The notes beneath the pieces were generated by a model that was given only the letters and a program-made list of their open reading frames with translations, was not told the origin of the DNA and ran no database searches. A stretch of DNA of 64,000 nucleotides from Stutzerimonas stutzeri (GTDB taxonomy: Bacteria; Pseudomonadota; Gammaproteobacteria; Pseudomonadales; Pseudomonadaceae). The stretch covers positions 1,612,001-1,676,000 of the forward strand of contig CP077641.1 of assembly GCA_019056435.1 (NCBI GenBank). Reading direction: 5' to 3'. Made by a program: the position numbers and the translations under genes. Below, piece by piece: positions 1-64,000 of this stretch; the stretch's first letter is position 1, and every line of letters begins with the position of its first letter.

Positions 1-30
1 GGTCCCGTCTGATCTACGAGGTCACATTTC

Positions 31-1164
31 ATGCCGTTCAAGCCAGCCAGTGCTGCCCTGGGTACCCTATTCGCCGTCGCCGTGCTCATCGCCGGATGCC
101 AGGACGAAGCGGCGCCGCCTGCCGACGCGCAACAGCCTGAGGCACCGCAGGTTGGCATCGTGACACTGCAGGCCGAGCCCTATGCACTCACTACCGTCCT
201 GCCGGGCAGGGCGCAGCCCTACCGGATCGCCGAGGTGCGGCCGCAGGTCGATGGCATCATCCAGAAGCGCCTGTTCACCGAAGGCAGCGATGTAAAGGCT
301 GGACAGCAGCTCTATCAGATCGATGATGCCCTCTATCAGGCCACCTACAAGAGTACCCAAGCCAGTCTGGCATCGGCTAAATCACTGGCCGATCGTTACG
401 CCCTGCTGGTGAAGGAGCAGGCGGTGAGCCAGCAGGCCCATGACGAAGCGCGTGCGGCCAGCCTGCAGGCGGAGGCCGAGCTCGAGCGCGCCCGCATCAA
501 CGTCCGCTATACCAAGGTGATGGCGCCTATCTCCGGCCGCATCGGCCGCTCGGCAGTGACCGAAGGCGCTCTGGTCAGCGCTGGGCAGACGCAGGCGCTG
601 GCGGTGATCCAGCAGCTCGATCCGATCTACGTCGACGTCACGCAGCCCGCGCGGGACCTGCTCAGTCTGCGGCGTGACCTTGCCGAAGGACGTCTGGAGA
701 AGGCCGGTGACAACGCCGCCAAGGCGACCCTGACGCTGGAAGATGGCAGCGCCTATCCGCATGAAGGCAAGCTGGAGTTTTCCGAAGTGTCGGTGGATTC
801 GGGCACCGGGTCCGTCGTGCTGCGCGCCGTGTTCCCCAACCCAGACAAGGTATTGATGCCTGGCATGTTCGTGCACGCGCAGCTGGTTGCCGGGGTCAAG
901 AGCGAAGCGATCCTCGCCCCGCAACAGGGCGTGACGCGCACTCCGACCGGGGAGGCCACCGCCATGGTGGTCGGCGCCGATGACAAGGTCGAAGTTCGCA
1001 AGATCGCGGCAGCACGCACCGTCGGCAACCGCTGGTTGGTCACCGAAGGCCTGGAGCCCGGGGACCGCCTGATTACCGAGGGGCTGCAGTTCATCCGTCC
1101 GGGTGTCCAGGTCAAGCCGGTGCCGGCGACCAACGTCGCTCCCGTTCAGTCGCAAGCCCAGTAA
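31..1164 (+). CDS. mexA: RND efflux periplasmic adaptor lipoprotein, MexA type
   Basis: Membrane-fusion subunit of a tripartite multidrug efflux pump; it links the inner-membrane RND transporter to the outer-membrane channel. The 377-residue protein has a lipoprotein signal peptide with lipobox LIAGC (Cys23). A biotinyl-lipoyl-like half (VRPQVDGIIQKRLFTEGSDV) is followed by an alpha-hairpin (about 100-165) and beta-barrel/membrane-proximal domains (EGALVSAGQ, later GLEPGDRLITEGLQFIRPG). Length is normal for AcrA/MexA. It is first in a tight operon with the pump and channel genes. The later gene order (RhlE helicase, metF, ahcY) matches the Pseudomonas mexAB-oprM neighbourhood, which favours mexA/ttgA over other RND adaptors. 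The repressor gene expected upstream would lie outside the window. Confidence 0.93.
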   Translation: MPFKPASAALGTLFAVAVLIAGCQDEAAPPADAQQPEAPQVGIVTLQAEPYALTTVLPGRAQPYRIAEVRPQVDGIIQKRLFTEGSDVKAGQQLYQIDDALYQATYKSTQASLASAKSLADRYALLVKEQAVSQQAHDEARAASLQAEAELERARINVRYTKVMAPISGRIGRSAVTEGALVSAGQTQALAVIQQLDPIYVDVTQPARDLLSLRRDLAEGRLEKAGDNAAKATLTLEDGSAYPHEGKLEFSEVSVDSGTGSVVLRAVFPNPDKVLMPGMFVHAQLVAGVKSEAILAPQQGVTRTPTGEATAMVVGADDKVEVRKIAAARTVGNRWLVTEGLEPGDRLITEGLQFIRPGVQVKPVPATNVAPVQSQAQ

Positions 1165-1188
1165 GGCCGAGCCGAGGATTAATCTTTA

Positions 1189-4100
1189 ATGTCCAGATTC
1201 TTTATCGACCGGCCCATTTTTGCCTGGGTGATCGCACTGGTCATCATGCTGGCGGGCACGTTGTCCATCCTGTCCTTGCCGGTTCAGCAGTATCCCAGCA
1301 TCGCGCCGCCTGCGGTCGGCATCTCGGTGAACTACCCGGGTGCGTCGGCGCAGACCGTGCAGGATACGGTGGTGCAAGTCATCGAGCAGCAGCTGAACGG
1401 CATCGACGGCCTGCGCTACATGTCTTCGGAGAGCAATTCCGACGGCAGCATGACCATCACCGTGACCTTCGAGCAGGGTACCGACCCTGACATCGCACAG
1501 GTCCAAGTACAGAACAAGCTGCAGTTGGCCACGCCACTGCTGCCGCTGGAAGTGCAGCAGCAGGGCATTCGGGTGACCAAGGCGGTACGCAACTTCCTGA
1601 TGGTCATCGGCGTGGTATCCACGGACGGCAGCATGACCCGTGGCGACCTTTCGGACTACATCGTTTCCAACATTCAGGATCCCATTTCGCGTACCTCGGG
1701 CGTGGGTGACTTCCAGGTATTCGGTTCGCAGTACGCCATGCGGATCTGGCTCGACCCGGCCAAGCTGAACAACTTCGCGCTGACGCCAAGCGACGTGGGG
1801 CAGGCGATCGAAGCGCAGAACGTCCAGGTGTCCGCGGGGCAGTTCGGTGGCCTGCCAGCCGTGCCGGGGCAGCAGCTGAGTGCAACGATCATCGGCAAGA
1901 CACGTCTGCAGACGCCGGAGCAGTTCCGCGAGATCCTGCTGAAGGTCAATAGCGACGGTTCGCAGGTACGCCTGGGGGATGTCGCCCGGGTCGAGCTGGC
2001 GGAGCAGAGTGCGGCGATCAGCGCCCTCTACAACGGCATGCCGGCCTCCGCCATGGCGATCAAGCTGGCAACGGGCGCCAACGCGCTGGACACCGCCAAT
2101 GCGGTGCGCGCGACTATCGAGGAGCTGAAGCCGTTCTTCCCGGCCGGGATGGAAGTCGTCTATCCCTACGACACCTCTCCGGTGGTGTCGGCTTCGATCA
2201 CGGGCGTGGTCCATACCTTGTTCGAGGCCATCGCGCTGGTCTTCCTGGTGATGTACCTGTTCCTGCAGAATTTCCGCGCCACCTTGATCCCGACGCTCGC
2301 CGTACCGGTGGTTCTGCTCGGGACGTTTGGCGTCCTTGCGGCGTTCGGCTTCAGCGTCAACACGCTCACCATGTTCGCCATGGTTCTGGCGATCGGCCTG
2401 CTGGTGGATGACGCCATCGTCGTGGTGGAAAACGTCGAGCGGGTAATGGCCGAAGAAGGGCTGTCGCCTCGCGAGGCGACGCGCAAATCCATGTCGCAGA
2501 TTCAGGGCGCGCTCGTCGGTATCGGGCTGGTGCTATCGGCCGTATTCGTGCCCATGGCTTTCTTCGGTGGTTCGACGGGCGTGATTTACCGGCAGTTTGC
2601 AATCACCATCGCCTCGGCCATGACGCTGTCGGTGCTGGTCGCGCTGATTTTCACCCCAGCGCTCTGCGCCACACTGCTCAAGCCCATCGCCAAGGGGCAG
2701 CATCACGAAAAGCGCGGTTTCTTCGGCTGGTTCAACCGAACCTTCGAGCGTGGCGTGGGTGGCTACGAGAAAGGCGTGCGCAGCGTGCTCAAGCGCAAGA
2801 TTCCGTTCCTGCTGCTGTACGGTGTGATCGTTGCGATCATGGCGGTGCTCTTCACCCGGCTGCCCAGCTCGTTCCTGCCTGATGAGGACCAGGGTGTGCT
2901 GTTCGTCCAGGTCCAGACGCCAGCCGGCTCGACCGCCCAGCGCACCCAGCAGACGATCGATGCGATGCGTGAGTACCTGTTGAAGGAAGAATCGGATGTG
3001 GTGAAGTCCGTGTTCACCGTAACCGGCTTCAACTTTGCCGGGCGCGGGCAGAATTCGGGCCTGGCGTTCATCGGCCTGAAACCCTGGGATGAGCGCACCG
3101 GCGAAGGTCAGGACGTTGCGTCCCTGGCCCAGCGTGCCCAGGCTCGCTTCGCCTCGTTCCGCGACGCCATGGTGTTCGCCTTTGCGCCGCCGGCGGTAAT
3201 GGAGCTGGGTAACGCCACGGGCTTCAACCTGTTCCTCCAGGACCGGGCGGGCGTTGGCCATGATGTGCTCATGAATGCGCGCAACCAGTTTCTCGGACTG
3301 GCGGCCGAGCACCCCGCCCTGGCTGGGGTGCGCCCCAACGGACTTAACGACGAACCGCAATATCAGCTCCAGATCGATGACGAGAAGGCGCGGGTGCTGG
3401 GGGTCTCGCTGAGCGCGATCAACCAGACCCTGTCGATCGGCTGGGGTTCGAGCTATGTCAATGACTTCATCGACCGGGGTCGCGTCAAGCGGGTGTACAT
3501 GCAGGGCGAAGCCAGTGCCCGGATGAACCCCGAGGACCTCGACAAGTGGTACGTACGCAACGACGCCGGCGAGATGGTGCCGTTTAGCGCCTTTGCCAGT
3601 GGCGAATGGGTCTATGGCTCGCCCAAACTGTCGCGCTACAACGGCGTCTCGGCAATGGAGATTCTCGGTCAGGCGGCTCCGGGCTACAGCTCCGGCGATG
3701 CCATGGCCGCTGTAGAGGAGATCGCGCAAAAGCTGCCTCAGGGGGTGGGTATCTCCTGGACGGGCCTGTCCTACGAGGAACGGTTGTCGGGCGATCAGGC
3801 TCCGGCGCTGTACGCCTTGTCCTTGCTGGTGGTGTTCCTCTGTCTGGCAGCACTGTACGAAAGCTGGTCGATTCCGTTTGCCGTCATGCTCGTGGTGCCA
3901 CTGGGTGTGATCGGTGCGCTGCTGGCGACGCTGGGGCGTGGTTTGTCGAACGACGTGTTCTTCCAGGTCGGTCTGCTGACGACCATCGGCCTCACCGCGA
4001 AGAACGCGATCCTGATCGTCGAGTTCGCCAAGGATCTGCATGAGGAGGGTATGAGCCGATTCGATGCCGCGGTACAGGCTTGCCGCATGCGACTCCGTCC

Positions 4101-4326
4101 CATCGTCATGACCTCGCTGGCCTTCACGCTCGGCGTGGTTCCGCTTGCGCTCGCCAGCGGCGCCGGAGCCGGCAGCTCGCATGCCATCGGTACGGGCGTC
4201 ATCGGTGGCATGGTGACCGCTACCCTGCTGGTGATTTTCTGGGTGCCGTTGTTCTATGTTCTGGTGTCCTCGCTGGGTGATCGCAAGAAAGACGCCCCCG
4301 AAGCGCCTAATGGAGATGCGCAATGA
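1189..4326 (+). CDS. mexB: RND multidrug efflux transporter, MexB type
   Basis: Inner-membrane proton-driven drug exporter of the HAE1 RND family. At 1045 residues it is full length: N-terminal [12 protein letters not shown] helix, first periplasmic loop, and the TM4 proton-relay motif [16 protein letters not shown] carrying the paired aspartates. The second large periplasmic loop contains [20 protein letters not shown] and the C-terminal helix block [15 protein letters not shown] follows. It starts 24 bases after the adaptor gene, with a GAGG ribosome-binding site in the gap. The stop overlaps the start of the channel gene (ATGA), so the two are probably translationally coupled. Substrates cannot be read from sequence; MexB/TtgB relatives export beta-lactams, quinolones, dyes and solvents. 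Confidence 0.95.
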
Positions 4327-5753
4327 ACAAGTCCGTATTGACGTTGGCGTTGCTGGCGGCCCTTAGCGGTTGCTCGCTGATTCCCGAATACCAGCGCCCC
4401 GACGTGCCCACCGCCCGAGCCTGGCCCGAGGGCGAGGCCTATGCCGGTACTGATGGCGCGGTGGCGGGGCAGCAGGCGCCGCTGGGCTGGGAAGCCTTCT
4501 TCCGTGATCCGACACTGCGTCAACTGATAGGCGTGGCACTGGAGAACAATCGGGACTTGCGCGCAGCTGCGTTGAATGTCGAGGCGTATCGCGCCCTGTA
4601 CCGCATTCAGCGCGCCGACCTGCTGCCGGCCGTCTCGGCTGACGGCTCCGGCAGCCGCACCCGTACCCCGGGGGATCTCAACCAGTCCGGGCAAAGCGCA
4701 ATCAGCTCTCAGTACAGCGCCACCTTAGGCGTCTCGTGGGAGCTCGATCTGTTCGGCCGATTGGGCAGCCTTCGTGAGCAGGCCTTGCAGGAATTCTTCG
4801 CCACGGCGGCGGCGCAGCGCAGCACCCAGATCAGCCTGATCGCCAGTGTCGCCAATGCGTGGCTGACCTTGCAGGCCGATCAGGCATTGCTGCAGGTCAG
4901 CCGCGATACGCTCAAGACCTATGAGGAAAGCCTGTCGCTCACCCAGCACAGCTTCGATGTGGGCGTCGCGTCATCGCTCGAGCTGAGCCAGGCCCGTAGC
5001 GCCGTGGACACGGCGCGCGTCAGCATCGAGCGCTACACCCGGCAGGTCGCTCAGGACCGCAATGCCTTGATTCAGCTGCTCGGGCAGAACCTGCCCACCG
5101 GCCTTGCATCTGCCGGGGATCTCGAGCGGGACCAGCTGGCGCCGGTGCCTGTTGGGCTGCCTTCCGACCTGCTCTACAAGCGTCCTGACATCATCCAGGC
5201 CGAGTATCAGCTGCGTGCGGCCAACGCGAACATCGGGGCGGCACGGGCCGCGTTCTTTCCGAGCATCAGCCTGACGGGGGCGGCAGGTAGCGCCAGTAGT
5301 GAGCTGTCCGGCCTGTTCGAAGGGGGATCGCGGTACTGGAACTTCTCGCCGAGCATCAGCGTGCCGATCTTCAACGCCGGCCAGCTGCGCGCCAACCTCG
5401 ATTACGCACAGATCAGCCGCAACATCCAGGTCGCGCAATACGAGTCGGCGATCCAGGCTGCGTTCCGCGAGGTGTCCGACGGCCTGGCCGCGCAGGCGAC
5501 CTATATCCGTCAGGTGCAAGCCCAGCGAGACCTGCTGGAAACCAGCGAGGATTACTACCGTCTGGCCGAGCGCCGCTATCGTACCGGGGTCGATAGCTAC
5601 CTGACGCTTCTGGATGCTCAGCGGCAGCTGTTCGAGGTCAAGCAGCAGTACATCACGGATCGTCTCGCGCAGATGACCAGTGAGGTCGATCTGTTCAAGG
5701 CGTTGGGCGGCGGCTGGGATGCCCAGGCGCATCCGCTGCCCGCTGAGGGCTGA
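4323..5753 (+). CDS. oprM: Outer-membrane efflux channel lipoprotein, OprM type
   Basis: TolC-like outer-membrane factor that completes the efflux pump. The 476-residue protein carries a lipoprotein signal (ALLAALSGC, Cys17) and two repeats of the outer-membrane efflux protein fold. Visible motifs are WELDLFGRL, a central [20 protein letters not shown] and [16 protein letters not shown]. The start overlaps the stop of the transporter gene by four bases. A strong bidirectional terminator follows the stop, so this is the last gene of the operon. Confidence 0.94.
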
Positions 5754-5767
5754 CACGCCAGCCAAAT

Positions 5768-5803
5768 AAAAACGCCGCCCTGGTTGCCCAGGGCGGCGTT
5801 TTT
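5768..5803. terminator. Bidirectional rho-independent terminator between oprM and rhlE
   Basis: A perfect 16-bp inverted repeat (arms 5768-5783 and 5788-5803, four-base TTGC loop) starts with an A run and ends with a T run, so it has a U-tract on both strands. It lies between convergent genes and can end both transcripts. Confidence 0.92.
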
Positions 5804-5819
5804 CATGGTCAAGCCTGGC

Positions 5820-7614
<1,795 letters not shown>

Positions 7615-7846
7615 GAGAAATCCTGTCTTGTTAGGGCGATGCCCTGGGATGGTCATGCCTGGCCTGAATCGCGACTGGCGTGCGATCCCGTCCGGTCCTG
7701 CCGCATCTGCTGATGCCGGCATCCGGGCGTAAGCCTGGCGGAAGCGCGGAGTATAACAGAGCCTGTTCACACCGCATTGGTACGACAGTGTGGCAGTTCG
7801 CAGGTTCATTGACCAGCTCCCAATTTTGCGGGAGCTGGTCAGTGAT
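7615..7846. other. Intergenic stretch upstream of rhlE
   Basis: About 230 bases between the rhlE start and the metF stop. Apart from the hairpin at 7810-7841 I see no gene. The rhlE promoter must lie here, but no hexamer pair is convincing enough to place. Confidence 0.5.
7810..7841 (-). terminator. Stem-loop after metF
   Basis: Perfect 12-bp inverted repeat (7810-7821 with 7830-7841, eight-base loop) starting six bases after the metF stop on the minus strand. There is no U-tract on either side, so it may be a 3' end stabiliser or weak terminator rather than a classical intrinsic terminator. Confidence 0.6.
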
Positions 7847-8698
7847 TCAGCGTGCCAGCTTCAGGTTGTGCCACACCGCCAGGCTGGGCTCGGCCTGGTT
7901 CAGGGTATAGAAATGGAGTCCCGGGGCGCCGCCCGCGAGCAGTTCCTCGCACATCTCAGAGATGACTTGCGTGCCGAACGCCTGGATGCTAGCCATGTCG
8001 TCGCCGTAGGCCTCGAGCTGCTTGCGCACCCAGCGCGGAATCTCCGCGCCGCAGGCATCGGAGAAGCGGGCCAGCTTGCTGTAGTTGGTGATCGGCATGA
8101 TGCCGGGCACGATGGGCGTATCGACGCCCAGCTTGCGGACCCGCTCGACGAAATAGAAGTAGCAGTCAGCATTGAAGAAGTACTGGGTGATGGCACTGTC
8201 GGCGCCAGCCCGAGCCTTGCGTACGAAGTTCGCCAGGTCGTCTTCGAAATTGCGCGCTTGCGGATGCATTTCCGGGTAGGCGGCGATCTCGATATGGAAG
8301 TGGTCGCCGGTCTCGGCGCGAATGAACTCCACCAGCTCGTTGGCATAGCGCAGCTCGCCGCTGGCCATGCCCATACCCGACGGCAGGTCGCCGCGCAGGG
8401 CGACGATGCGCTGGATGCCGGCATCCTGGTAGACGTTCAGCAGCTCACGCAGCTCGGCCTTGGTATCGCCGACGCAGGACAGGTGCGGCGCGGTGGGGAT
8501 CTTTACCTCGCCGTCGAGCTGCAGCACGGTGTTGAGCGTGCGGTCGCGTGTCGAGCCGCCGGCACCGTAGGTGCAGGAGAAAAAATCAGGTTTGTATTCG
8601 GCCAGCCGGTGTGCGGTGGTCAGCAGTTTTTCGTGCCCGGCTTCGGTCTTGGTAGGGAAGAACTCGAAGCTGATGGAGGGGCGAAGGGATGTGCTCAT
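7847..8698 (-). CDS. metF: 5,10-methylenetetrahydrofolate reductase
   Basis: FAD-dependent enzyme that reduces 5,10-methylene-THF to 5-methyl-THF, the methyl donor for methionine synthesis. The 283-residue protein starts SISFEFFPTKTEAG and contains FSCTYGAGGSTRD and later VPGIMPITNYSKL, all typical of MetF. Length is standard. It is downstream of ahcY in the same orientation, so methyl supply and SAH recycling sit side by side. The leader contains an 18-base palindrome described separately. Confidence 0.96.
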   Translation of the reverse strand: MSTSLRPSISFEFFPTKTEAGHEKLLTTAHRLAEYKPDFFSCTYGAGGSTRDRTLNTVLQLDGEVKIPTAPHLSCVGDTKAELRELLNVYQDAGIQRIVALRGDLPSGMGMASGELRYANELVEFIRAETGDHFHIEIAAYPEMHPQARNFEDDLANFVRKARAGADSAITQYFFNADCYFYFVERVRKLGVDTPIVPGIMPITNYSKLARFSDACGAEIPRWVRKQLEAYGDDMASIQAFGTQVISEMCEELLAGGAPGLHFYTLNQAEPSLAVWHNLKLAR

Positions 8699-8715
8699 GG
8701 AACGAATCCGGGTGG

Positions 8716-8733
8716 TTGGGCGCGTGCGCCCAA
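8716..8733 (-). promoter_or_regulatory. Palindrome in the metF leader
   Basis: Eight-base arms TTGGGCGC and GCGCCCAA flank a two-base centre, ending 18 bases upstream of the metF start codon. It can form a hairpin next to the ribosome-binding region or serve as a dimeric operator. No known motif is recognised. Confidence 0.45.
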
Positions 8734-8746
8734 AACGTCCTTTATC

Positions 8747-8819
8747 GCGGGAGGCCGAAGGCTTGAACCTGAAAGAAAGCGGCTGTGCCGTCTCGTCATC
8801 CAGTGCTCTGGCCTCCCGC
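8747..8819 (-). repeat. Long-range inverted repeat between ahcY and metF
   Basis: GCGGGAGGCC at 8747-8756 is exactly complementary to GGCCTCCCGC at 8810-8819, enclosing 53 bases. It lies directly after the ahcY stop on the minus strand and could form a 10-bp stem in the ahcY-metF intergenic RNA. The function is unknown; an attenuator or 3' processing structure is possible. Confidence 0.45.
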
Positions 8820-8832
8820 CTCCAGCGGCTTT

Positions 8833-10239
<1,407 letters not shown>

Positions 10240-10269
10240 TGAAGAGTTCTCCATTCGTTTTGTGCGAAT

Positions 10270-10413
10270 GGGCGCCGTTGATGCGTATGGTTAACGCCCT
10301 GTCCGAGCCTGACAGGTGGAGCCGTCTGGATCTGCTGCGGCGCGACAGGTCAGCCGCGCGGCTTGCGAGATTTAGAACAGGCTTCCGCCCTGCTGCAGCG
10401 CCCCTCGGACAGG
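10270..10413 (-). promoter_or_regulatory. SAH riboswitch controlling ahcY
   Basis: On the minus strand the ahcY leader carries the hallmark blocks of the SAH aptamer. These are CTGTCCGAGGGGCGCTGCAG at its 5' end (10413 downward), then GTCAGGCTCGGACAGGGCG near 10313-10295, then AACGGCGCCC at 10279-10270. The first and second blocks pair as P1 (CTGTCCGAG with CTCGGACAG), and GGCGC and GGCGCC can form the pseudoknot. The aptamer ends about 30 bases before the ahcY start. SAH riboswitches are known upstream of ahcY in pseudomonads and turn expression on when SAH accumulates. Confidence 0.9.
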
Positions 10414-10456
10414 TGGCGGGCACGGCCGAACGGTGTCGGCTGTGTGAAACCCGGCG

Positions 10457-10485
10457 AGTATAGCCGTGCCCGCGGGCAATCCCAA
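10457..10485 (-). promoter_or_regulatory. Sigma-70 promoter of the ahcY riboswitch transcript
   Basis: Minus strand: -35 TTGGGA (10485-10480), 17-base spacer, -10 TATACT (10462-10457). The predicted transcription start near 10450 is about 37 bases before the SAH aptamer, consistent with transcription through the riboswitch. Confidence 0.7.
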
Positions 10486-10492
10486 GCCCGAC

Positions 10493-11746
<1,254 letters not shown>

Positions 11747-11916
11747 GCGGATTTCAGGGCCTGTCAGGTGGGTGGTGTTCTGTTGACCCTGCCCGGCCCG
11801 GATTGGTGCCGAGCGGCCACCGGCCTCCGGCGGACGAACTCCTCACGCATCCTGCGGGTCGAAGCCTCAGGGTTCGGTGAACCTCGCCGGGCGAATGTCC
11901 TCAGGAGCTGCCAACC

Positions 11917-12351
11917 ATGAACATCGCGTTCCGTGCTGTCCTGCTAGCCGTTGCCGCCATGCTGAGCCTGCCGGCGGCGGCCAATTCCTGCTACGTCACC
12001 GTCGATACGTCGGGCGCCGTGCCGCCGCCTGTGGTGACGGAAAAGTGCTTCGAATACCAGGGCGTCGAAGATGACGCCATCGATTGGGTCTGCCAGGACA
12101 ACGAGGCAGTGAAGAACACCCGCAACGAAATCCGCGACAGCTGCCCGACTGGTTATTTCGGCGTCTGTACCGCCGCCATGACGCCCGAAACCTTGGCGAA
12201 TGAGCGCGCCACCGGCAGCCAGGCGACCGATACGCCCGCACCGACGACCGTGCCGGAGGATGCGCGCATCGTGACCTACAACTACGCCGCGAGTGATCGT
12301 GCGCAAGCCAAGATCGATTGCGAAAGCGCGGGCGGTCAATGGTCGCAGTAA
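11917..12351 (+). CDS. Secreted cysteine-containing protein of unknown function
   Basis: A 144-residue protein with an N-terminal signal peptide (FRAVLLAVAAMLSLPAAA, cleavage near residue 22). The mature part has at least six cysteines (SCYV, EKCFEY, WVCQDN, DSCPTG, GVCTAA, DCESAG) that could form disulfides in the periplasm. An AGGAG ribosome-binding site precedes the ATG. The GQWSQ ending and spaced Cys pairs do not match a family I recognise. The next gene encodes a cytochrome-like lipoprotein, but co-function is only a guess. Confidence 0.75.
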   Translation: MNIAFRAVLLAVAAMLSLPAAANSCYVTVDTSGAVPPPVVTEKCFEYQGVEDDAIDWVCQDNEAVKNTRNEIRDSCPTGYFGVCTAAMTPETLANERATGSQATDTPAPTTVPEDARIVTYNYAASDRAQAKIDCESAGGQWSQ

Positions 12352-12418
12352 GCCGGTTTGGCGAATCGATTGGCAGCGGGGATAATCGCGGCCCGTCCCG
12401 TTGCTGATCGAGTGGCCC

Positions 12419-12865
12419 ATGAAGTTGCTGCCGTTGTGTGTTTCGCTGCTTGCCGTCCTCGCCGTGTCCGGCTGCGACCGTATCGACCCCAATTCCCCGC
12501 TCGGCAAGCGTAAGGCGATCTATCAGCAGATGCTCGACGTCAAGGAGGACCTGGGCGGGATGCTGCGAGGTCGCCTGGCGTTCGATCCGCAGGGTTTTGC
12601 CAGCGGTGCGGTGACGCTCGATGACCTGTCGCGCCAGCCGTGGCAGTACTACCCCGAGGCCAAGGAGGCGGGTAGCGATGCGCGTGATGAAGTCTGGCAG
12701 CAGCAGGCGCGGTTCAACGAACTGGCGCGTGAGCTCGAGGCGCGCACCGCGGCGCTGGTATCTGCGACCACGTCAGGCCCGTTGACGGCTGCAGGTGTCG
12801 CACCGGCGTTCCAGCAGGTCGAAGACGCCTGCGAGGCCTGCCACAAGGAGTTTCGCAACTATTGA
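12419..12865 (+). CDS. Cytochrome c'-like (class II) heme lipoprotein
   Basis: Start chosen at the ATG giving a compact lipoprotein signal (LPLCVSLLAVLAVSGC, Cys17), 148 residues in all. Near the C-terminus it has a single CEACH heme-attachment motif followed by KEFRNY, the arrangement of four-helix class II cytochromes c. Helical segments before it (IYQQMLDVKEDLGGMLRGRL) fit that fold. Likely anchored to a membrane facing the periplasm. Members bind NO or act in electron transfer; the role here is not shown. Confidence 0.82.
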   Translation: MKLLPLCVSLLAVLAVSGCDRIDPNSPLGKRKAIYQQMLDVKEDLGGMLRGRLAFDPQGFASGAVTLDDLSRQPWQYYPEAKEAGSDARDEVWQQQARFNELARELEARTAALVSATTSGPLTAAGVAPAFQQVEDACEACHKEFRNY

Positions 12866-12888
12866 TCCGCTGGCGCCTGGACGACCGG

Positions 12889-13269
12889 TCAGCGCTTGGC
12901 CGCCTCGAGTTGCCGACGGGCATGATCGAGGCGCCGCTTGCTCAGTTCGATCCGCGCCGGATCGCCGCTGCCCAGCGCTTCGCGCAGCTGGGCTTCGCGC
13001 TTGTCGGCCAGGCGCGTCGCCCGCTCGATCGCCAGGTGATTGGGTTGCACCGGAGTGACGCCGCGGCACTGCTTGGCCAGCGCCTGCAGCTGCTCTTCCA
13101 GGGCGCTGCGTCTGGCCTTGTCGCCCTTTAGTCGCGCTTCGGTGATCTGCTCACCAATCGCTCGTCTTGCGTCGGCGCAAGGGTCTGCTGGGTCCGGTGC
13201 CGCCATCGCCCATTGCCCCAGACCGGCACAGAGGGCCAATGGAAGCAGGATGTATCGCCTGGCAATCAT
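12889..13269 (-). CDS. DUF1090 (YqjC-like) periplasmic protein
   Basis: A 126-residue protein with a signal peptide (LPLALCAGLGQWAMA) and a charged, helical mature region. DPCADARRAIGEQITEAR and ALAKQCRG place two cysteines around a coiled-coil-like stretch, as in the DUF1090 family. Family function is unknown. It is convergent with the cytochrome-like gene and downstream of ligB in the same direction. Confidence 0.75.
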   Translation of the reverse strand: MIARRYILLPLALCAGLGQWAMAAPDPADPCADARRAIGEQITEARLKGDKARRSALEEQLQALAKQCRGVTPVQPNHLAIERATRLADKREAQLREALGSGDPARIELSKRRLDHARRQLEAAKR

Positions 13270-13317
13270 GCACGCTCCGTTCTTATTGTTCTTGCCTTGA
13301 GACTGAAGCAGGGCCGC

Positions 13318-15012
<1,695 letters not shown>

Positions 15013-15026
15013 TCAAATGGGGGCGC

Positions 15027-15218
15027 TCATGATGCCGTGATGCGGCGCAGCTCGCCGTGCGCTGGCTCATGTTGAATGCGCAGCGCGATGCCTTGCTCCT
15101 GGCGTGCGGACTGAACCATGTCCGCCCCTGACGGCCTGAACAACACATTGTGCCGACGCATGCCGGGCGCCAGGTCAGGCTGCGTGCTGGCGGCCCGGCA
15201 TGCTTCGAACCATGTCAT
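15027..15218 (-). CDS. Possible small protein of unknown function
   Basis: An open frame on the minus strand upstream of ligB could encode 63 residues starting MTWFEACRAASTQP. It has no convincing ribosome-binding site, family or partner. Composition is protein-like, but it may be a chance frame in a GC-rich intergenic region. Confidence 0.25.
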   Translation of the reverse strand: MTWFEACRAASTQPDLAPGMRRHNVLFRPSGADMVQSARQEQGIALRIQHEPAHGELRRITAS

Positions 15219-15223
15219 GTCGG

Positions 15224-15253
15224 TTAGCACGCTAAACAAACGCGCCTTACAAT
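15224..15253 (+). promoter_or_regulatory. Promoter of the ABC exporter operon
   Basis: TTAGCA (15224-15229), 18-base spacer and TACAAT (15248-15253) give a plausible sigma-70 promoter with a start near 15260, just ahead of the GTG start at 15285. The -35 region overlaps the small palindrome TTAGCACGCTAA (15224-15235), which could be an operator half-site. Confidence 0.5.
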
Positions 15254-15284
15254 CGCCAGCCAACCCTTGCGGAGTTACCCAGCA

Positions 15285-16213
15285 GTGCAGCCTGTGATAT
15301 CCATCGAGAAGCTGAGCAAGACCTACGCGTCGGGCCATCCGGCGCTCAAACAGATCGACCTCGAGATCCGCAAGGGCGAGATATTCGCCCTGCTCGGCCC
15401 CAATGGGGCGGGCAAGACCACGCTGATCAGCATCATTTGCGGCATCGTCAACCCTGGCGGGGGCGCGTGCTGGTCGACGGCTTCGACATCGTCGGGGATT
15501 ACCGCGACGCGCGCTCGAAGATCGGCCTGGTGCCGCAAGAGCTGTTCAACGAGGGCTTCGAGAGCGTCTGGGCCACGGTGCGTTTTTCCCGCGGACTGTT
15601 CGGCAAGGCGCCGGACGATGCCTACTTGGAAAAGCTGCTGCGTGACCTTTCGCTGTGGGACAAGCGCAAGGCGCGCATCATCGAGTTGTCCGGCGGCATG
15701 AAGCGGCGGGTGATGATTGCCAAGGCGCTGTCCCACGAGCCGAGCATCCTCTTTCTCGACGAGCCGACCGCGGGCGTGGATGTCGAGTTGCGCCGCGACA
15801 TGTGGGAGATGGTCCGCGGCCTGCGCGAGCGGGGCGTGACCATCATTCTCACCACGCACTACATCGAGGAAGCCGAGGAGATGGCCGACCGCATCGGGGT
15901 GATCAGCAAGGGCGAGATCATCCTGGTCGAGGACAAGCAGGAGTTGATGCAAAAGCTCGGCACGAAGCAGCTCACGCTGCACCTGCAGCGACCGCTGGCA
16001 GAGATCCCGACGGAGCTGGCCGGCTACCCGCTGGAGTTGGTCGACGCCGGTAACCAGCTGGTGTTCACCTTCGATGCGCAGCACGAGGACACCGGCATCG
16101 CCGACCTGCTCAAGCGCCTGGCCGAGCACGGCATCGATTTCAAGGACCTGCAGTCGAGTCAGAGTTCACTGGAGGAAATTTTCGTCAGCTTGGTAAAGGG
16201 CAGCCGCACATGA
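15285..16213 (+). pseudogene. ABC transporter ATP-binding protein, YadG type (one-base frameshift)
   Basis: ATPase of an ABC-2 exporter. The first frame has the Walker A block [16 protein letters not shown]. The second has the Q-loop region ([13 protein letters not shown]), the signature [15 protein letters not shown], Walker [13 protein letters not shown] and the H-loop ([13 protein letters not shown]). The two frames meet at a five-base G run (15459-15463); one extra G would restore Gly-Gly-Gly-Arg-Val-Leu-Val-Asp-Gly and one protein of about 309 residues. The GTG at 15285 is the best start (GGAG upstream). Every catalytic motif is intact, so this is more likely a sequencing error than a dead gene. 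The stop overlaps the permease start. Confidence 0.88.
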
Positions 16214-16971
16214 ATTTCCACGCAATACGCGCCATCTACCTGTTCGAGCTGGCACGGACCTGGCGGACGCTGCTGCAAAGTATCGCCACGCCAGTCATTT
16301 CCACCTCGCTGTATTTCGTCGTCTTCGGCTCGGCCATCGGCTCGCGGATGGAGGCGATGCACGGCATCCCCTACGGCGCTTTCATCATTCCCGGGCTGAT
16401 AATGATGGCGCTGCTCACCGAGAGCATTTCCAACGCCTCGTTCGGCATCTACATGCCGCGCTATTCGGGGACCATCTACGAAGTGCTGTCGGCACCGGTG
16501 TCCTATCTGGAAATCGTCATCGGCTACGTTGGTGCGGCGGCGACCAAGTCGATCATCCTCGGCGTGGTGATCCTGCTCACGGCGCGGTTGTTCGTCGACT
16601 ACCAGATCGCCCATCCCTTCGTGATGGCGCTGTTCCTCGTGCTGACGGCGGTGACCTTCTGCCTGTTCGGCTTCATCATCGGCATCTGGGCGGACGGCTG
16701 GGAAAAGCTGCAGATCGTGCCGTCGCTGATCGTCATGCCGCTGGCCTTCCTGGGCGGCAGTTTCTACTCCATCGAGATGCTGCCGCCGTTCTGGCAGAAC
16801 GTCACGCTGTTCAATCCCGTGGTGTATCTGATCAGCGGGTTCCGCTGGAGCTTCTACGGCGTATCGGACGTCAATGTCGGCATCAGCCTGGGGATGACGC
16901 TGGGCTTCCTCGCACTGTGCCTGGTGCTGATCGGCTGGATCTTCAAGACCGGTTACCGGCTGAAGAACTAG
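16210..16971 (+). CDS. ABC-2 type transporter permease, YadH type
   Basis: Inner-membrane permease, 253 residues with six hydrophobic segments, partner of the preceding ATPase; their coding regions overlap by four bases (ATGA). The conserved ABC-2 stretch [21 protein letters not shown] and the late [17 protein letters not shown] and [12 protein letters not shown] motifs match the YadH/NodJ/DrrB group. The substrate is unknown. A terminator follows the stop. Confidence 0.9.
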
Positions 16972-16987
16972 CGCCGGCCCCGGCACG

Positions 16988-17025
16988 AAAAAGCCCCGCT
17001 CAGCAAACGCTGGCGGGGCTTTTTT
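16988..17025. terminator. Bidirectional terminator between the ABC permease and metK
   Basis: The arms AAAAAGCCCCGC (16988-16999) and GCGGGGCTTTTT (17013-17024) form a 12-bp stem extended by CAGC/GCTG around an AAAC loop, with A and T runs at the outer ends. It serves the two convergent genes. Confidence 0.92.
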
Positions 17026-17033
17026 CGCGCCGG

Positions 17034-18224
<1,191 letters not shown>

Positions 18225-18238
18225 CTATCGGTTTCCTA

Positions 18239-19240
18239 TTACCGGTGGGTGAGTCGGCTGTCAGGGGTGGGCCGGGAAAAGTACCGGGCCTGGATCTGAA
18301 AACCGTTCTTCAAGCCAATGTAGAGGCTCTCGCCGGGCGTGAGCCCCGCGGCATCGGCCCAACGGGCCAGATCGTCCTGTTCGAAGCCCAACCAGAGATC
18401 GCCGCAGGCCTCCCTGGCCCAACTCTGGTTGTGGCTGCACAGCTCGGTGACCAGCAGGCTGCCGCCCGCGTTCACCAGCCGCGCCAGTTGCTTGAATGCT
18501 TCACCCGGCGCGGCCAGGTGGTGCAAGACCATGTTCAGCACCACGCAGTCGGCCGACGGACATTCGTCCTGCAGGGCGTCGGCAAGTTTCAGTTCGACGT
18601 TGCCCAATCCATCGCGCTCGCAACGAGTGCGCGCCAGGTCGAGCATGGCCGGGCTGTTGTCGATCGCGACCACCCGGGCGAAGCGCTGCGCGAGCTCGGG
18701 CAGAAAACTGCCGTCCCCGGGCCCGACTTCCAGTGCAGTGGCCTGCTTCGGAAAATTCAGCGCATCGAGCAGGGCCACCACGCTGTCACGGTACTGCGGC
18801 AGGCCGGCGATCATGTCCTGCCGCGCCTGGAAGCTGCCGGCCATGCGCGCGAAGAAGTCCTCGCTGGCGGCGTTGCGCTGGGCATGCACCGCGCCGATCC
18901 GCGCCTGCACATCGGCCGGCAGGACCAACTGGTCGACTTCCTCGAGCAGCGCGGCGTGAAGGCGGCCGCCCAGGCTGTCGGCCTGCGGCAGGGCGCGTCG
19001 ATAGAAAATGGCGTTGCCCTCGCGCCGGGTGGCGAGCAGCCCGGCCTGGGTCAGCACCTTGAGGTGATGGCTGATGCCTGACTGACCGGTGGCGAAGATC
19101 TGCGCCAGTTCGAGTACGCCAAACGAGTCGCTGGCCAGCGCGCGCAGAACGTTCAGCCGCAGCGAATCGCCGCCGGCCTTGCACAGGGCGGCGAGCTGGT
19201 CGCTGTGATCGAACGAGATCCGGGGAATGCGCAGGCTCAT
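18239..19240 (-). CDS. ArsR-family regulator fused to a SAM-dependent methyltransferase-like domain
   Basis: A 333-residue two-domain protein. Residues 1-100 are an ArsR-type winged helix (LALASDSFGVLELAQIFATG, SGISHHLKVLTQAGLL). Residues 145-300 are a class I methyltransferase fold with motif I LEVGPGDGSFLPELA and motif VLNMVLHHLA. No metal-binding Cys cluster is evident, so sensing of SAM or SAH by the methyltransferase-like domain is likelier than metal sensing. SahR-type ArsR regulators control SAM-cycle genes in Proteobacteria; I infer a similar role. It is the first gene of the metK operon, with a 28-base palindrome just upstream. Confidence 0.88.
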   Translation of the reverse strand: MSLRIPRISFDHSDQLAALCKAGGDSLRLNVLRALASDSFGVLELAQIFATGQSGISHHLKVLTQAGLLATRREGNAIFYRRALPQADSLGGRLHAALLEEVDQLVLPADVQARIGAVHAQRNAASEDFFARMAGSFQARQDMIAGLPQYRDSVVALLDALNFPKQATALEVGPGDGSFLPELAQRFARVVAIDNSPAMLDLARTRCERDGLGNVELKLADALQDECPSADCVVLNMVLHHLAAPGEAFKQLARLVNAGGSLLVTELCSHNQSWAREACGDLWLGFEQDDLARWADAAGLTPGESLYIGLKNGFQIQARYFSRPTPDSRLTHR

Positions 19241-19249
19241 AGGCGGCGC

Positions 19250-19278
19250 AGTCTAGTCGGTCGTTTTTCGTCCAGCAA
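19250..19278 (-). promoter_or_regulatory. Promoter of the ArsR-methyltransferase/metK operon
   Basis: Minus strand: TTGCTG (19278-19273), 17-base spacer, TAGACT (19255-19250). The predicted start is near 19243, leaving only a few bases before the ATG at 19240, where no ribosome-binding site is visible. A leaderless or nearly leaderless message is possible. Confidence 0.5.
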
Positions 19279-19279
19279 T

Positions 19280-19307
19280 GCCAATATCAAAAAGTTTTGA
19301 TATTGGC
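19280..19307. promoter_or_regulatory. Palindromic operator candidate for the ArsR-type regulator
   Basis: Thirteen-base perfect arms, GCCAATATCAAAA and its complement, separated by AG, sit immediately upstream of the -35 element and 40 bases before the regulator gene. The AT-rich dyad stands out in a GC-rich region. It also lies just upstream of the 3' end of the lysE-like gene. A dimeric ArsR-family protein is the natural ligand. Confidence 0.75.
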
Positions 19308-19313
19308 TGTCGC

Positions 19314-19916
19314 TCAATGGATCAGGCTATTGACGCCCATGCCGCAGGACACCAGGCCCAGGCCCAGCAGGAAGAAGCTCGGCACCAACTCCAGCGCCCG
19401 TTGCAGCCCTTCGCGGCTCGCCAACTGGCGGGACACCAGGCTGTAGGTCACCAGCACCGAGATGTCCACCAGCGCCCAGATCGCGATCAGGGTCACCGCC
19501 TGCGGGGCGAAGGGTTGCGCCGGCAGGATGAAGCCGGGCAGGAAGGCGAGGAAGAACAGGATGTCCTTGGGGTTGGACAACCCTACCGCCATGGCACGCC
19601 AGAAGTAATGCGACTGTGGGCGCGGTGCATCCTGGGCGTCGCCGCCACCGCCGCAGAGCCCATCCGCACCGAGCCAGATGAGGTAGAGCCCGCCGATCAC
19701 CTGCCCCCATTCGAGGATGATCGGCTGCATGTCCAGCGCCAGGTAGATCAGCACCAGGGCGGCAATCATCAGCACCTGCGCCGAAAGCACGCCGCCCAGA
19801 ATGGTCCAGGCCGGCCAGCTGCGCCGGGCGTCGGCGATGACCAGCGCGACCACCGGTCCCGGCGAGGCGATCAGCAAGACGACGGCGGCGGCGAAGGCGA
19901 GGTAGGTAGCAGTCAT
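19314..19916 (-). CDS. LysE/RhtB-family amino-acid exporter
   Basis: A 200-residue inner-membrane protein with six predicted helices. The N-terminal family block AAAVVLLIASPGPVVALVIAD is followed by GGLYLIWLGADGL and GLSNPKDILFFLAFLPGF, classic for LysE translocators. Its ATG overlaps the stop of the oxygenase gene (ATGA), so production of the two proteins is coupled. Exported compound unknown; a basic or hydroxylated amino acid is a reasonable guess from the partner enzyme. Confidence 0.88.
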   Translation of the reverse strand: MTATYLAFAAAVVLLIASPGPVVALVIADARRSWPAWTILGGVLSAQVLMIAALVLIYLALDMQPIILEWGQVIGGLYLIWLGADGLCGGGGDAQDAPRPQSHYFWRAMAVGLSNPKDILFFLAFLPGFILPAQPFAPQAVTLIAIWALVDISVLVTYSLVSRQLASREGLQRALELVPSFFLLGLGLVSCGMGVNSLIH

Positions 19917-20806
19917 AGTTCGGTCACCAGTTCGAAAATGCGCGACTGTTTGCCCAGCCGCTCGGTGTAGAACCGCTGGTTGCAACTGGCGAAGGTGCGT
20001 TGCATCCAGCGGTCGTTGCCATCGAAGTGCGCCGTGAAAGGGCTGCGTGCATGCGCGGTGCGACGGTTGTCGATCACCAGCAGATCGCCGCGCCTCATGC
20101 GCACGGGTTCGACGACGTCCCAGGCGATGGTGCGCAGCCGGTCCAGGGCGTGCTGCGCGCGGTCGCTGTAGGCGACCATGAATTGCGGGTCGAAGCGCAG
20201 GAAGGGGGCGTCCGGGTCGCCGTAGAGCACCGTCTGGTGCTTGTCGATGTCGATCCGCTGGTTCTTCTCGCAGGGGCCGTAATCCGAGAGGAAGTTGTAG
20301 GGCTCGTTGAGGAAGAACACCTGGTCTTCATAGGAAAGGCGCTCAAGAATGCGCTCGGCTGAGGCGATGTAGGTGATTGCTTCGGCAGCCGGATCCTGGC
20401 GCAGGCAGAGCAGCAGCAAGTAATCCGGCTGGATGGCATGGAAGGCGTTTTCGGTGTGCAGGTCCAGCTCGGTGTCGAAGCTGTCCGAGGTCGCGGCACG
20501 CGACTGGTTCTGTAGCGGGAAGAAGTTGTTGACGATGGCCCCACCCGACTCCTGCACATAACCGATCGGCTCGCCAAGCAGCGCGGTGGCCTGCAACAGC
20601 AGGCGCTCGCTGCGGGTGTCCGGCTTGTCCAGCGCATGGCGCGAGGCGGGGGTCGGTGGGATCTCGCCGATCTCGGTGTCTTCCAGCAGCAGGAAGCCCT
20701 TGGCGTTGCCGAACAGTTTGAAGTCGAGGATCTGCGCCATCTGCGCCTGACTGAGCCCCCGTGGCGAATGCTGGCAGATAAAAGTTGGTCAAACTCGCGT
20801 GTGGGC
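19913..20806 (-). CDS. Fe(II)/2-oxoglutarate oxygenase, VioC/AsnO-like amino-acid hydroxylase (probable frameshift near start)
   Basis: TauD/clavaminate-synthase-fold oxygenase. The iron facial triad is visible as the HTE of DLHTENAFH and a distal His in NRRTAHARSPF, followed by the 2-oxoglutarate-binding Arg region (RWMQRTF). HTE rather than HTD, followed by AFH, resembles arginine/asparagine beta-hydroxylases (VioC, AsnO). An uninterrupted frame starts only at 20740 (MAQILDFKLF). The best start is ATG 20806 with AGGA upstream, encoding MPTREFDQLLSASIRHGG. It joins the enzyme frame through LSQAQ if one base is added to a five-base C run (20756-20760, plus strand). The reconstructed length is about 298 residues. 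Operon with the lysE-like gene; divergent from a LysR regulator. Confidence 0.82.
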
Positions 20807-20940
20807 ATGTCATCCTTCCCTAGCGTTATGTGCGGCGTAGGCCTTGTTCTGGTGCCGGTGCCATTGCAATGCTGGCCCGGTAGCCGGCGAGTATTGGTGG
20901 GGGGCAGAGGGTTGCAAAATGGAAAAAACGGCCATCTCGG

Positions 20941-20955
20941 ATGAGTTTTACTCAT
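20941..20955. promoter_or_regulatory. LysR-type T-N11-A dyad between oxygenase and lysR genes
   Basis: ATGAGT-TTT-ACTCAT is a perfect interrupted palindrome with the T-N11-A spacing of LysR binding sites. It lies in the 165-bp divergent region. It overlaps the first possible ATG of the lysR gene (20954), which argues for a start downstream. Confidence 0.55.
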
Positions 20956-20971
20956 GCCACCGGTGCCCGGC

Positions 20972-21892
20972 ATGACGGTGCGCATGCCGCCGCTTTACGC
21001 GCTGCGCGCCTTCGAAGTCGCGGCCCGCTTCGGCTCGTTCACACAAGCGGCCGAAAGCCTGTGCATCACCCAGAGTGCGGTGAGCCGCCACGTCAAGACG
21101 CTGGAGGAAAGCCTCGGCTGCCAGCTGTTCGAGCGGCGGGGTTCGCGGCTGGCACTGACCGACACCGGCCGCGTGCTGGCGCAGGAGCTCAAGGCGGGGT
21201 TTCGTACCCTGGAGAATGCCTGCATCGCCGTGACCCGGCAGCGTGATGCGTTACGGCTGAAGGCGCCGTCGACCCTGACCATGCGCTGGTTGCTCGGCGT
21301 GCTGGATGACTTCCATCTGCACCACCCGCAGGATCGCGTCCAGCTCACCAGCGCCTGGATGGACCTCGACGCCGTGGATTTCCACAACGAGCCCTTCGAT
21401 TGCGCGATCCTGCTCGGCCATGGCGGCTTCCCGGCTGACTGGAACCGCGTGAAGCTGTTCGACGAGTGGCTGGTGCCGGTCTGTTCGCCCGGCTTTCAGG
21501 GCGGTGCGCCCTGGACGCTCGAACGTCTAGCCAGCGCCGAACTGATTCATCCTTCACGGGATTGCCGGGACTGGCGCCGCTGGCTCCAGCGGGTCGGCTG
21601 GGTCGATGCCGTGGCGTGGCAGCAGGGCAAACTGTTCGACACGCTGGAGCTGGGGATCTCGGCGGCGGCCCAGGGGCATGGCATCTCCATCGGAGATCTG
21701 GCGCTGGTCGAGGCTGAACTGCAGAAAGGGTCACTGATGCTGCCGTTCGATCAGGCGGTCCGCTCCGGCGACAGCTACTACCTGGTCTGGCCTGCCGGTG
21801 GCGAGACGCCGGTCACCCTGACGCGGATGAAGGAGCACCTGCTGCGGCACCTGCCGGACAGGGACAATCGCGGCATCCGCCTGCTGGAATGA
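20972..21892 (+). CDS. LysR-family transcriptional regulator, GcvA-like
   Basis: N-terminal winged helix with the LysR pattern YALRAFEVAARFGSFTQAAE, LCITQSAVSRHVKTLEE and a LysR substrate-binding domain (TLTMRWLLGVLDDFHLHHP). The MPPLYALRAFE beginning places it in the GcvA subgroup. Starts at 20954, 20972 and 20987 are all possible; I chose 20972, 306 residues, because 20954 lies inside a T-N11-A dyad. It is transcribed away from the oxygenase/exporter operon and is probably its activator, responding to the substrate. Confidence 0.86.
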   Translation: MTVRMPPLYALRAFEVAARFGSFTQAAESLCITQSAVSRHVKTLEESLGCQLFERRGSRLALTDTGRVLAQELKAGFRTLENACIAVTRQRDALRLKAPSTLTMRWLLGVLDDFHLHHPQDRVQLTSAWMDLDAVDFHNEPFDCAILLGHGGFPADWNRVKLFDEWLVPVCSPGFQGGAPWTLERLASAELIHPSRDCRDWRRWLQRVGWVDAVAWQQGKLFDTLELGISAAAQGHGISIGDLALVEAELQKGSLMLPFDQAVRSGDSYYLVWPAGGETPVTLTRMKEHLLRHLPDRDNRGIRLLE

Positions 21893-21988
21893 CCGCGGCG
21901 AAGGCCCTCATTCAGTCATTGCCCCACCACGCCCGGTAGGGGAAAATGGCCGCCTTTTTCTACGTACACCCCCGCAGGAGATTCAGCG

Positions 21989-23986
21989 ATGCCCAGCCGT
22001 CGTGAGCGAGCCAATGCCATCCGCGCCCTCAGCATGGATGCTGTGCAGAAAGCCAACAGCGGCCACCCGGGTGCCCCCATGGGCATGGCGGACATCGCCG
22101 AAGTGCTCTGGCGCGACCACCTGAAGCACAGCCCGACCAACCCGCAATGGGCCGACCGTGACCGCTTCGTGCTGTCCAACGGCCATGGTTCGATGCTGAT
22201 CTACTCGTTGCTGCACCTGACCGGCTACGACCTGTCCATCGATGACCTGAAAAACTTCCGCCAGCTGCACAGCAAGACCCCGGGCCACCCGGAGTTCGGC
22301 TACACCGCCGGTGTCGAAACCACCACCGGTCCGCTGGGGCAGGGCCTGGCCAACGCCGTGGGCTTCGCCCTGGCCGAGAAGGTCATGGCGGCGCAGTTCA
22401 ACCGTCCGGGCCACGCCATCGTCGATCACAACACCTATGTCTTCATGGGCGACGGCTGCATGATGGAAGGCATCAGCCATGAGGTCTGCTCGCTGGCCGG
22501 TACCCTCGGGTTGAACAAGCTGATCGCCTTCTACGACGACAACGGCATCTCCATCGACGGCGAGGTGCACGGCTGGTTTACCGACGACACCCCGCGCCGC
22601 TTCGAGGCCTATGGCTGGCAGGTGATCCGCAACGTCGACGGCCATGACGCCGACGAAATCCAGATCGCGCTGGACACCGCCCGCAAGAGCGACCGCCCGA
22701 CGCTGATCTGCTGCAAGACCATCATCGGCTTCGGTTCGCCAAACAAGCAGGGCAAGGAAGAATCCCACGGCGCTGCGCTCGGCGACGCCGAGATTGCCCT
22801 GACCCGCGAAGCGCTGGGCTGGAACCACCCGCCGTTCGAGATTCCCGCCGAGATCTACGCCGAGTGGGACGCCAAGCAGAAGGGCGCCGACGCCGAGAAT
22901 GAGTGGAACAAGCGCTTCGCCGCCTACGAGGCCGAATTCCCCGCCCTGGCCGCCGAGTTCAAGCGGCGCATGGCCGGTGAGCTGCCGGCGGACTTCGCCG
23001 AGAAGGCCAGCGCGTTCATCCGTGAAGTCGCGACCAAGGGCGAGACCATCGCCAGCCGCAAGGCCAGCCAGAACTGCCTGAACGCCTTCGGCCCGCTGCT
23101 GCCGGAGCTGCTCGGTGGTTCGGCGGACCTGGCCGGCTCCAATCTCACACTGTGGAAGGGCGTCAAGCCGGTGGTCGAGGAAGACGCATCCGGTAACTAC
23201 ATCTACTACGGCGTGCGCGAATTCGGCATGAGCGCCATCATGAACGGCGTCGCCCTGCACGGCGGCCTGATTCCCTACGGCGCGACCTTCCTGATGTTCA
23301 TGGAATACGCGCGCAACGCCGTGCGCATGTCGGCGCTGATGAAGCAACGGGTGATCTACGTGTTCACCCACGACTCCATCGGCCTCGGCGAAGACGGCCC
23401 GACCCACCAGCCGGTCGAGCAGCTGGTTGCGCTGCGCACCACGCCGAACCTGGATACCTGGCGTCCGGCCGACACCGTCGAATCCGCGGTGGCCTGGAAG
23501 CACGCGGTCGAGCGCAAGGACGGCCCGAGTGCACTGATCTTCTCGCGGCAGAACCTGCCTTTCCATGTGCGTGACAACGAAACCGAAGGGGCCATCGCCC
23601 GCGGCGGCTACATCCTGAAGAACTGTGTCGGCGAGCCCGAGCTGATCCTGATCGCCACCGGTTCGGAAGTCAGCCTGGCGGTCCAGGCCGCCGACAAGCT
23701 GGCCGAGCAGGGCCGCAAGGTGCGCGTCGTCTCCATGCCCTGCACCAGCGTGTTCGATGCCCAGGACGCGGCCTACAAACAGTTGGTGCTGCCGGTGGAA
23801 GTCGGTGCGCGCATCGCCATCGAGGCGGCGCATGCGGACTACTGGTACAAGTACGTCGGCCTCGACGGCCGCATCATCGGCATGACCACCTACGGCGAGT
23901 CGGCCCCGGCCAACCAGCTGTTCGAGGAGTTCGGCTTCACCGTCGACAACATCCTCGCGGTGGCCGAAGAGCTGCTGGAAGACTGA
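21989..23986 (+). CDS. tktA: Transketolase
   Basis: Thiamine-diphosphate enzyme of the pentose phosphate pathway. The 665-residue protein has the transketolase signature region [26 protein letters not shown], the ThDP motif GDGCMMEG (then N in the 30-residue block) and the pyrimidine-domain block [25 protein letters not shown] lies upstream of the ATG. Followed by epd and pgk in the same direction. Confidence 0.97.
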
Positions 23987-24039
23987 TCGCGACGCCGGAT
24001 GGCTGACCGCGGTCGGCTACCCGGCGTAACCCCACCTTC

Positions 24040-24077
24040 CGTAGGGTGGAAATCCCGCAACGCGGTTTTCCACCGCC
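24040..24077. repeat. Palindromic intergenic repeat upstream of epd
   Basis: A stem formed by GGTGGAAA (24045-24052) and TTTCCACC (24067-24074), with inner CCGC/GCGG, preceded by GTAG. It resembles the GTAGGGTGGA-type dispersed palindromes I associate with Stutzerimonas intergenic regions. It lies in the tktA-epd gap, ending 17 bases before the epd start. Confidence 0.55.
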
Positions 24078-24093
24078 AGGATCGACGAATCCA

Positions 24094-25140
24094 ATGGCCA
24101 ACGCCCGTCCCTATCGCGTCGCCCTCAACGGCTACGGTCGCATCGGCCGCTGCGTGCTGCGCGCCTTCTATGAGCGCGGTGCGGCCTTCGATTTCCAGAT
24201 CGTCGCGCTCAACGACCTGGCCGACATGGCCAGCATCGAATACCTCACCCGTTTCGACTCCACCCACGGGCGCTTTCCCGGCGAGGTCGGCGTAGAGGGT
24301 GATTGCCTGCACCTCAACGGCGACTGCGTGAAAGTGCTGCGCGAATCGACTCCCGAGGCCATCGACTGGGGTGCGCTGGACATCGACCTGGTCCTGGAAT
24401 GCTCGGGCGCCTACAATACCCGTGCGGGCGGGCAGCGTTTCCTCGATGCCGGCGTACCGCGCGTGCTGTTCTCCCAACCCATGAGCGGCGCCGGCGATGT
24501 CGACGCCACCGTGGTGATGGGCATCAATCAGGGGCAGCTGAGCGGGGCCGAGCGGCTGGTGTCCAACGCCTCCTGCACCACCAACTGCGGCGTGCCGCTG
24601 CTCAAATTGCTCAACGAGGCGGTGGGTATCGAATACGCCTCGATCACCACTATCCATTCGGCCATGAATGACCAGCCGGTGATCGACGCCTACCACCACG
24701 ACGACCTGCGCCGCACCCGCTCGGCCTTCCAGTCGGTGATTCCGGTGTCCACGGGGCTTGCGCGTGGTATCGAGCGTCTGCTGCCGGAACTCTCCGGGCG
24801 GATTCAGGCCAAAGCGGTGCGGGTGCCGACGGTGAACGTGTCCTGCCTGGACATCACCGTGCAGACCTCGCGTGACACGGATGCGCACAGCGTCAATCGA
24901 ATCCTGCGCGAAGCCGCCGAATCTGGGCCTTTGCATGGCCTGCTGGCCTACACCGAGTTGCCGCATGCCAGTTGTGATTTCAACCACGACCCGCATTCGG
25001 CGATCGTCGATGGCAGCCTGACGCGCGTGTCCGGCCCGCGACTGGTGAACCTGCTGGCCTGGTTCGACAACGAGTGGGGGTTCGCCAATCGCATGCTCGA
25101 TGTGACCGATCATTATCTGGGCGTGGCCCATCGCCGCTAG
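24094..25140 (+). CDS. epd: Erythrose-4-phosphate dehydrogenase
   Basis: GAPDH-fold enzyme that oxidises erythrose-4-phosphate on the route to pyridoxal phosphate. The NAD-binding start [16 protein letters not shown], catalytic [15 protein letters not shown] with the active cysteine, and [12 protein letters not shown] near the end are intact. The 348 residues begin at ATG 24094 (MANARPYRV); upstream in-frame codons run through the palindromic repeat and are unlikely to be coding. The position between tktA and pgk is the usual epd setting. A GAPDH activity cannot be excluded from sequence. Confidence 0.92.
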
Positions 25141-25190
25141 CGTCCCGCGCTTGGAACATCGCTGCTTCTCGACCTTTAAGGAAGACCAAC

Positions 25191-26351
25191 ATGACCGTTT
25201 TGAAGATGACCGATCTCGACCTCCAGGGTAAGCGCGTGCTGATCCGCGAGGACCTCAACGTGCCGGTGAAGGATGGCGCGGTGAAGAGCGATGCACGCAT
25301 CCTGGCCTCGTTGCCGACCATCAAGCTGGCGCTGGAAAAAGGTGCTGCGGTGTTGGTCTGCTCGCACCTGGGCCGGCCGGAAGAGGGCGTCTACAGCGAG
25401 GAAGACAGCCTCAAGCCGGTCGCCGACTACCTGTCCAAGGCCCTCGGTCGTGAGGTGCCGCTGGTCAAGGACTACCTGGGCGGCGTAGAGGTCAAGGCCG
25501 GCGAGCTGGTGCTGCTGGAGAACGTGCGCTTCAACAAGGGCGAGAAGAAAAACACCGACGAGCTGGCGCAGCAGTACGCCGCGCTGTGCGACGTCTTCGT
25601 CATGGACGCCTTCGGCACCGCGCACCGCGCCCAGGGCTCGACCCATGGTGTGGCCAAATTCGCCAAGGTCGCCTGCGCCGGCCCGTTGCTCGCCGCCGAA
25701 CTGGACGCGCTGGGTAAGGCGCTGAAGAGCCCGGCCAAGCCGATGGCGGCGATCGTTGCCGGTTCCAAGGTATCGACCAAGCTGGACGTGTTGAACTCGC
25801 TGAGCCAGGTCTGCGACCAGCTGATTGTGGGCGGTGGCATCGCCAATACCTTCCTCGCCGCGGCGGGGCACAAGGTCGGCAAGTCGCTGTATGAACCGGA
25901 CCTGGTCGATACGGCCAAGGCCATCGCGGCCAAGGTCAGCGTGCCGCTGCCGGTCGATGTCGTGGTCGCGAAAGAGTTCGCTGAAAGCGCTGCCGCGACC
26001 GTGAAGTCGATCGACGAGGTCGCCGACGACGACATGATCCTCGACATCGGGCCGAAGACCGCCGCGCAGTTCGCCGAGCTGCTGAAGTCCTCGAAGACCA
26101 TCCTCTGGAACGGCCCGGTCGGTGTCTTCGAATTCGACCAGTTCGGCGAAGGCACCAAGACCCTGGCCAAGGCCATCGCCGCGAGCGATGCCTTTTCGAT
26201 TGCCGGTGGCGGTGACACCCTGGCGGCCATCGACAAGTACGGCGTCGCCGAACAGATCTCCTACATTTCCACAGGCGGTGGCGCCTTCCTCGAGTTCGTC
26301 GAGGGCAAGGTGCTGCCAGCGGTCGAGGTGCTCGAGCAACGCGCCGGCTGA
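25191..26351 (+). CDS. pgk: Phosphoglycerate kinase
   Basis: Glycolytic/gluconeogenic kinase converting 1,3-bisphosphoglycerate and ADP to 3-phosphoglycerate and ATP. The 386-residue protein contains [26 protein letters not shown], the hinge [14 protein letters not shown] and the nucleotide-binding [13 protein letters not shown] and GGGDTLAAI motifs. Start ATG 25191 is preceded by AAGGAAG. Lies 50 bases after epd. Confidence 0.97.
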
Positions 26352-26440
26352 TCGCCGACCGGTCAAGCGCAACGGCAGAAGGCAACCCTGTGCGCCTGGC
26401 GCTGTCTCTGTTCTGTCCAGACAAGGAATGGAGACTCACC

Positions 26441-26635
26441 ATGCGTCATGTCGCGATTGCTGTTTGCCTGCTCGGCCTGGCCGGGTGTGCCGGGGCCGGT
26501 CCGGATTCGGCCTGCGAGGTGTTCGATCCGCCGCCGGCCGAGAGCCCAACCGCGCAGAACGACCAGCGCGTAGAGATGCAGAGCACCGGCGACCCCACCG
26601 CCGGCACCACCGCCGACGTACAGGATTGCCCCTGA
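26441..26635 (+). CDS. Small putative lipoprotein
   Basis: A 64-residue peptide with a clear lipobox (VCLLGLAGC, Cys16) and a short, acidic, low-complexity mature part with two further cysteines. GGAG precedes the ATG at 26441. No family is recognised. It sits between pgk and the MliC-like gene in the same direction. Confidence 0.65.
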   Translation: MRHVAIAVCLLGLAGCAGAGPDSACEVFDPPPAESPTAQNDQRVEMQSTGDPTAGTTADVQDCP

Positions 26636-26663
26636 AACGAGGCGGACCAGGCAAGGAGAAGCA

Positions 26664-26999
26664 ATGAAAGGCCTGTTCATTACCACCGCCGCCGCGCTGA
26701 TGCTCGGCGGTTGCGGCCACTGGCAATCCGGGCCCGACGCGCCCTTCGTCCGCTGGAAATGCCAGAGTGCGCAGCACATCGCCTGGCGTTATGCCGACGA
26801 AAGCCGGCAGGTGGTGGACTTGAAAATTGGCGACAGCGAAGAGGTTCATACTCTGCGCAAGGAACCAGCCACCCGCGGTGCTTTCTATAGCGATGGCGTA
26901 GTGGCCTTTCATGACAAAGGTAACGAAGCGCTGGTCTACCGGATCGCCGACGACAAGCTGCTGGCCCATGGCTGCAGCGCTTCGCTGATTACCCTCTGA
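26664..26999 (+). CDS. MliC-family (C-type lysozyme inhibitor-like) lipoprotein
   Basis: A 111-residue lipoprotein (ALMLGGC, Cys17) with an eight-strand beta-barrel-like pattern: VRWKCQSAQHIAWRYAD, then GAFYSDGVVAFHDKGNEALVY and a final HGC. The YSDG/KG.EA.VY block and paired cysteines match MliC, which protects bacteria from host or competitor lysozyme at the outer membrane. AAGGAG is upstream. Family assignment rests on pattern only. Confidence 0.75.
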   Translation: MKGLFITTAAALMLGGCGHWQSGPDAPFVRWKCQSAQHIAWRYADESRQVVDLKIGDSEEVHTLRKEPATRGAFYSDGVVAFHDKGNEALVYRIADDKLLAHGCSASLITL

Positions 27000-27155
27000 T
27001 TGGCGGGTTATGTCCGGACTCTGCGTTTTTTAGCGGATGGCTTTTGCCCCGTCCGCCACTACAATGCCGCGCCATGCTGCGCGGTGTTTGAATACCGCCA
27101 GCCGCTGCGGCAGGCTACAGATGATTAATCGACCCTAACCGGGAGAAAGGAAACC

Positions 27156-28220
27156 ATGGCACTCATCAGCATGCGCCAGATGCTCGACCACGCCGCCGAA
27201 TTCGGCTACGGCGTGCCGGCTTTCAACGTGAACAACCTCGAGCAGATGCGAGCGATCATGGAAGCGGCCGACAAGACCGACTCCCCGGTGATCGTCCAGG
27301 CTTCGGCCGGCGCTCGCAAATACGCTGGCGCGCCGTTCCTGCGCCACCTCATCCTCGCGGCGGTGGAAGAATTCCCGCACATCCCGGTGGTGATGCACCA
27401 GGATCACGGCACCAGCCCTGACATCTGCCAGCGTTCGATCCAGCTGGGCTTCAGCTCTGTGATGATGGACGGCTCGCTGAAGGAAGACGGCAAGACCCCG
27501 TCCGATTACGAATACAACGTCCGCGTGACTCAGCAGACCGTCGCCTTCGCCCACGCCTGCGGCGTCTCGGTTGAAGGTGAGCTCGGCTGCCTGGGCAGCC
27601 TGGAAACGGGTATGGCCGGCGAAGAAGACGGTGTCGGCGCCGAAGGCACCCTGGATCACAGCCAGCTGCTGACCGATCCGGAAGAGGCCGCGGACTTCGT
27701 GAAAAAGACCAAGGTCGATGCCCTGGCGATCGCCATCGGCACCAGCCACGGCGCCTACAAGTTCACCAAGCCGCCGACCGGCGACACCCTGTCGATCCAG
27801 CGCATCAAGGAAATCCACCAGCGCATCCCCGATACCCATCTGGTGATGCACGGCTCCTCCTCGGTCCCGCAGGAGTGGTTGAAGATCATCAACGAGTACG
27901 GTGGCGACATCAAGGAAACCTACGGCGTGCCGGTCGAGGAGATCGTCGAGGGCATCAAGTACGGCGTGCGCAAGGTGAACATCGACACCGATTTGCGTCT
28001 GGCCTCCACCGGTGCCATCCGCGAATTCATGGCGAAGAACCCCAGCGAATTCGACCCGCGCAAGTACCTGGCCAAGACCGTCGCCGCCATGCGCGACATC
28101 TGCATCGCCCGCTACGAAGCCTTCGGCACCGCCGGCAACGCCTCGAAGATCAAGCCGATCTCCCTGGAAGGCATGTTCCAGCGTTACGCCAGTGGCGAGC
28201 TCGACCCCAAGGTCAACTGA
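27156..28220 (+). CDS. fba: Class II fructose-1,6-bisphosphate aldolase
   Basis: Zinc-dependent aldolase of glycolysis/gluconeogenesis. The 354-residue protein has [17 protein letters not shown] (zinc ligand His and catalytic region), [24 protein letters not shown] and [10 protein letters not shown], all typical of the CbbA/Fda subtype. GGAGAAAGGAAACC lies before the ATG. It ends the tktA-epd-pgk-fba block. A stem-loop follows. Confidence 0.96.
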
Positions 28221-28237
28221 GCCGCGCCGCAATGAAG

Positions 28238-28262
28238 ACGAGCCCGCCCTGTGCGGGCTCGT
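28238..28262 (+). terminator. Stem-loop after fba
   Basis: Ten-base arms ACGAGCCCGC and GCGGGCTCGT around a five-base loop, 18 bases after the fba stop. A U-tract is lacking, so termination may be partial. Confidence 0.55.
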
Positions 28263-28303
28263 TGCATCAGGGGGCAGGAAAAGGGGTGAAGATGCCGGGG
28301 AAT

Positions 28304-28681
28304 TCAGCCGAGCAGCTGCTGAATCTGATTGCGCAGGGTTTCCAGGGAGAAGGGCTTGGCCAGGATCGGCGCCGAGCGCGCGATTTCGCTGCCGGACTCG
28401 TAGATCTCGATCGGATAGCCGCTGATGAAGATCAGCTTCATCTCCGGGCGCAGCTTCAACGCCGGTTCGGCGATCATGACCCCGGAGATCCCGCCAGGCA
28501 GGCGGAAGTCGGTTACCAGCAGGTCCAGTCGAGGCTTGGTCGCCAGGATGTCGAAGGCCTGAGTGGCATCCGCCGCCTCCAGCACCTCGTAGCCTTCGCT
28601 GGCCAGGTAGTCGAACAGCAGGGCGCGGATGTGGGGCTCGTCCTCAACGAGCAGAACGACTTTGGCAGTGGGATGGCTCAT
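28304..28681 (-). CDS. Stand-alone response-regulator receiver
   Basis: A 125-residue CheY-like domain without an output module. The acidic pocket (LLVEDEP), phospho-acceptor Asp in LLVTDFRLPGG, the Ser/Thr position in FISGYP and the lysine in ILAKPFSLE are present. Its cognate kinase is not adjacent; hybrid kinases with PAS domains often use such receivers. Divergent from the neighbouring methyltransferase gene. Confidence 0.88.
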   Translation of the reverse strand: MSHPTAKVVLLVEDEPHIRALLFDYLASEGYEVLEAADATQAFDILATKPRLDLLVTDFRLPGGISGVMIAEPALKLRPEMKLIFISGYPIEIYESGSEIARSAPILAKPFSLETLRNQIQQLLG

Positions 28682-28868
28682 TGGAGCTGTTCTCGATCTT
28701 TCGAATGCGGATCGCTAAGGTGATTGGGTTCGGCCGCGAACCTTTGGACGAGGGGTTTGAGCGCGCTCGCACCATGCAAGTTCATGGATATCGGTCGTTC
28801 CGTCAACCGCTACTTGATAATTGCTAGCCAATAGACGTTTACGCGACGGTCGCCACGAGGGAATCACC

Positions 28869-29489
28869 ATGTCGGATCTGGATACCCAGGCCATCACCGA
28901 ACGAACGCTCGACGATTATCGGGCCAACGCCGAAGCCTTCCGCGACGGCACTCGCGACCACGATGTCAGCCAGAACATCGAGGCGCTGCTCAGGCATATT
29001 CGCGGCGAAGCGCCGTTTCGCATTCTCGATCTGGGGTGCGGTCCCGGGCGTGACCTGAAGACTTTCACCGCCCTGGGCCACGTCGCGGTGGGGCTCGACG
29101 GCGCGGAACCCTTCGTGCGAATGGCTCGTGAAGCGACTGGCTGCGAAGTCCTGCATCAGCAATTTCTGGCGTTGGATCTACCGGCGGCCTCCTTCGACGG
29201 CATTTTCGCCAACGCCGTCCTGTTTCACGTACCCAGTCGTGAGCTGGACGGCGTGTTACGCAAGCTCCATAGCGCGCTGCGCCCCGACGGTGTCCTCTTT
29301 ACGTCCAATCCCCGGGGCGACAATCAGGAGGGCTGGAGCGGCACGCGCTACGGTGCCTGGTATGACTGGCCGACCTGGCGGCAGTGCCTTGAAAAGGCTG
29401 GTTTCGTCGAGCTGGAGCATTACTACCGGCCCGCTGGCTTGCCGCGTGACCAGCAACCCTGGCTCGCCAGCGTCTGGCGCCGCGGATAG
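28869..29489 (+). CDS. Class I SAM-dependent methyltransferase
   Basis: A 206-residue protein beginning at ATG 28869. Motif I ILDLGCGPGRDLKTF, acidic motif AVGLDGAEP and the post-motif FANAVLFHVPSREL are those of a Rossmann methyltransferase of the Methyltransf_11/25 type. The ending YYRPAGLPRDQQPWLASVWRR is common in small-molecule methyltransferases of this type, but the substrate is unknown. Confidence 0.85.
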   Translation: MSDLDTQAITERTLDDYRANAEAFRDGTRDHDVSQNIEALLRHIRGEAPFRILDLGCGPGRDLKTFTALGHVAVGLDGAEPFVRMAREATGCEVLHQQFLALDLPAASFDGIFANAVLFHVPSRELDGVLRKLHSALRPDGVLFTSNPRGDNQEGWSGTRYGAWYDWPTWRQCLEKAGFVELEHYYRPAGLPRDQQPWLASVWRRG

Positions 29490-29709
29490 GCGCCCTATCG
29501 ATCACCTGGCGCCCGGTTTGCAGGCCGGTTGCGCCCCGGTTAGACCGGCTCGATCTGCCGGCGCGGCGTGGCTTGGGCATTGCCAGCTATTCCGGCCGGG
29601 ACAGCAGAATGCATGCCGAATTCCGCTGCTTCATGCGTTTTGCACGCAGACAAATTGCCATTATGTGATGCAAGTCACTGATTTAAGCGGTTTTTGATGT
29701 TTCGCCCGG

Positions 29710-29726
29710 TTGGCACGAACGGTGCT
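29710..29726 (+). promoter_or_regulatory. Sigma-54-type promoter before the DUF3509-like gene
   Basis: TTGGCACGAACGGTGCT matches the -24/-12 consensus TGGCAC-N5-TTGCW with one mismatch, and the GG and GC elements are exactly 12 bases apart. Predicted start near 29737, about 30 bases before the gene at 29766, which has a CGGAG ribosome-binding site. Confidence 0.6.
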
Positions 29727-29765
29727 CTAGCTCCGTACGCTGGAAACATAACCGGAGTAAAAACA

Positions 29766-30044
29766 ATGATTGCCGCTGAAAAAATTCTCGCTGCCGCGTT
29801 CCCCGAGTTCGAAGTTGTCACCGTGCCGCGTCCGGATGGCGGGCTTCTGCTGACGTTGCGCAATGACGACCGCGACATCATCAAACGCGCCCTGTCCAAA
29901 GGGCAGACGCAGACCAACATCCAGCTGGAGTGGGTGGTCAGCTCGATTCGCCGTGACCTGGCCCTTGAGGCCGGAATGTCCCCCGCGATTGCACGCCTGC
30001 AGAGCCAGAGCCGCACGGGGCTGCCCACGTACGAATACGCCTGA
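29766..30044 (+). CDS. DUF3509-like small protein
   Basis: A 92-residue soluble protein. FEVVTVPRPDGGLLLTLRN followed by VVSSIRRDLALEAG resembles the DUF3509 family, which is largely restricted to pseudomonads and has no known function. ATG 29766 follows CGGAG at good spacing. The upstream sigma-54-like promoter suggests nitrogen or stress control. Confidence 0.75.
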   Translation: MIAAEKILAAAFPEFEVVTVPRPDGGLLLTLRNDDRDIIKRALSKGQTQTNIQLEWVVSSIRRDLALEAGMSPAIARLQSQSRTGLPTYEYA

Positions 30045-30160
30045 CCGACCGAGAGGCCGCCGAACCGAGCCTCGCACTCAAGCGCTGCCGCCGGCAGCCA
30101 CGCGCGCACCGGGCCGCAGAGCCCGGGCGTCGCAGACCTGATGAATGATGAGGAAGCCGC

Positions 30161-30634
30161 ATGAATGCTATCGACCTGCTGATCGAAGATCACGAGACCC
30201 TGAAGGACCTCCTTTCCCGCCTGACCGACACCACAGAGCGTGCCGTCAAGACGCGTACCGAGCTGTTGCAGAAGCTGGAAATGGAAGTGTCCATCCATAC
30301 CCAGATCGAAGAGCAGATTCTCTATCCGGCCTACAAGGAAGCAGGTGGCAAGGAGGAGATGAAGATGTACCACGAAGCCAAGGAGGAGCACCGCACCGTG
30401 GACGCGCTGGTTCTGCCCGATCTGAAGGCAACCGACCCGTCGAGCCTGGAGTTCTCCGGCCGCGCCAAGGTGTGCAAGGAGCTGCTCGAGCATCACATCG
30501 AGGAAGAGGAAGAGGAGATGTTTCCTCAGGCACGCGAGCTGTTCGACGCGAAGCGGCTCGAGGAGATGGGTCAGCAAATGGCCGAACTCAGGACTCGTCT
30601 GAAAAAGGAATTCAGCGCCCGTAACGCGGCGTGA
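30161..30634 (+). CDS. Hemerythrin HHE-domain protein
   Basis: A 157-residue four-helix protein of the hemerythrin/HHE group, which binds a di-iron centre. Candidate iron ligands are His in IEDHETL, His/Glu in SIHTQIEEQILYP, His in KEEHRTVD and His/Glu in EHHIEEEEEEMFP. Relatives sense or buffer O2, NO or iron. It follows the DUF3509-like gene by 117 bases and may share its transcript. A terminator follows. Confidence 0.88.
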   Translation: MNAIDLLIEDHETLKDLLSRLTDTTERAVKTRTELLQKLEMEVSIHTQIEEQILYPAYKEAGGKEEMKMYHEAKEEHRTVDALVLPDLKATDPSSLEFSGRAKVCKELLEHHIEEEEEEMFPQARELFDAKRLEEMGQQMAELRTRLKKEFSARNAA

Positions 30635-30640
30635 TCCCCC

Positions 30641-30662
30641 GGGCGGGCCTCATGGCCCGCCC
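30641..30662 (+). terminator. GC-rich terminator hairpin after the hemerythrin gene
   Basis: Nine-base arms GGGCGGGCC and GGCCCGCCC around a TCAT loop, seven bases after the stop, followed by the pyrimidine-rich CGTTCTCTCT. Confidence 0.7.
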
Positions 30663-30955
30663 CGTTCTCTCTGCTGCCCGCCTTTCCGGCGGCGCCAACC
30701 TGTCGCTGCGCCCCGGCTGATCTGCATCAGTAACCCCGTCCCGATCTGCTGCCATCCCATGGTGTTCCGCTTGTTACGCCATGGGCTCTGGTCGTTCGAG
30801 CAGATGGCATCCTGATCGCACCCGGGACCGTCGGGCGGACGGTCGAGGCCCGGTGGGCACTCATGGCGCTTCGCAGGGTCAACCTCTTCAGAGGGTCCCT
30901 AGGGATCCGAATGCCGCCGGCCTCGGGTCGGCCTGACTATCTGTTGGAGGTTTTC
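30663..30955. other. Intergenic stretch before two small lipoproteins
   Basis: About 290 bases without a supported gene. The only structure seen is a seven-base inverted repeat (GACCGTC at 30826-30832, GACGGTC at 30838-30844), possibly an operator or hairpin upstream of the lipoprotein genes. Confidence 0.5.
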
Positions 30956-31297
30956 ATGCGTCTTGCTTATCTATCCGCCCCTCTTCTTGGTCTGCTGCTC
31001 GTTGGCTGTGGTCCCGACGAGGAGCGCGAGCGCGAGGCAACACCACCGCAACCAACTACCGAACAGCCCGCGGCGCCCTCGACCGGCACGCCGCCGAGCA
31101 ACTCCGGCACTACCGGCACTGGCGCCAACACCAGCCCTGAAACCGGCACCAGCAACGGCTCCGGTGCAGGCATGACGACAGGCGAGTCCGGCGATATGAA
31201 TACCGCGCCCGGCGATAACGGCAGCGGAATGGGCACTGAATCCGGCGCCGGCACTGCGCCGAATACCACCGGCACCGGTACGGGCGCTGCTCAGTAA
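30956..31297 (+). CDS. Low-complexity Gly/Thr/Ser-rich lipoprotein
   Basis: A 113-residue lipoprotein: lipobox LLLVGC (Cys18), acidic CGPDEERERE, then a disordered Gly/Thr/Ser/Asn-rich tail with no fold visible. GGAGG precedes ATG 30956. The leader GGAGGTTTTC and the post-Cys acidic motif recur in the next gene, suggesting a related pair. Confidence 0.7.
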   Translation: MRLAYLSAPLLGLLLVGCGPDEEREREATPPQPTTEQPAAPSTGTPPSNSGTTGTGANTSPETGTSNGSGAGMTTGESGDMNTAPGDNGSGMGTESGAGTAPNTTGTGTGAAQ

Positions 31298-31360
31298 TCG
31301 AGCGGGGAGGGCGGCGAATCAGCCGCCCGTCCGGGCCAATCCGATGCGAGGAGGTTTTCG

Positions 31361-31549
31361 ATGAACACCCGACCAGTCGCCGTTTTACTGGCGTTTCCCT
31401 TGGCGCTGCTGCTGGGTGCGTGCTCGCCTGATGACGAGCGCTCGGCCATGGAGAACAACGAGCGTAACCAGCAGGAGTACCAGAACACCGCGACGGATCC
31501 AGCCGGGCCGCGCGAGGTATCGCCGCCGTCCAATCTGTCCAACGAATAA
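31361..31549 (+). CDS. Tiny acidic lipoprotein
   Basis: A 62-residue lipoprotein with lipobox LLLGAC (Cys21) followed by SPDDERSAMENNERNQQEY. The acidic, hydrophilic, probably disordered tail and the GGAGGTTTTCG leader resemble the preceding lipoprotein gene. Function unknown. Confidence 0.68.
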   Translation: MNTRPVAVLLAFPLALLLGACSPDDERSAMENNERNQQEYQNTATDPAGPREVSPPSNLSNE

Positions 31550-31588
31550 CGGAAGGGTGCTTCGTCCGGGCCGCCGCACCCTGGCGGC

Positions 31589-32773
31589 TCAGACGTGCTG
31601 GGCCGCCGCGTAGCCGGATGCCCAGGCCCACTGGAAATTGAAACCGCCCAGGTGTCCGGTCACATCCAGCACCTCACCGACGAAATACAGCCCCGCCACC
31701 TTTTGCGATTCCATCGTCTTCGACGACACCTCGCGTGTGTCCACGCCACCAAGGGTCACCTCCGCGGTGCGATAGCCCTCTGTGCCGGCCGGCACCAGTT
31801 GCCAGCGGGCCAGCCGCTCGGCGATGGCCTCCAGCTCCGCCTTGCCGTACTGCTTCAGCGGCCGCGACTCGAACCAGTGCTCGGCCAGCAGCGACGCCAT
31901 CTTGCGGGTGAACAGTTCGCCCAGCAGCGTCTTCAGCTCGGTGTTCGGCCGCTCGTGGCGCTGCTCATCGAGCCAGGTCGGCAGGTCCAGGTGCGGCAGC
32001 AGATCGATCTCCACAACATCACCCGGTTGCCAGTAGGAAGAAATTTGCAGGATCGCCGGGCCGGACAGGCCGCGATGGGTGAACAGGATGTTCTCGCGAA
32101 AGCTTTGGCCGTTGCAGGTGACCTGGCAGTCCTCGACCGAGGTGCCCGACAGCGCCTCGCACATGGCCTTGAGCGATGGGTCGGTGACGGTGAAGGGGAC
32201 CAGCCCGGCGCGGGTCGGCAGCACGGTATGACCGAACTGTCGTGCCACCTGATAACCGAAGCCGCTGGCGCCGAGGGTCGGGATCGACAGGCCGCCGGTG
32301 GCGATGACCAGCGACTGGCAGTGGAGCTCGCCGGCGTCGCTCTGCAGGCAAAAGCCGATTTCAGTCTTGTCGATGCACTGCACGGCGGTGTCCAGGCGCA
32401 GGTCGACGCCCGCCTGTTGGCACTCGTCGATCAGCATGCCGAGAATGTCGCTGGCCTTGTTGTCGCAAAACAGCTGGCCGAGCTTCTTTTCGTGATAGGG
32501 AATGCCATGGCGGCTGACCAGGCCGATGAAATCCCATTGCGTGTAGCGGGCCAGGGCAGACTTGCAGAAGTGTGGGTTGCCAGACAGGAAGTTGGCCGGC
32601 TCGGTGTACAGGTTGGTGAAGTTGCAGCGCCCACCGCCGGACATGAGGATCTTCTTGCCGGCCTTATTGGCATGGTCGAGCAGCAGGACGCGCCGGCCTC
32701 GCGCCGCCGCGGTGAAGGCACACATCAGCCCCGCCGCGCCGGCGCCTATGATCACCACCTCTGTCTGTAACAC
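31589..32773 (-). CDS. BaiN/HI0933-family NAD(P)/FAD-dependent oxidoreductase
   Basis: A flavoprotein of 394 residues with the FAD dinucleotide motif VVIIGAGAAGLMCAFTAA, the family-specific KAGKKILMSGGGRCNFTN and a C-terminal FAD block VGEVLDVTGHLGGFNFQWAWASG. The longest frame starts at 32806, but a GTG at 32773 preceded by GAGG gives the usual MLQTEVVIIG start. Members include YhiN and the bile-acid enzyme BaiN; the physiological reaction in most bacteria is unknown. Confidence 0.88.
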   Translation of the reverse strand: MLQTEVVIIGAGAAGLMCAFTAAARGRRVLLLDHANKAGKKILMSGGGRCNFTNLYTEPANFLSGNPHFCKSALARYTQWDFIGLVSRHGIPYHEKKLGQLFCDNKASDILGMLIDECQQAGVDLRLDTAVQCIDKTEIGFCLQSDAGELHCQSLVIATGGLSIPTLGASGFGYQVARQFGHTVLPTRAGLVPFTVTDPSLKAMCEALSGTSVEDCQVTCNGQSFRENILFTHRGLSGPAILQISSYWQPGDVVEIDLLPHLDLPTWLDEQRHERPNTELKTLLGELFTRKMASLLAEHWFESRPLKQYGKAELEAIAERLARWQLVPAGTEGYRTAEVTLGGVDTREVSSKTMESQKVAGLYFVGEVLDVTGHLGGFNFQWAWASGYAAAQHV

Positions 32774-32934
32774 TGCCACCTCGGTAGGGTGTGTAAAACG
32801 CGGCATGGTACTCCGGGTTCAGAAGCCCTGCAGCAACGGTGCGAGGCGCCAACTCATTCAGTTCGGCAGCGTCGCGAAATTGTGCTTTGCTGAAGAGGGT
32901 AGCGTTCTGCCATGAGGGTGTGGATGTGGGCGGG

Positions 32935-33681
32935 ATGATGGGGGTATTGCTGCTGACACTGCTGGCCTCCACGTCGGCGGTGGCCGAGGTGTTGCGCTTG
33001 GCGGGGAACGCCTGGCCGCCCTATACGGATCAGCGCTTGCCCAATTCGGGACTTTCGGTCGATCTCATCAGCACCGCGCTGGGCCGGGCCGGTTACCAGG
33101 TCCAGTATGTCGAGGTGCCCTGGGAACGCGCGTTGCGCGGACTGAAGTCCGGTGACTACGACATGGTCAACGGTTGGTGGTCGGCGAAGCGCGCGCGCTT
33201 CGCCAGCAGTTCCCGCCCCTTCCTGAGTAATCGCGTGCGCTGGGTGCAACGCAGCGAAGACAAGGTCCATTACGACGGGGTCGACAGCCTCACGGGCTAC
33301 GCCATTGCCCTGAGCCGCGGTTACGCCTATGGCGATGAGCTGCCGCCTGACGAGCGCTTGCATATCGGCTACGCCATCAATTTCGTCCAGGCTGCTCGAA
33401 TGGTGCTCGCCGGTCGTGTGGACCTGACGCTCGAAGACGAGAGGACCGCGCAGTTTCACTTCGACCGAGAACTGGCCGACGCCAGCGACCTTCTGAGCTT
33501 CGTGCCGGGCGAGTTCCGCGTGCTGGACCTGTCACTGGTGGTGCGCAACGACCACCCCCGACGGGCCTTGATCCTGGAGGCGTTCGATCTGGAGATTGCT
33601 GCGATGCTGGAGGACGGCAGTTACGCCGCGATCTTCGCGCGCCACGGCTTGCCGGTGCCCTCGGCGCTGCCTCAGCCCTGA
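32935..33681 (+). CDS. Periplasmic amino-acid-binding-like protein (PBP type 2)
   Basis: A 248-residue extracellular solute-binding family 3-like protein. The mature part starts EVLRLAGNAWPPYTDQ and contains SGLSVDLISTALGRAGYQVQYVEVPWERALRGLKSGDYDMV, typical of this fold. The hydrophobic leader MMGVLLLTLLASTSAVA lacks the usual positive residues. An ATG 34 bases upstream reads MRVWMWAG and would join this frame if one G were added near 32931, so the N-terminus may be mis-sequenced. No transporter genes are adjacent. It overlaps the end of yccS by ten bases, convergently. Confidence 0.8.
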   Translation: MMGVLLLTLLASTSAVAEVLRLAGNAWPPYTDQRLPNSGLSVDLISTALGRAGYQVQYVEVPWERALRGLKSGDYDMVNGWWSAKRARFASSSRPFLSNRVRWVQRSEDKVHYDGVDSLTGYAIALSRGYAYGDELPPDERLHIGYAINFVQAARMVLAGRVDLTLEDERTAQFHFDRELADASDLLSFVPGEFRVLDLSLVVRNDHPRRALILEAFDLEIAAMLEDGSYAAIFARHGLPVPSALPQP

Positions 33682-35858
33682 GCCGTAGGCCCCTGGCGCA
33701 GCAGGTGCGCCACCATCCCGCGCAGCGGCGCCAATTGCCGGCAGATCAGGCCCAGCTGGGTCTGCAGCAGCCGGTGCGCGTCGTCCATCTCCTCCGGTGC
33801 CTGCTCGAGCTGCTGGGCGAGCGCTTCCTCGGCCTCGCTGTACACCGCGACGGGCTGGTTGTCCTGCAGCGCCTTGGCCAGCTCGTCGAGGCTCGTCGCC
33901 AGGCGCGCCGCTGCGTCCTCGAGCATGGCATCCCGGGCATCGTCCGGCAGGCTTTCGCGATGGGCACCCAGGCCCGACAGGTAATTGAGCAGCGTGTGCG
34001 AGAGGATCAGGAAGCGAAAGCCCGTCTCGGCATCTTTACGGAAGTGGCCGGGCTCCAGAAGCATGTTCGACAACGTGGTCGAGAGCGCGGCGTCGGCGTT
34101 GTGTGCGTTGCGTCGCGCCAGTCGATAGGCCAGATCGTCGCGCTTGCCGCTTTCGTACTGCGCCATGATCTGCCGTAGATAGTCAGCGCTGCGGCTGAGG
34201 GTGTTGGCCACCACCTGGTTCAGGCGGCGGCCTTGCCAGTCGGGGAGGATCAGGAATACCGCCGCGGCGGCGATCAGGCTGCCGATCAGGGTATCGACCA
34301 GTCGCGGCCAGAACAGCCCGTAACCGTCGCCGACCTGATTGAAACAGAACAGCACCAGCAGCGTGATGGCGGCGGTTGCCAGGGTGTAGCGGCTGCTGCG
34401 GGCGGCGAAGAACACCACGCCGGCGACCACGGCGAACAGTGCCTGCACCTGCTGGCTGGGGAAGAGATCGAATAGTGCCCAGCCGACGGCCAGGCCGAGC
34501 GCCGTTCCGGTGATGCGCTGGACCAGTTTGATCCGCGTCGCCCCATAGTTCGGCTGGCAGACGAAGACCGTGGTCAGCAGAATCCAGTAGCCCTGGTCCG
34601 GGTGGATGGTATGCAGCACGGCGTAGCCGGCCACCAGCGCCAGACTCATGCGCAGGGCGTGGCGGAATTGCAATGAGGTCGGCGTGAGCTGCAGACGGAT
34701 GCGCGCGAGCGCATCACGCAGCGACTGTGGCTCGCGATCGAGCAGGCTGCTGTCCTGCTCGCCTTCGAGCGCATCCGGGTTGCTGGCGCTGGCGAGCTGG
34801 CGCTGCATGTTGGCGAGGTTGCCGGACAGTGCACGCAGCGAGCGCAGCAACCCGCGCCAGGCAGGGTTGCTCTGCTGGCGAAGGTGTTCGAGCGAGGCTT
34901 CCAGGTCGGCCAGGGCCTGCGCATTCGCTTCGCTGTAGCGGAAGGGCTGGCGCAACTGGATGGCGTTCGCCAGTTCGGCGCACGCCACGCTCTGCAGGCG
35001 CAGCAGCCGTCCACAGCGGAACAGTACGTCGCTATGGAAGAAGGCCTCGGCCAACGCCTGATAGGGGTAATGCGACGAGCTGACCCGCTCGTGCAGGTCC
35101 TGGGCGAGGAAATACAGCTTCAGGTAGTGGCTGATCTTGACGCCCGGGCGACCGTTGCCCAGGCGATGCAACAGGGTTTCCTTGGTGGCGTTCAACGCGC
35201 TGACGACCCGACCGTTCTGCTGCGCCAGTTCCAGGCGGCGCTCCTCGACGTCCAGCTGCCGTACCGGTTCGAACAGAGCGGCCTTGAGCTTGAAATACTG
35301 CCCCAGCTCGCGATACAGGCGGGCCAGACTGTGCTGCACGGGCTGGTGTGCGAACAGTGCGTTCCAGACGATCGATAGCAGGCCGTACCAGGCGGCCCCC
35401 GCAAGCAGCAACAGCGGGTCGCGCCAGGGATGAAGGCCTGCGCCGCTGCGTTGATCGGCGGCGATCATGCTGTAGATGGATAGAATCAATGTGGCCTGGG
35501 CGATGGTCGCGTAGCGCTCACCCAGCGCGCCGAGCATCACCAGGCAGAACGCTGCCGCGGCCATGGCCAGCGCGAACACCCAGGGGTACGGAAACAGCAG
35601 CTTGACCGACGCCGCAGCAATGCTGAAGCAGAACAGCGTGACCAGCAGTGCCGAGAGACGGCCCAGCCAGCTGTCGTCCGTTTCGGCCAAGGCGCTGGCA
35701 ATAACCCCCAGAAACAGCGGGATGACCATCGACGGCTCGGCCAGATACCAGCTCAGGCCCATGCTCGACGCCAGCGCGATGGCGACGCGCAGGCTGTAGC
35801 CGAACTTGTCTAGCGCCCAGAGGCGCCGCAGGGAGTGGCTGAGCGAGGGTGAGCGCAT
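33672..35858 (-). CDS. yccS: YccS-family inner-membrane protein (FUSC domain)
   Basis: A 728-residue membrane protein with two clusters of about five hydrophobic helices separated by a long cytoplasmic helical domain, the YccS/FUSC architecture. Seen: LRVAIALASSMGLSWYLAEP at the start, then FRHALRMSLALVAGYAVLH and WILLTTVFVCQPNYGATR in the second half. Related proteins are thought to export aromatic acids or similar compounds (AaeB group), but the role of YccS is not established. Confidence 0.88.
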   Translation of the reverse strand: MRSPSLSHSLRRLWALDKFGYSLRVAIALASSMGLSWYLAEPSMVIPLFLGVIASALAETDDSWLGRLSALLVTLFCFSIAAASVKLLFPYPWVFALAMAAAAFCLVMLGALGERYATIAQATLILSIYSMIAADQRSGAGLHPWRDPLLLLAGAAWYGLLSIVWNALFAHQPVQHSLARLYRELGQYFKLKAALFEPVRQLDVEERRLELAQQNGRVVSALNATKETLLHRLGNGRPGVKISHYLKLYFLAQDLHERVSSSHYPYQALAEAFFHSDVLFRCGRLLRLQSVACAELANAIQLRQPFRYSEANAQALADLEASLEHLRQQSNPAWRGLLRSLRALSGNLANMQRQLASASNPDALEGEQDSSLLDREPQSLRDALARIRLQLTPTSLQFRHALRMSLALVAGYAVLHTIHPDQGYWILLTTVFVCQPNYGATRIKLVQRITGTALGLAVGWALFDLFPSQQVQALFAVVAGVVFFAARSSRYTLATAAITLLVLFCFNQVGDGYGLFWPRLVDTLIGSLIAAAAVFLILPDWQGRRLNQVVANTLSRSADYLRQIMAQYESGKRDDLAYRLARRNAHNADAALSTTLSNMLLEPGHFRKDAETGFRFLILSHTLLNYLSGLGAHRESLPDDARDAMLEDAAARLATSLDELAKALQDNQPVAVYSEAEEALAQQLEQAPEEMDDAHRLLQTQLGLICRQLAPLRGMVAHLLRQGPTAQG

Positions 35859-36054
35859 GCAAAGGGTCCGGCCGGCTGATGGAGAAACGGATTGGACGCG
35901 GTTCAGATGACGGCGTCACGACAAACGTAGCAAAGCTTATACCGACCACTGATCCCGCATCACCGGAACGAAACCGCATGGTCATCGTTTCGCCGTATTC
36001 GTCTGGCTTCATTCATGCCGCCCCTCCTTCCAATCTATAAACAGAGGACACCGC

Positions 36055-37533
36055 ATGAACCGTGAACATGATGCCAGCCGCCGCAGTCTGCTCAAGGGTG
36101 GCGCTGTTGCCGCTGTAGTCGCCACCACCCCATTTCTGGGCACGCTGCAGGCCTTCGCCGCGCGCAACGCCCAGGGTCGTAACGCAGGCGTGGTGCGCAG
36201 CAGCTACGGCCCGCTGCGCCCGACGCGTGATCTGTCCACCGGCCTGGAGCTGCTGCAACTGCCGGACGGCTTCCAATACAAGAGCTTCTCCTGGACCGGC
36301 GACATGATGGAAAACGGCCAACCGGTGCCGACGTCCCATGACGGCATGGGTGTGATCGCGGTGCGCCGCGGCGCCAATGGCCCAGAAATTGTGCTGGTAC
36401 GCAACCATGAAGCCGGCACGGGCAGCCTGATCGAAGCCAACGGGATCTACGACGGCGTGACCCTCTCCAATGGCCAGCGCCCGGCCGGTGGTACCACCAA
36501 CCTGTATTTCTCCCGCGGCATCGACCAGCCGGTGCGCACCGTACCCAGCCTGGGTGGCACCCGCACCAACTGCGCCGGCGGTGTCACGCCCTGGGGTACC
36601 TGGTTGTCCTGCGAGGAAACCACGGCCGACTACACCAGCGTGGGCGGTCGCGCGCATGGTTATGTCTTCGAAGTCACAGCCGACCCGGCGTTGACCACCG
36701 GCCAGCCGATCGTCCAGATGGGCCGCTTCGCGCATGAGGCGGTCGCCGTCGACCCGCGCAACAGCTACGTCTACCTGACCGAGGACGCGCGCAACCGCGC
36801 TGGCTACTATCGCTACATCCCCACCGACGCCAGCCAGCAGCCTGGCTCTCTGGCCGCAGGCGGCATCCTCCAGGCGGCCCGTGTGCGCAACCGTGAACTG
36901 GTCGATCTGCACGCACCGCGGCAGGGCGACAGCTACCAGCTCGAATGGGTGGAGGTGGCGAACCCGGACCTCGAACCGCAGCCCGAAGGCAGCGGCCCCT
37001 ATGCACAGGCTCGCCGTGCGGGCGGCCTGAGCATGAGTCGTGGCGAAGGCATCTGGTACAGCGAAGGCAAGCTCTACATCGTCGACACCAGTGCCGGTAC
37101 CGATGCCCAAGGTCGCGCCGGCTATGGCCGCGGCGCGGTGTGGATGCATGACCTGGCGACCGATCGGCTGACCTGCATCTTCGCCTCGACCGACGCCGAG
37201 ATCGCCAACAACCCGGACAACGTGACTGTCAGCCCGCGCGGCGGCGTGCTGCTCTGCGAAGACGGCGGCGGTGTGCAGGACATGTACGGCTTCGGCGAAC
37301 GTCTGCTGGGCCTGACCGACGCGGGCGAGGCCTACATCTTCGCCAAGAACAACGTGGTCTTCGACGACGTCCAGGCCGCTGCGGCCGGCAAGAAGGTTTC
37401 CGGCGGCGACTACCGCAACCGCGAGTTCTGCGGTGCCTGCTTCGATCCGACCGGGCATTTCCTGTTCGTCAACATCCAGACCCCCGGCATCACGTTCGCC
37501 ATTTGGGGCCCCTGGGCCCGCGGTTCGCTGTAA
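36055..37533 (+). CDS. PhoX-family (DUF839) Tat-exported protein
   Basis: A 492-residue beta-propeller-type protein of the PhoX/DUF839 group. The twin-arginine signal SRRSLLKGGAVAAVVA predicts export in folded form. Family motifs include VRNHEAG, GGTRTNCAGGVTPWGTWLSCEE and LLCEDGGGVQDM. PhoX proteins are Ca/Fe-dependent alkaline phosphatases, but this shorter subgroup is often annotated only by fold, so phosphatase activity is inference. A terminator-like stem follows. Confidence 0.85.
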   Translation: MNREHDASRRSLLKGGAVAAVVATTPFLGTLQAFAARNAQGRNAGVVRSSYGPLRPTRDLSTGLELLQLPDGFQYKSFSWTGDMMENGQPVPTSHDGMGVIAVRRGANGPEIVLVRNHEAGTGSLIEANGIYDGVTLSNGQRPAGGTTNLYFSRGIDQPVRTVPSLGGTRTNCAGGVTPWGTWLSCEETTADYTSVGGRAHGYVFEVTADPALTTGQPIVQMGRFAHEAVAVDPRNSYVYLTEDARNRAGYYRYIPTDASQQPGSLAAGGILQAARVRNRELVDLHAPRQGDSYQLEWVEVANPDLEPQPEGSGPYAQARRAGGLSMSRGEGIWYSEGKLYIVDTSAGTDAQGRAGYGRGAVWMHDLATDRLTCIFASTDAEIANNPDNVTVSPRGGVLLCEDGGGVQDMYGFGERLLGLTDAGEAYIFAKNNVVFDDVQAAAAGKKVSGGDYRNREFCGACFDPTGHFLFVNIQTPGITFAIWGPWARGSL

Positions 37534-37649
37534 TCCGCTCCCGAGGCGAGCCGAGCGACAGGATGTCGTTGGGTTCGCCGGTCGCGCCGCTCGCTTCGAT
37601 GCATCGAGCAAGGCGCGGATGCTCTACGGAACGGGCAATCCGTTTCGCA

Positions 37650-37684
37650 ACGAGCCTGCACGCGAGGAGGCGGCAGGCTCGTTA
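37650..37684. terminator. Stem-loop between phoX-like gene and dbpA
   Basis: Eleven-base perfect arms AACGAGCCTGC and GCAGGCTCGTT with a 13-base loop, between convergent genes. The flanking T content is modest. Confidence 0.7.
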
Positions 37685-37698
37685 TTTCCCGGTTTTGC

Positions 37699-39077
37699 TC
37701 AAAGCGTGCGGACCTTCAGCGAGCGGCCCTTGATCTTGCCGGCATTGAGGCTATTCAGGGCCTGCTTGGCGACGTCTCGCTCGACGGCGACGAACGCCTG
37801 AAAGTCGAAGATCGCGATCTTGCCCACCTGCGTGCCTGGAAGCCCCGCATCGCCCGTCAGCGCGCCGAGGATGTCGCCGGGGCGCAGCTTGTCCTTGCGG
37901 CCGGCCGCGATGCACAGCGTGACCATGGGCGGCTGCAACGGGCTGCCTGGTTGCACCTTCAGGTCGCTCAAGGACTGCCAGTTGAGCGGCGCTTTCTGCC
38001 GATCCTCGATAGCCTGGGCGCGGTGGGCTTCGGCAGGCGCAACGAGGCTGATGGCGATGCCTTTCCTGCCGGCCCGCCCGGTGCGGCCAACGCGGTGGAT
38101 ATGGATTTCCGAGTCGCGCGCCAGCTCGACGTTGATCACCATGTCCAGCGCGTCGATATCCAGCCCGCGGGCGGCGACATCGGTTGCGACCAGCACCGAC
38201 AGGCTGCGGTTGGCGAACATGGCCAGGACCTGATCGCGGTCGCGCTGCTCGAGGTCGCCGTTGAGCGCCATGGCGGAAATGCCCTTTGCGGTAAGCGCAT
38301 CGACCAGTTCCTGGCATTGCTGCTTGGTGAAGCAGAAGGCTACGCAGGACTCCGGACGAAAGCTGCCCAGGATGCGAACGACCGCCTGCATGCGCGCTTC
38401 GGGGTCGATTTCGTAGAAGCGCTGCTCGATCTGCGTGTCGTCATGCAGCGCTTCGACCTTGACCTGCTGCGGATCGCGCATGAAGGTCGAGGCGAGTTGT
38501 TTGATGCCGGCCGGGTAGGTGGCCGAAAACAACAGGGTCTGCCGCTTGCTCGGGGTCTGCCCGATGATCTCGGCGATGGCGTCGTAGAACCCCATGTCGA
38601 GCATCCGATCGGCTTCGTCGAGTACCAGCTTGTCCAGGCCGTCGAGTTTCAGCGAGCCCTTTTTCAAGTGTTCCTGGACGCGCCCGGGCGTGCCGACGAT
38701 CACATGCGCGCCGTGTTCGAGCGAGCCGATCTGCGGGCCGATGGAAACGCCGCCGCAGAGCGTGAGGATCTTAATGTTGTCGGCCGAGCGGGCCAGCCGG
38801 CGAAGCTCCTTGGCCACCTGATCGGCCAGCTCACGCGTCGGGCAAAGCACCAGCGCCTGGCAGCCGAAATAACGTGGATTGATGGGCTCCAGCAGGGCGA
38901 TGCCGAACGCGGCTGTCTTGCCGCTGCCGGTCTTGGCCTGGGCGATGAGGTCCATGCCCTTGAGCATGACCGGCAGGCTCTGCGCCTGGATCGGCGTCAT
39001 CTCGAGGTAGCCGAGCGTCTCCAGGTTGGCCAGCGTGGCGGGGCTGAGGGGAGGGTGGCGAATGCGGAACGGGGCAC
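37699..39077 (-). CDS. dbpA: DEAD-box RNA helicase DbpA (frameshift near start)
   Basis: Ribosome-assembly helicase with motifs MTPIQAQSLPVML (Q region), [31 protein letters not shown] and [13 protein letters not shown]. The C-terminal RNA-binding domain (TLCIAAGRKDKLRPGDILGALTG, RSLKVRTL) recognises 23S rRNA hairpin 92 in known DbpA. An open frame with an ATG starts only at 39000. Upstream codons read LSPATLANLETLGYLE in frame, then FATLP one frame over. Adding one base to the four-base G run at 39048-39051 joins them and gives a GTG start at 39077. About 459 residues, the normal DbpA length. Confidence 0.88.
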
Positions 39078-39207
39078 GGCGATAATCTGCTGGAGGGACG
39101 GGCCAGCAGTCTAGCAGGCCGGTGGCGTCGGCGTGGCACCGCCGCGTGGCGAACCCCGGAGGCGAGGCGGGTCCGAAGGAAGGTCAGAAGAAACCCCGGA
39201 GGTCGTT

Positions 39208-39729
39208 TTGTCCCGTCTGCTGTTGCTGTTGAGTACCTTGACCCTTCCCGTCGTCGCCGCAGAGCCGACCCTGTTCGGGCGCTACGAACAGATCAAGATC
39301 GAAGAGATCGGCAAGACCCTGAAAGCCAAGATGGACACGGGGGCGATGACCGCCTCGTTGTCAGCGCGCGATATCGAGCGATTCGAGCGCGATGGCGAGG
39401 ACTGGGTGCGCTTTCGCCTGGCGGTCGAAGGGGCTGACGACACCCTGTACGAACAACCCCTGGCGCGCATCGCCGAAATCAAGACCCGCGCCGAGGAGCA
39501 ATCCGACCCGGACGATGACACCGACGCCGAGCGAGGTCCGGACGTCGCCGAACGGCCCGTGGTGCAGATGCAGCTGTGCATCGGCGATCAGCTACGCGAC
39601 GCCGAGGTCAACCTGACCGACCGTAGCCACTTCCGTTATCCCCTGCTGATCGGCGCCACGGCCATCCGCGATCTCGAGGCGGCCATCGATCCGGCGCAGA
39701 AGTACACAGCAGGCCGCCCGGCGTGCTGA
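39208..39729 (+). CDS. Exported retropepsin-like (RimB/PF05618-type) protein
   Basis: A 173-residue protein starting at TTG 39208, which follows GGAGG at five bases and gives a clean signal peptide (LLLLLSTLTLPVVA). The mature part contains KAKMDTGAMTASLSA, the aspartic-protease-like DTGA motif, and HFRYPLLIGATAIRD. Both are typical of the putative zinc/retropepsin-like protease family. RimB relatives act on RimK-modified S6 in the cytoplasm, but this copy is exported. Substrate unknown. Confidence 0.8.
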   Translation: MSRLLLLLSTLTLPVVAAEPTLFGRYEQIKIEEIGKTLKAKMDTGAMTASLSARDIERFERDGEDWVRFRLAVEGADDTLYEQPLARIAEIKTRAEEQSDPDDDTDAERGPDVAERPVVQMQLCIGDQLRDAEVNLTDRSHFRYPLLIGATAIRDLEAAIDPAQKYTAGRPAC

Positions 39730-40217
39730 GCCCTCCAACCTGTCGAATGACGGCGCGTCCGCCCACCTGGCGGCAGGCGCGCCGCGGCGTTGCTCCCGTT
39801 TTTTTAATTAATAGCTTTTTATATGGCGCGGCCACAGATAATCAGTGGCTTGCCTGCAATTAATTGATATTGGTTTTTGTCGTAATTGCGCTATTAAGTC
39901 GGGCGGCCGATTAGTCTGCAGATTAAAAATCAATATTTAATTGGTCGAGGGAGTTTCTAAATCGAGGTTGGAGCTGTTTGATTCACTTGCCTTGCCGCCT
40001 TCCCGCTGCCGGTGACTGGCGAGTCGGGCCCCGTGGCGCTTGGTGCGCCTCTCGCCATAGCGTCACGAGGCGCAGCAGACAGCCTCTCGGAGCGGGCTCA
40101 GGAGGCGATCCAGAGCGCTTGTCAGACTAAAGTCGGGGCTTTCTTTCCGTCGCGCATCCTTGCTAAATTCAGGCTGTGGTTTCCTTCACCTGTAATAACA
40201 ATAAGACGGAGAACGTC
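39730..40217. other. AT-rich intergenic region before the DUF4212/symporter pair
   Basis: No supported gene in 488 bases. The part from about 39799 to 39960 is strikingly AT-rich (TTTTTTTAATTAATAG, TTAAAAATCAATATTTAATT) compared with its surroundings. It could be a promoter/UP-element region or a binding site for an H-NS-like silencer such as MvaT. I could not place a convincing -35/-10 pair. Confidence 0.6.
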
Positions 40218-40481
40218 ATGGCCGACGGCGACAAAACAAATGCTGCTGCGTACTGGAAGGCGAATGTTCGCCTCATAACATGGAGCTTGGTGGTCTGGGC
40301 TCTTGTCTCTTATGGCTTCGCCATTCTTCTGCGCCCTTTGCTGGCGGGTATCCCGGTCGGGGGGACTGACCTGGGTTTCTGGTTCGCTCAACAGGGTTCC
40401 ATCATCGTGTTCATTGCGATCATCTTCCACTACGCGTGGCGGCTGAACAAACTGGACAAGGAATTCGGGGTTGAGGAGTAA
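40218..40481 (+). CDS. DUF4212 small membrane subunit of a sodium:solute symporter
   Basis: An 87-residue protein with two transmembrane helices (LITWSLVVWALVSYGFAILL and IIVFIAIIFHYAWRL) and a DLGFWFAQQGSI linker, the DUF4212 pattern. Such proteins are nearly always encoded just before an SSS symporter, here five bases downstream. GGAG precedes ATG 40218. Confidence 0.9.
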   Translation: MADGDKTNAAAYWKANVRLITWSLVVWALVSYGFAILLRPLLAGIPVGGTDLGFWFAQQGSIIVFIAIIFHYAWRLNKLDKEFGVEE

Positions 40482-40486
40482 CCACC

Positions 40487-42256
40487 ATGAGCCAATATTG
40501 GATCAACATGCTGTTCGTGGGCGCCTCGTTCCTGCTCTATATCGGGATCGCGGTCTGGGCTCGCGCCGGGTCAACTAAAGAGTTCTATGTCGCTGGTGGG
40601 GGTGTTCACCCGGTAACCAACGGCATGGCAACGGCGGCAGACTGGATGTCTGCAGCTTCCTTCATTTCCATGGCCGGTCTGATCGCCTCTGGCGGTTACG
40701 CCACTTCGGTCTACCTGATGGGCTGGACTGGTGGCTACGTGCTGCTGGCCATGCTGCTGGCGCCCTACCTGCGCAAGTTCGGCAAGTTCACCGTACCGGA
40801 CTTCATCGGTGACCGTTTCTACAGCCGTGGCGCTCGTCTGGTAGCTGTCGTCTGCCTCATCCTCATCTCCGTTACCTACGTAATCGGTCAGATGGCTGGT
40901 GCTGGCGTGGCGTTCTCCCGCTTCCTGGAAGTGAGCAACTCCGCTGGTATCTGGATTGCTGCTGCCATCGTGTTCGCCTACGCGGTATTCGGCGGCATGA
41001 AGGGCATCACTTACACCCAGGTGGCGCAGTACGTGGTTCTGATCATTGCCTACACCATTCCGGCCGTGTTCATCGCCATGCAGCTGACTGGCAACCCGAT
41101 CCCGATGTTCGGCATGTTCAGCACCCATACCGAATCCGGTCTGCCGCTGCTGGAAAAACTGAACCAAGTGGTTACTGACCTCGGTTTCACCGCGTATACC
41201 GCTGACGTCGACAACAAGCTGAACATGTTCCTGTTCACCCTGTCGCTGATGATTGGTACCGCTGGTCTGCCGCACGTAATCATTCGCTTCTTCACCGTAC
41301 CCAAGGTAGCTGATGCCCGCTGGTCCGCTGGCTGGACCCTGGTCTTCATCGCTCTGCTGTACCTCACCGCCCCTGCCGTGGGCTCGATGGCGCGTCTGAA
41401 TCTGGTGAACACCATCTATCCAGAAGGCCCGGCTGCCGAAGCGATCCGTTACGAAGATCGTCCGGAGTGGGTGCAGACCTGGGAACGTACCGGTCTGATC
41501 CAGTGGGAAGACAAGAACAGCGATGGTCGCGTACAGATGTACAACGACGCCTCCGCTGCCTTCACTCCGACTGCGCAGGAGCGTGGCTGGAACGGCAACG
41601 AGCTGACCGTGAACAATGACATCATCGTTCTGGCCAACCCGGAAATCGCCAACCTGCCGGGCTGGGTCATCGGTCTGATCGCTGCGGGTGCTATTGCTGC
41701 TGCGCTCTCGACTGCTGCGGGTCTGCTGCTGGCGATCTCGTCTGCCATCAGTCATGACCTGATCAAGACACTCATCAATCCGAAGATCAGCGAGAAGAGC
41801 GAAATGCTGGCAGCCCGTCTGTCCATGACGGCCGCGATTCTGCTGGCAACCTGGCTGGGTCTGAACCCACCGGGCTTCGCCGCCCAGGTGGTTGCACTGG
41901 CGTTCGGTCTGGCGGCAGCGAGCCTGTTCCCGGCGCTGATGATGGGTATCTTCTCCAAGCGCGTGAACAGCAAGGGTGCTGTCGCCGGTATGCTGGTTGG
42001 TGTGATCTCCACCGCCGTGTACATCTTCCTGTACCTGGGCTGGTTCTTCATCCCGGGCACCGCAAGCATCCCGAACACGCCTGATCAGTGGTGGATGGGC
42101 ATCTCCCCGCAGGCCTTCGGTGCCGTGGGTGCGATTCTGAACTTCGCTGTTGCCTACGCCGTTTCGATGGCTACCGAGGCTCCGCCGCAGGAGATTCAGG
42201 ATCTGGTCGAGAGCGTTCGTACCCCGAAGGGTGCTGGCGTTGCGCTTGATCACTAA
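40487..42256 (+). CDS. Sodium:solute symporter family protein (VC_2705/ActP-like subgroup)
   Basis: A 589-residue inner-membrane symporter with about 13 helices. Key SSS stretches are NGMATAADWMSAASFISMAG, FVPDF-like FTVPDFIGDRFYSRGARL, GTAGLPHVIIRFFTV and AAGAIAAALSTAAGLLLAI. It belongs with the DUF4212-linked subgroup thought to take up acetate or other short carboxylates. Codon use differs from its neighbours: T-ending codons such as GCT, GGT, CGT and TCT are frequent, as in highly expressed genes. A strong terminator follows. Confidence 0.9.
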   Translation: MSQYWINMLFVGASFLLYIGIAVWARAGSTKEFYVAGGGVHPVTNGMATAADWMSAASFISMAGLIASGGYATSVYLMGWTGGYVLLAMLLAPYLRKFGKFTVPDFIGDRFYSRGARLVAVVCLILISVTYVIGQMAGAGVAFSRFLEVSNSAGIWIAAAIVFAYAVFGGMKGITYTQVAQYVVLIIAYTIPAVFIAMQLTGNPIPMFGMFSTHTESGLPLLEKLNQVVTDLGFTAYTADVDNKLNMFLFTLSLMIGTAGLPHVIIRFFTVPKVADARWSAGWTLVFIALLYLTAPAVGSMARLNLVNTIYPEGPAAEAIRYEDRPEWVQTWERTGLIQWEDKNSDGRVQMYNDASAAFTPTAQERGWNGNELTVNNDIIVLANPEIANLPGWVIGLIAAGAIAAALSTAAGLLLAISSAISHDLIKTLINPKISEKSEMLAARLSMTAAILLATWLGLNPPGFAAQVVALAFGLAAASLFPALMMGIFSKRVNSKGAVAGMLVGVISTAVYIFLYLGWFFIPGTASIPNTPDQWWMGISPQAFGAVGAILNFAVAYAVSMATEAPPQEIQDLVESVRTPKGAGVALDH

Positions 42257-42301
42257 CTGATAATGCGCCAATTGTCAGACTTGGTCTGATGCTGAGTAGA
42301 G

Positions 42302-42332
42302 TCGGGCTTCCATATGGAAGCCCGATTTTTTT
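42302..42332 (+). terminator. Rho-independent terminator after the symporter gene
   Basis: Ten-base perfect stem TCGGGCTTCC/GGAAGCCCGA with an ATAT loop followed by seven T residues. The next gene starts 14 bases later. Confidence 0.93.
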
Positions 42333-42345
42333 AAGGAAGCTGTTT

Positions 42346-42864
42346 ATGATCTGGCATCTCATCGCTGCAATTGTCGCTGCTGTAGCAGGTGCGGGCATCG
42401 CGTTGCTGTTGCGCTCCCTTACTCGAAAGCGGCTGCCGAAGTGGATCATCCCGGTGTTCGCCGGCCTTGGCATGTTCAGCTATACGGTCTATTACGAGTA
42501 CAGCTGGTTTGACGCCAAGCAGGCACGGTTGCCGGAGGGCGCCGTGGTGGTAGCGAGTGAAGAGGGCAGCATGCTGTGGCGGCCCTGGACGCTGGCCTAC
42601 CCCATGCCGCTGGTCTACACGGTGCTGGATCGAGCGAATGCGCAGATTCAGGACACCGATCAGGGGCGTGTGGCCCGGTTTGTCCTGTATCGCTTCGAGA
42701 AGCAACATCTGGTTTCTACCGTGAAGAGCCTGCCATACCAGGCCCTTTGCGCCGAACGCGTGATGTTCCAGCTTAATGACGCCGGCGAAGCCAAGGCGCA
42801 GAGCGTGGCCGAGCTGGACGAGCAGGGAGCGCTTTACCAGGCGATCTGCACCTCGGATCGTTAA
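42346..42864 (+). CDS. Conserved membrane-anchored protein of unknown function
   Basis: A 172-residue protein with two N-terminal hydrophobic helices (LIAAIVAAVAGAGIALLL, WIIPVFAGLGMFSYTVYY). A mostly hydrophilic domain follows, with EEGSMLWRPWTLAYPMPLVYTVLD and VKSLPYQALCAERVMFQ. AAGGAAG lies upstream of ATG 42346, directly after the symporter terminator, so it depends on read-through or its own promoter. I recognise no family. Confidence 0.75.
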   Translation: MIWHLIAAIVAAVAGAGIALLLRSLTRKRLPKWIIPVFAGLGMFSYTVYYEYSWFDAKQARLPEGAVVVASEEGSMLWRPWTLAYPMPLVYTVLDRANAQIQDTDQGRVARFVLYRFEKQHLVSTVKSLPYQALCAERVMFQLNDAGEAKAQSVAELDEQGALYQAICTSDR

Positions 42865-42905
42865 CGTCAAGGCCGCCATGAACGGGCGGCCGACCCGTCT
42901 AAACG

Positions 42906-42942
42906 CGACGCCCATCCTTCCCGGGATGGGCGTCGTTTCGTT
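42906..42942 (+). terminator. Terminator hairpin before the exonuclease gene
   Basis: Twelve-base perfect arms CGACGCCCATCC and GGATGGGCGTCG (42906-42917, 42924-42935) followed by TTTCGTTTCT. A smaller GGCCGCC/GGCGGCC hairpin precedes it near 42872-42891. It serves the upstream plus-strand gene and is convergent with the exonuclease gene. Confidence 0.8.
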
Positions 42943-42987
42943 TCTGGCTTGAATCGAGCCGTCGAGCAACGGCGGCCGGCTGAGGCG

Positions 42988-43692
42988 CTACATGAAATTG
43001 GCCTGCTGGCGCTGACGCCAGTTGGCCAGGCGTTGGCTGAGGGTCAACAGATTGTCCACGCCTTGCCGGTGCGCCTTGCTCAGGAGTATCAGCGCCAGCT
43101 CGGCGGTCGCGAGGGCATCGGCGCTGGCGTGGTGGCGCTGCATGACCTGCAGTCCAAAGTGCGCACACCAGTCGTCCAGGCCATTTTGCCGCGGACGGTT
43201 GTCCGGGCAGAGCATCGGGGCAAGCTCGGCGACGTCGAGAAACGGATGGCGCAGCTTGTAGCCGAGGGTCTGCTTCAGCGCTCGGGTTAGCATGCGTTGG
43301 TCGAAGCCGGCGTGGAAGGCCAGGATCGAGCTGTCGCCGACGAACTCCATGAAATCAAGCAGGGCTTCGACCGGATCATCGCCGGCCTCCAGCTCGCTCG
43401 GAGCGATGCCGTGGATCAGCACGCTTTCGCTGATCTTCTGAGCCGGGCGTAGCAGGGTGGACTCGAACTGGTCGCCCAGATCGATACCGCCGTGTGCGAT
43501 CACCACGGCGCCGATGGACAGCACGATGTCCTTGCGCAGATCGAGGCCACTGGTCTCGACATCGAGCACGACGAGCCGCTGTTCTCGAAGCGGTACGGTA
43601 CCCAAAGCGGCTGGCGGTGGCAGCTGATCCCGCCGTTCTAGCTGATCGAGGTCCAGCGCCGGACCTCTTAACCTGAACCAGGGCATGTTCAT
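42988..43692 (-). CDS. DnaQ/PolC-type 3'-5' exonuclease
   Basis: A 234-residue DEDDh exonuclease. Exo I VVLDVETSGLDLRKD, Exo II region ILAFHAGFDQRML and Exo III HHASADALATAELAL are intact, giving all metal ligands. Its start overlaps the stop of the upstream cNMP-CBS-DUF294 gene (ATGA), the arrangement found beside SSS symporters in other pseudomonads. Probably a housekeeping DNA or RNA trimming enzyme or regulator of that partner; the substrate is not shown. Confidence 0.88.
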   Translation of the reverse strand: MNMPWFRLRGPALDLDQLERRDQLPPPAALGTVPLREQRLVVLDVETSGLDLRKDIVLSIGAVVIAHGGIDLGDQFESTLLRPAQKISESVLIHGIAPSELEAGDDPVEALLDFMEFVGDSSILAFHAGFDQRMLTRALKQTLGYKLRHPFLDVAELAPMLCPDNRPRQNGLDDWCAHFGLQVMQRHHASADALATAELALILLSKAHRQGVDNLLTLSQRLANWRQRQQANFM

Positions 43693-45622
43693 AACTGATA
43701 ACGCAGCGCCAGGCTGCTCTGCAGGCGCTGAGCCTGACGGAAGGACTCGCGCAGAATGCGACGATCCAGATGGTTGAGCGTATCCGGGTCGAGCCGGTTG
43801 GAATAGGGCTGGCCCTGGCGAGCCTGCTGCTGATGCTGCTGCATGCGGGTCTGCTGGATGAAATGGTAGGCCTCTTCATAGGCCGCGCCATCCTTTTCGT
43901 CGATGACGCCCTCCGTCACCAGTTGGCGCAGTCGGTCGAGGGTATTGCAAGTGCCGATGCCATGGCCCAGGGCGAGCAGGCGCGCACCGTCGACGAAGGG
44001 CGTCAGGCCCTGCACCTTGAGATCCAGCGTGGCCTTGCCATCGCCTTTGCGCGACACCACGAAGTCGCGGAACCGCCCCACTGGCGGGCGATGGCGCAGG
44101 GCGTTTTCGGCCAGCATGCGTTGGAAAAGCCGATTCTCGGCGATCTCCTCCAGCAGGTAGGCGCGCAGCTGCTCGTAGCCTTCACACGGACCCCAGATCG
44201 CCCGCAGGTCGAAAAAGATGGTGCTGCCGAGCAGATTCTCCGGTGTGGCTTCGCGGATGAAGGTACCGAAGCGGCGCTGCCACTCCTGGCGCGACAGGCA
44301 CAGCTGAGGGTTGCTGGCCATGATGTTGCCCTTGCACAGGGTGAAGCCACAGGTCGCCAGGTCCTGGTTGATGCGTTCGGCCAACGGCAGCAGGCGGCCA
44401 CGGATGTGCGCGGCTTCGGCGGCGTCCTCGGCCTCGAAGAGGATGCCGTTGTCCTGGTCGGTGTGCAGCGTCTGCTCACGTCGGCCCTCGCTGCCGAAGC
44501 ACAGCCAGGTGAAGGGCACGCCGGGATCGCCGAGGTCGGTGATGGCCAGCTCGATCACCCGACAGACCGAGTGGTCGTTAAGGAGGGTGATGATGTGGGT
44601 GATCTGCGTCGAGGACGCGCCGTGGGCCAGCATGTTGTCGACCAGCTGCAGGATACGACTGCGGATGATCACCAGCGTCTCGACGCTATCGGCGTGCGAA
44701 ATCGCCTGCGCCAGGTGTACCAGATCGACCCGTTGCAACGAGAAGAGGTCGCGCTCGGATATCACGCCTCGCAGCAGTCCGTCCTCGACCACGCAGACGT
44801 GTGCGATATGGCGCTCGGTCATGGCGATGGCCGCATCGAAGGCGGTCGCGTCTGGCGGTAGGTGGAAGGGGTCGTGGGTCATGAAGCCGGCGATCGGTGC
44901 CGCCAGGTCAGTGGTGCCGGTGCCGATCACCCGACGCAGGTCGCGCAGGGTAAAGATGCCCTGAGGATGCAGCGCCTCATCGGTGATGACCACGCTGCCA
45001 ACGTTGTTTTCATGCATCAGCCCCACGGCTTCGGCGAGCGGCATCGTCGGCAGGCACGAGACCGGGTGAGGTAGGGCGAGCTCGCCGACCCGCGTTTCCA
45101 GGAGTACTGCTCGCCAAGGCTCTCCACCGCGCGCATCTGCGCCTGTTGGTTCACCAGGTCCAGCAGGCTGCTGACGCCGCGCATGGCAAAGTCGCGGAAG
45201 GAGGCCGACTTGGACACGAGTTTGACGAAGGCCGGCTTGTTCAGCAGGTAGCAGAAGGTGTCTTCAGCGGCGAAATGGCCGGTACGGGTGGCGCGTTCGC
45301 CCATCAGCGCGGCCATCGGGAAGCATTCTCCGACGATCACCTCGAAGGTGGTATCGGTGCCGCGCTTGCTGGTATGCGGCCGCTGACCGTGAACCCGCCC
45401 CTGCTTGACGATATAGAAGTGTTCGACGACGCCGTCGTCCGGCGAAATGATGCAGTCACCTGCGCTGTAGAAGCGCAGCTGGCAGTTCTCCACCAGGTAG
45501 GCCAGATGCCCCGGCTCCATCTGGTTGAACGGCGGATACTTGCGCAGGAACTCCATGGTTCCATGGATGTTCTGCAGCACGGCAGTTTTGCCTGCCTCGG
45601 CGAAAGCATCGGCTTTGCTCAT
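43689..45622 (-). pseudogene. Cyclic-nucleotide-binding/CBS/DUF294 nucleotidyltransferase protein (one-base frameshift)
   Basis: Predicted signalling protein. The N-terminal frame (from ATG 45622, GGAAG upstream) has a cNMP-binding domain with CIISPDDGVVEHFYIVKQGRV. The second frame continues with paired CBS domains (LMHENNVGSVVITDE, GIFTLRDLRRVIG) and a DUF294 nucleotidyltransferase-like domain with FGSEGRREQTLHTDQDNGI. Frames break at 45101-45102. One extra C on the coding strand (Ser-Leu-Glu-Thr instead of Ser-Trp-Lys-Arg) restores one protein of about 644 residues. Domains are all intact, so a sequencing error is likely. Operon with the exonuclease; relatives adjoin acetate-type symporters. 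Confidence 0.87.
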
Positions 45623-45737
45623 GTTGGCTTCCATTTTTTGCGCACAATGGTGGGCTGCAGGTAGGGCGTGGCACATTGGACGTAAGTCTAGTCGCCAGCC
45701 GGTGGGTGCCAGGCTGATGTGCGTCAGCCGGCGACGA

Positions 45738-45788
45738 GACGCAACGAAAAACCGCCCCGAGGGGCGGTTCTTGTATGGCCGTTGCGTC
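45738..45788 (-). terminator. Terminator after glcB, inside a second inverted repeat
   Basis: The inner stem AACCGCCCC/GGGGCGGTT (45750-45769, two-base GA loop) gives a TTTTTC tract on the minus strand, just after glcB. It is nested inside a nine-base outer repeat, GACGCAACG (45738-45746) with CGTTGCGTC (45780-45788), which can extend the structure. Confidence 0.85.
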
Positions 45789-45790
45789 GA

Positions 45791-47970
45791 TCAGAGGCCG
45801 TTCTTGGCCTTGAATTCGCGGCGGCGACGGTGCAGGACCGGCTCGGTATAGCCGTTGGGCTGCTTGGTGCCTTCGAGGACCAGCTCCAGCGCGGCCTGGA
45901 AGGCGACGTTGTTGTCGAAGTCCGGGGCGAGCGGGCGGTAGGTCGGGTCGCCAGCGTTCTGGCGATCGACCACCGGGGCCATGCGCTTGAGGCTTTCGAT
46001 GACCTGCTCCCGGGTGACCACGCCATGACGCAGCCAGTTGGCCATGTGCTGGCTGGAGATGCGCAGCGTGGCGCGATCTTCCATCAACGCGACGTCATTG
46101 ATGTCCGGCACCTTGGAGCAGCCGACGCCAGCATCGATCCAGCGGACCACGTAGCCGAGGATGCCCTGGGCGTTGTTGTCCAGCTCGTTGCGCTTTTCCT
46201 CCTCGCTCCAGTCGGTGCGGGGTGCCAGCGGGATGGTGAGGATGTCGTCGACAGAGGCCTTCTCGCGCTTGGCGAGCTCGGCCTGGCGGGTGAAGACGTC
46301 GACCTTGTGATAGTGCATCGCGTGCAGGGTCGCAGCGGTCGGCGAGGGTACCCAGGCGGTGTTGGCGCCAGCCATGGGATGGCCGATCTTCTGCTCGAGC
46401 ATGCTCGCCATCAGGTCGGGCATGGCCCACATGCCCTTGCCAATCTGAGCTTTGCCCTGCAGGCCGCAGGCCAGGCCCACGTCGACGTTGTTGTTCTCGT
46501 AGGCGCTGATCCACTTCTCGGTCTTCATGGCCGCCTTGCGCACGACCGGGCCGGCTTCCATGGACGTGTGGATCTCGTCGCCGGTGCGGTCGAGGAAGCC
46601 GGTGTTGATGAACACCACGCGCTCACGCGCTTCCTTGATGCAGGCCTTGAGGTTGATCGTGGTGCGGCGCTCCTCGTCCATGATGCCCACCTTGAGGGTG
46701 TTGCGCGGCAGACCGAGGACGTCCTCGACACGGCCGAACAGCTCGGTGGCGAAGGCGACTTCTTCCGGGCCGTGCATCTTCGGCTTGACGATGTACATCG
46801 AGCCGGTGCGGCTGTTGGCGCGGGTGGTGTTGCCCTTGAGGTTGTGAATGGCGATCAGGCTGGTGAACAGCGCGTCCATGATGCCTTCGGGCACTTCGTT
46901 GCCGTCCTTGTCGAGGATGGCGTCGTTGGTCATCAGGTGGCCGACGTTGCGGATGAACAGCAGGGAGCGGCCATGCAGGGTCAGCTCGCCGTTGCCGTCG
47001 GCCTGGGTGTAGACGCGGTCCGGGTTCATGGCGCGGGTGATGCGCTTGCCACCCTTTTCCAGCTCTTCGACCAGGTCGCCCTTCATCAGGCCCAGCCAGT
47101 TGCGGTAGACCAGGGTCTTGTCGTCGGCGTCGACGGCGGCGATGGAGTCTTCGCAGTCCATGATGGTGGTCAGCGCCGATTCCATCAGGATGTCCTTCAC
47201 GCCGGCGGCATCGGTCTGGCCGATCGGGCTGGTCGGGTCGATCTGGATTTCGAAGTGGATGCCGTTGTGCTTGAGCAGGACCGCGATCGGGGCGTCGGCG
47301 GCGCCCTGGAAGCCGCGTAGCTGGGCCGGATTCTGCAGGCCGGTGGTGCTGCCGTCCTTCAACGCGACGGTGAGCTTGCCACTTTCGACGCGATAGCCGG
47401 TGGCGTCGGCGTGCGAGCCGGTTTCCAACGGCGCCGCTTCGTCGAGAAAAGCCCGGGCGTAGGCGATGACCTTGTTGCCGCGTATCTCGTTGTAGCCGGG
47501 GCCTTGGTCGCGCCGCCTTCTTCGGAGATGGCGTCGGTGCCGTACAGCGCGTCATACAGCGAGCCCCAGCGGGCGTTAGCGGCATTCAACGCGAAGCGCG
47601 CATTCATGATCGGCACGACCAGCTGCGGGCCGGCCATGCGGGCAATTTCCTCGTCGACGTTCTGCGTGGTGGCCTGGAAGTCTTCGGCTTCTGGCAGCAG
47701 GTAACCGATGTCCTGCAGGAAGGCCTTGTAGGCCACCGGATCGTGAGCCTGCCCGGCGCGAGCCTGGTGCCAGGCATCGATCTGCGCCTGCAGGTCGTCG
47801 CGTTTGGCCAGCAGCGCGCGGTTCTTCGGCGCCAGGTCGTGGATGACGCTGGAAGCGCCGGCCCAGAAGGCATCGGCGTCGACGCCGGTACCAGGAATCG
47901 CTTCGTTGTTCACGAAGTCGTACAGGACTTTGGCGACCTGCAGGCCACCGACTTCAACGCGCTCAGTCAT
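45791..47970 (-). pseudogene. glcB: Malate synthase G (one-base frameshift)
   Basis: Condenses glyoxylate with acetyl-CoA to malate. The N-terminal frame (from ATG 47970; [20 protein letters not shown]) runs to [13 protein letters not shown]. The second frame has [38 protein letters not shown] and [19 protein letters not shown], standard for malate synthase G. The break is at 47498-47503, where one more G (coding strand) would give Thr-Lys-Gly-Pro-Gly-Tyr-Asn as in other GlcB proteins. Total about 726 residues, the normal length. With every motif present, a sequencing error is likelier than loss. Confidence 0.92.
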
Positions 47971-48234
47971 CTCTCGCCTCACTTGATTCTTCATTCCGAC
48001 ACGGACGATTAGGTTCTTGTAGTCCGGGCCGCCGGATACTACATGAAGCCGTTGGGAAAATCAGTCCGCCGGATCGAGGGGTGTTTTGGCTGGCCGCGGG
48101 TGCTCCTGGTGCATATCGGACGCGCATCCGGGAGGCGAACGCGGTAGTTTGTCAGCTGCCTGACGTCCGGGCGCAATCCGCCATACTGAACGGCGCGGCC
48201 GGTGTCGCCGGGCCATCACGAAGAGGAGCCATCG

Positions 48235-48762
48235 ATGGACGATCTCGTTCTTACCGTCATCGCCGAAGACCAGCCCGGGCTGGTCGAACGCGTCGCCAAA
48301 TGCATCAGCGAACACGGCGGCAACTGGCTGGAAAGCCGGATGTCTCGGATGGCGGGCCAGTTCGCCGGCATCCTGCGTGTCGCGGTGCCGACCGCCGCCC
48401 ACGCCGGATTGATCGAGGCCCTGCATGCTCTTCAGGCACAGGGCATCCGGGTCGTGGTCGCGCCGAGCGGTGCCGAGCCCGAGCGCAGCTGGCGGATGAT
48501 CCAGCTGCAACTGGTCGGCAACGACCGCACCGGCATCGTTCGCGACATCACTCGCCTGCTGGCCAGCCATGGCGTCAACCTCGAGAGCCTGGACACCGAT
48601 GTGCTACCGGCGCCGATGACCAACGAGCTGCTGTTTCACGCCGAGGCGCTGCTCGCCGTGCCCGCCGAGTTGTCGCTGGACGAGCTTCAGGGGCATCTGG
48701 AGACGCTGGCCGACGACCTGATGGTCGAGCTCAAGCTGCAGCCGGCCGACCGAAACGCCTAG
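48235..48762 (+). CDS. ACT-domain protein, GcvR-like
   Basis: A 175-residue protein with two ACT domains. The first starts DDLVLTVIAEDQPGLVERVA, the second MIQLQLVGNDRTGIVRDITRLL. This matches the glycine-cleavage repressor GcvR, which binds amino acids and modulates GcvA; direct DNA binding is not expected. GAGGAG precedes ATG 48235. Its stop codon overlaps that of the convergent rarD gene. Confidence 0.85.
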   Translation: MDDLVLTVIAEDQPGLVERVAKCISEHGGNWLESRMSRMAGQFAGILRVAVPTAAHAGLIEALHALQAQGIRVVVAPSGAEPERSWRMIQLQLVGNDRTGIVRDITRLLASHGVNLESLDTDVLPAPMTNELLFHAEALLAVPAELSLDELQGHLETLADDLMVELKLQPADRNA

Positions 48763-49652
48763 CGTACAGGGCTTTTGCGCAGGGTCCGCCAGATGTCATA
48801 GCTGTAGACGGCCAGGCCTGCCCAGATGCAGATGAACGCCACCTGGCGGTCGGCCGGGAAGGGCTCGTTGAAGACCCAGACCGCGAGAATCAGCAGCAGC
48901 GTCGGCGTGATGTATTGCAGGAAGCCCAGCGTGGAATAGGGCAGGTGCCGCGCAGCAGCGTTGAAGCACAGCAGCGGCACCAGCGTCACGGGGCCGGCGG
49001 CGACTAGCCAGAGCGCCTCGGGAGTGGCCCAGAATGACCATTCGGTGCTGGGCCCGCTGCCAAAGAAGAACAACCAGACGAGGGCGATCGGTAGTAGCAG
49101 CCAGGTTTCCACTACCAGCCCGGGCAAGGCCGCGACCGGCGCCTGCTTGCGCAACAGGCCGTAGCTGCCGAAACTCAGCGCCAGCACGATCGATACCCAG
49201 GGAAAGTCGCCCAGGGTAATCAGTTGCAGGGAGACCCCGATCGCTGCCATTGCCACCGCAAGCCACTGCAACGGGCGCAGTCGCTCACGCAGCACGATCA
49301 ACCCAAGCAGCACATTGACCAGCGGATTGATGTAGTAGCCCAGGCTCGCTTCCAGCATGTGCTCGTGGTTGACCGCCCAGACGTAGATCAGCCAGTTGCT
49401 GGCGATCAGCAGGCTGGAAATCATCAACACGCCGATCCGCTTGGGATGGGCAAGCAGCTCCTGCCACCAGCCGCGGTGGCGCCAGATCATCAGCACCAGG
49501 GTGCCGAACAGCGCCGACCAGATCGCCCGCTGGGTGACGATTTCCAGCGCGGCGTACTGCTCGATGGATTTGAAGTACAGCGGAAACATGCCCCAGATGC
49601 TGAAGGTCGTCAGACCCAGCAGATAACCCTTGCGCAGATCGGCGGTGGCCAT
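48759..49652 (-). CDS. rarD: RarD-family permease (EamA transporter)
   Basis: A 297-residue inner-membrane protein with ten predicted helices. The RarD hallmark is KGYLLGLTTFSIWGMFPLYFK at the start, with YINPLVNVLLGLIVLRERL and a late QYITPTLLLILAVWVFNEPF. Start at ATG 49652; the frame is open further upstream but without support. RarD is linked to chloramphenicol sensitivity in name only; the natural substrate is unknown. Confidence 0.9.
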   Translation of the reverse strand: MATADLRKGYLLGLTTFSIWGMFPLYFKSIEQYAALEIVTQRAIWSALFGTLVLMIWRHRGWWQELLAHPKRIGVLMISSLLIASNWLIYVWAVNHEHMLEASLGYYINPLVNVLLGLIVLRERLRPLQWLAVAMAAIGVSLQLITLGDFPWVSIVLALSFGSYGLLRKQAPVAALPGLVVETWLLLPIALVWLFFFGSGPSTEWSFWATPEALWLVAAGPVTLVPLLCFNAAARHLPYSTLGFLQYITPTLLLILAVWVFNEPFPADRQVAFICIWAGLAVYSYDIWRTLRKSPVR

Positions 49653-49826
49653 GGATGTCCTGGAAACGAAGGCAGTGGAAAAGCCCGCCATTGTGCGCCT
49701 GCCGCCTGTGCTTGTCTGCCGTCCTGACCGCTCGGACAGGCCCTGAAGCATCTGTAAACACCCAGGCGTGAACGCAACGGCTGCCGGCTCGTCAGAACAG
49801 GTAATCGACCCATCACGAGGTGCCGA

Positions 49827-50594
49827 ATGAAGCTCGAGAACAAGGTTGCGCTGGTCACGGGTGGCTCGCAGGGCATCGGCCGCGGTATTGCCCTGCGGCT
49901 GGCCGAGGAGGGCGCGGACCTGGTCATCAACAGTCGTCACGAGAACGACCAGGCCCGGGAAACGCTCGCGCAGATCCGGGACCTGGGCCGCCGGGCCTGC
50001 TTCATACCGGCGGACGTCGGGGTCGTTGCCGACTGTCGGCGGCTGGTCGAACGGGCCGTCGAGCAGATGGGGCGCCTCGATATCCTGCTCAACAACGCCG
50101 GCGTACAGACTCATGCGTCCTTCCTGGACGCCAGCGAAGAGGACTACGACCAGGTGCTCGACATCAACCTGCGCGGGCCCTTCTTTCTCGCTCAGGCGTT
50201 TGCCCGCCATGTGCGCGACCGCGGGCACCGGGGTCGCATCATCAACAACAGTTCGGTGCACGAAGAGCTGCCGCATCCCAATTTCACCGCCTACTGCGCA
50301 AGCAAGGGCGGCATGAAGATGCTGATGCGCAACATCGCCATCGAGCTCGCGCCGCTGGGCATCACCGTCAACAACATCGCGCCCGGTGCGATCGAGACGC
50401 CGATCAACCGTGACCTGATGAACCAGCCGGAAAAGCTCGACACGCTGCTGCAGAACATTCCTGCCAACCGCCTCGGCCAGCCGCGCGACGTGGCCGGTGC
50501 GGTGGCCTTTCTCGCCTCGGACGACGCCGACTACATCACCGGCGCCACCCTGGTTGTCGACGGTGGCCTGCTATGGAACTACAGCGAACAATGA
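49827..50594 (+). CDS. Short-chain dehydrogenase/reductase, glucose-1-dehydrogenase-like
   Basis: A 255-residue classical SDR. The cofactor motif TGGSQGIGRGIA, NNAGVQ, catalytic Ser in NNSSVHEE and YCASKGG (Tyr-x-x-x-Lys), plus the GAIETPI loop, are intact. The stop overlaps the start of the trehalase gene, so it is probably co-translated with it. Since trehalase makes glucose, glucose oxidation is an attractive but unproven role. Confidence 0.87.
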   Translation: MKLENKVALVTGGSQGIGRGIALRLAEEGADLVINSRHENDQARETLAQIRDLGRRACFIPADVGVVADCRRLVERAVEQMGRLDILLNNAGVQTHASFLDASEEDYDQVLDINLRGPFFLAQAFARHVRDRGHRGRIINNSSVHEELPHPNFTAYCASKGGMKMLMRNIAIELAPLGITVNNIAPGAIETPINRDLMNQPEKLDTLLQNIPANRLGQPRDVAGAVAFLASDDADYITGATLVVDGGLLWNYSEQ

Positions 50595-52188
50595 CCGACA
50601 CCCGCAAAGGCGTCTTCGACTACGACACCCACAGCGTATCGGCTGCCGATACCCTGACCCCGGCCGATCGCTACCAGGAGCTTTTCGTCGCGGTGCAGAC
50701 CGGGCGCGTCTTCAAGGACAGCAAGACCTTCGTCGATTGCGCGCCGCGGATCGATCCCGAGCAGATTCTCGACAACTACCGGACACGCTGCCACGAGCCG
50801 GATTTCGATCTGGTCGCCTTCGTGCATGACCACTTCAGCGTGTTCGAAATGCCGCCCAAGGAGTTCGTCGCCAACCCCAACGATTCTCTCGCCGAGCACA
50901 TCGACCGGCTCTGGCCGGTACTGACCCGCCATCCGAAGCATCATCCAAGGCATTCTTCGTTGCTGCCGCTGCCGCATGACTACGTGGTGCCGGGCGGCCG
51001 CTTCACCGAGATGTACTACTGGGATTCCTACTTCACCATGCTGGGGCTCGATGAAAGCGGGCATTGCGAGCTGCTGCGCGCCATGGCGGACAACTTCGCC
51101 TACCTGATCGACACCTACGGGCACGTGCCCAACGGCAATCGCTCCTACTACCTGAGCCGCTCGCAACCGCCTGTCTTCGCCTTGATGACCGACCTGTTCG
51201 AGGAAACCGGCGTGCACCGCGCCAGCGATTACCTCCCTCAGCTGCTCAAGGAGCATGACTTCTGGACCGAAGGGGCCGACCGCCTGCGCCCCGGTGAGGC
51301 GCACCGACGCTGCATCTGCCTGGCCGATGGCAGTGTGCTCAATCGCTATTGGGACGAGCGCGACACGCCTCGCGAAGAGTCCTACCTCGAGGATATCGAG
51401 ACAGCCCGCTCCTCCAGCCGGCCGGCACACGAGGTCTATCGCGACCTGCGCGCCGGTGCCGAATCCGGCTGGGATTTCAGCTCGCGCTGGCTGGGCGACC
51501 CGACCCGGTTGTCGAGCATTCGCACCACCAACATCCTTCCGGTCGACCTGAACAGCTTTCTCTACTACCTGGAACTCAAGATTGCCCAGCTCAGTGAGGT
51601 CAAGGGCTGGCAAGGTTGCGTCAAGACCTTTCGGGCGCACGCCGAGGCGCGACTGGCGGCGATCGACCGCTACCTGTGGCGTGAAGAGCGCGGCGCATAC
51701 TTCGACTACGACTGGACGCTGCAGGCCGCGCGCGACAACCTCACGGCGGCAACCGTCACGCCGCTGTTCGTCAGGTTGGCCAGCGACCACCAGGCGGCGC
51801 GGGTCGCGGATGTGGTGCGTGACCGTTTGCTGGCGCCGGGTGGCCTGTCCACCACCGAGGTGAGCGGCAGTGGCGAGCAATGGGACCGCCCCAACGGCTG
51901 GGCCCCCTGCAGTGGATGGCGATTCGTGGCCTGCAGCGCTACGGTCACGAGGCCCTGGCGTTGCAGATCGAGGAGCGCTGGCTGAGCATCGTTTCGCACC
52001 TCTACGAGCGCGAGAGCAAGCTGGTCGAGAAATACGTGCTCAGGCCGTGCGTCGAACATGCCGGCGGCGGCGAATACCCCCTGCAGGACGGCTTCGGCTG
52101 GACCAACGGCGTCACCCGCAAGCTCATGCAGGAAGACCCGAGCCACGAAGCGCACCGTTGCCGGGCGGGGCAATGCCGGGTGGATTGA
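50591..52188 (+). pseudogene. treF: Trehalase, cytoplasmic TreF-like (one-base frameshift)
   Basis: GH37 trehalase that hydrolyses trehalose to two glucose. No signal peptide is seen, so cytoplasmic. Signature 1 PGGRFTEMYYWDSYF and signature 2 QWDRPNGWAP are present. The break falls right after signature 2 in a five-base C run (51903-51907). One extra C continues as Leu-Gln-Trp-Met-Ala-Ile-Arg-Gly and on to EYPLQDGFGWTNGVTRKLM, the normal trehalase C-terminus. The restored protein has about 532 residues. All catalytic regions survive, so I favour a sequencing error. Starts within the SDR stop (ATGA). Confidence 0.9.
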
Positions 52189-52253
52189 GCGACAGCGCCT
52201 GGGCCGAGACGACGGCACGCCAGCGCCTGGTTCTGCGGTAGGCGTGAGGCACG

Positions 52254-52354
52254 CATCGTCAGCAAGCTGGCTCCTACGGACGCGGCTGGGTATAGCAGTC
52301 GTGATTTAACCGACTTCTCGTGCTCTTCGTAGGAGTGAGCTCGCTCGCGATCGC
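52254..52354. repeat. REP doublet (REPIN-like) in inverted orientation
   Basis: Two Pseudomonas-type REP units face each other. The left unit (52254-52279) reads AGCAAGCTGGCTCCTACG, the complement of the usual GTAGGAGCCAGCTTGCT. The right unit (52328-52354) reads CGTAGGAGTGAGCTCGCTCG. They are about 50 bases apart in the trehalase-LEA2 gap. Such pairs are mobilised in trans by RAYT transposases and form long hairpins. Confidence 0.8.
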
Positions 52355-52416
52355 GCGTATCGACCACTCGAAGTTCAGGCAACTCACCGTACAGAAGTCC
52401 GTTGGACGCCCCGGCA

Positions 52417-52914
52417 CTAGCGCCGATAGGGATTGGGCAGCGCGCCTTCGAGATCCAGGGTGCCGCGCTCGACGAAGCGCTGGGTGCCGAACAGCCCTCC
52501 GGCCAACTTGCCGCGTAGCACGTAGGGCACCTCGTCCAGGCCAATGTGCTCGGCCAGGCCCAGTGCCTGGCGTGCGGCCGAGAAGGCGGAGATGGTGACA
52601 GGCACGCGCAACACCGTCTCGCCAAAGCGTGGCACGCTGCCGCTGGCATCGCTGACGCCACTGGCCAGGCGTCGGCCGTTGACCTCCAGATCCAGCGCCA
52701 CGCCGTTGTATTCCAGCGCCATGTCGTTGGGATTCTGCACCCTGAGCTTGACCGCCATGCGCAGTTCCAGCCCTTCGCCGGGCAATGGCTCGACGCCTGC
52801 AACCTGCACGTTCAGCGGATCACGCGGGCTGAAGGCCGCGCAGGCGGCCAGGACGATCGCCAGCACGGCGAGCAGCGACAGACGAACGGTTGAAGCGACG
52901 AGACGCGGCGGCAT
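52417..52914 (-). CDS. LEA type 2 (WHy-domain) lipoprotein
   Basis: A 165-residue lipoprotein (VLAIVLAACA, Cys near 25). The LEA2 beta-sandwich has the typical LRVQNPNDMALEYNGVALDLEVNG stretch and LRVPVTISAF. LEA2 proteins are linked to desiccation or stress tolerance in plants and bacteria. It follows the slipin gene by eight bases in the same direction. Confidence 0.85.
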   Translation of the reverse strand: MPPRLVASTVRLSLLAVLAIVLAACAAFSPRDPLNVQVAGVEPLPGEGLELRMAVKLRVQNPNDMALEYNGVALDLEVNGRRLASGVSDASGSVPRFGETVLRVPVTISAFSAARQALGLAEHIGLDEVPYVLRGKLAGGLFGTQRFVERGTLDLEGALPNPYRR

Positions 52915-52922
52915 AGAACCTT

Positions 52923-53684
52923 CTATTCGGATTTCTTGTTGAGGTTGCCCAGGCCCTGCAGCAGCTCCATGGGCAGCGGGAAGACGATGGTGGAGTTCTT
53001 GTCGCCAGCGATGTTGCTCAGCGTCTGCATGTAGCGCAGCTGCATCGCGCCGGGCTGGCGACCGAGCATCTCGGCGGCCTGCATGAGTTTTTCCGACGCC
53101 TGCAGTTCGCCCTCTGCATGAATGACCTTGGCCCGCCGCTCGCGTTCCGCCTCGGCCTGGCGGGCGATGGCGCGGATCATGGACTCGTCCAGGTCCACAT
53201 GCTTGATCTCCACGTTGGCGACCTTGATACCCCAGGCATCGGTCTGCGCGTCGAGCACCTGCTGGATGTCGTTGTTGAGTTGTTCGCGCTCGGCGAGCAT
53301 GTCGTCCAGGTCATGCTTGCCGAGCACGGCACGCAAGGTCGTCTGGGCCAACTGACTGGTCGCCGAATGATAGTCCTCGACCTGGATGATGGCCTTTTCG
53401 GCATCCAGGACGCGGTAGTAGACCACCGCGTTGACCTTCACCGAGACGTTGTCACGCGAGATCACGTCCTGCGTGGGGACGTCCAGCACCAGGGTGCGAA
53501 GGTCGACCCGTACCATTTGCTGCAGGCCGGGAATCACCAGAATCAACCCCGGGCCCTTGACCCTCCAGAAGCGCCCCAGCTGGAACACGACACCGCGTTC
53601 GTATTCGCGCAGGATGCGAAAAGCCGACGCGAGAAGCGCGATCAGCAGCACCAGTACCGCGATGAAGCTCATTTCAAAGCCCAT
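52923..53684 (-). CDS. SPFH/stomatin-like membrane protein (slipin)
   Basis: A 253-residue membrane-bound protein: one N-terminal helix ([19 protein letters not shown]), then a SPFH domain ([51 protein letters not shown]). A coiled-coil with an [17 protein letters not shown] stretch follows. The start lies three bases after the NfeD-like gene. NfeD/slipin pairs are widely conserved and thought to organise membrane microdomains and proteolysis. Confidence 0.92.
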
Positions 53685-53687
53685 GGA

Positions 53688-55043
53688 TCACCTCGTTTCA
53701 GAAGGCGGCTCGTCGGCCGCCGTGACGTCCAGTTGCAGCCCGCGCCTGCCCACGACGCGCACCTGTTGGCCCGGCCGCAGCGGCGTCGGGCTGTGCACTT
53801 GCCAGTGTTCCCCCTGCAGTTGGATCCAGCCGCAGGCCGAGTCGTCGGCGCGAATGCCGGTGACCTGAGCGAGGCTGCCGACCAGGCTCGCGTCGCCGCT
53901 GACCAGGCGCTGCCGACGCGCCTTCAGCGCCATGCTGACAATCAGAAAGAGCAGCAACGCACTGGCCACGGCGAGCGTGCCGATCAAGGCCAGCGGGATG
54001 CCAAAGCCGGGGACCTCGGTGTCGATCAGGATCACCGCGCCGGCCACGAACGCCGCGATGCCGCCCAGGCCCAGCACGCCGAAACTGGGTACGAAGGCTT
54101 CGGCGATCATGAACGCGAGCCCTAGCAGGATCAGCGCCACGCCGGCGTAATTGACCGGCAGCAGTTGCAGTGAGTAGAACGCAAGCAACAGGCAGATCCC
54201 GCCAACGACGCCGCCTCCGCCGCTGCCGGGATTGGTGAATTCGAAGATCAGCCCATAGATGCCGATCATCATCAGGATCAGGGCGACGCTGGGGTTGGTG
54301 ATCACGGCCAGCAGGCGTACCCGCCAGTCCGGGTCGTGCCGTTCCAGGCTCGCCTGGGCCGTTTCGAGCGTCCGTTCGCCAGTGCGGGTCTGCAGCGTCT
54401 TGCCGTCCAGTTGCATCATGAGGTCGGGGAGGTCGGTTGCAATGTAATCGACGACGTCACGCTCCAGGGCTTCGCGCGCCGACAGGCTGACCGACTCCCG
54501 CACCGCCTGCTCGGCCCAGTCGGCATTGCGTCCGCGCAGCTGCGCCAGCCCGCGGATGTACGCCGCGGCGTCGTTGACCTGCTTGCGTGCCATGGCGCCG
54601 TCTTCGTCCTTGGCGTCGGCATCCGGGCTGTCGGATGCCTTGCCAGGCGTGCCGCCGAGCTGGACGGGTGTCGCCGCGCCAAGGTTGGTGCCTGGCGCCA
54701 TGGCCGCGACATGGCTGGCATAGAGCAGGTAGGTCCCGGCACTGGCCGCGCGTGAGCCGCTGGGGGTGACGTAGGTGGCGATGGGGATCGGGCTGGCAAG
54801 CACGGCCTTGATCATTTCGCGCATGGCGCCGTCGAGCCCGCCGGGCGTGTCGAGCTCGAGCACGACCAACTGCGCTTCGTCGAGCTGGGCGCGCTCCAGC
54901 GCCCTGGTCAGGTAATCCACGCTGGCCGGGCCGATTGCGCCGTCGATTCGCAGCACGGTTACGGGCGCTGCGCTGAGGGCTGTCCCGCTGAAGATCAACA
55001 GCACAAGCAGCAGCCAGGTATGAGGGCGGAAGGGGCAGCGCAT
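53688..55043 (-). CDS. NfeD-family membrane-bound serine protease
   Basis: A 451-residue protein with a signal or anchor (LLLVLLIFSGTALSA). A ClpP-like protease domain has LDTPGGLDGAMREM and the catalytic Ser in TPSGSRAASAGTYLL; the general-base Lys/Asp region follows. Then come four to six membrane helices and a C-terminal OB-fold (VGSLAQVTGIRADDSACGWIQLQG). The start at ATG 55043 has GGAGGG upstream; the open frame beyond is not needed. In archaea and bacteria the partner slipin is cleaved by this protease type. Confidence 0.9.
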   Translation of the reverse strand: MRCPFRPHTWLLLVLLIFSGTALSAAPVTVLRIDGAIGPASVDYLTRALERAQLDEAQLVVLELDTPGGLDGAMREMIKAVLASPIPIATYVTPSGSRAASAGTYLLYASHVAAMAPGTNLGAATPVQLGGTPGKASDSPDADAKDEDGAMARKQVNDAAAYIRGLAQLRGRNADWAEQAVRESVSLSAREALERDVVDYIATDLPDLMMQLDGKTLQTRTGERTLETAQASLERHDPDWRVRLLAVITNPSVALILMMIGIYGLIFEFTNPGSGGGGVVGGICLLLAFYSLQLLPVNYAGVALILLGLAFMIAEAFVPSFGVLGLGGIAAFVAGAVILIDTEVPGFGIPLALIGTLAVASALLLFLIVSMALKARRQRLVSGDASLVGSLAQVTGIRADDSACGWIQLQGEHWQVHSPTPLRPGQQVRVVGRRGLQLDVTAADEPPSETR

Positions 55044-55230
55044 CGGTAAGGGCCCTCCGGCGAGCGGGTGAGCGACACGAGTCGCGTGCGTCCCTTGAGC
55101 ATAGTCGAGTCGTGGGGCATGGCCCGACGGGCCGAAGGCCTGAACTCTGTAGCGGGCCCGGGCCTCACAATGAGTACAGAACGACAATTCGGTCGGCGGC
55201 CGTCGGGGTTGCGGCCGCGAGGAGTCCATC

Positions 55231-56064
55231 ATGCGCGTTCATCACCTCAATTGCGGCTGCATGTGCCCGGTCGGCGGCAAGCTGATCGACGGCTTCAGCC
55301 AGGGGCTGACCGCCAGCCTGGTCTGCCACTGCCTGCTGGTCGAAACCGACGCCCACGGGCTGGTGCTGGTCGACACCGGTTTCGGCACCTGCGATGTGCT
55401 CGACCCGCGCAAGCGGCTCAGCAGCTTCTTCATCGCCTTCAACAACATTCAGTTCGAACGACGCCATACGGCCGTCGAGCAGGTGCGCCAGCTCGGTTTC
55501 AGCCCAGAGGATGTGCGCCATATCGTGCTGACGCACCTGGATTTCGATCATGCAGGTGGCCTGGAAGATTTTCCCGAGGCGCAGGTCCACGTGCTGCAGC
55601 GCGAGATCGATGCGGCGCGTTCGACCCGCAGCTTCCTGGGCCATCGGCGTTATCGGCCCAAGCAGTGGGATGCCGTGCGCCACTGGCAGTTCTACGAGCC
55701 GGGCGGTGACCGCTGGTGCGATTTCCAGGCGGTGAAGGGCCTGCGCGGCCTGCCGCCGGAGATCCTGCTGATTCCGCTGACCGGGCACACCCATGGTCAC
55801 GCGGGCGTTGCCCTGCAGACCGACGACGGCTGGCTGCTGCATGCCGGGGATGCCTATTTCTACCGCGAGGAAGTCGGGCAGAACGAGCGCCACTGCACGC
55901 CTGGGCTGCGCTTCTATCAACGGCTGATGGAGGTGGACCGTACCGCCCGCCTGGCCAATCAGCATCGGCTGTGGACGCTGTCGATGGAGCGCAAGGACGA
56001 GGTCACGCTATTTTGCAGCCATGACGCCAAGGAGCTCGAACGCATGCAGGCGAGGGCGCGCTGA
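55231..56064 (+). CDS. MBL-fold metallo-hydrolase
   Basis: A 277-residue metallo-beta-lactamase-fold enzyme. The metal motif LTHLDFDHAGG (HxDxDH form), LTGHTHGHAGVAL and LLHAGDAY supply ligands for two metals. The HxDxDH variant and overall look resemble quorum-quenching lactonases and related hydrolases, but the substrate is not proven. Divergent from the nfeD operon. The stop overlaps the start of the next small gene by one base. Confidence 0.85.
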   Translation: MRVHHLNCGCMCPVGGKLIDGFSQGLTASLVCHCLLVETDAHGLVLVDTGFGTCDVLDPRKRLSSFFIAFNNIQFERRHTAVEQVRQLGFSPEDVRHIVLTHLDFDHAGGLEDFPEAQVHVLQREIDAARSTRSFLGHRRYRPKQWDAVRHWQFYEPGGDRWCDFQAVKGLRGLPPEILLIPLTGHTHGHAGVALQTDDGWLLHAGDAYFYREEVGQNERHCTPGLRFYQRLMEVDRTARLANQHRLWTLSMERKDEVTLFCSHDAKELERMQARAR

Positions 56065-56273
56065 TGGCCGGCAGCGAGGGCAATCCTGTCCGCGTGATGA
56101 TGAGGTACGTCCGCTGGATCGGGTTCGTCGCCTGCTCGCTGGCGGGGTTGGGCTATCTGTTGGCGGGGGCCTTCAACATGGCCGGGTTGATGATCGCCCT
56201 GGCGGTGCTCAGCTGGATCAACATCCGGCGCAAGCGTGACGATGCGCAGGATCCACAGGCGCCGCGTCGTTGA
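56064..56273 (+). CDS. Small membrane protein of unknown function
   Basis: A 69-residue protein with two hydrophobic segments (WIGFVACSLAGLGYLLAG, NMAGLMIALAVLSWINI) and a basic C-terminal tail. Its ATG overlaps the stop of the MBL gene (TGATG), implying translational coupling. Family unknown. Confidence 0.65.
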   Translation: MAGSEGNPVRVMMRYVRWIGFVACSLAGLGYLLAGAFNMAGLMIALAVLSWINIRRKRDDAQDPQAPRR

Positions 56274-56425
56274 GCGTGACGGCGCCTGCTTAAGCCTGGC
56301 CGGGCTGAGCGAGTAGCCGCCGCTGCGCCGATCCGAGCGAAACGTTGCGAAAAGGAACCCCTGTCACCCTGGCGGGTCGATTTCACAAGGCCGTTTGGCA
56401 ACTTATAGACCGAGGGGTACGCACC

Positions 56426-56584
56426 ATGGACCTGATCCGAATAATCATCGCGATTCTGCTGCCGCCGCTGGGAGTGTTCCTGCAGGTCGGCTTGGGTGGC
56501 GCGTTCTGGCTGAACATTCTGCTGACGTTGCTGGGTTATATCCCCGGCATCATCCACGCGGTCTGGGTCATCGCCCGCCGCTAG
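56426..56584 (+). CDS. YqaE/Pmp3-family membrane peptide
   Basis: A 52-residue peptide with two transmembrane helices: LIRIIIAILLPPLGVFLQVG and NILLTLLGYIPGIIHAVWV. This is the exact Pmp3 pattern, including LLPPLGVF and GYIPGIIHA. Pmp3/YqaE peptides affect membrane potential and salt tolerance. GAGGGG lies upstream of ATG 56426; a terminator follows directly. Confidence 0.9.
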   Translation: MDLIRIIIAILLPPLGVFLQVGLGGAFWLNILLTLLGYIPGIIHAVWVIARR

Positions 56585-56606
56585 GGAAACGCTGAATACA
56601 ACATGC

Positions 56607-56632
56607 GCCCGGCCATTCGGCCGGGCTTTTTT
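56607..56632 (+). terminator. Rho-independent terminator after the YqaE gene
   Basis: Eight-base perfect stem GCCCGGCC/GGCCGGGC with an ATTC loop and six T residues, 22 bases after the stop. Confidence 0.93.
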
Positions 56633-56793
56633 GTGCTGTGCAGCGAGCCGGTGTAGAGTGCCGGGTCTTCTTGAGTGCGTGGTTTAATTTCACGCGAACC
56701 AACCAGAACATGCCGGGATCGGTGAATACCCTCGTGGTTCACCGGCCCTGCGCCGTGGGCGGCTGCCTCGAGCAGGCCCGGAAAGGAAACCAG

Positions 56794-60297
<3,504 letters not shown>

Positions 60298-60298
60298 C

Positions 60299-61117
60299 AT
60301 GCCGGACCGCAACCTCGCGATCGAGCTGAAGCTGCTGATCGAAGCGATCTACCTGCGCTACAGCTACGATTTTCGCGACTACTCGAGCGCTTCGCTCAAG
60401 CGCCGCGTCCTGCTCGCACTCAAGCAGATGCAGTGTGAAAACGTCTCGGCGTTGCAGCGCCGCATCCTCTACGATCCGCAGGCGTTCATGGAGCTGCTGC
60501 AATACCTCACCATTCCGGTGAGCGAGATGTTTCGCGATCCGAGCTACTACCTGGCGTTGCGCGAACAGGTGGTACCGGTGCTGCGAACCTATCCGTCGCT
60601 GAAGATCTGGATCGCCGGGTGCAGCACGGGCGAAGAAGTCTATTCGATGGCGATCCTGCTGCAGGAAGAGGGATTGCTGGAGCGCGCCATCCTCTACGCC
60701 ACCGACATCAATCCTCGGTCGCTGGAGCAGGCGCGCAAGGGTATCTTCAACATCGAACACATGGGCCAGTACACCGGTAACTACCAGCGGGCCGGGGGCA
60801 AGCGCAGCCTGAGTGACTACTACACCGCTGCCTATGACTCGGCCATCATGGATAAGTCATTGAAAGAAAAGGTGACTTTTGCCGATCATAGCCTTGCGAC
60901 CGATAGTGTGTTCGCCGAGACGCAGCTGATTTCCTGCCGCAACGTGCTGATCTACTTCAACAAGCCGTTGCAGGACCGCGCCTTCGGTCTGTTTCATGAG
61001 TCGCTTTGTCATCGAGGGTTTCTTGGCCTCGGCAGCAAGGAAACCGTGGAGTTTTCCGGGTTTGCCGAGCGGTTCGAGGCGTTCGACAAGCAGGAACGGG
61101 TTTTCCGCAAGCTATGA
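60299..61117 (+). CDS. CheR-type protein-glutamate methyltransferase
   Basis: A 272-residue CheR. The N-terminal helical part (AIYLRYSYDFRDYSSASLKRR) precedes the SAM-binding LKIWIAGCSTGEEVYSMAIL and the downstream SCRNVLIYFNKPLQ. ATG 60299 follows the kinase stop by one base and its own stop overlaps cheB. No chemoreceptor gene is near, so its target may be the hybrid kinase or a non-chemotaxis receptor. Confidence 0.92.
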   Translation: MPDRNLAIELKLLIEAIYLRYSYDFRDYSSASLKRRVLLALKQMQCENVSALQRRILYDPQAFMELLQYLTIPVSEMFRDPSYYLALREQVVPVLRTYPSLKIWIAGCSTGEEVYSMAILLQEEGLLERAILYATDINPRSLEQARKGIFNIEHMGQYTGNYQRAGGKRSLSDYYTAAYDSAIMDKSLKEKVTFADHSLATDSVFAETQLISCRNVLIYFNKPLQDRAFGLFHESLCHRGFLGLGSKETVEFSGFAERFEAFDKQERVFRKL

Positions 61118-61716
61118 CTTTCACCTCCGCCGACGCCTTCGAGAATCTGCCCTCCCGGCCGGTCGATGCCGTAGTGATCGGTGCGTCGGCTGGCGGTCTG
61201 GCAGCGCTCAGCGTGCTGGTGTCCGGCTTGCCGTCGGCGTACCGCATGCCGCTGCTGATGGTCCAGCACGTGCCGCCGACGGGACCCACTCAGCTGGTCG
61301 AGATTTTTCAGCGCAAGACCGACCTGAAGGTCAGGGAGGCCGGCGACAAGGAGCCCGTGCGCGGCGGTACCCTGTATTTCGCTGCGCCGGGCTATCACCT
61401 GTTGGTCGAGTCAGACCTGAGCCTGGCCCTCAGCCAGGACGATGCGATGCATTTCTCGCGGCCGTCGATCGACGTGCTGTTCGAATCGGCGGCCGATGTC
61501 TGGGGCGAGCGTGTCGCCGGTATTCTCCTGACCGGGGCGAACGAGGACGGTGCCGCCGGCCTCCAGGCCATCGGTCAGGCCGGAGGGGTGACCATCGTTC
61601 AAGACCCTGACGACGCCGAAGTCGCTACCATGCCCCGTGCAGCACTCCAGCGCTTTGCGCCGGATTATCTTTTGCCCCTGCGTGATATCCATCGACTGTT
61701 GCGCGAACTGGAGTGA
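61114..61716 (+). CDS. CheB-type methylesterase domain protein (no receiver)
   Basis: A 200-residue catalytic-only CheB. The esterase triad is visible as Ser25 in VVIGASAGGLAAL, His52 in LLMVQHVPP and Asp145 in LTGANEDGAAG. The receiver domain of chemotaxis CheB is missing, so control must come from elsewhere, perhaps the receivers encoded on either side. It overlaps cheR by four bases. Confidence 0.92.
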   Translation: MTFTSADAFENLPSRPVDAVVIGASAGGLAALSVLVSGLPSAYRMPLLMVQHVPPTGPTQLVEIFQRKTDLKVREAGDKEPVRGGTLYFAAPGYHLLVESDLSLALSQDDAMHFSRPSIDVLFESAADVWGERVAGILLTGANEDGAAGLQAIGQAGGVTIVQDPDDAEVATMPRAALQRFAPDYLLPLRDIHRLLRELE

Positions 61717-61719
61717 CCC

Positions 61720-62915
61720 ATGCCTGACCGAACGGATGAAGCGAACCTGCTGATCGTCGATGATCTGCCGGAAAATCTGTTGGCCCTCGAAGCGCTGCTC
61801 AAGGCGCCAGGCATACGCGTGCACCAGGCCGAGTCGGCGGAGCAGGCGCTGGAACTGTTGCTGCGCCACGAATTCGCGCTGGCCATTCTCGATGTGCAAA
61901 TGCCGGGCATGGACGGCTTTCAGCTGGCCGAGCTGATGCGCGGCACCGAGCGTACCAAGCAGATTCCTATCGTCTTCGTCAGCGCCGCTGGCCGGGAACT
62001 CAACTACGCCTTCAAGGGTTATGAGAGCGGCGCCGTCGACTTCATGCAGAAGCCCTCGACACGCATGCCGTACGCAGCAAGGTCAGCGTTTTCGTCGACC
62101 TGTACCGCAATCGCAAGCGCATGGCGCGCCAGCTCGAAGCGCTCGAGCAGAGCCGGCGCGAACAGGAAGTGCTGCTTGACGAGCTGCGTAGTACCAAGGC
62201 CGAGCTGGAAGATGCAGTGCGCATGCGCGACGACTTCATGTCCATCGTCTCGCATGAGCTGAAGACGCCGCTCAACACCCTCATCCTCGAAGTACAGCTC
62301 CGCAAGATGCAGCTTGGCCGTAACAATCTCGCCGCCTTCAGCGAGGACCGGCTGCGGCACATGGTCGACAAGGATGAGCGTCAGGTGCAGAGCCTGATCC
62401 GCCTGATCGACGACATGCTGGACGTATCGCGGATCCGCACCGGCAAATTGTCGATCCGCCCGACACCTGTCGATCTCTGCAAGCTGACTGCCAATGTGGT
62501 CGAGAATTTCGCGCCACAGATGGAAGCCAGCGGCTGCGCCCTGCTGTTCCAGCGGCCGGAGCCGGTAATCGGCGTCTGGGACGAATTCCGCATCGAGCAG
62601 GTGCTGGCCAATCTGCTGACCAACGCCATGCGCTATGGCGCAGGCAAGCCCGTCCATGTCGCGCTTGGCCAGCAGGGCGAGCAGGCATGGATCGAGGTGC
62701 AGGACCATGGCATCGGCATCAGCCCGAAGAGCCTGGAACGCATCTTCTGTCAGTTCGAACGCGCCGAGGGCAGCGAGAGCAGCGCGGGCCTGGGCCTGGG
62801 CCTGTTTATCGCCGAGCAGATCGTCAAAGCCCATGGAGGCCGCATCGAGGTTGAAAGCGAAGAAGGGCAGGGCGCGCTGTTCCGGGTGCTGCTGCCAGTG
62901 CGCCCCGAGGCCTGA
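61720..62915 (+). pseudogene. Receiver-histidine kinase hybrid (one-base frameshift)
   Basis: First frame: receiver domain with LLIVDDLPENLLALEALL and phospho-acceptor Asp58 in ILDVQMPGMDG. Second frame: coiled linker (LYRNRKRMARQLEALEQSRR), HisKA with FMSIVSHELKTPLN (His about 179) and HATPase with NLLTNAMRYG, VQDHGIGIS and AGLGLGLFIAEQIV. They meet at a three-base C run (62053-62055). One extra C gives Lys-Pro-Leu-Asp-Thr-His, the usual receiver end, and a protein of about 398 residues. All catalytic parts are intact. Soluble, last gene of the CheR/CheB operon; it could pass the signal on from the first kinase. Confidence 0.9.
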
Positions 62916-62916
62916 T

Positions 62917-63570
62917 TCAGCGCCAGGCGAGCACTGGCCAGCCCCTGCCTTCGGCCTGCTCGCGCAATAGCGGGTCGGGGTTCACCACCTGCGGATGCGC
63001 CACCTGTTCGAGCAGCGGCAGGTCGTTGATCGAGTCGGAATAGAAATGCGCAGCCTCCAGCGACTCACCCTGCGCTTCGGCCCACTCACGCAGCCGCGTT
63101 ACCTTGCCCTCGCGGTAGGTCAGTACGCCACGGGTGTGACCGCTGTAAAACCCATGCTGCTCGTCCAGCTGAATCGCCAGCACACCGTCGATCCCCAGCC
63201 GTGCGGCGATCGCCTTGACCAGAAACTCTGCGGAGGCGGAAATGATGAGGATGCGGTCACCGGCCTTGCGGTGTTCGGCGACGTGGCGCATGGCATCGCT
63301 GTAGATCAGTGGCTCGATCACATTTTCCACGAAAGGCTCGACCACATGCTCGACCTCCTCAGCAGTGCGGCCCACCAGGGGCGCCAGGCTGAAAGCCATG
63401 TAGTCTTCCATCGCCAGCCGGCCAAAGGCGTACTCGGCCATCAATTCGGCATCCTTGCGCAGAAAGGACTCCCCATCCACCCAGCCGATCTTCGCCATCT
63501 CTTGCGCCCACAGGCTGGCGCAATCGCCATCGATGAGGGTTTCGTCCAGGTCAAAAATTGCCAATGCCAT
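62917..63570 (-). CDS. HAD-superfamily (subfamily IB) phosphatase
   Basis: A 217-residue HAD hydrolase. Motif I LAIFDLDETLIDGD carries the nucleophile and acid aspartates. Motif II is ILIISASAEFL, motif III includes REGKVTRL and motif IV FYSDSINDLPLL. It resembles phosphoserine-phosphatase-like IB enzymes, but the substrate is not defined. The start is ATG 63570 or 63573. Ends one base after the receiver-kinase stop, convergently. Confidence 0.87.
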   Translation of the reverse strand: MALAIFDLDETLIDGDCASLWAQEMAKIGWVDGESFLRKDAELMAEYAFGRLAMEDYMAFSLAPLVGRTAEEVEHVVEPFVENVIEPLIYSDAMRHVAEHRKAGDRILIISASAEFLVKAIAARLGIDGVLAIQLDEQHGFYSGHTRGVLTYREGKVTRLREWAEAQGESLEAAHFYSDSINDLPLLEQVAHPQVVNPDPLLREQAEGRGWPVLAWR

Positions 63571-63639
63571 CATGCCATCCCGTGAATTGCCGAAGCGTCG
63601 ATGGTAAGGCTTGCGTGACGGCCGTGGGGGGATAGAAAT

Positions 63640-64000
63640 CGGTGGAAAAGCGGTCGAGTGCGCCGACCAGCAGACCGACATAGCGCCTCGACGCGGTAAC
63701 GGATCACGCCGCCGAGCAGGCTATGACGTTTGATCACTGCCGTGATCCCGCCGCTGCCCCCGGCCGCTACTTACGCTATGGATTCCGGGCGGATCGCCAC
63801 CTGCCCGTTGATCGGGCGCTGCAACAGATGTGTGGCAATGTTGGCGTTGAGCAGGTTGTTGCAGCCAACCAAACCGGCGGCAAAAGTGCTCACGGGCGCG
63901 ATGTTCAGGATTTCAGCATCGGCACTCTGGACGATCCGTCCGGCCCAGCATCATCAGTAGGATGCGGTCGGACAGGGGCAGCGCTTCATAAGTGATGAAG
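63640..64000 (-). pseudogene. Decayed ABC transporter ATPase remnant (C-terminal and TOBE parts), continues past the window
   Basis: Three minus-strand frames together trace one ABC ATPase tail. From 64000 to about 63948: FITYEALPLSDRILLMM, the switch/H-loop region with the histidine stretch missing. From about 63945 to 63765: GRIVQSADAEILNIAPVS, then LVGCNNLL and VAIRPES before a stop. From about 63750 to 63684: TAVIKRHSLLGGVIRYRVE, a TOBE-domain pattern. Further codons (GALDRFSTDFYPP) shift frame again. Several frame breaks, a stop and the lost His mark genuine decay. It resembles iron/polyamine-type importer ATPases. The 5' part lies outside. Confidence 0.65.

Follow-up and report, generated by a model that had tools for sequence, protein, structure and literature searches.

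In the window, a 64,000-nucleotide stretch of a Stutzerimonas stutzeri genome, three adjacent genes on balance appear to form a dedicated unit: an Fe(II)/2-oxoglutarate (2OG) oxygenase, here called OX, would hydroxylate a free cationic amino acid, probably at C3, a LysE-family protein would export the product and a LysR regulator would switch the pair. The LysR protein would bind a dyad next to OX and, on sensing the amino acid or its product, turn on OX-lysE. OX would then hydroxylate a free L-amino acid whose side chain is cationic, of Lys or Arg type judging from a pocket with two Asp residues, with attack probably at C3 (the weaker part of the scheme), and the hydroxylated amino acid would leave through the translationally coupled LysE/RhtB-type exporter.

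Gene layout and the OX reading frame

The gene families named in the original prediction, an Fe(II)/2OG oxygenase, a LysE exporter and a LysR regulator, were borne out by Pfam (Table 1): OX matched TauD (E = 9.3e-21), the exporter LysE (3.9e-17; 62.8 bits, cut-off 25.6) and the regulator LysR_substrate (4e-29) as well as HTH_1. Likewise, the predicted coupling of OX and lysE is visible as a 4-bp ATGA overlap of the OX stop and the lysE start at 19913-19916. This overlap is retained in 21 of the 23 relatives listed; in L016 and L024 the start could not be resolved by the same rule. The LysR gene diverges from OX-lysE, and the dyad lies in the gap between them. The start of LysR at 20972 is more likely than that at 20954, since relatives align from about residue 6-10. 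The flanks comprise genes that we take, by sequence recognition, to be metK, tkt and epd, and an ArsR-methyltransferase gene (Pfam).

Table 1. Coordinates of the OX-lysE-LysR locus in the window.
Feature	Position	Strand	Remarks
OX, clavaminate-synthase-like (CSL) Fe(II)/2OG oxygenase	19913..20808	-	Open frame 19913-20740 (275 aa); Pfam TauD
OX iron ligands H and E, codons (HTE; H118/E120 in alignment A1)	20450..20458	-	24/24 aligned sequences
OX distal iron-ligand His codon (H253 in A1)	20051..20053	-	24/24 aligned sequences
LysE/RhtB-type exporter, 200 aa	19314..19916	-	Pfam LysE; start codon within OX stop (ATGA)
Dyad ATGAGTTTTACTCAT, likely LysR operator	20941..20955		Sole exact genomic site
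GcvA-like LysR regulator	20954..21892	+	Pfam HTH_1, LysR_substrate; start more likely 20972

Relatives have a further ~18-23 N-terminal residues that are absent from the 275-aa OX frame. The missing codons are present in another frame, with an ATG near 20808 and a frameshift near 20755; the listed OX relatives of at least 50% identity start about 23 residues earlier in an uninterrupted frame. An assembly error is likelier here than a true pseudogene, because four further window genes are split against the relative G022 (near 15450, 45100, 47500 and 51900; 53 relative ORFs with matches, antisense ORFs counted in) and because genome completeness is 94.3%, compared with 99-100% in most relatives. 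It is highly improbable that OX is dead in the source strain and that only LysE and LysR matter there, as the frameshift itself could suggest, together with two genomes (G051, G037) that lack OX yet retain LysR, LysE and the dyad. Besides the other split genes and the low completeness, the remainder of OX is intact, with a dN/dS of 0.07-0.12 to five close relatives (L002, L004, L005, L006 and L009). Values against four more distant relatives were 0.21-0.48. The split genes, at window positions 15267-16210, 43692-45694, 45794-47991 and 50573-52185, each occupy two frames relative to G022, which suggests assembly indels.

The oxygenase family and its pocket

The nearest matches of OX were clavaminate synthase 3 (5.4e-33), AsnO (4.3e-30) and KDO1 (7.9e-27), in concordance with a profile search. 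Its solved relatives are CAS, AsnO, KDO1, OrfP and VioC, with clavaminate synthases, AsnO and KDO1 ranking before VioC. The predicted HTE...H triad was found (H118/E120/H253) and is present, together with R267 and R271, in all 24 aligned sequences. By homology of the catalytic domain and by the triad plus two Arg, OX is thus a member of the CSL Fe(II)/2OG oxygenases, which upholds its proposed place among free-amino-acid hydroxylases. The label "VioC-like" fits loosely, given the closer clavaminate synthases, AsnO and KDO1. Assignment as a VioC arginine hydroxylase was rejected: OX scored 118.9 bits with the NCBIfam equivalog TIGR03946, whose cut-off is 418.6. Nor is VioC-like arginine chemistry singled out by the pocket, in which the P16 Asp that VioC uses for the guanidinium group is replaced in the sequence alignment by Gln (23/24) or His (one sequence).

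Pocket positions are named after the CSL analysis of PMC6224419. Six of them are constant in 24/24 sequences (A1 numbering): P2 E87, P3 S88, P6 S108, P12 D176, P13 Y177 and P15 D207. P5 is Thr in 15, Asn in five and Ser in four, P14 is variable, and the residue two after P15 is Gln in 23/24. In the available part of PMC6224419, the Asp pair at P12/P15 goes with cationic side chains, the P6 Ser of KDO1 is tied to the substrate carboxylate, Arg at P3 is tied to C4 hydroxylation (KDO5), and Arg at P1 marks another presumed C4 group. KDO1, an L-lysine 3-hydroxylase, belongs to the same family as OX and has in common with it the ligands of iron and 2OG and the main substrate contacts, with Glu at P2, Ser at P6 and the P12/P15 Asp pair; the lid positions are shared in part. 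Of the five KDO1 pocket residues, these four are matched in 24/24 sequences, and the fifth, Ser at P14, varies in OX. The two differ, by alignment, at P3 (Gly in KDO1, Ser in OX), P13 (Glu, Tyr), P14 (Ser, variable) and two residues after P15 (Asp, Gln). A cationic amino acid as the OX substrate is a fair prediction because of the two-Asp pocket, which would be compatible with a side chain of either Lys or Arg type; hydroxylation at C3 is predicted with less weight.

The AF2 model of OX had a mean pLDDT of 66.8, with values below 50 in pocket loops 89-118 and 172-197. Confidence in these loops being too low, pocket residues were mapped by alignment alone. Foldseek with this low-confidence model returned CSL structures as top matches, at a TM-score of ~0.6 and an rmsd of ~8 Å. 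Taken together, the CSL membership, the low-confidence fold match, the invariant pocket residues and a Ser instead of an Arg at P3 argue for the hydroxylate-and-export reading; the differences from KDO1, a P5 Thr in just 15/24 sequences and the poor model at the pocket loops count against it.

The original prediction saw no NRPS genes nearby, a statement that extends to the whole genome: the NRPS condensation domain PF00668 had 0 matches genome-wide, the same search giving matches in 4 of 14 named control genomes. OX is also the one TauD-family protein of the genome. Both observations make a free amino acid the likely substrate.

Exporter, regulator and a parallel unit

The exporter's top NCBIfam model was TIGR00949, and models of RhtB-type homoserine/threonine and leucine carriers led the matches, all below their cut-offs. 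The L-lysine exporter LysE model (TIGR00948) was absent from the five NCBIfam models reported at E<=0.001. By these profiles, the protein appears closer to RhtB-type homoserine/threonine/leucine carriers than to lysine LysE, which would suit a cationic product less well and counts against the hydroxylate-and-export reading.

GcvA (NF008352) was the best NCBIfam model for LysR, at 235.7 bits against a cut-off of 288; the term "GcvA-like" is therefore right as to the nearest model and falls short as a subfamily assignment. The predicted T-N11-A dyad between LysR and OX is present at 20941-20955, and ATGAGTTTTACTCAT is the lone exact copy of ATGAGTNNNACTCAT in the 4.73-Mb genome. Across 49 distinct OX loci, the dyad was exact in 22; a relaxed version occurred in 48, and L046 missed it by one base in one arm. 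A sigma-70 promoter scan of 20740-21010 found 0 sites, with 0.1 expected.

Relatives of the regulator (E<=1e-80) occur in 313 of 398 family genomes. Among 11 hand-picked loci, such LysR genes stood by LysE alone in three, by YqcI/YcgG plus LysE in four and by a MATE pump in four. The proximity of GcvA-like LysRs to MATE pumps was also counted against the hydroxylate-and-export reading. Exact ATGAGTNNNACTCAT was seen in two of the four MATE-linked loci (L098, L100) and was absent from the YqcI-linked loci checked (L096, L097, L101, L102). In the LysR tree, YqcI/MATE-linked regulators clustered (96/92) and joined the L018-L023 OX clade at 91/81. The tree does not fully separate YqcI/MATE-linked from OX-linked LysRs.

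The YqcI/YcgG protein of L096 has relatives (E<=1e-30) in 31/398 family genomes, with LysE and a divergent LysR beside it in 30 of 30 loci. Like the OX trio, this unit flanks an oxygenase with a homologous LysR and a LysE-family exporter; unlike it, the enzyme is an unrelated heme protein, and the exporter is 27-35% identical to that of the window. The YqcI/YcgG family is described as hydroxylating guanidine N-H, and AglA as acting on free arginine only when mutated (available part of PMC12866846). The parallel unit gives a hint of arginine-type chemistry within a related genetic setting, with no implication of the same substrate. LysR-YqcI/YcgG-LysE units were observed at L096:5066-6490 and in L104-L133, from other Pseudomonadaceae.

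Genomic sites, loss of OX and related systems

OX matches were found in 47 of 56 genus (Stutzerimonas) genomes (E<=1e-10), in 56 of 398 family genomes at E<=1e-25, including one with only 37% identity, and in 5 of 398 phylum genomes (E<=1e-20), three of the last within the family and two outside it at 34-35%. LysE lay directly downstream and LysR divergently in 49/49 distinct OX sequences of at least 50% identity. This count covers the fetched loci; in the 12 OX-bearing family genomes outside it, LysR adjoins OX. The three-gene linkage, whose lack in relatives had been named as a refutation of the original prediction, is thus conserved. Together with the dN/dS values of OX, it speaks against a chance arrangement. 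Among distant OX relatives without an intact trio, L068 has an overlapping EamA exporter, L070 a LysE gene nearby and L069 neither.

The trio occupies at least four distinct neighbourhoods. Stutzerimonas and L016/L024 have it at metK/tkt; it lies beside putA in L062 and beside selB and a sodium-solute symporter in L063. In L019 and L022 its neighbours include MacB, an NRPS-type thioesterase and a class III aminotransferase (diaminobutyrate type in L022), and in L017, L058 and L059 it occupies further, less annotated sites. A link of the trio to metK/tkt metabolism was rejected, because genomes without the module (G043, G002, G013, G024) keep ArsR by tkt and other copies sit elsewhere. The linkage, the ATGA overlap, the conserved dyad and these varied neighbourhoods all support the hydroxylate-and-export reading.

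The L019 and L022 copies could also suggest that OX serves secondary metabolism by making either a hydroxylated precursor or an incomplete antimetabolite (compare AMB and IDO/Hil, below), with completion by genes elsewhere; the distant relatives in L068 and L070, in biosynthetic-looking clusters, point the same way. We consider this distinctly unlikely, in a genome without an NRPS condensation domain and with metK/tkt-site flanks that persist where the module is absent. In L022:9652-16761 and L019:10738-16792, the trio lies as if at the edge of a lipopeptide cluster, with a LuxR-type regulator in L022. L068:6031-11964 holds a 36% OX relative with the EamA exporter, an SDR, another putative oxygenase and an amino-acid permease; L070:1602-7429 holds a 35% relative near the LysE gene, a class IV aminotransferase and an argininosuccinate-synthase-like protein.

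The original prediction knew of no described system with this exact composition, a claim that was not supported: the IDO operon, the Hil operons and the AMB cluster come close in logic. The Bacillus thuringiensis IDO operon combines a free L-Ile hydroxylase with a reductase and an RhtA exporter, and Hil operons include a LysR regulator (PMC3684760, in part). The IDO/Hil operons thus share with the trio a free-amino-acid 2OG hydroxylase and an exporter, and the Hil operons LysR as well; in that account they differ by their PF10014/PF13640 oxygenases, the RhtA exporter and the extra reductase and other genes, the trio having three genes in all. Neither PF10014 nor PF13640 was found in OX, for which the Pfam search gave TauD (PF02668) alone. 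The AMB cluster (ambABCDE) of Pseudomonas also joins a LysE-type transporter, AmbA, with two Fe(II)/2OG oxygenases; compared with OX by description, AmbC and AmbD differ in being two, in accompanying two NRPSs and in acting on a carrier-bound substrate (available part of PMC4357302). In Pseudomonas aeruginosa, lysR-lysXE is, by the title of a work cited in PMC12930750, a lysine export operon with a LysE-type exporter under LysR; no oxygenase is named there. Hydroxylase-plus-exporter operons are thus already known; no description of a CSL oxygenase, LysE and LysR alone as a trio was recognised, by title or abstract, in an open-access library.

OX is absent from 9 of the 56 genus genomes, and tkt was located in eight of these. 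The tkt site holds no module in G043, G002, G013 and G024, a LysE remnant in G039, and LysR, LysE and the exact dyad in G051 and G037, which may represent one loss since their LysRs group together in the tree. ArsR was not seen in the G009 stretch at tkt. A LysR-LysE pair with the dyad is also present elsewhere in the genomes G009, G024 and G085. LysR and LysE without OX were found in five loci, so that the regulated exporter looks like the evolutionary core and OX like the part that gets lost. Together with the parallel YqcI/YcgG unit (30/30), these loci also favour the hydroxylate-and-export reading. The loci with LysR and LysE and no OX would also suit detoxification, in which the unit responds to a toxic amino acid or a toxic analogue, such as one of arginine or lysine, OX makes a harmless form and LysE expels it; the related LysRs paired with MATE pumps in the four such loci checked fit this alternative as well. 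We regard detoxification as unlikely: the pattern is just as consistent with non-producers that protect themselves, and most steps are common to hydroxylation and export, with the purpose alone differing.

Speculatively, and a little less doubtfully than detoxification, the trio may be a mobile chemical-interaction cassette, whose secreted product, a hydroxylated cationic amino acid, would serve as an antimetabolite or signal. Self-protection would be a second role of the exporter, and strains with LysR, LysE and the dyad and no OX would be immune non-producers. If so, LysR-LysE would be a chassis for unrelated amino-acid oxygenases in Pseudomonadaceae (CSL; YqcI/YcgG). If the hydroxylate-and-export reading is right, the trio is among the simplest possible routes by which a primary amino acid is modified and secreted, and it is common in Stutzerimonas (47/56). 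The natural series of full unit, exporter without oxygenase and empty site lets production and protection be tested against each other. In two loci that are missing OX (L087, ~3040-3270; L088, ~2240-2500), repeated hairpin-like GCCGAA/TTCGGC units were noticed by eye between the promoter and LysE.
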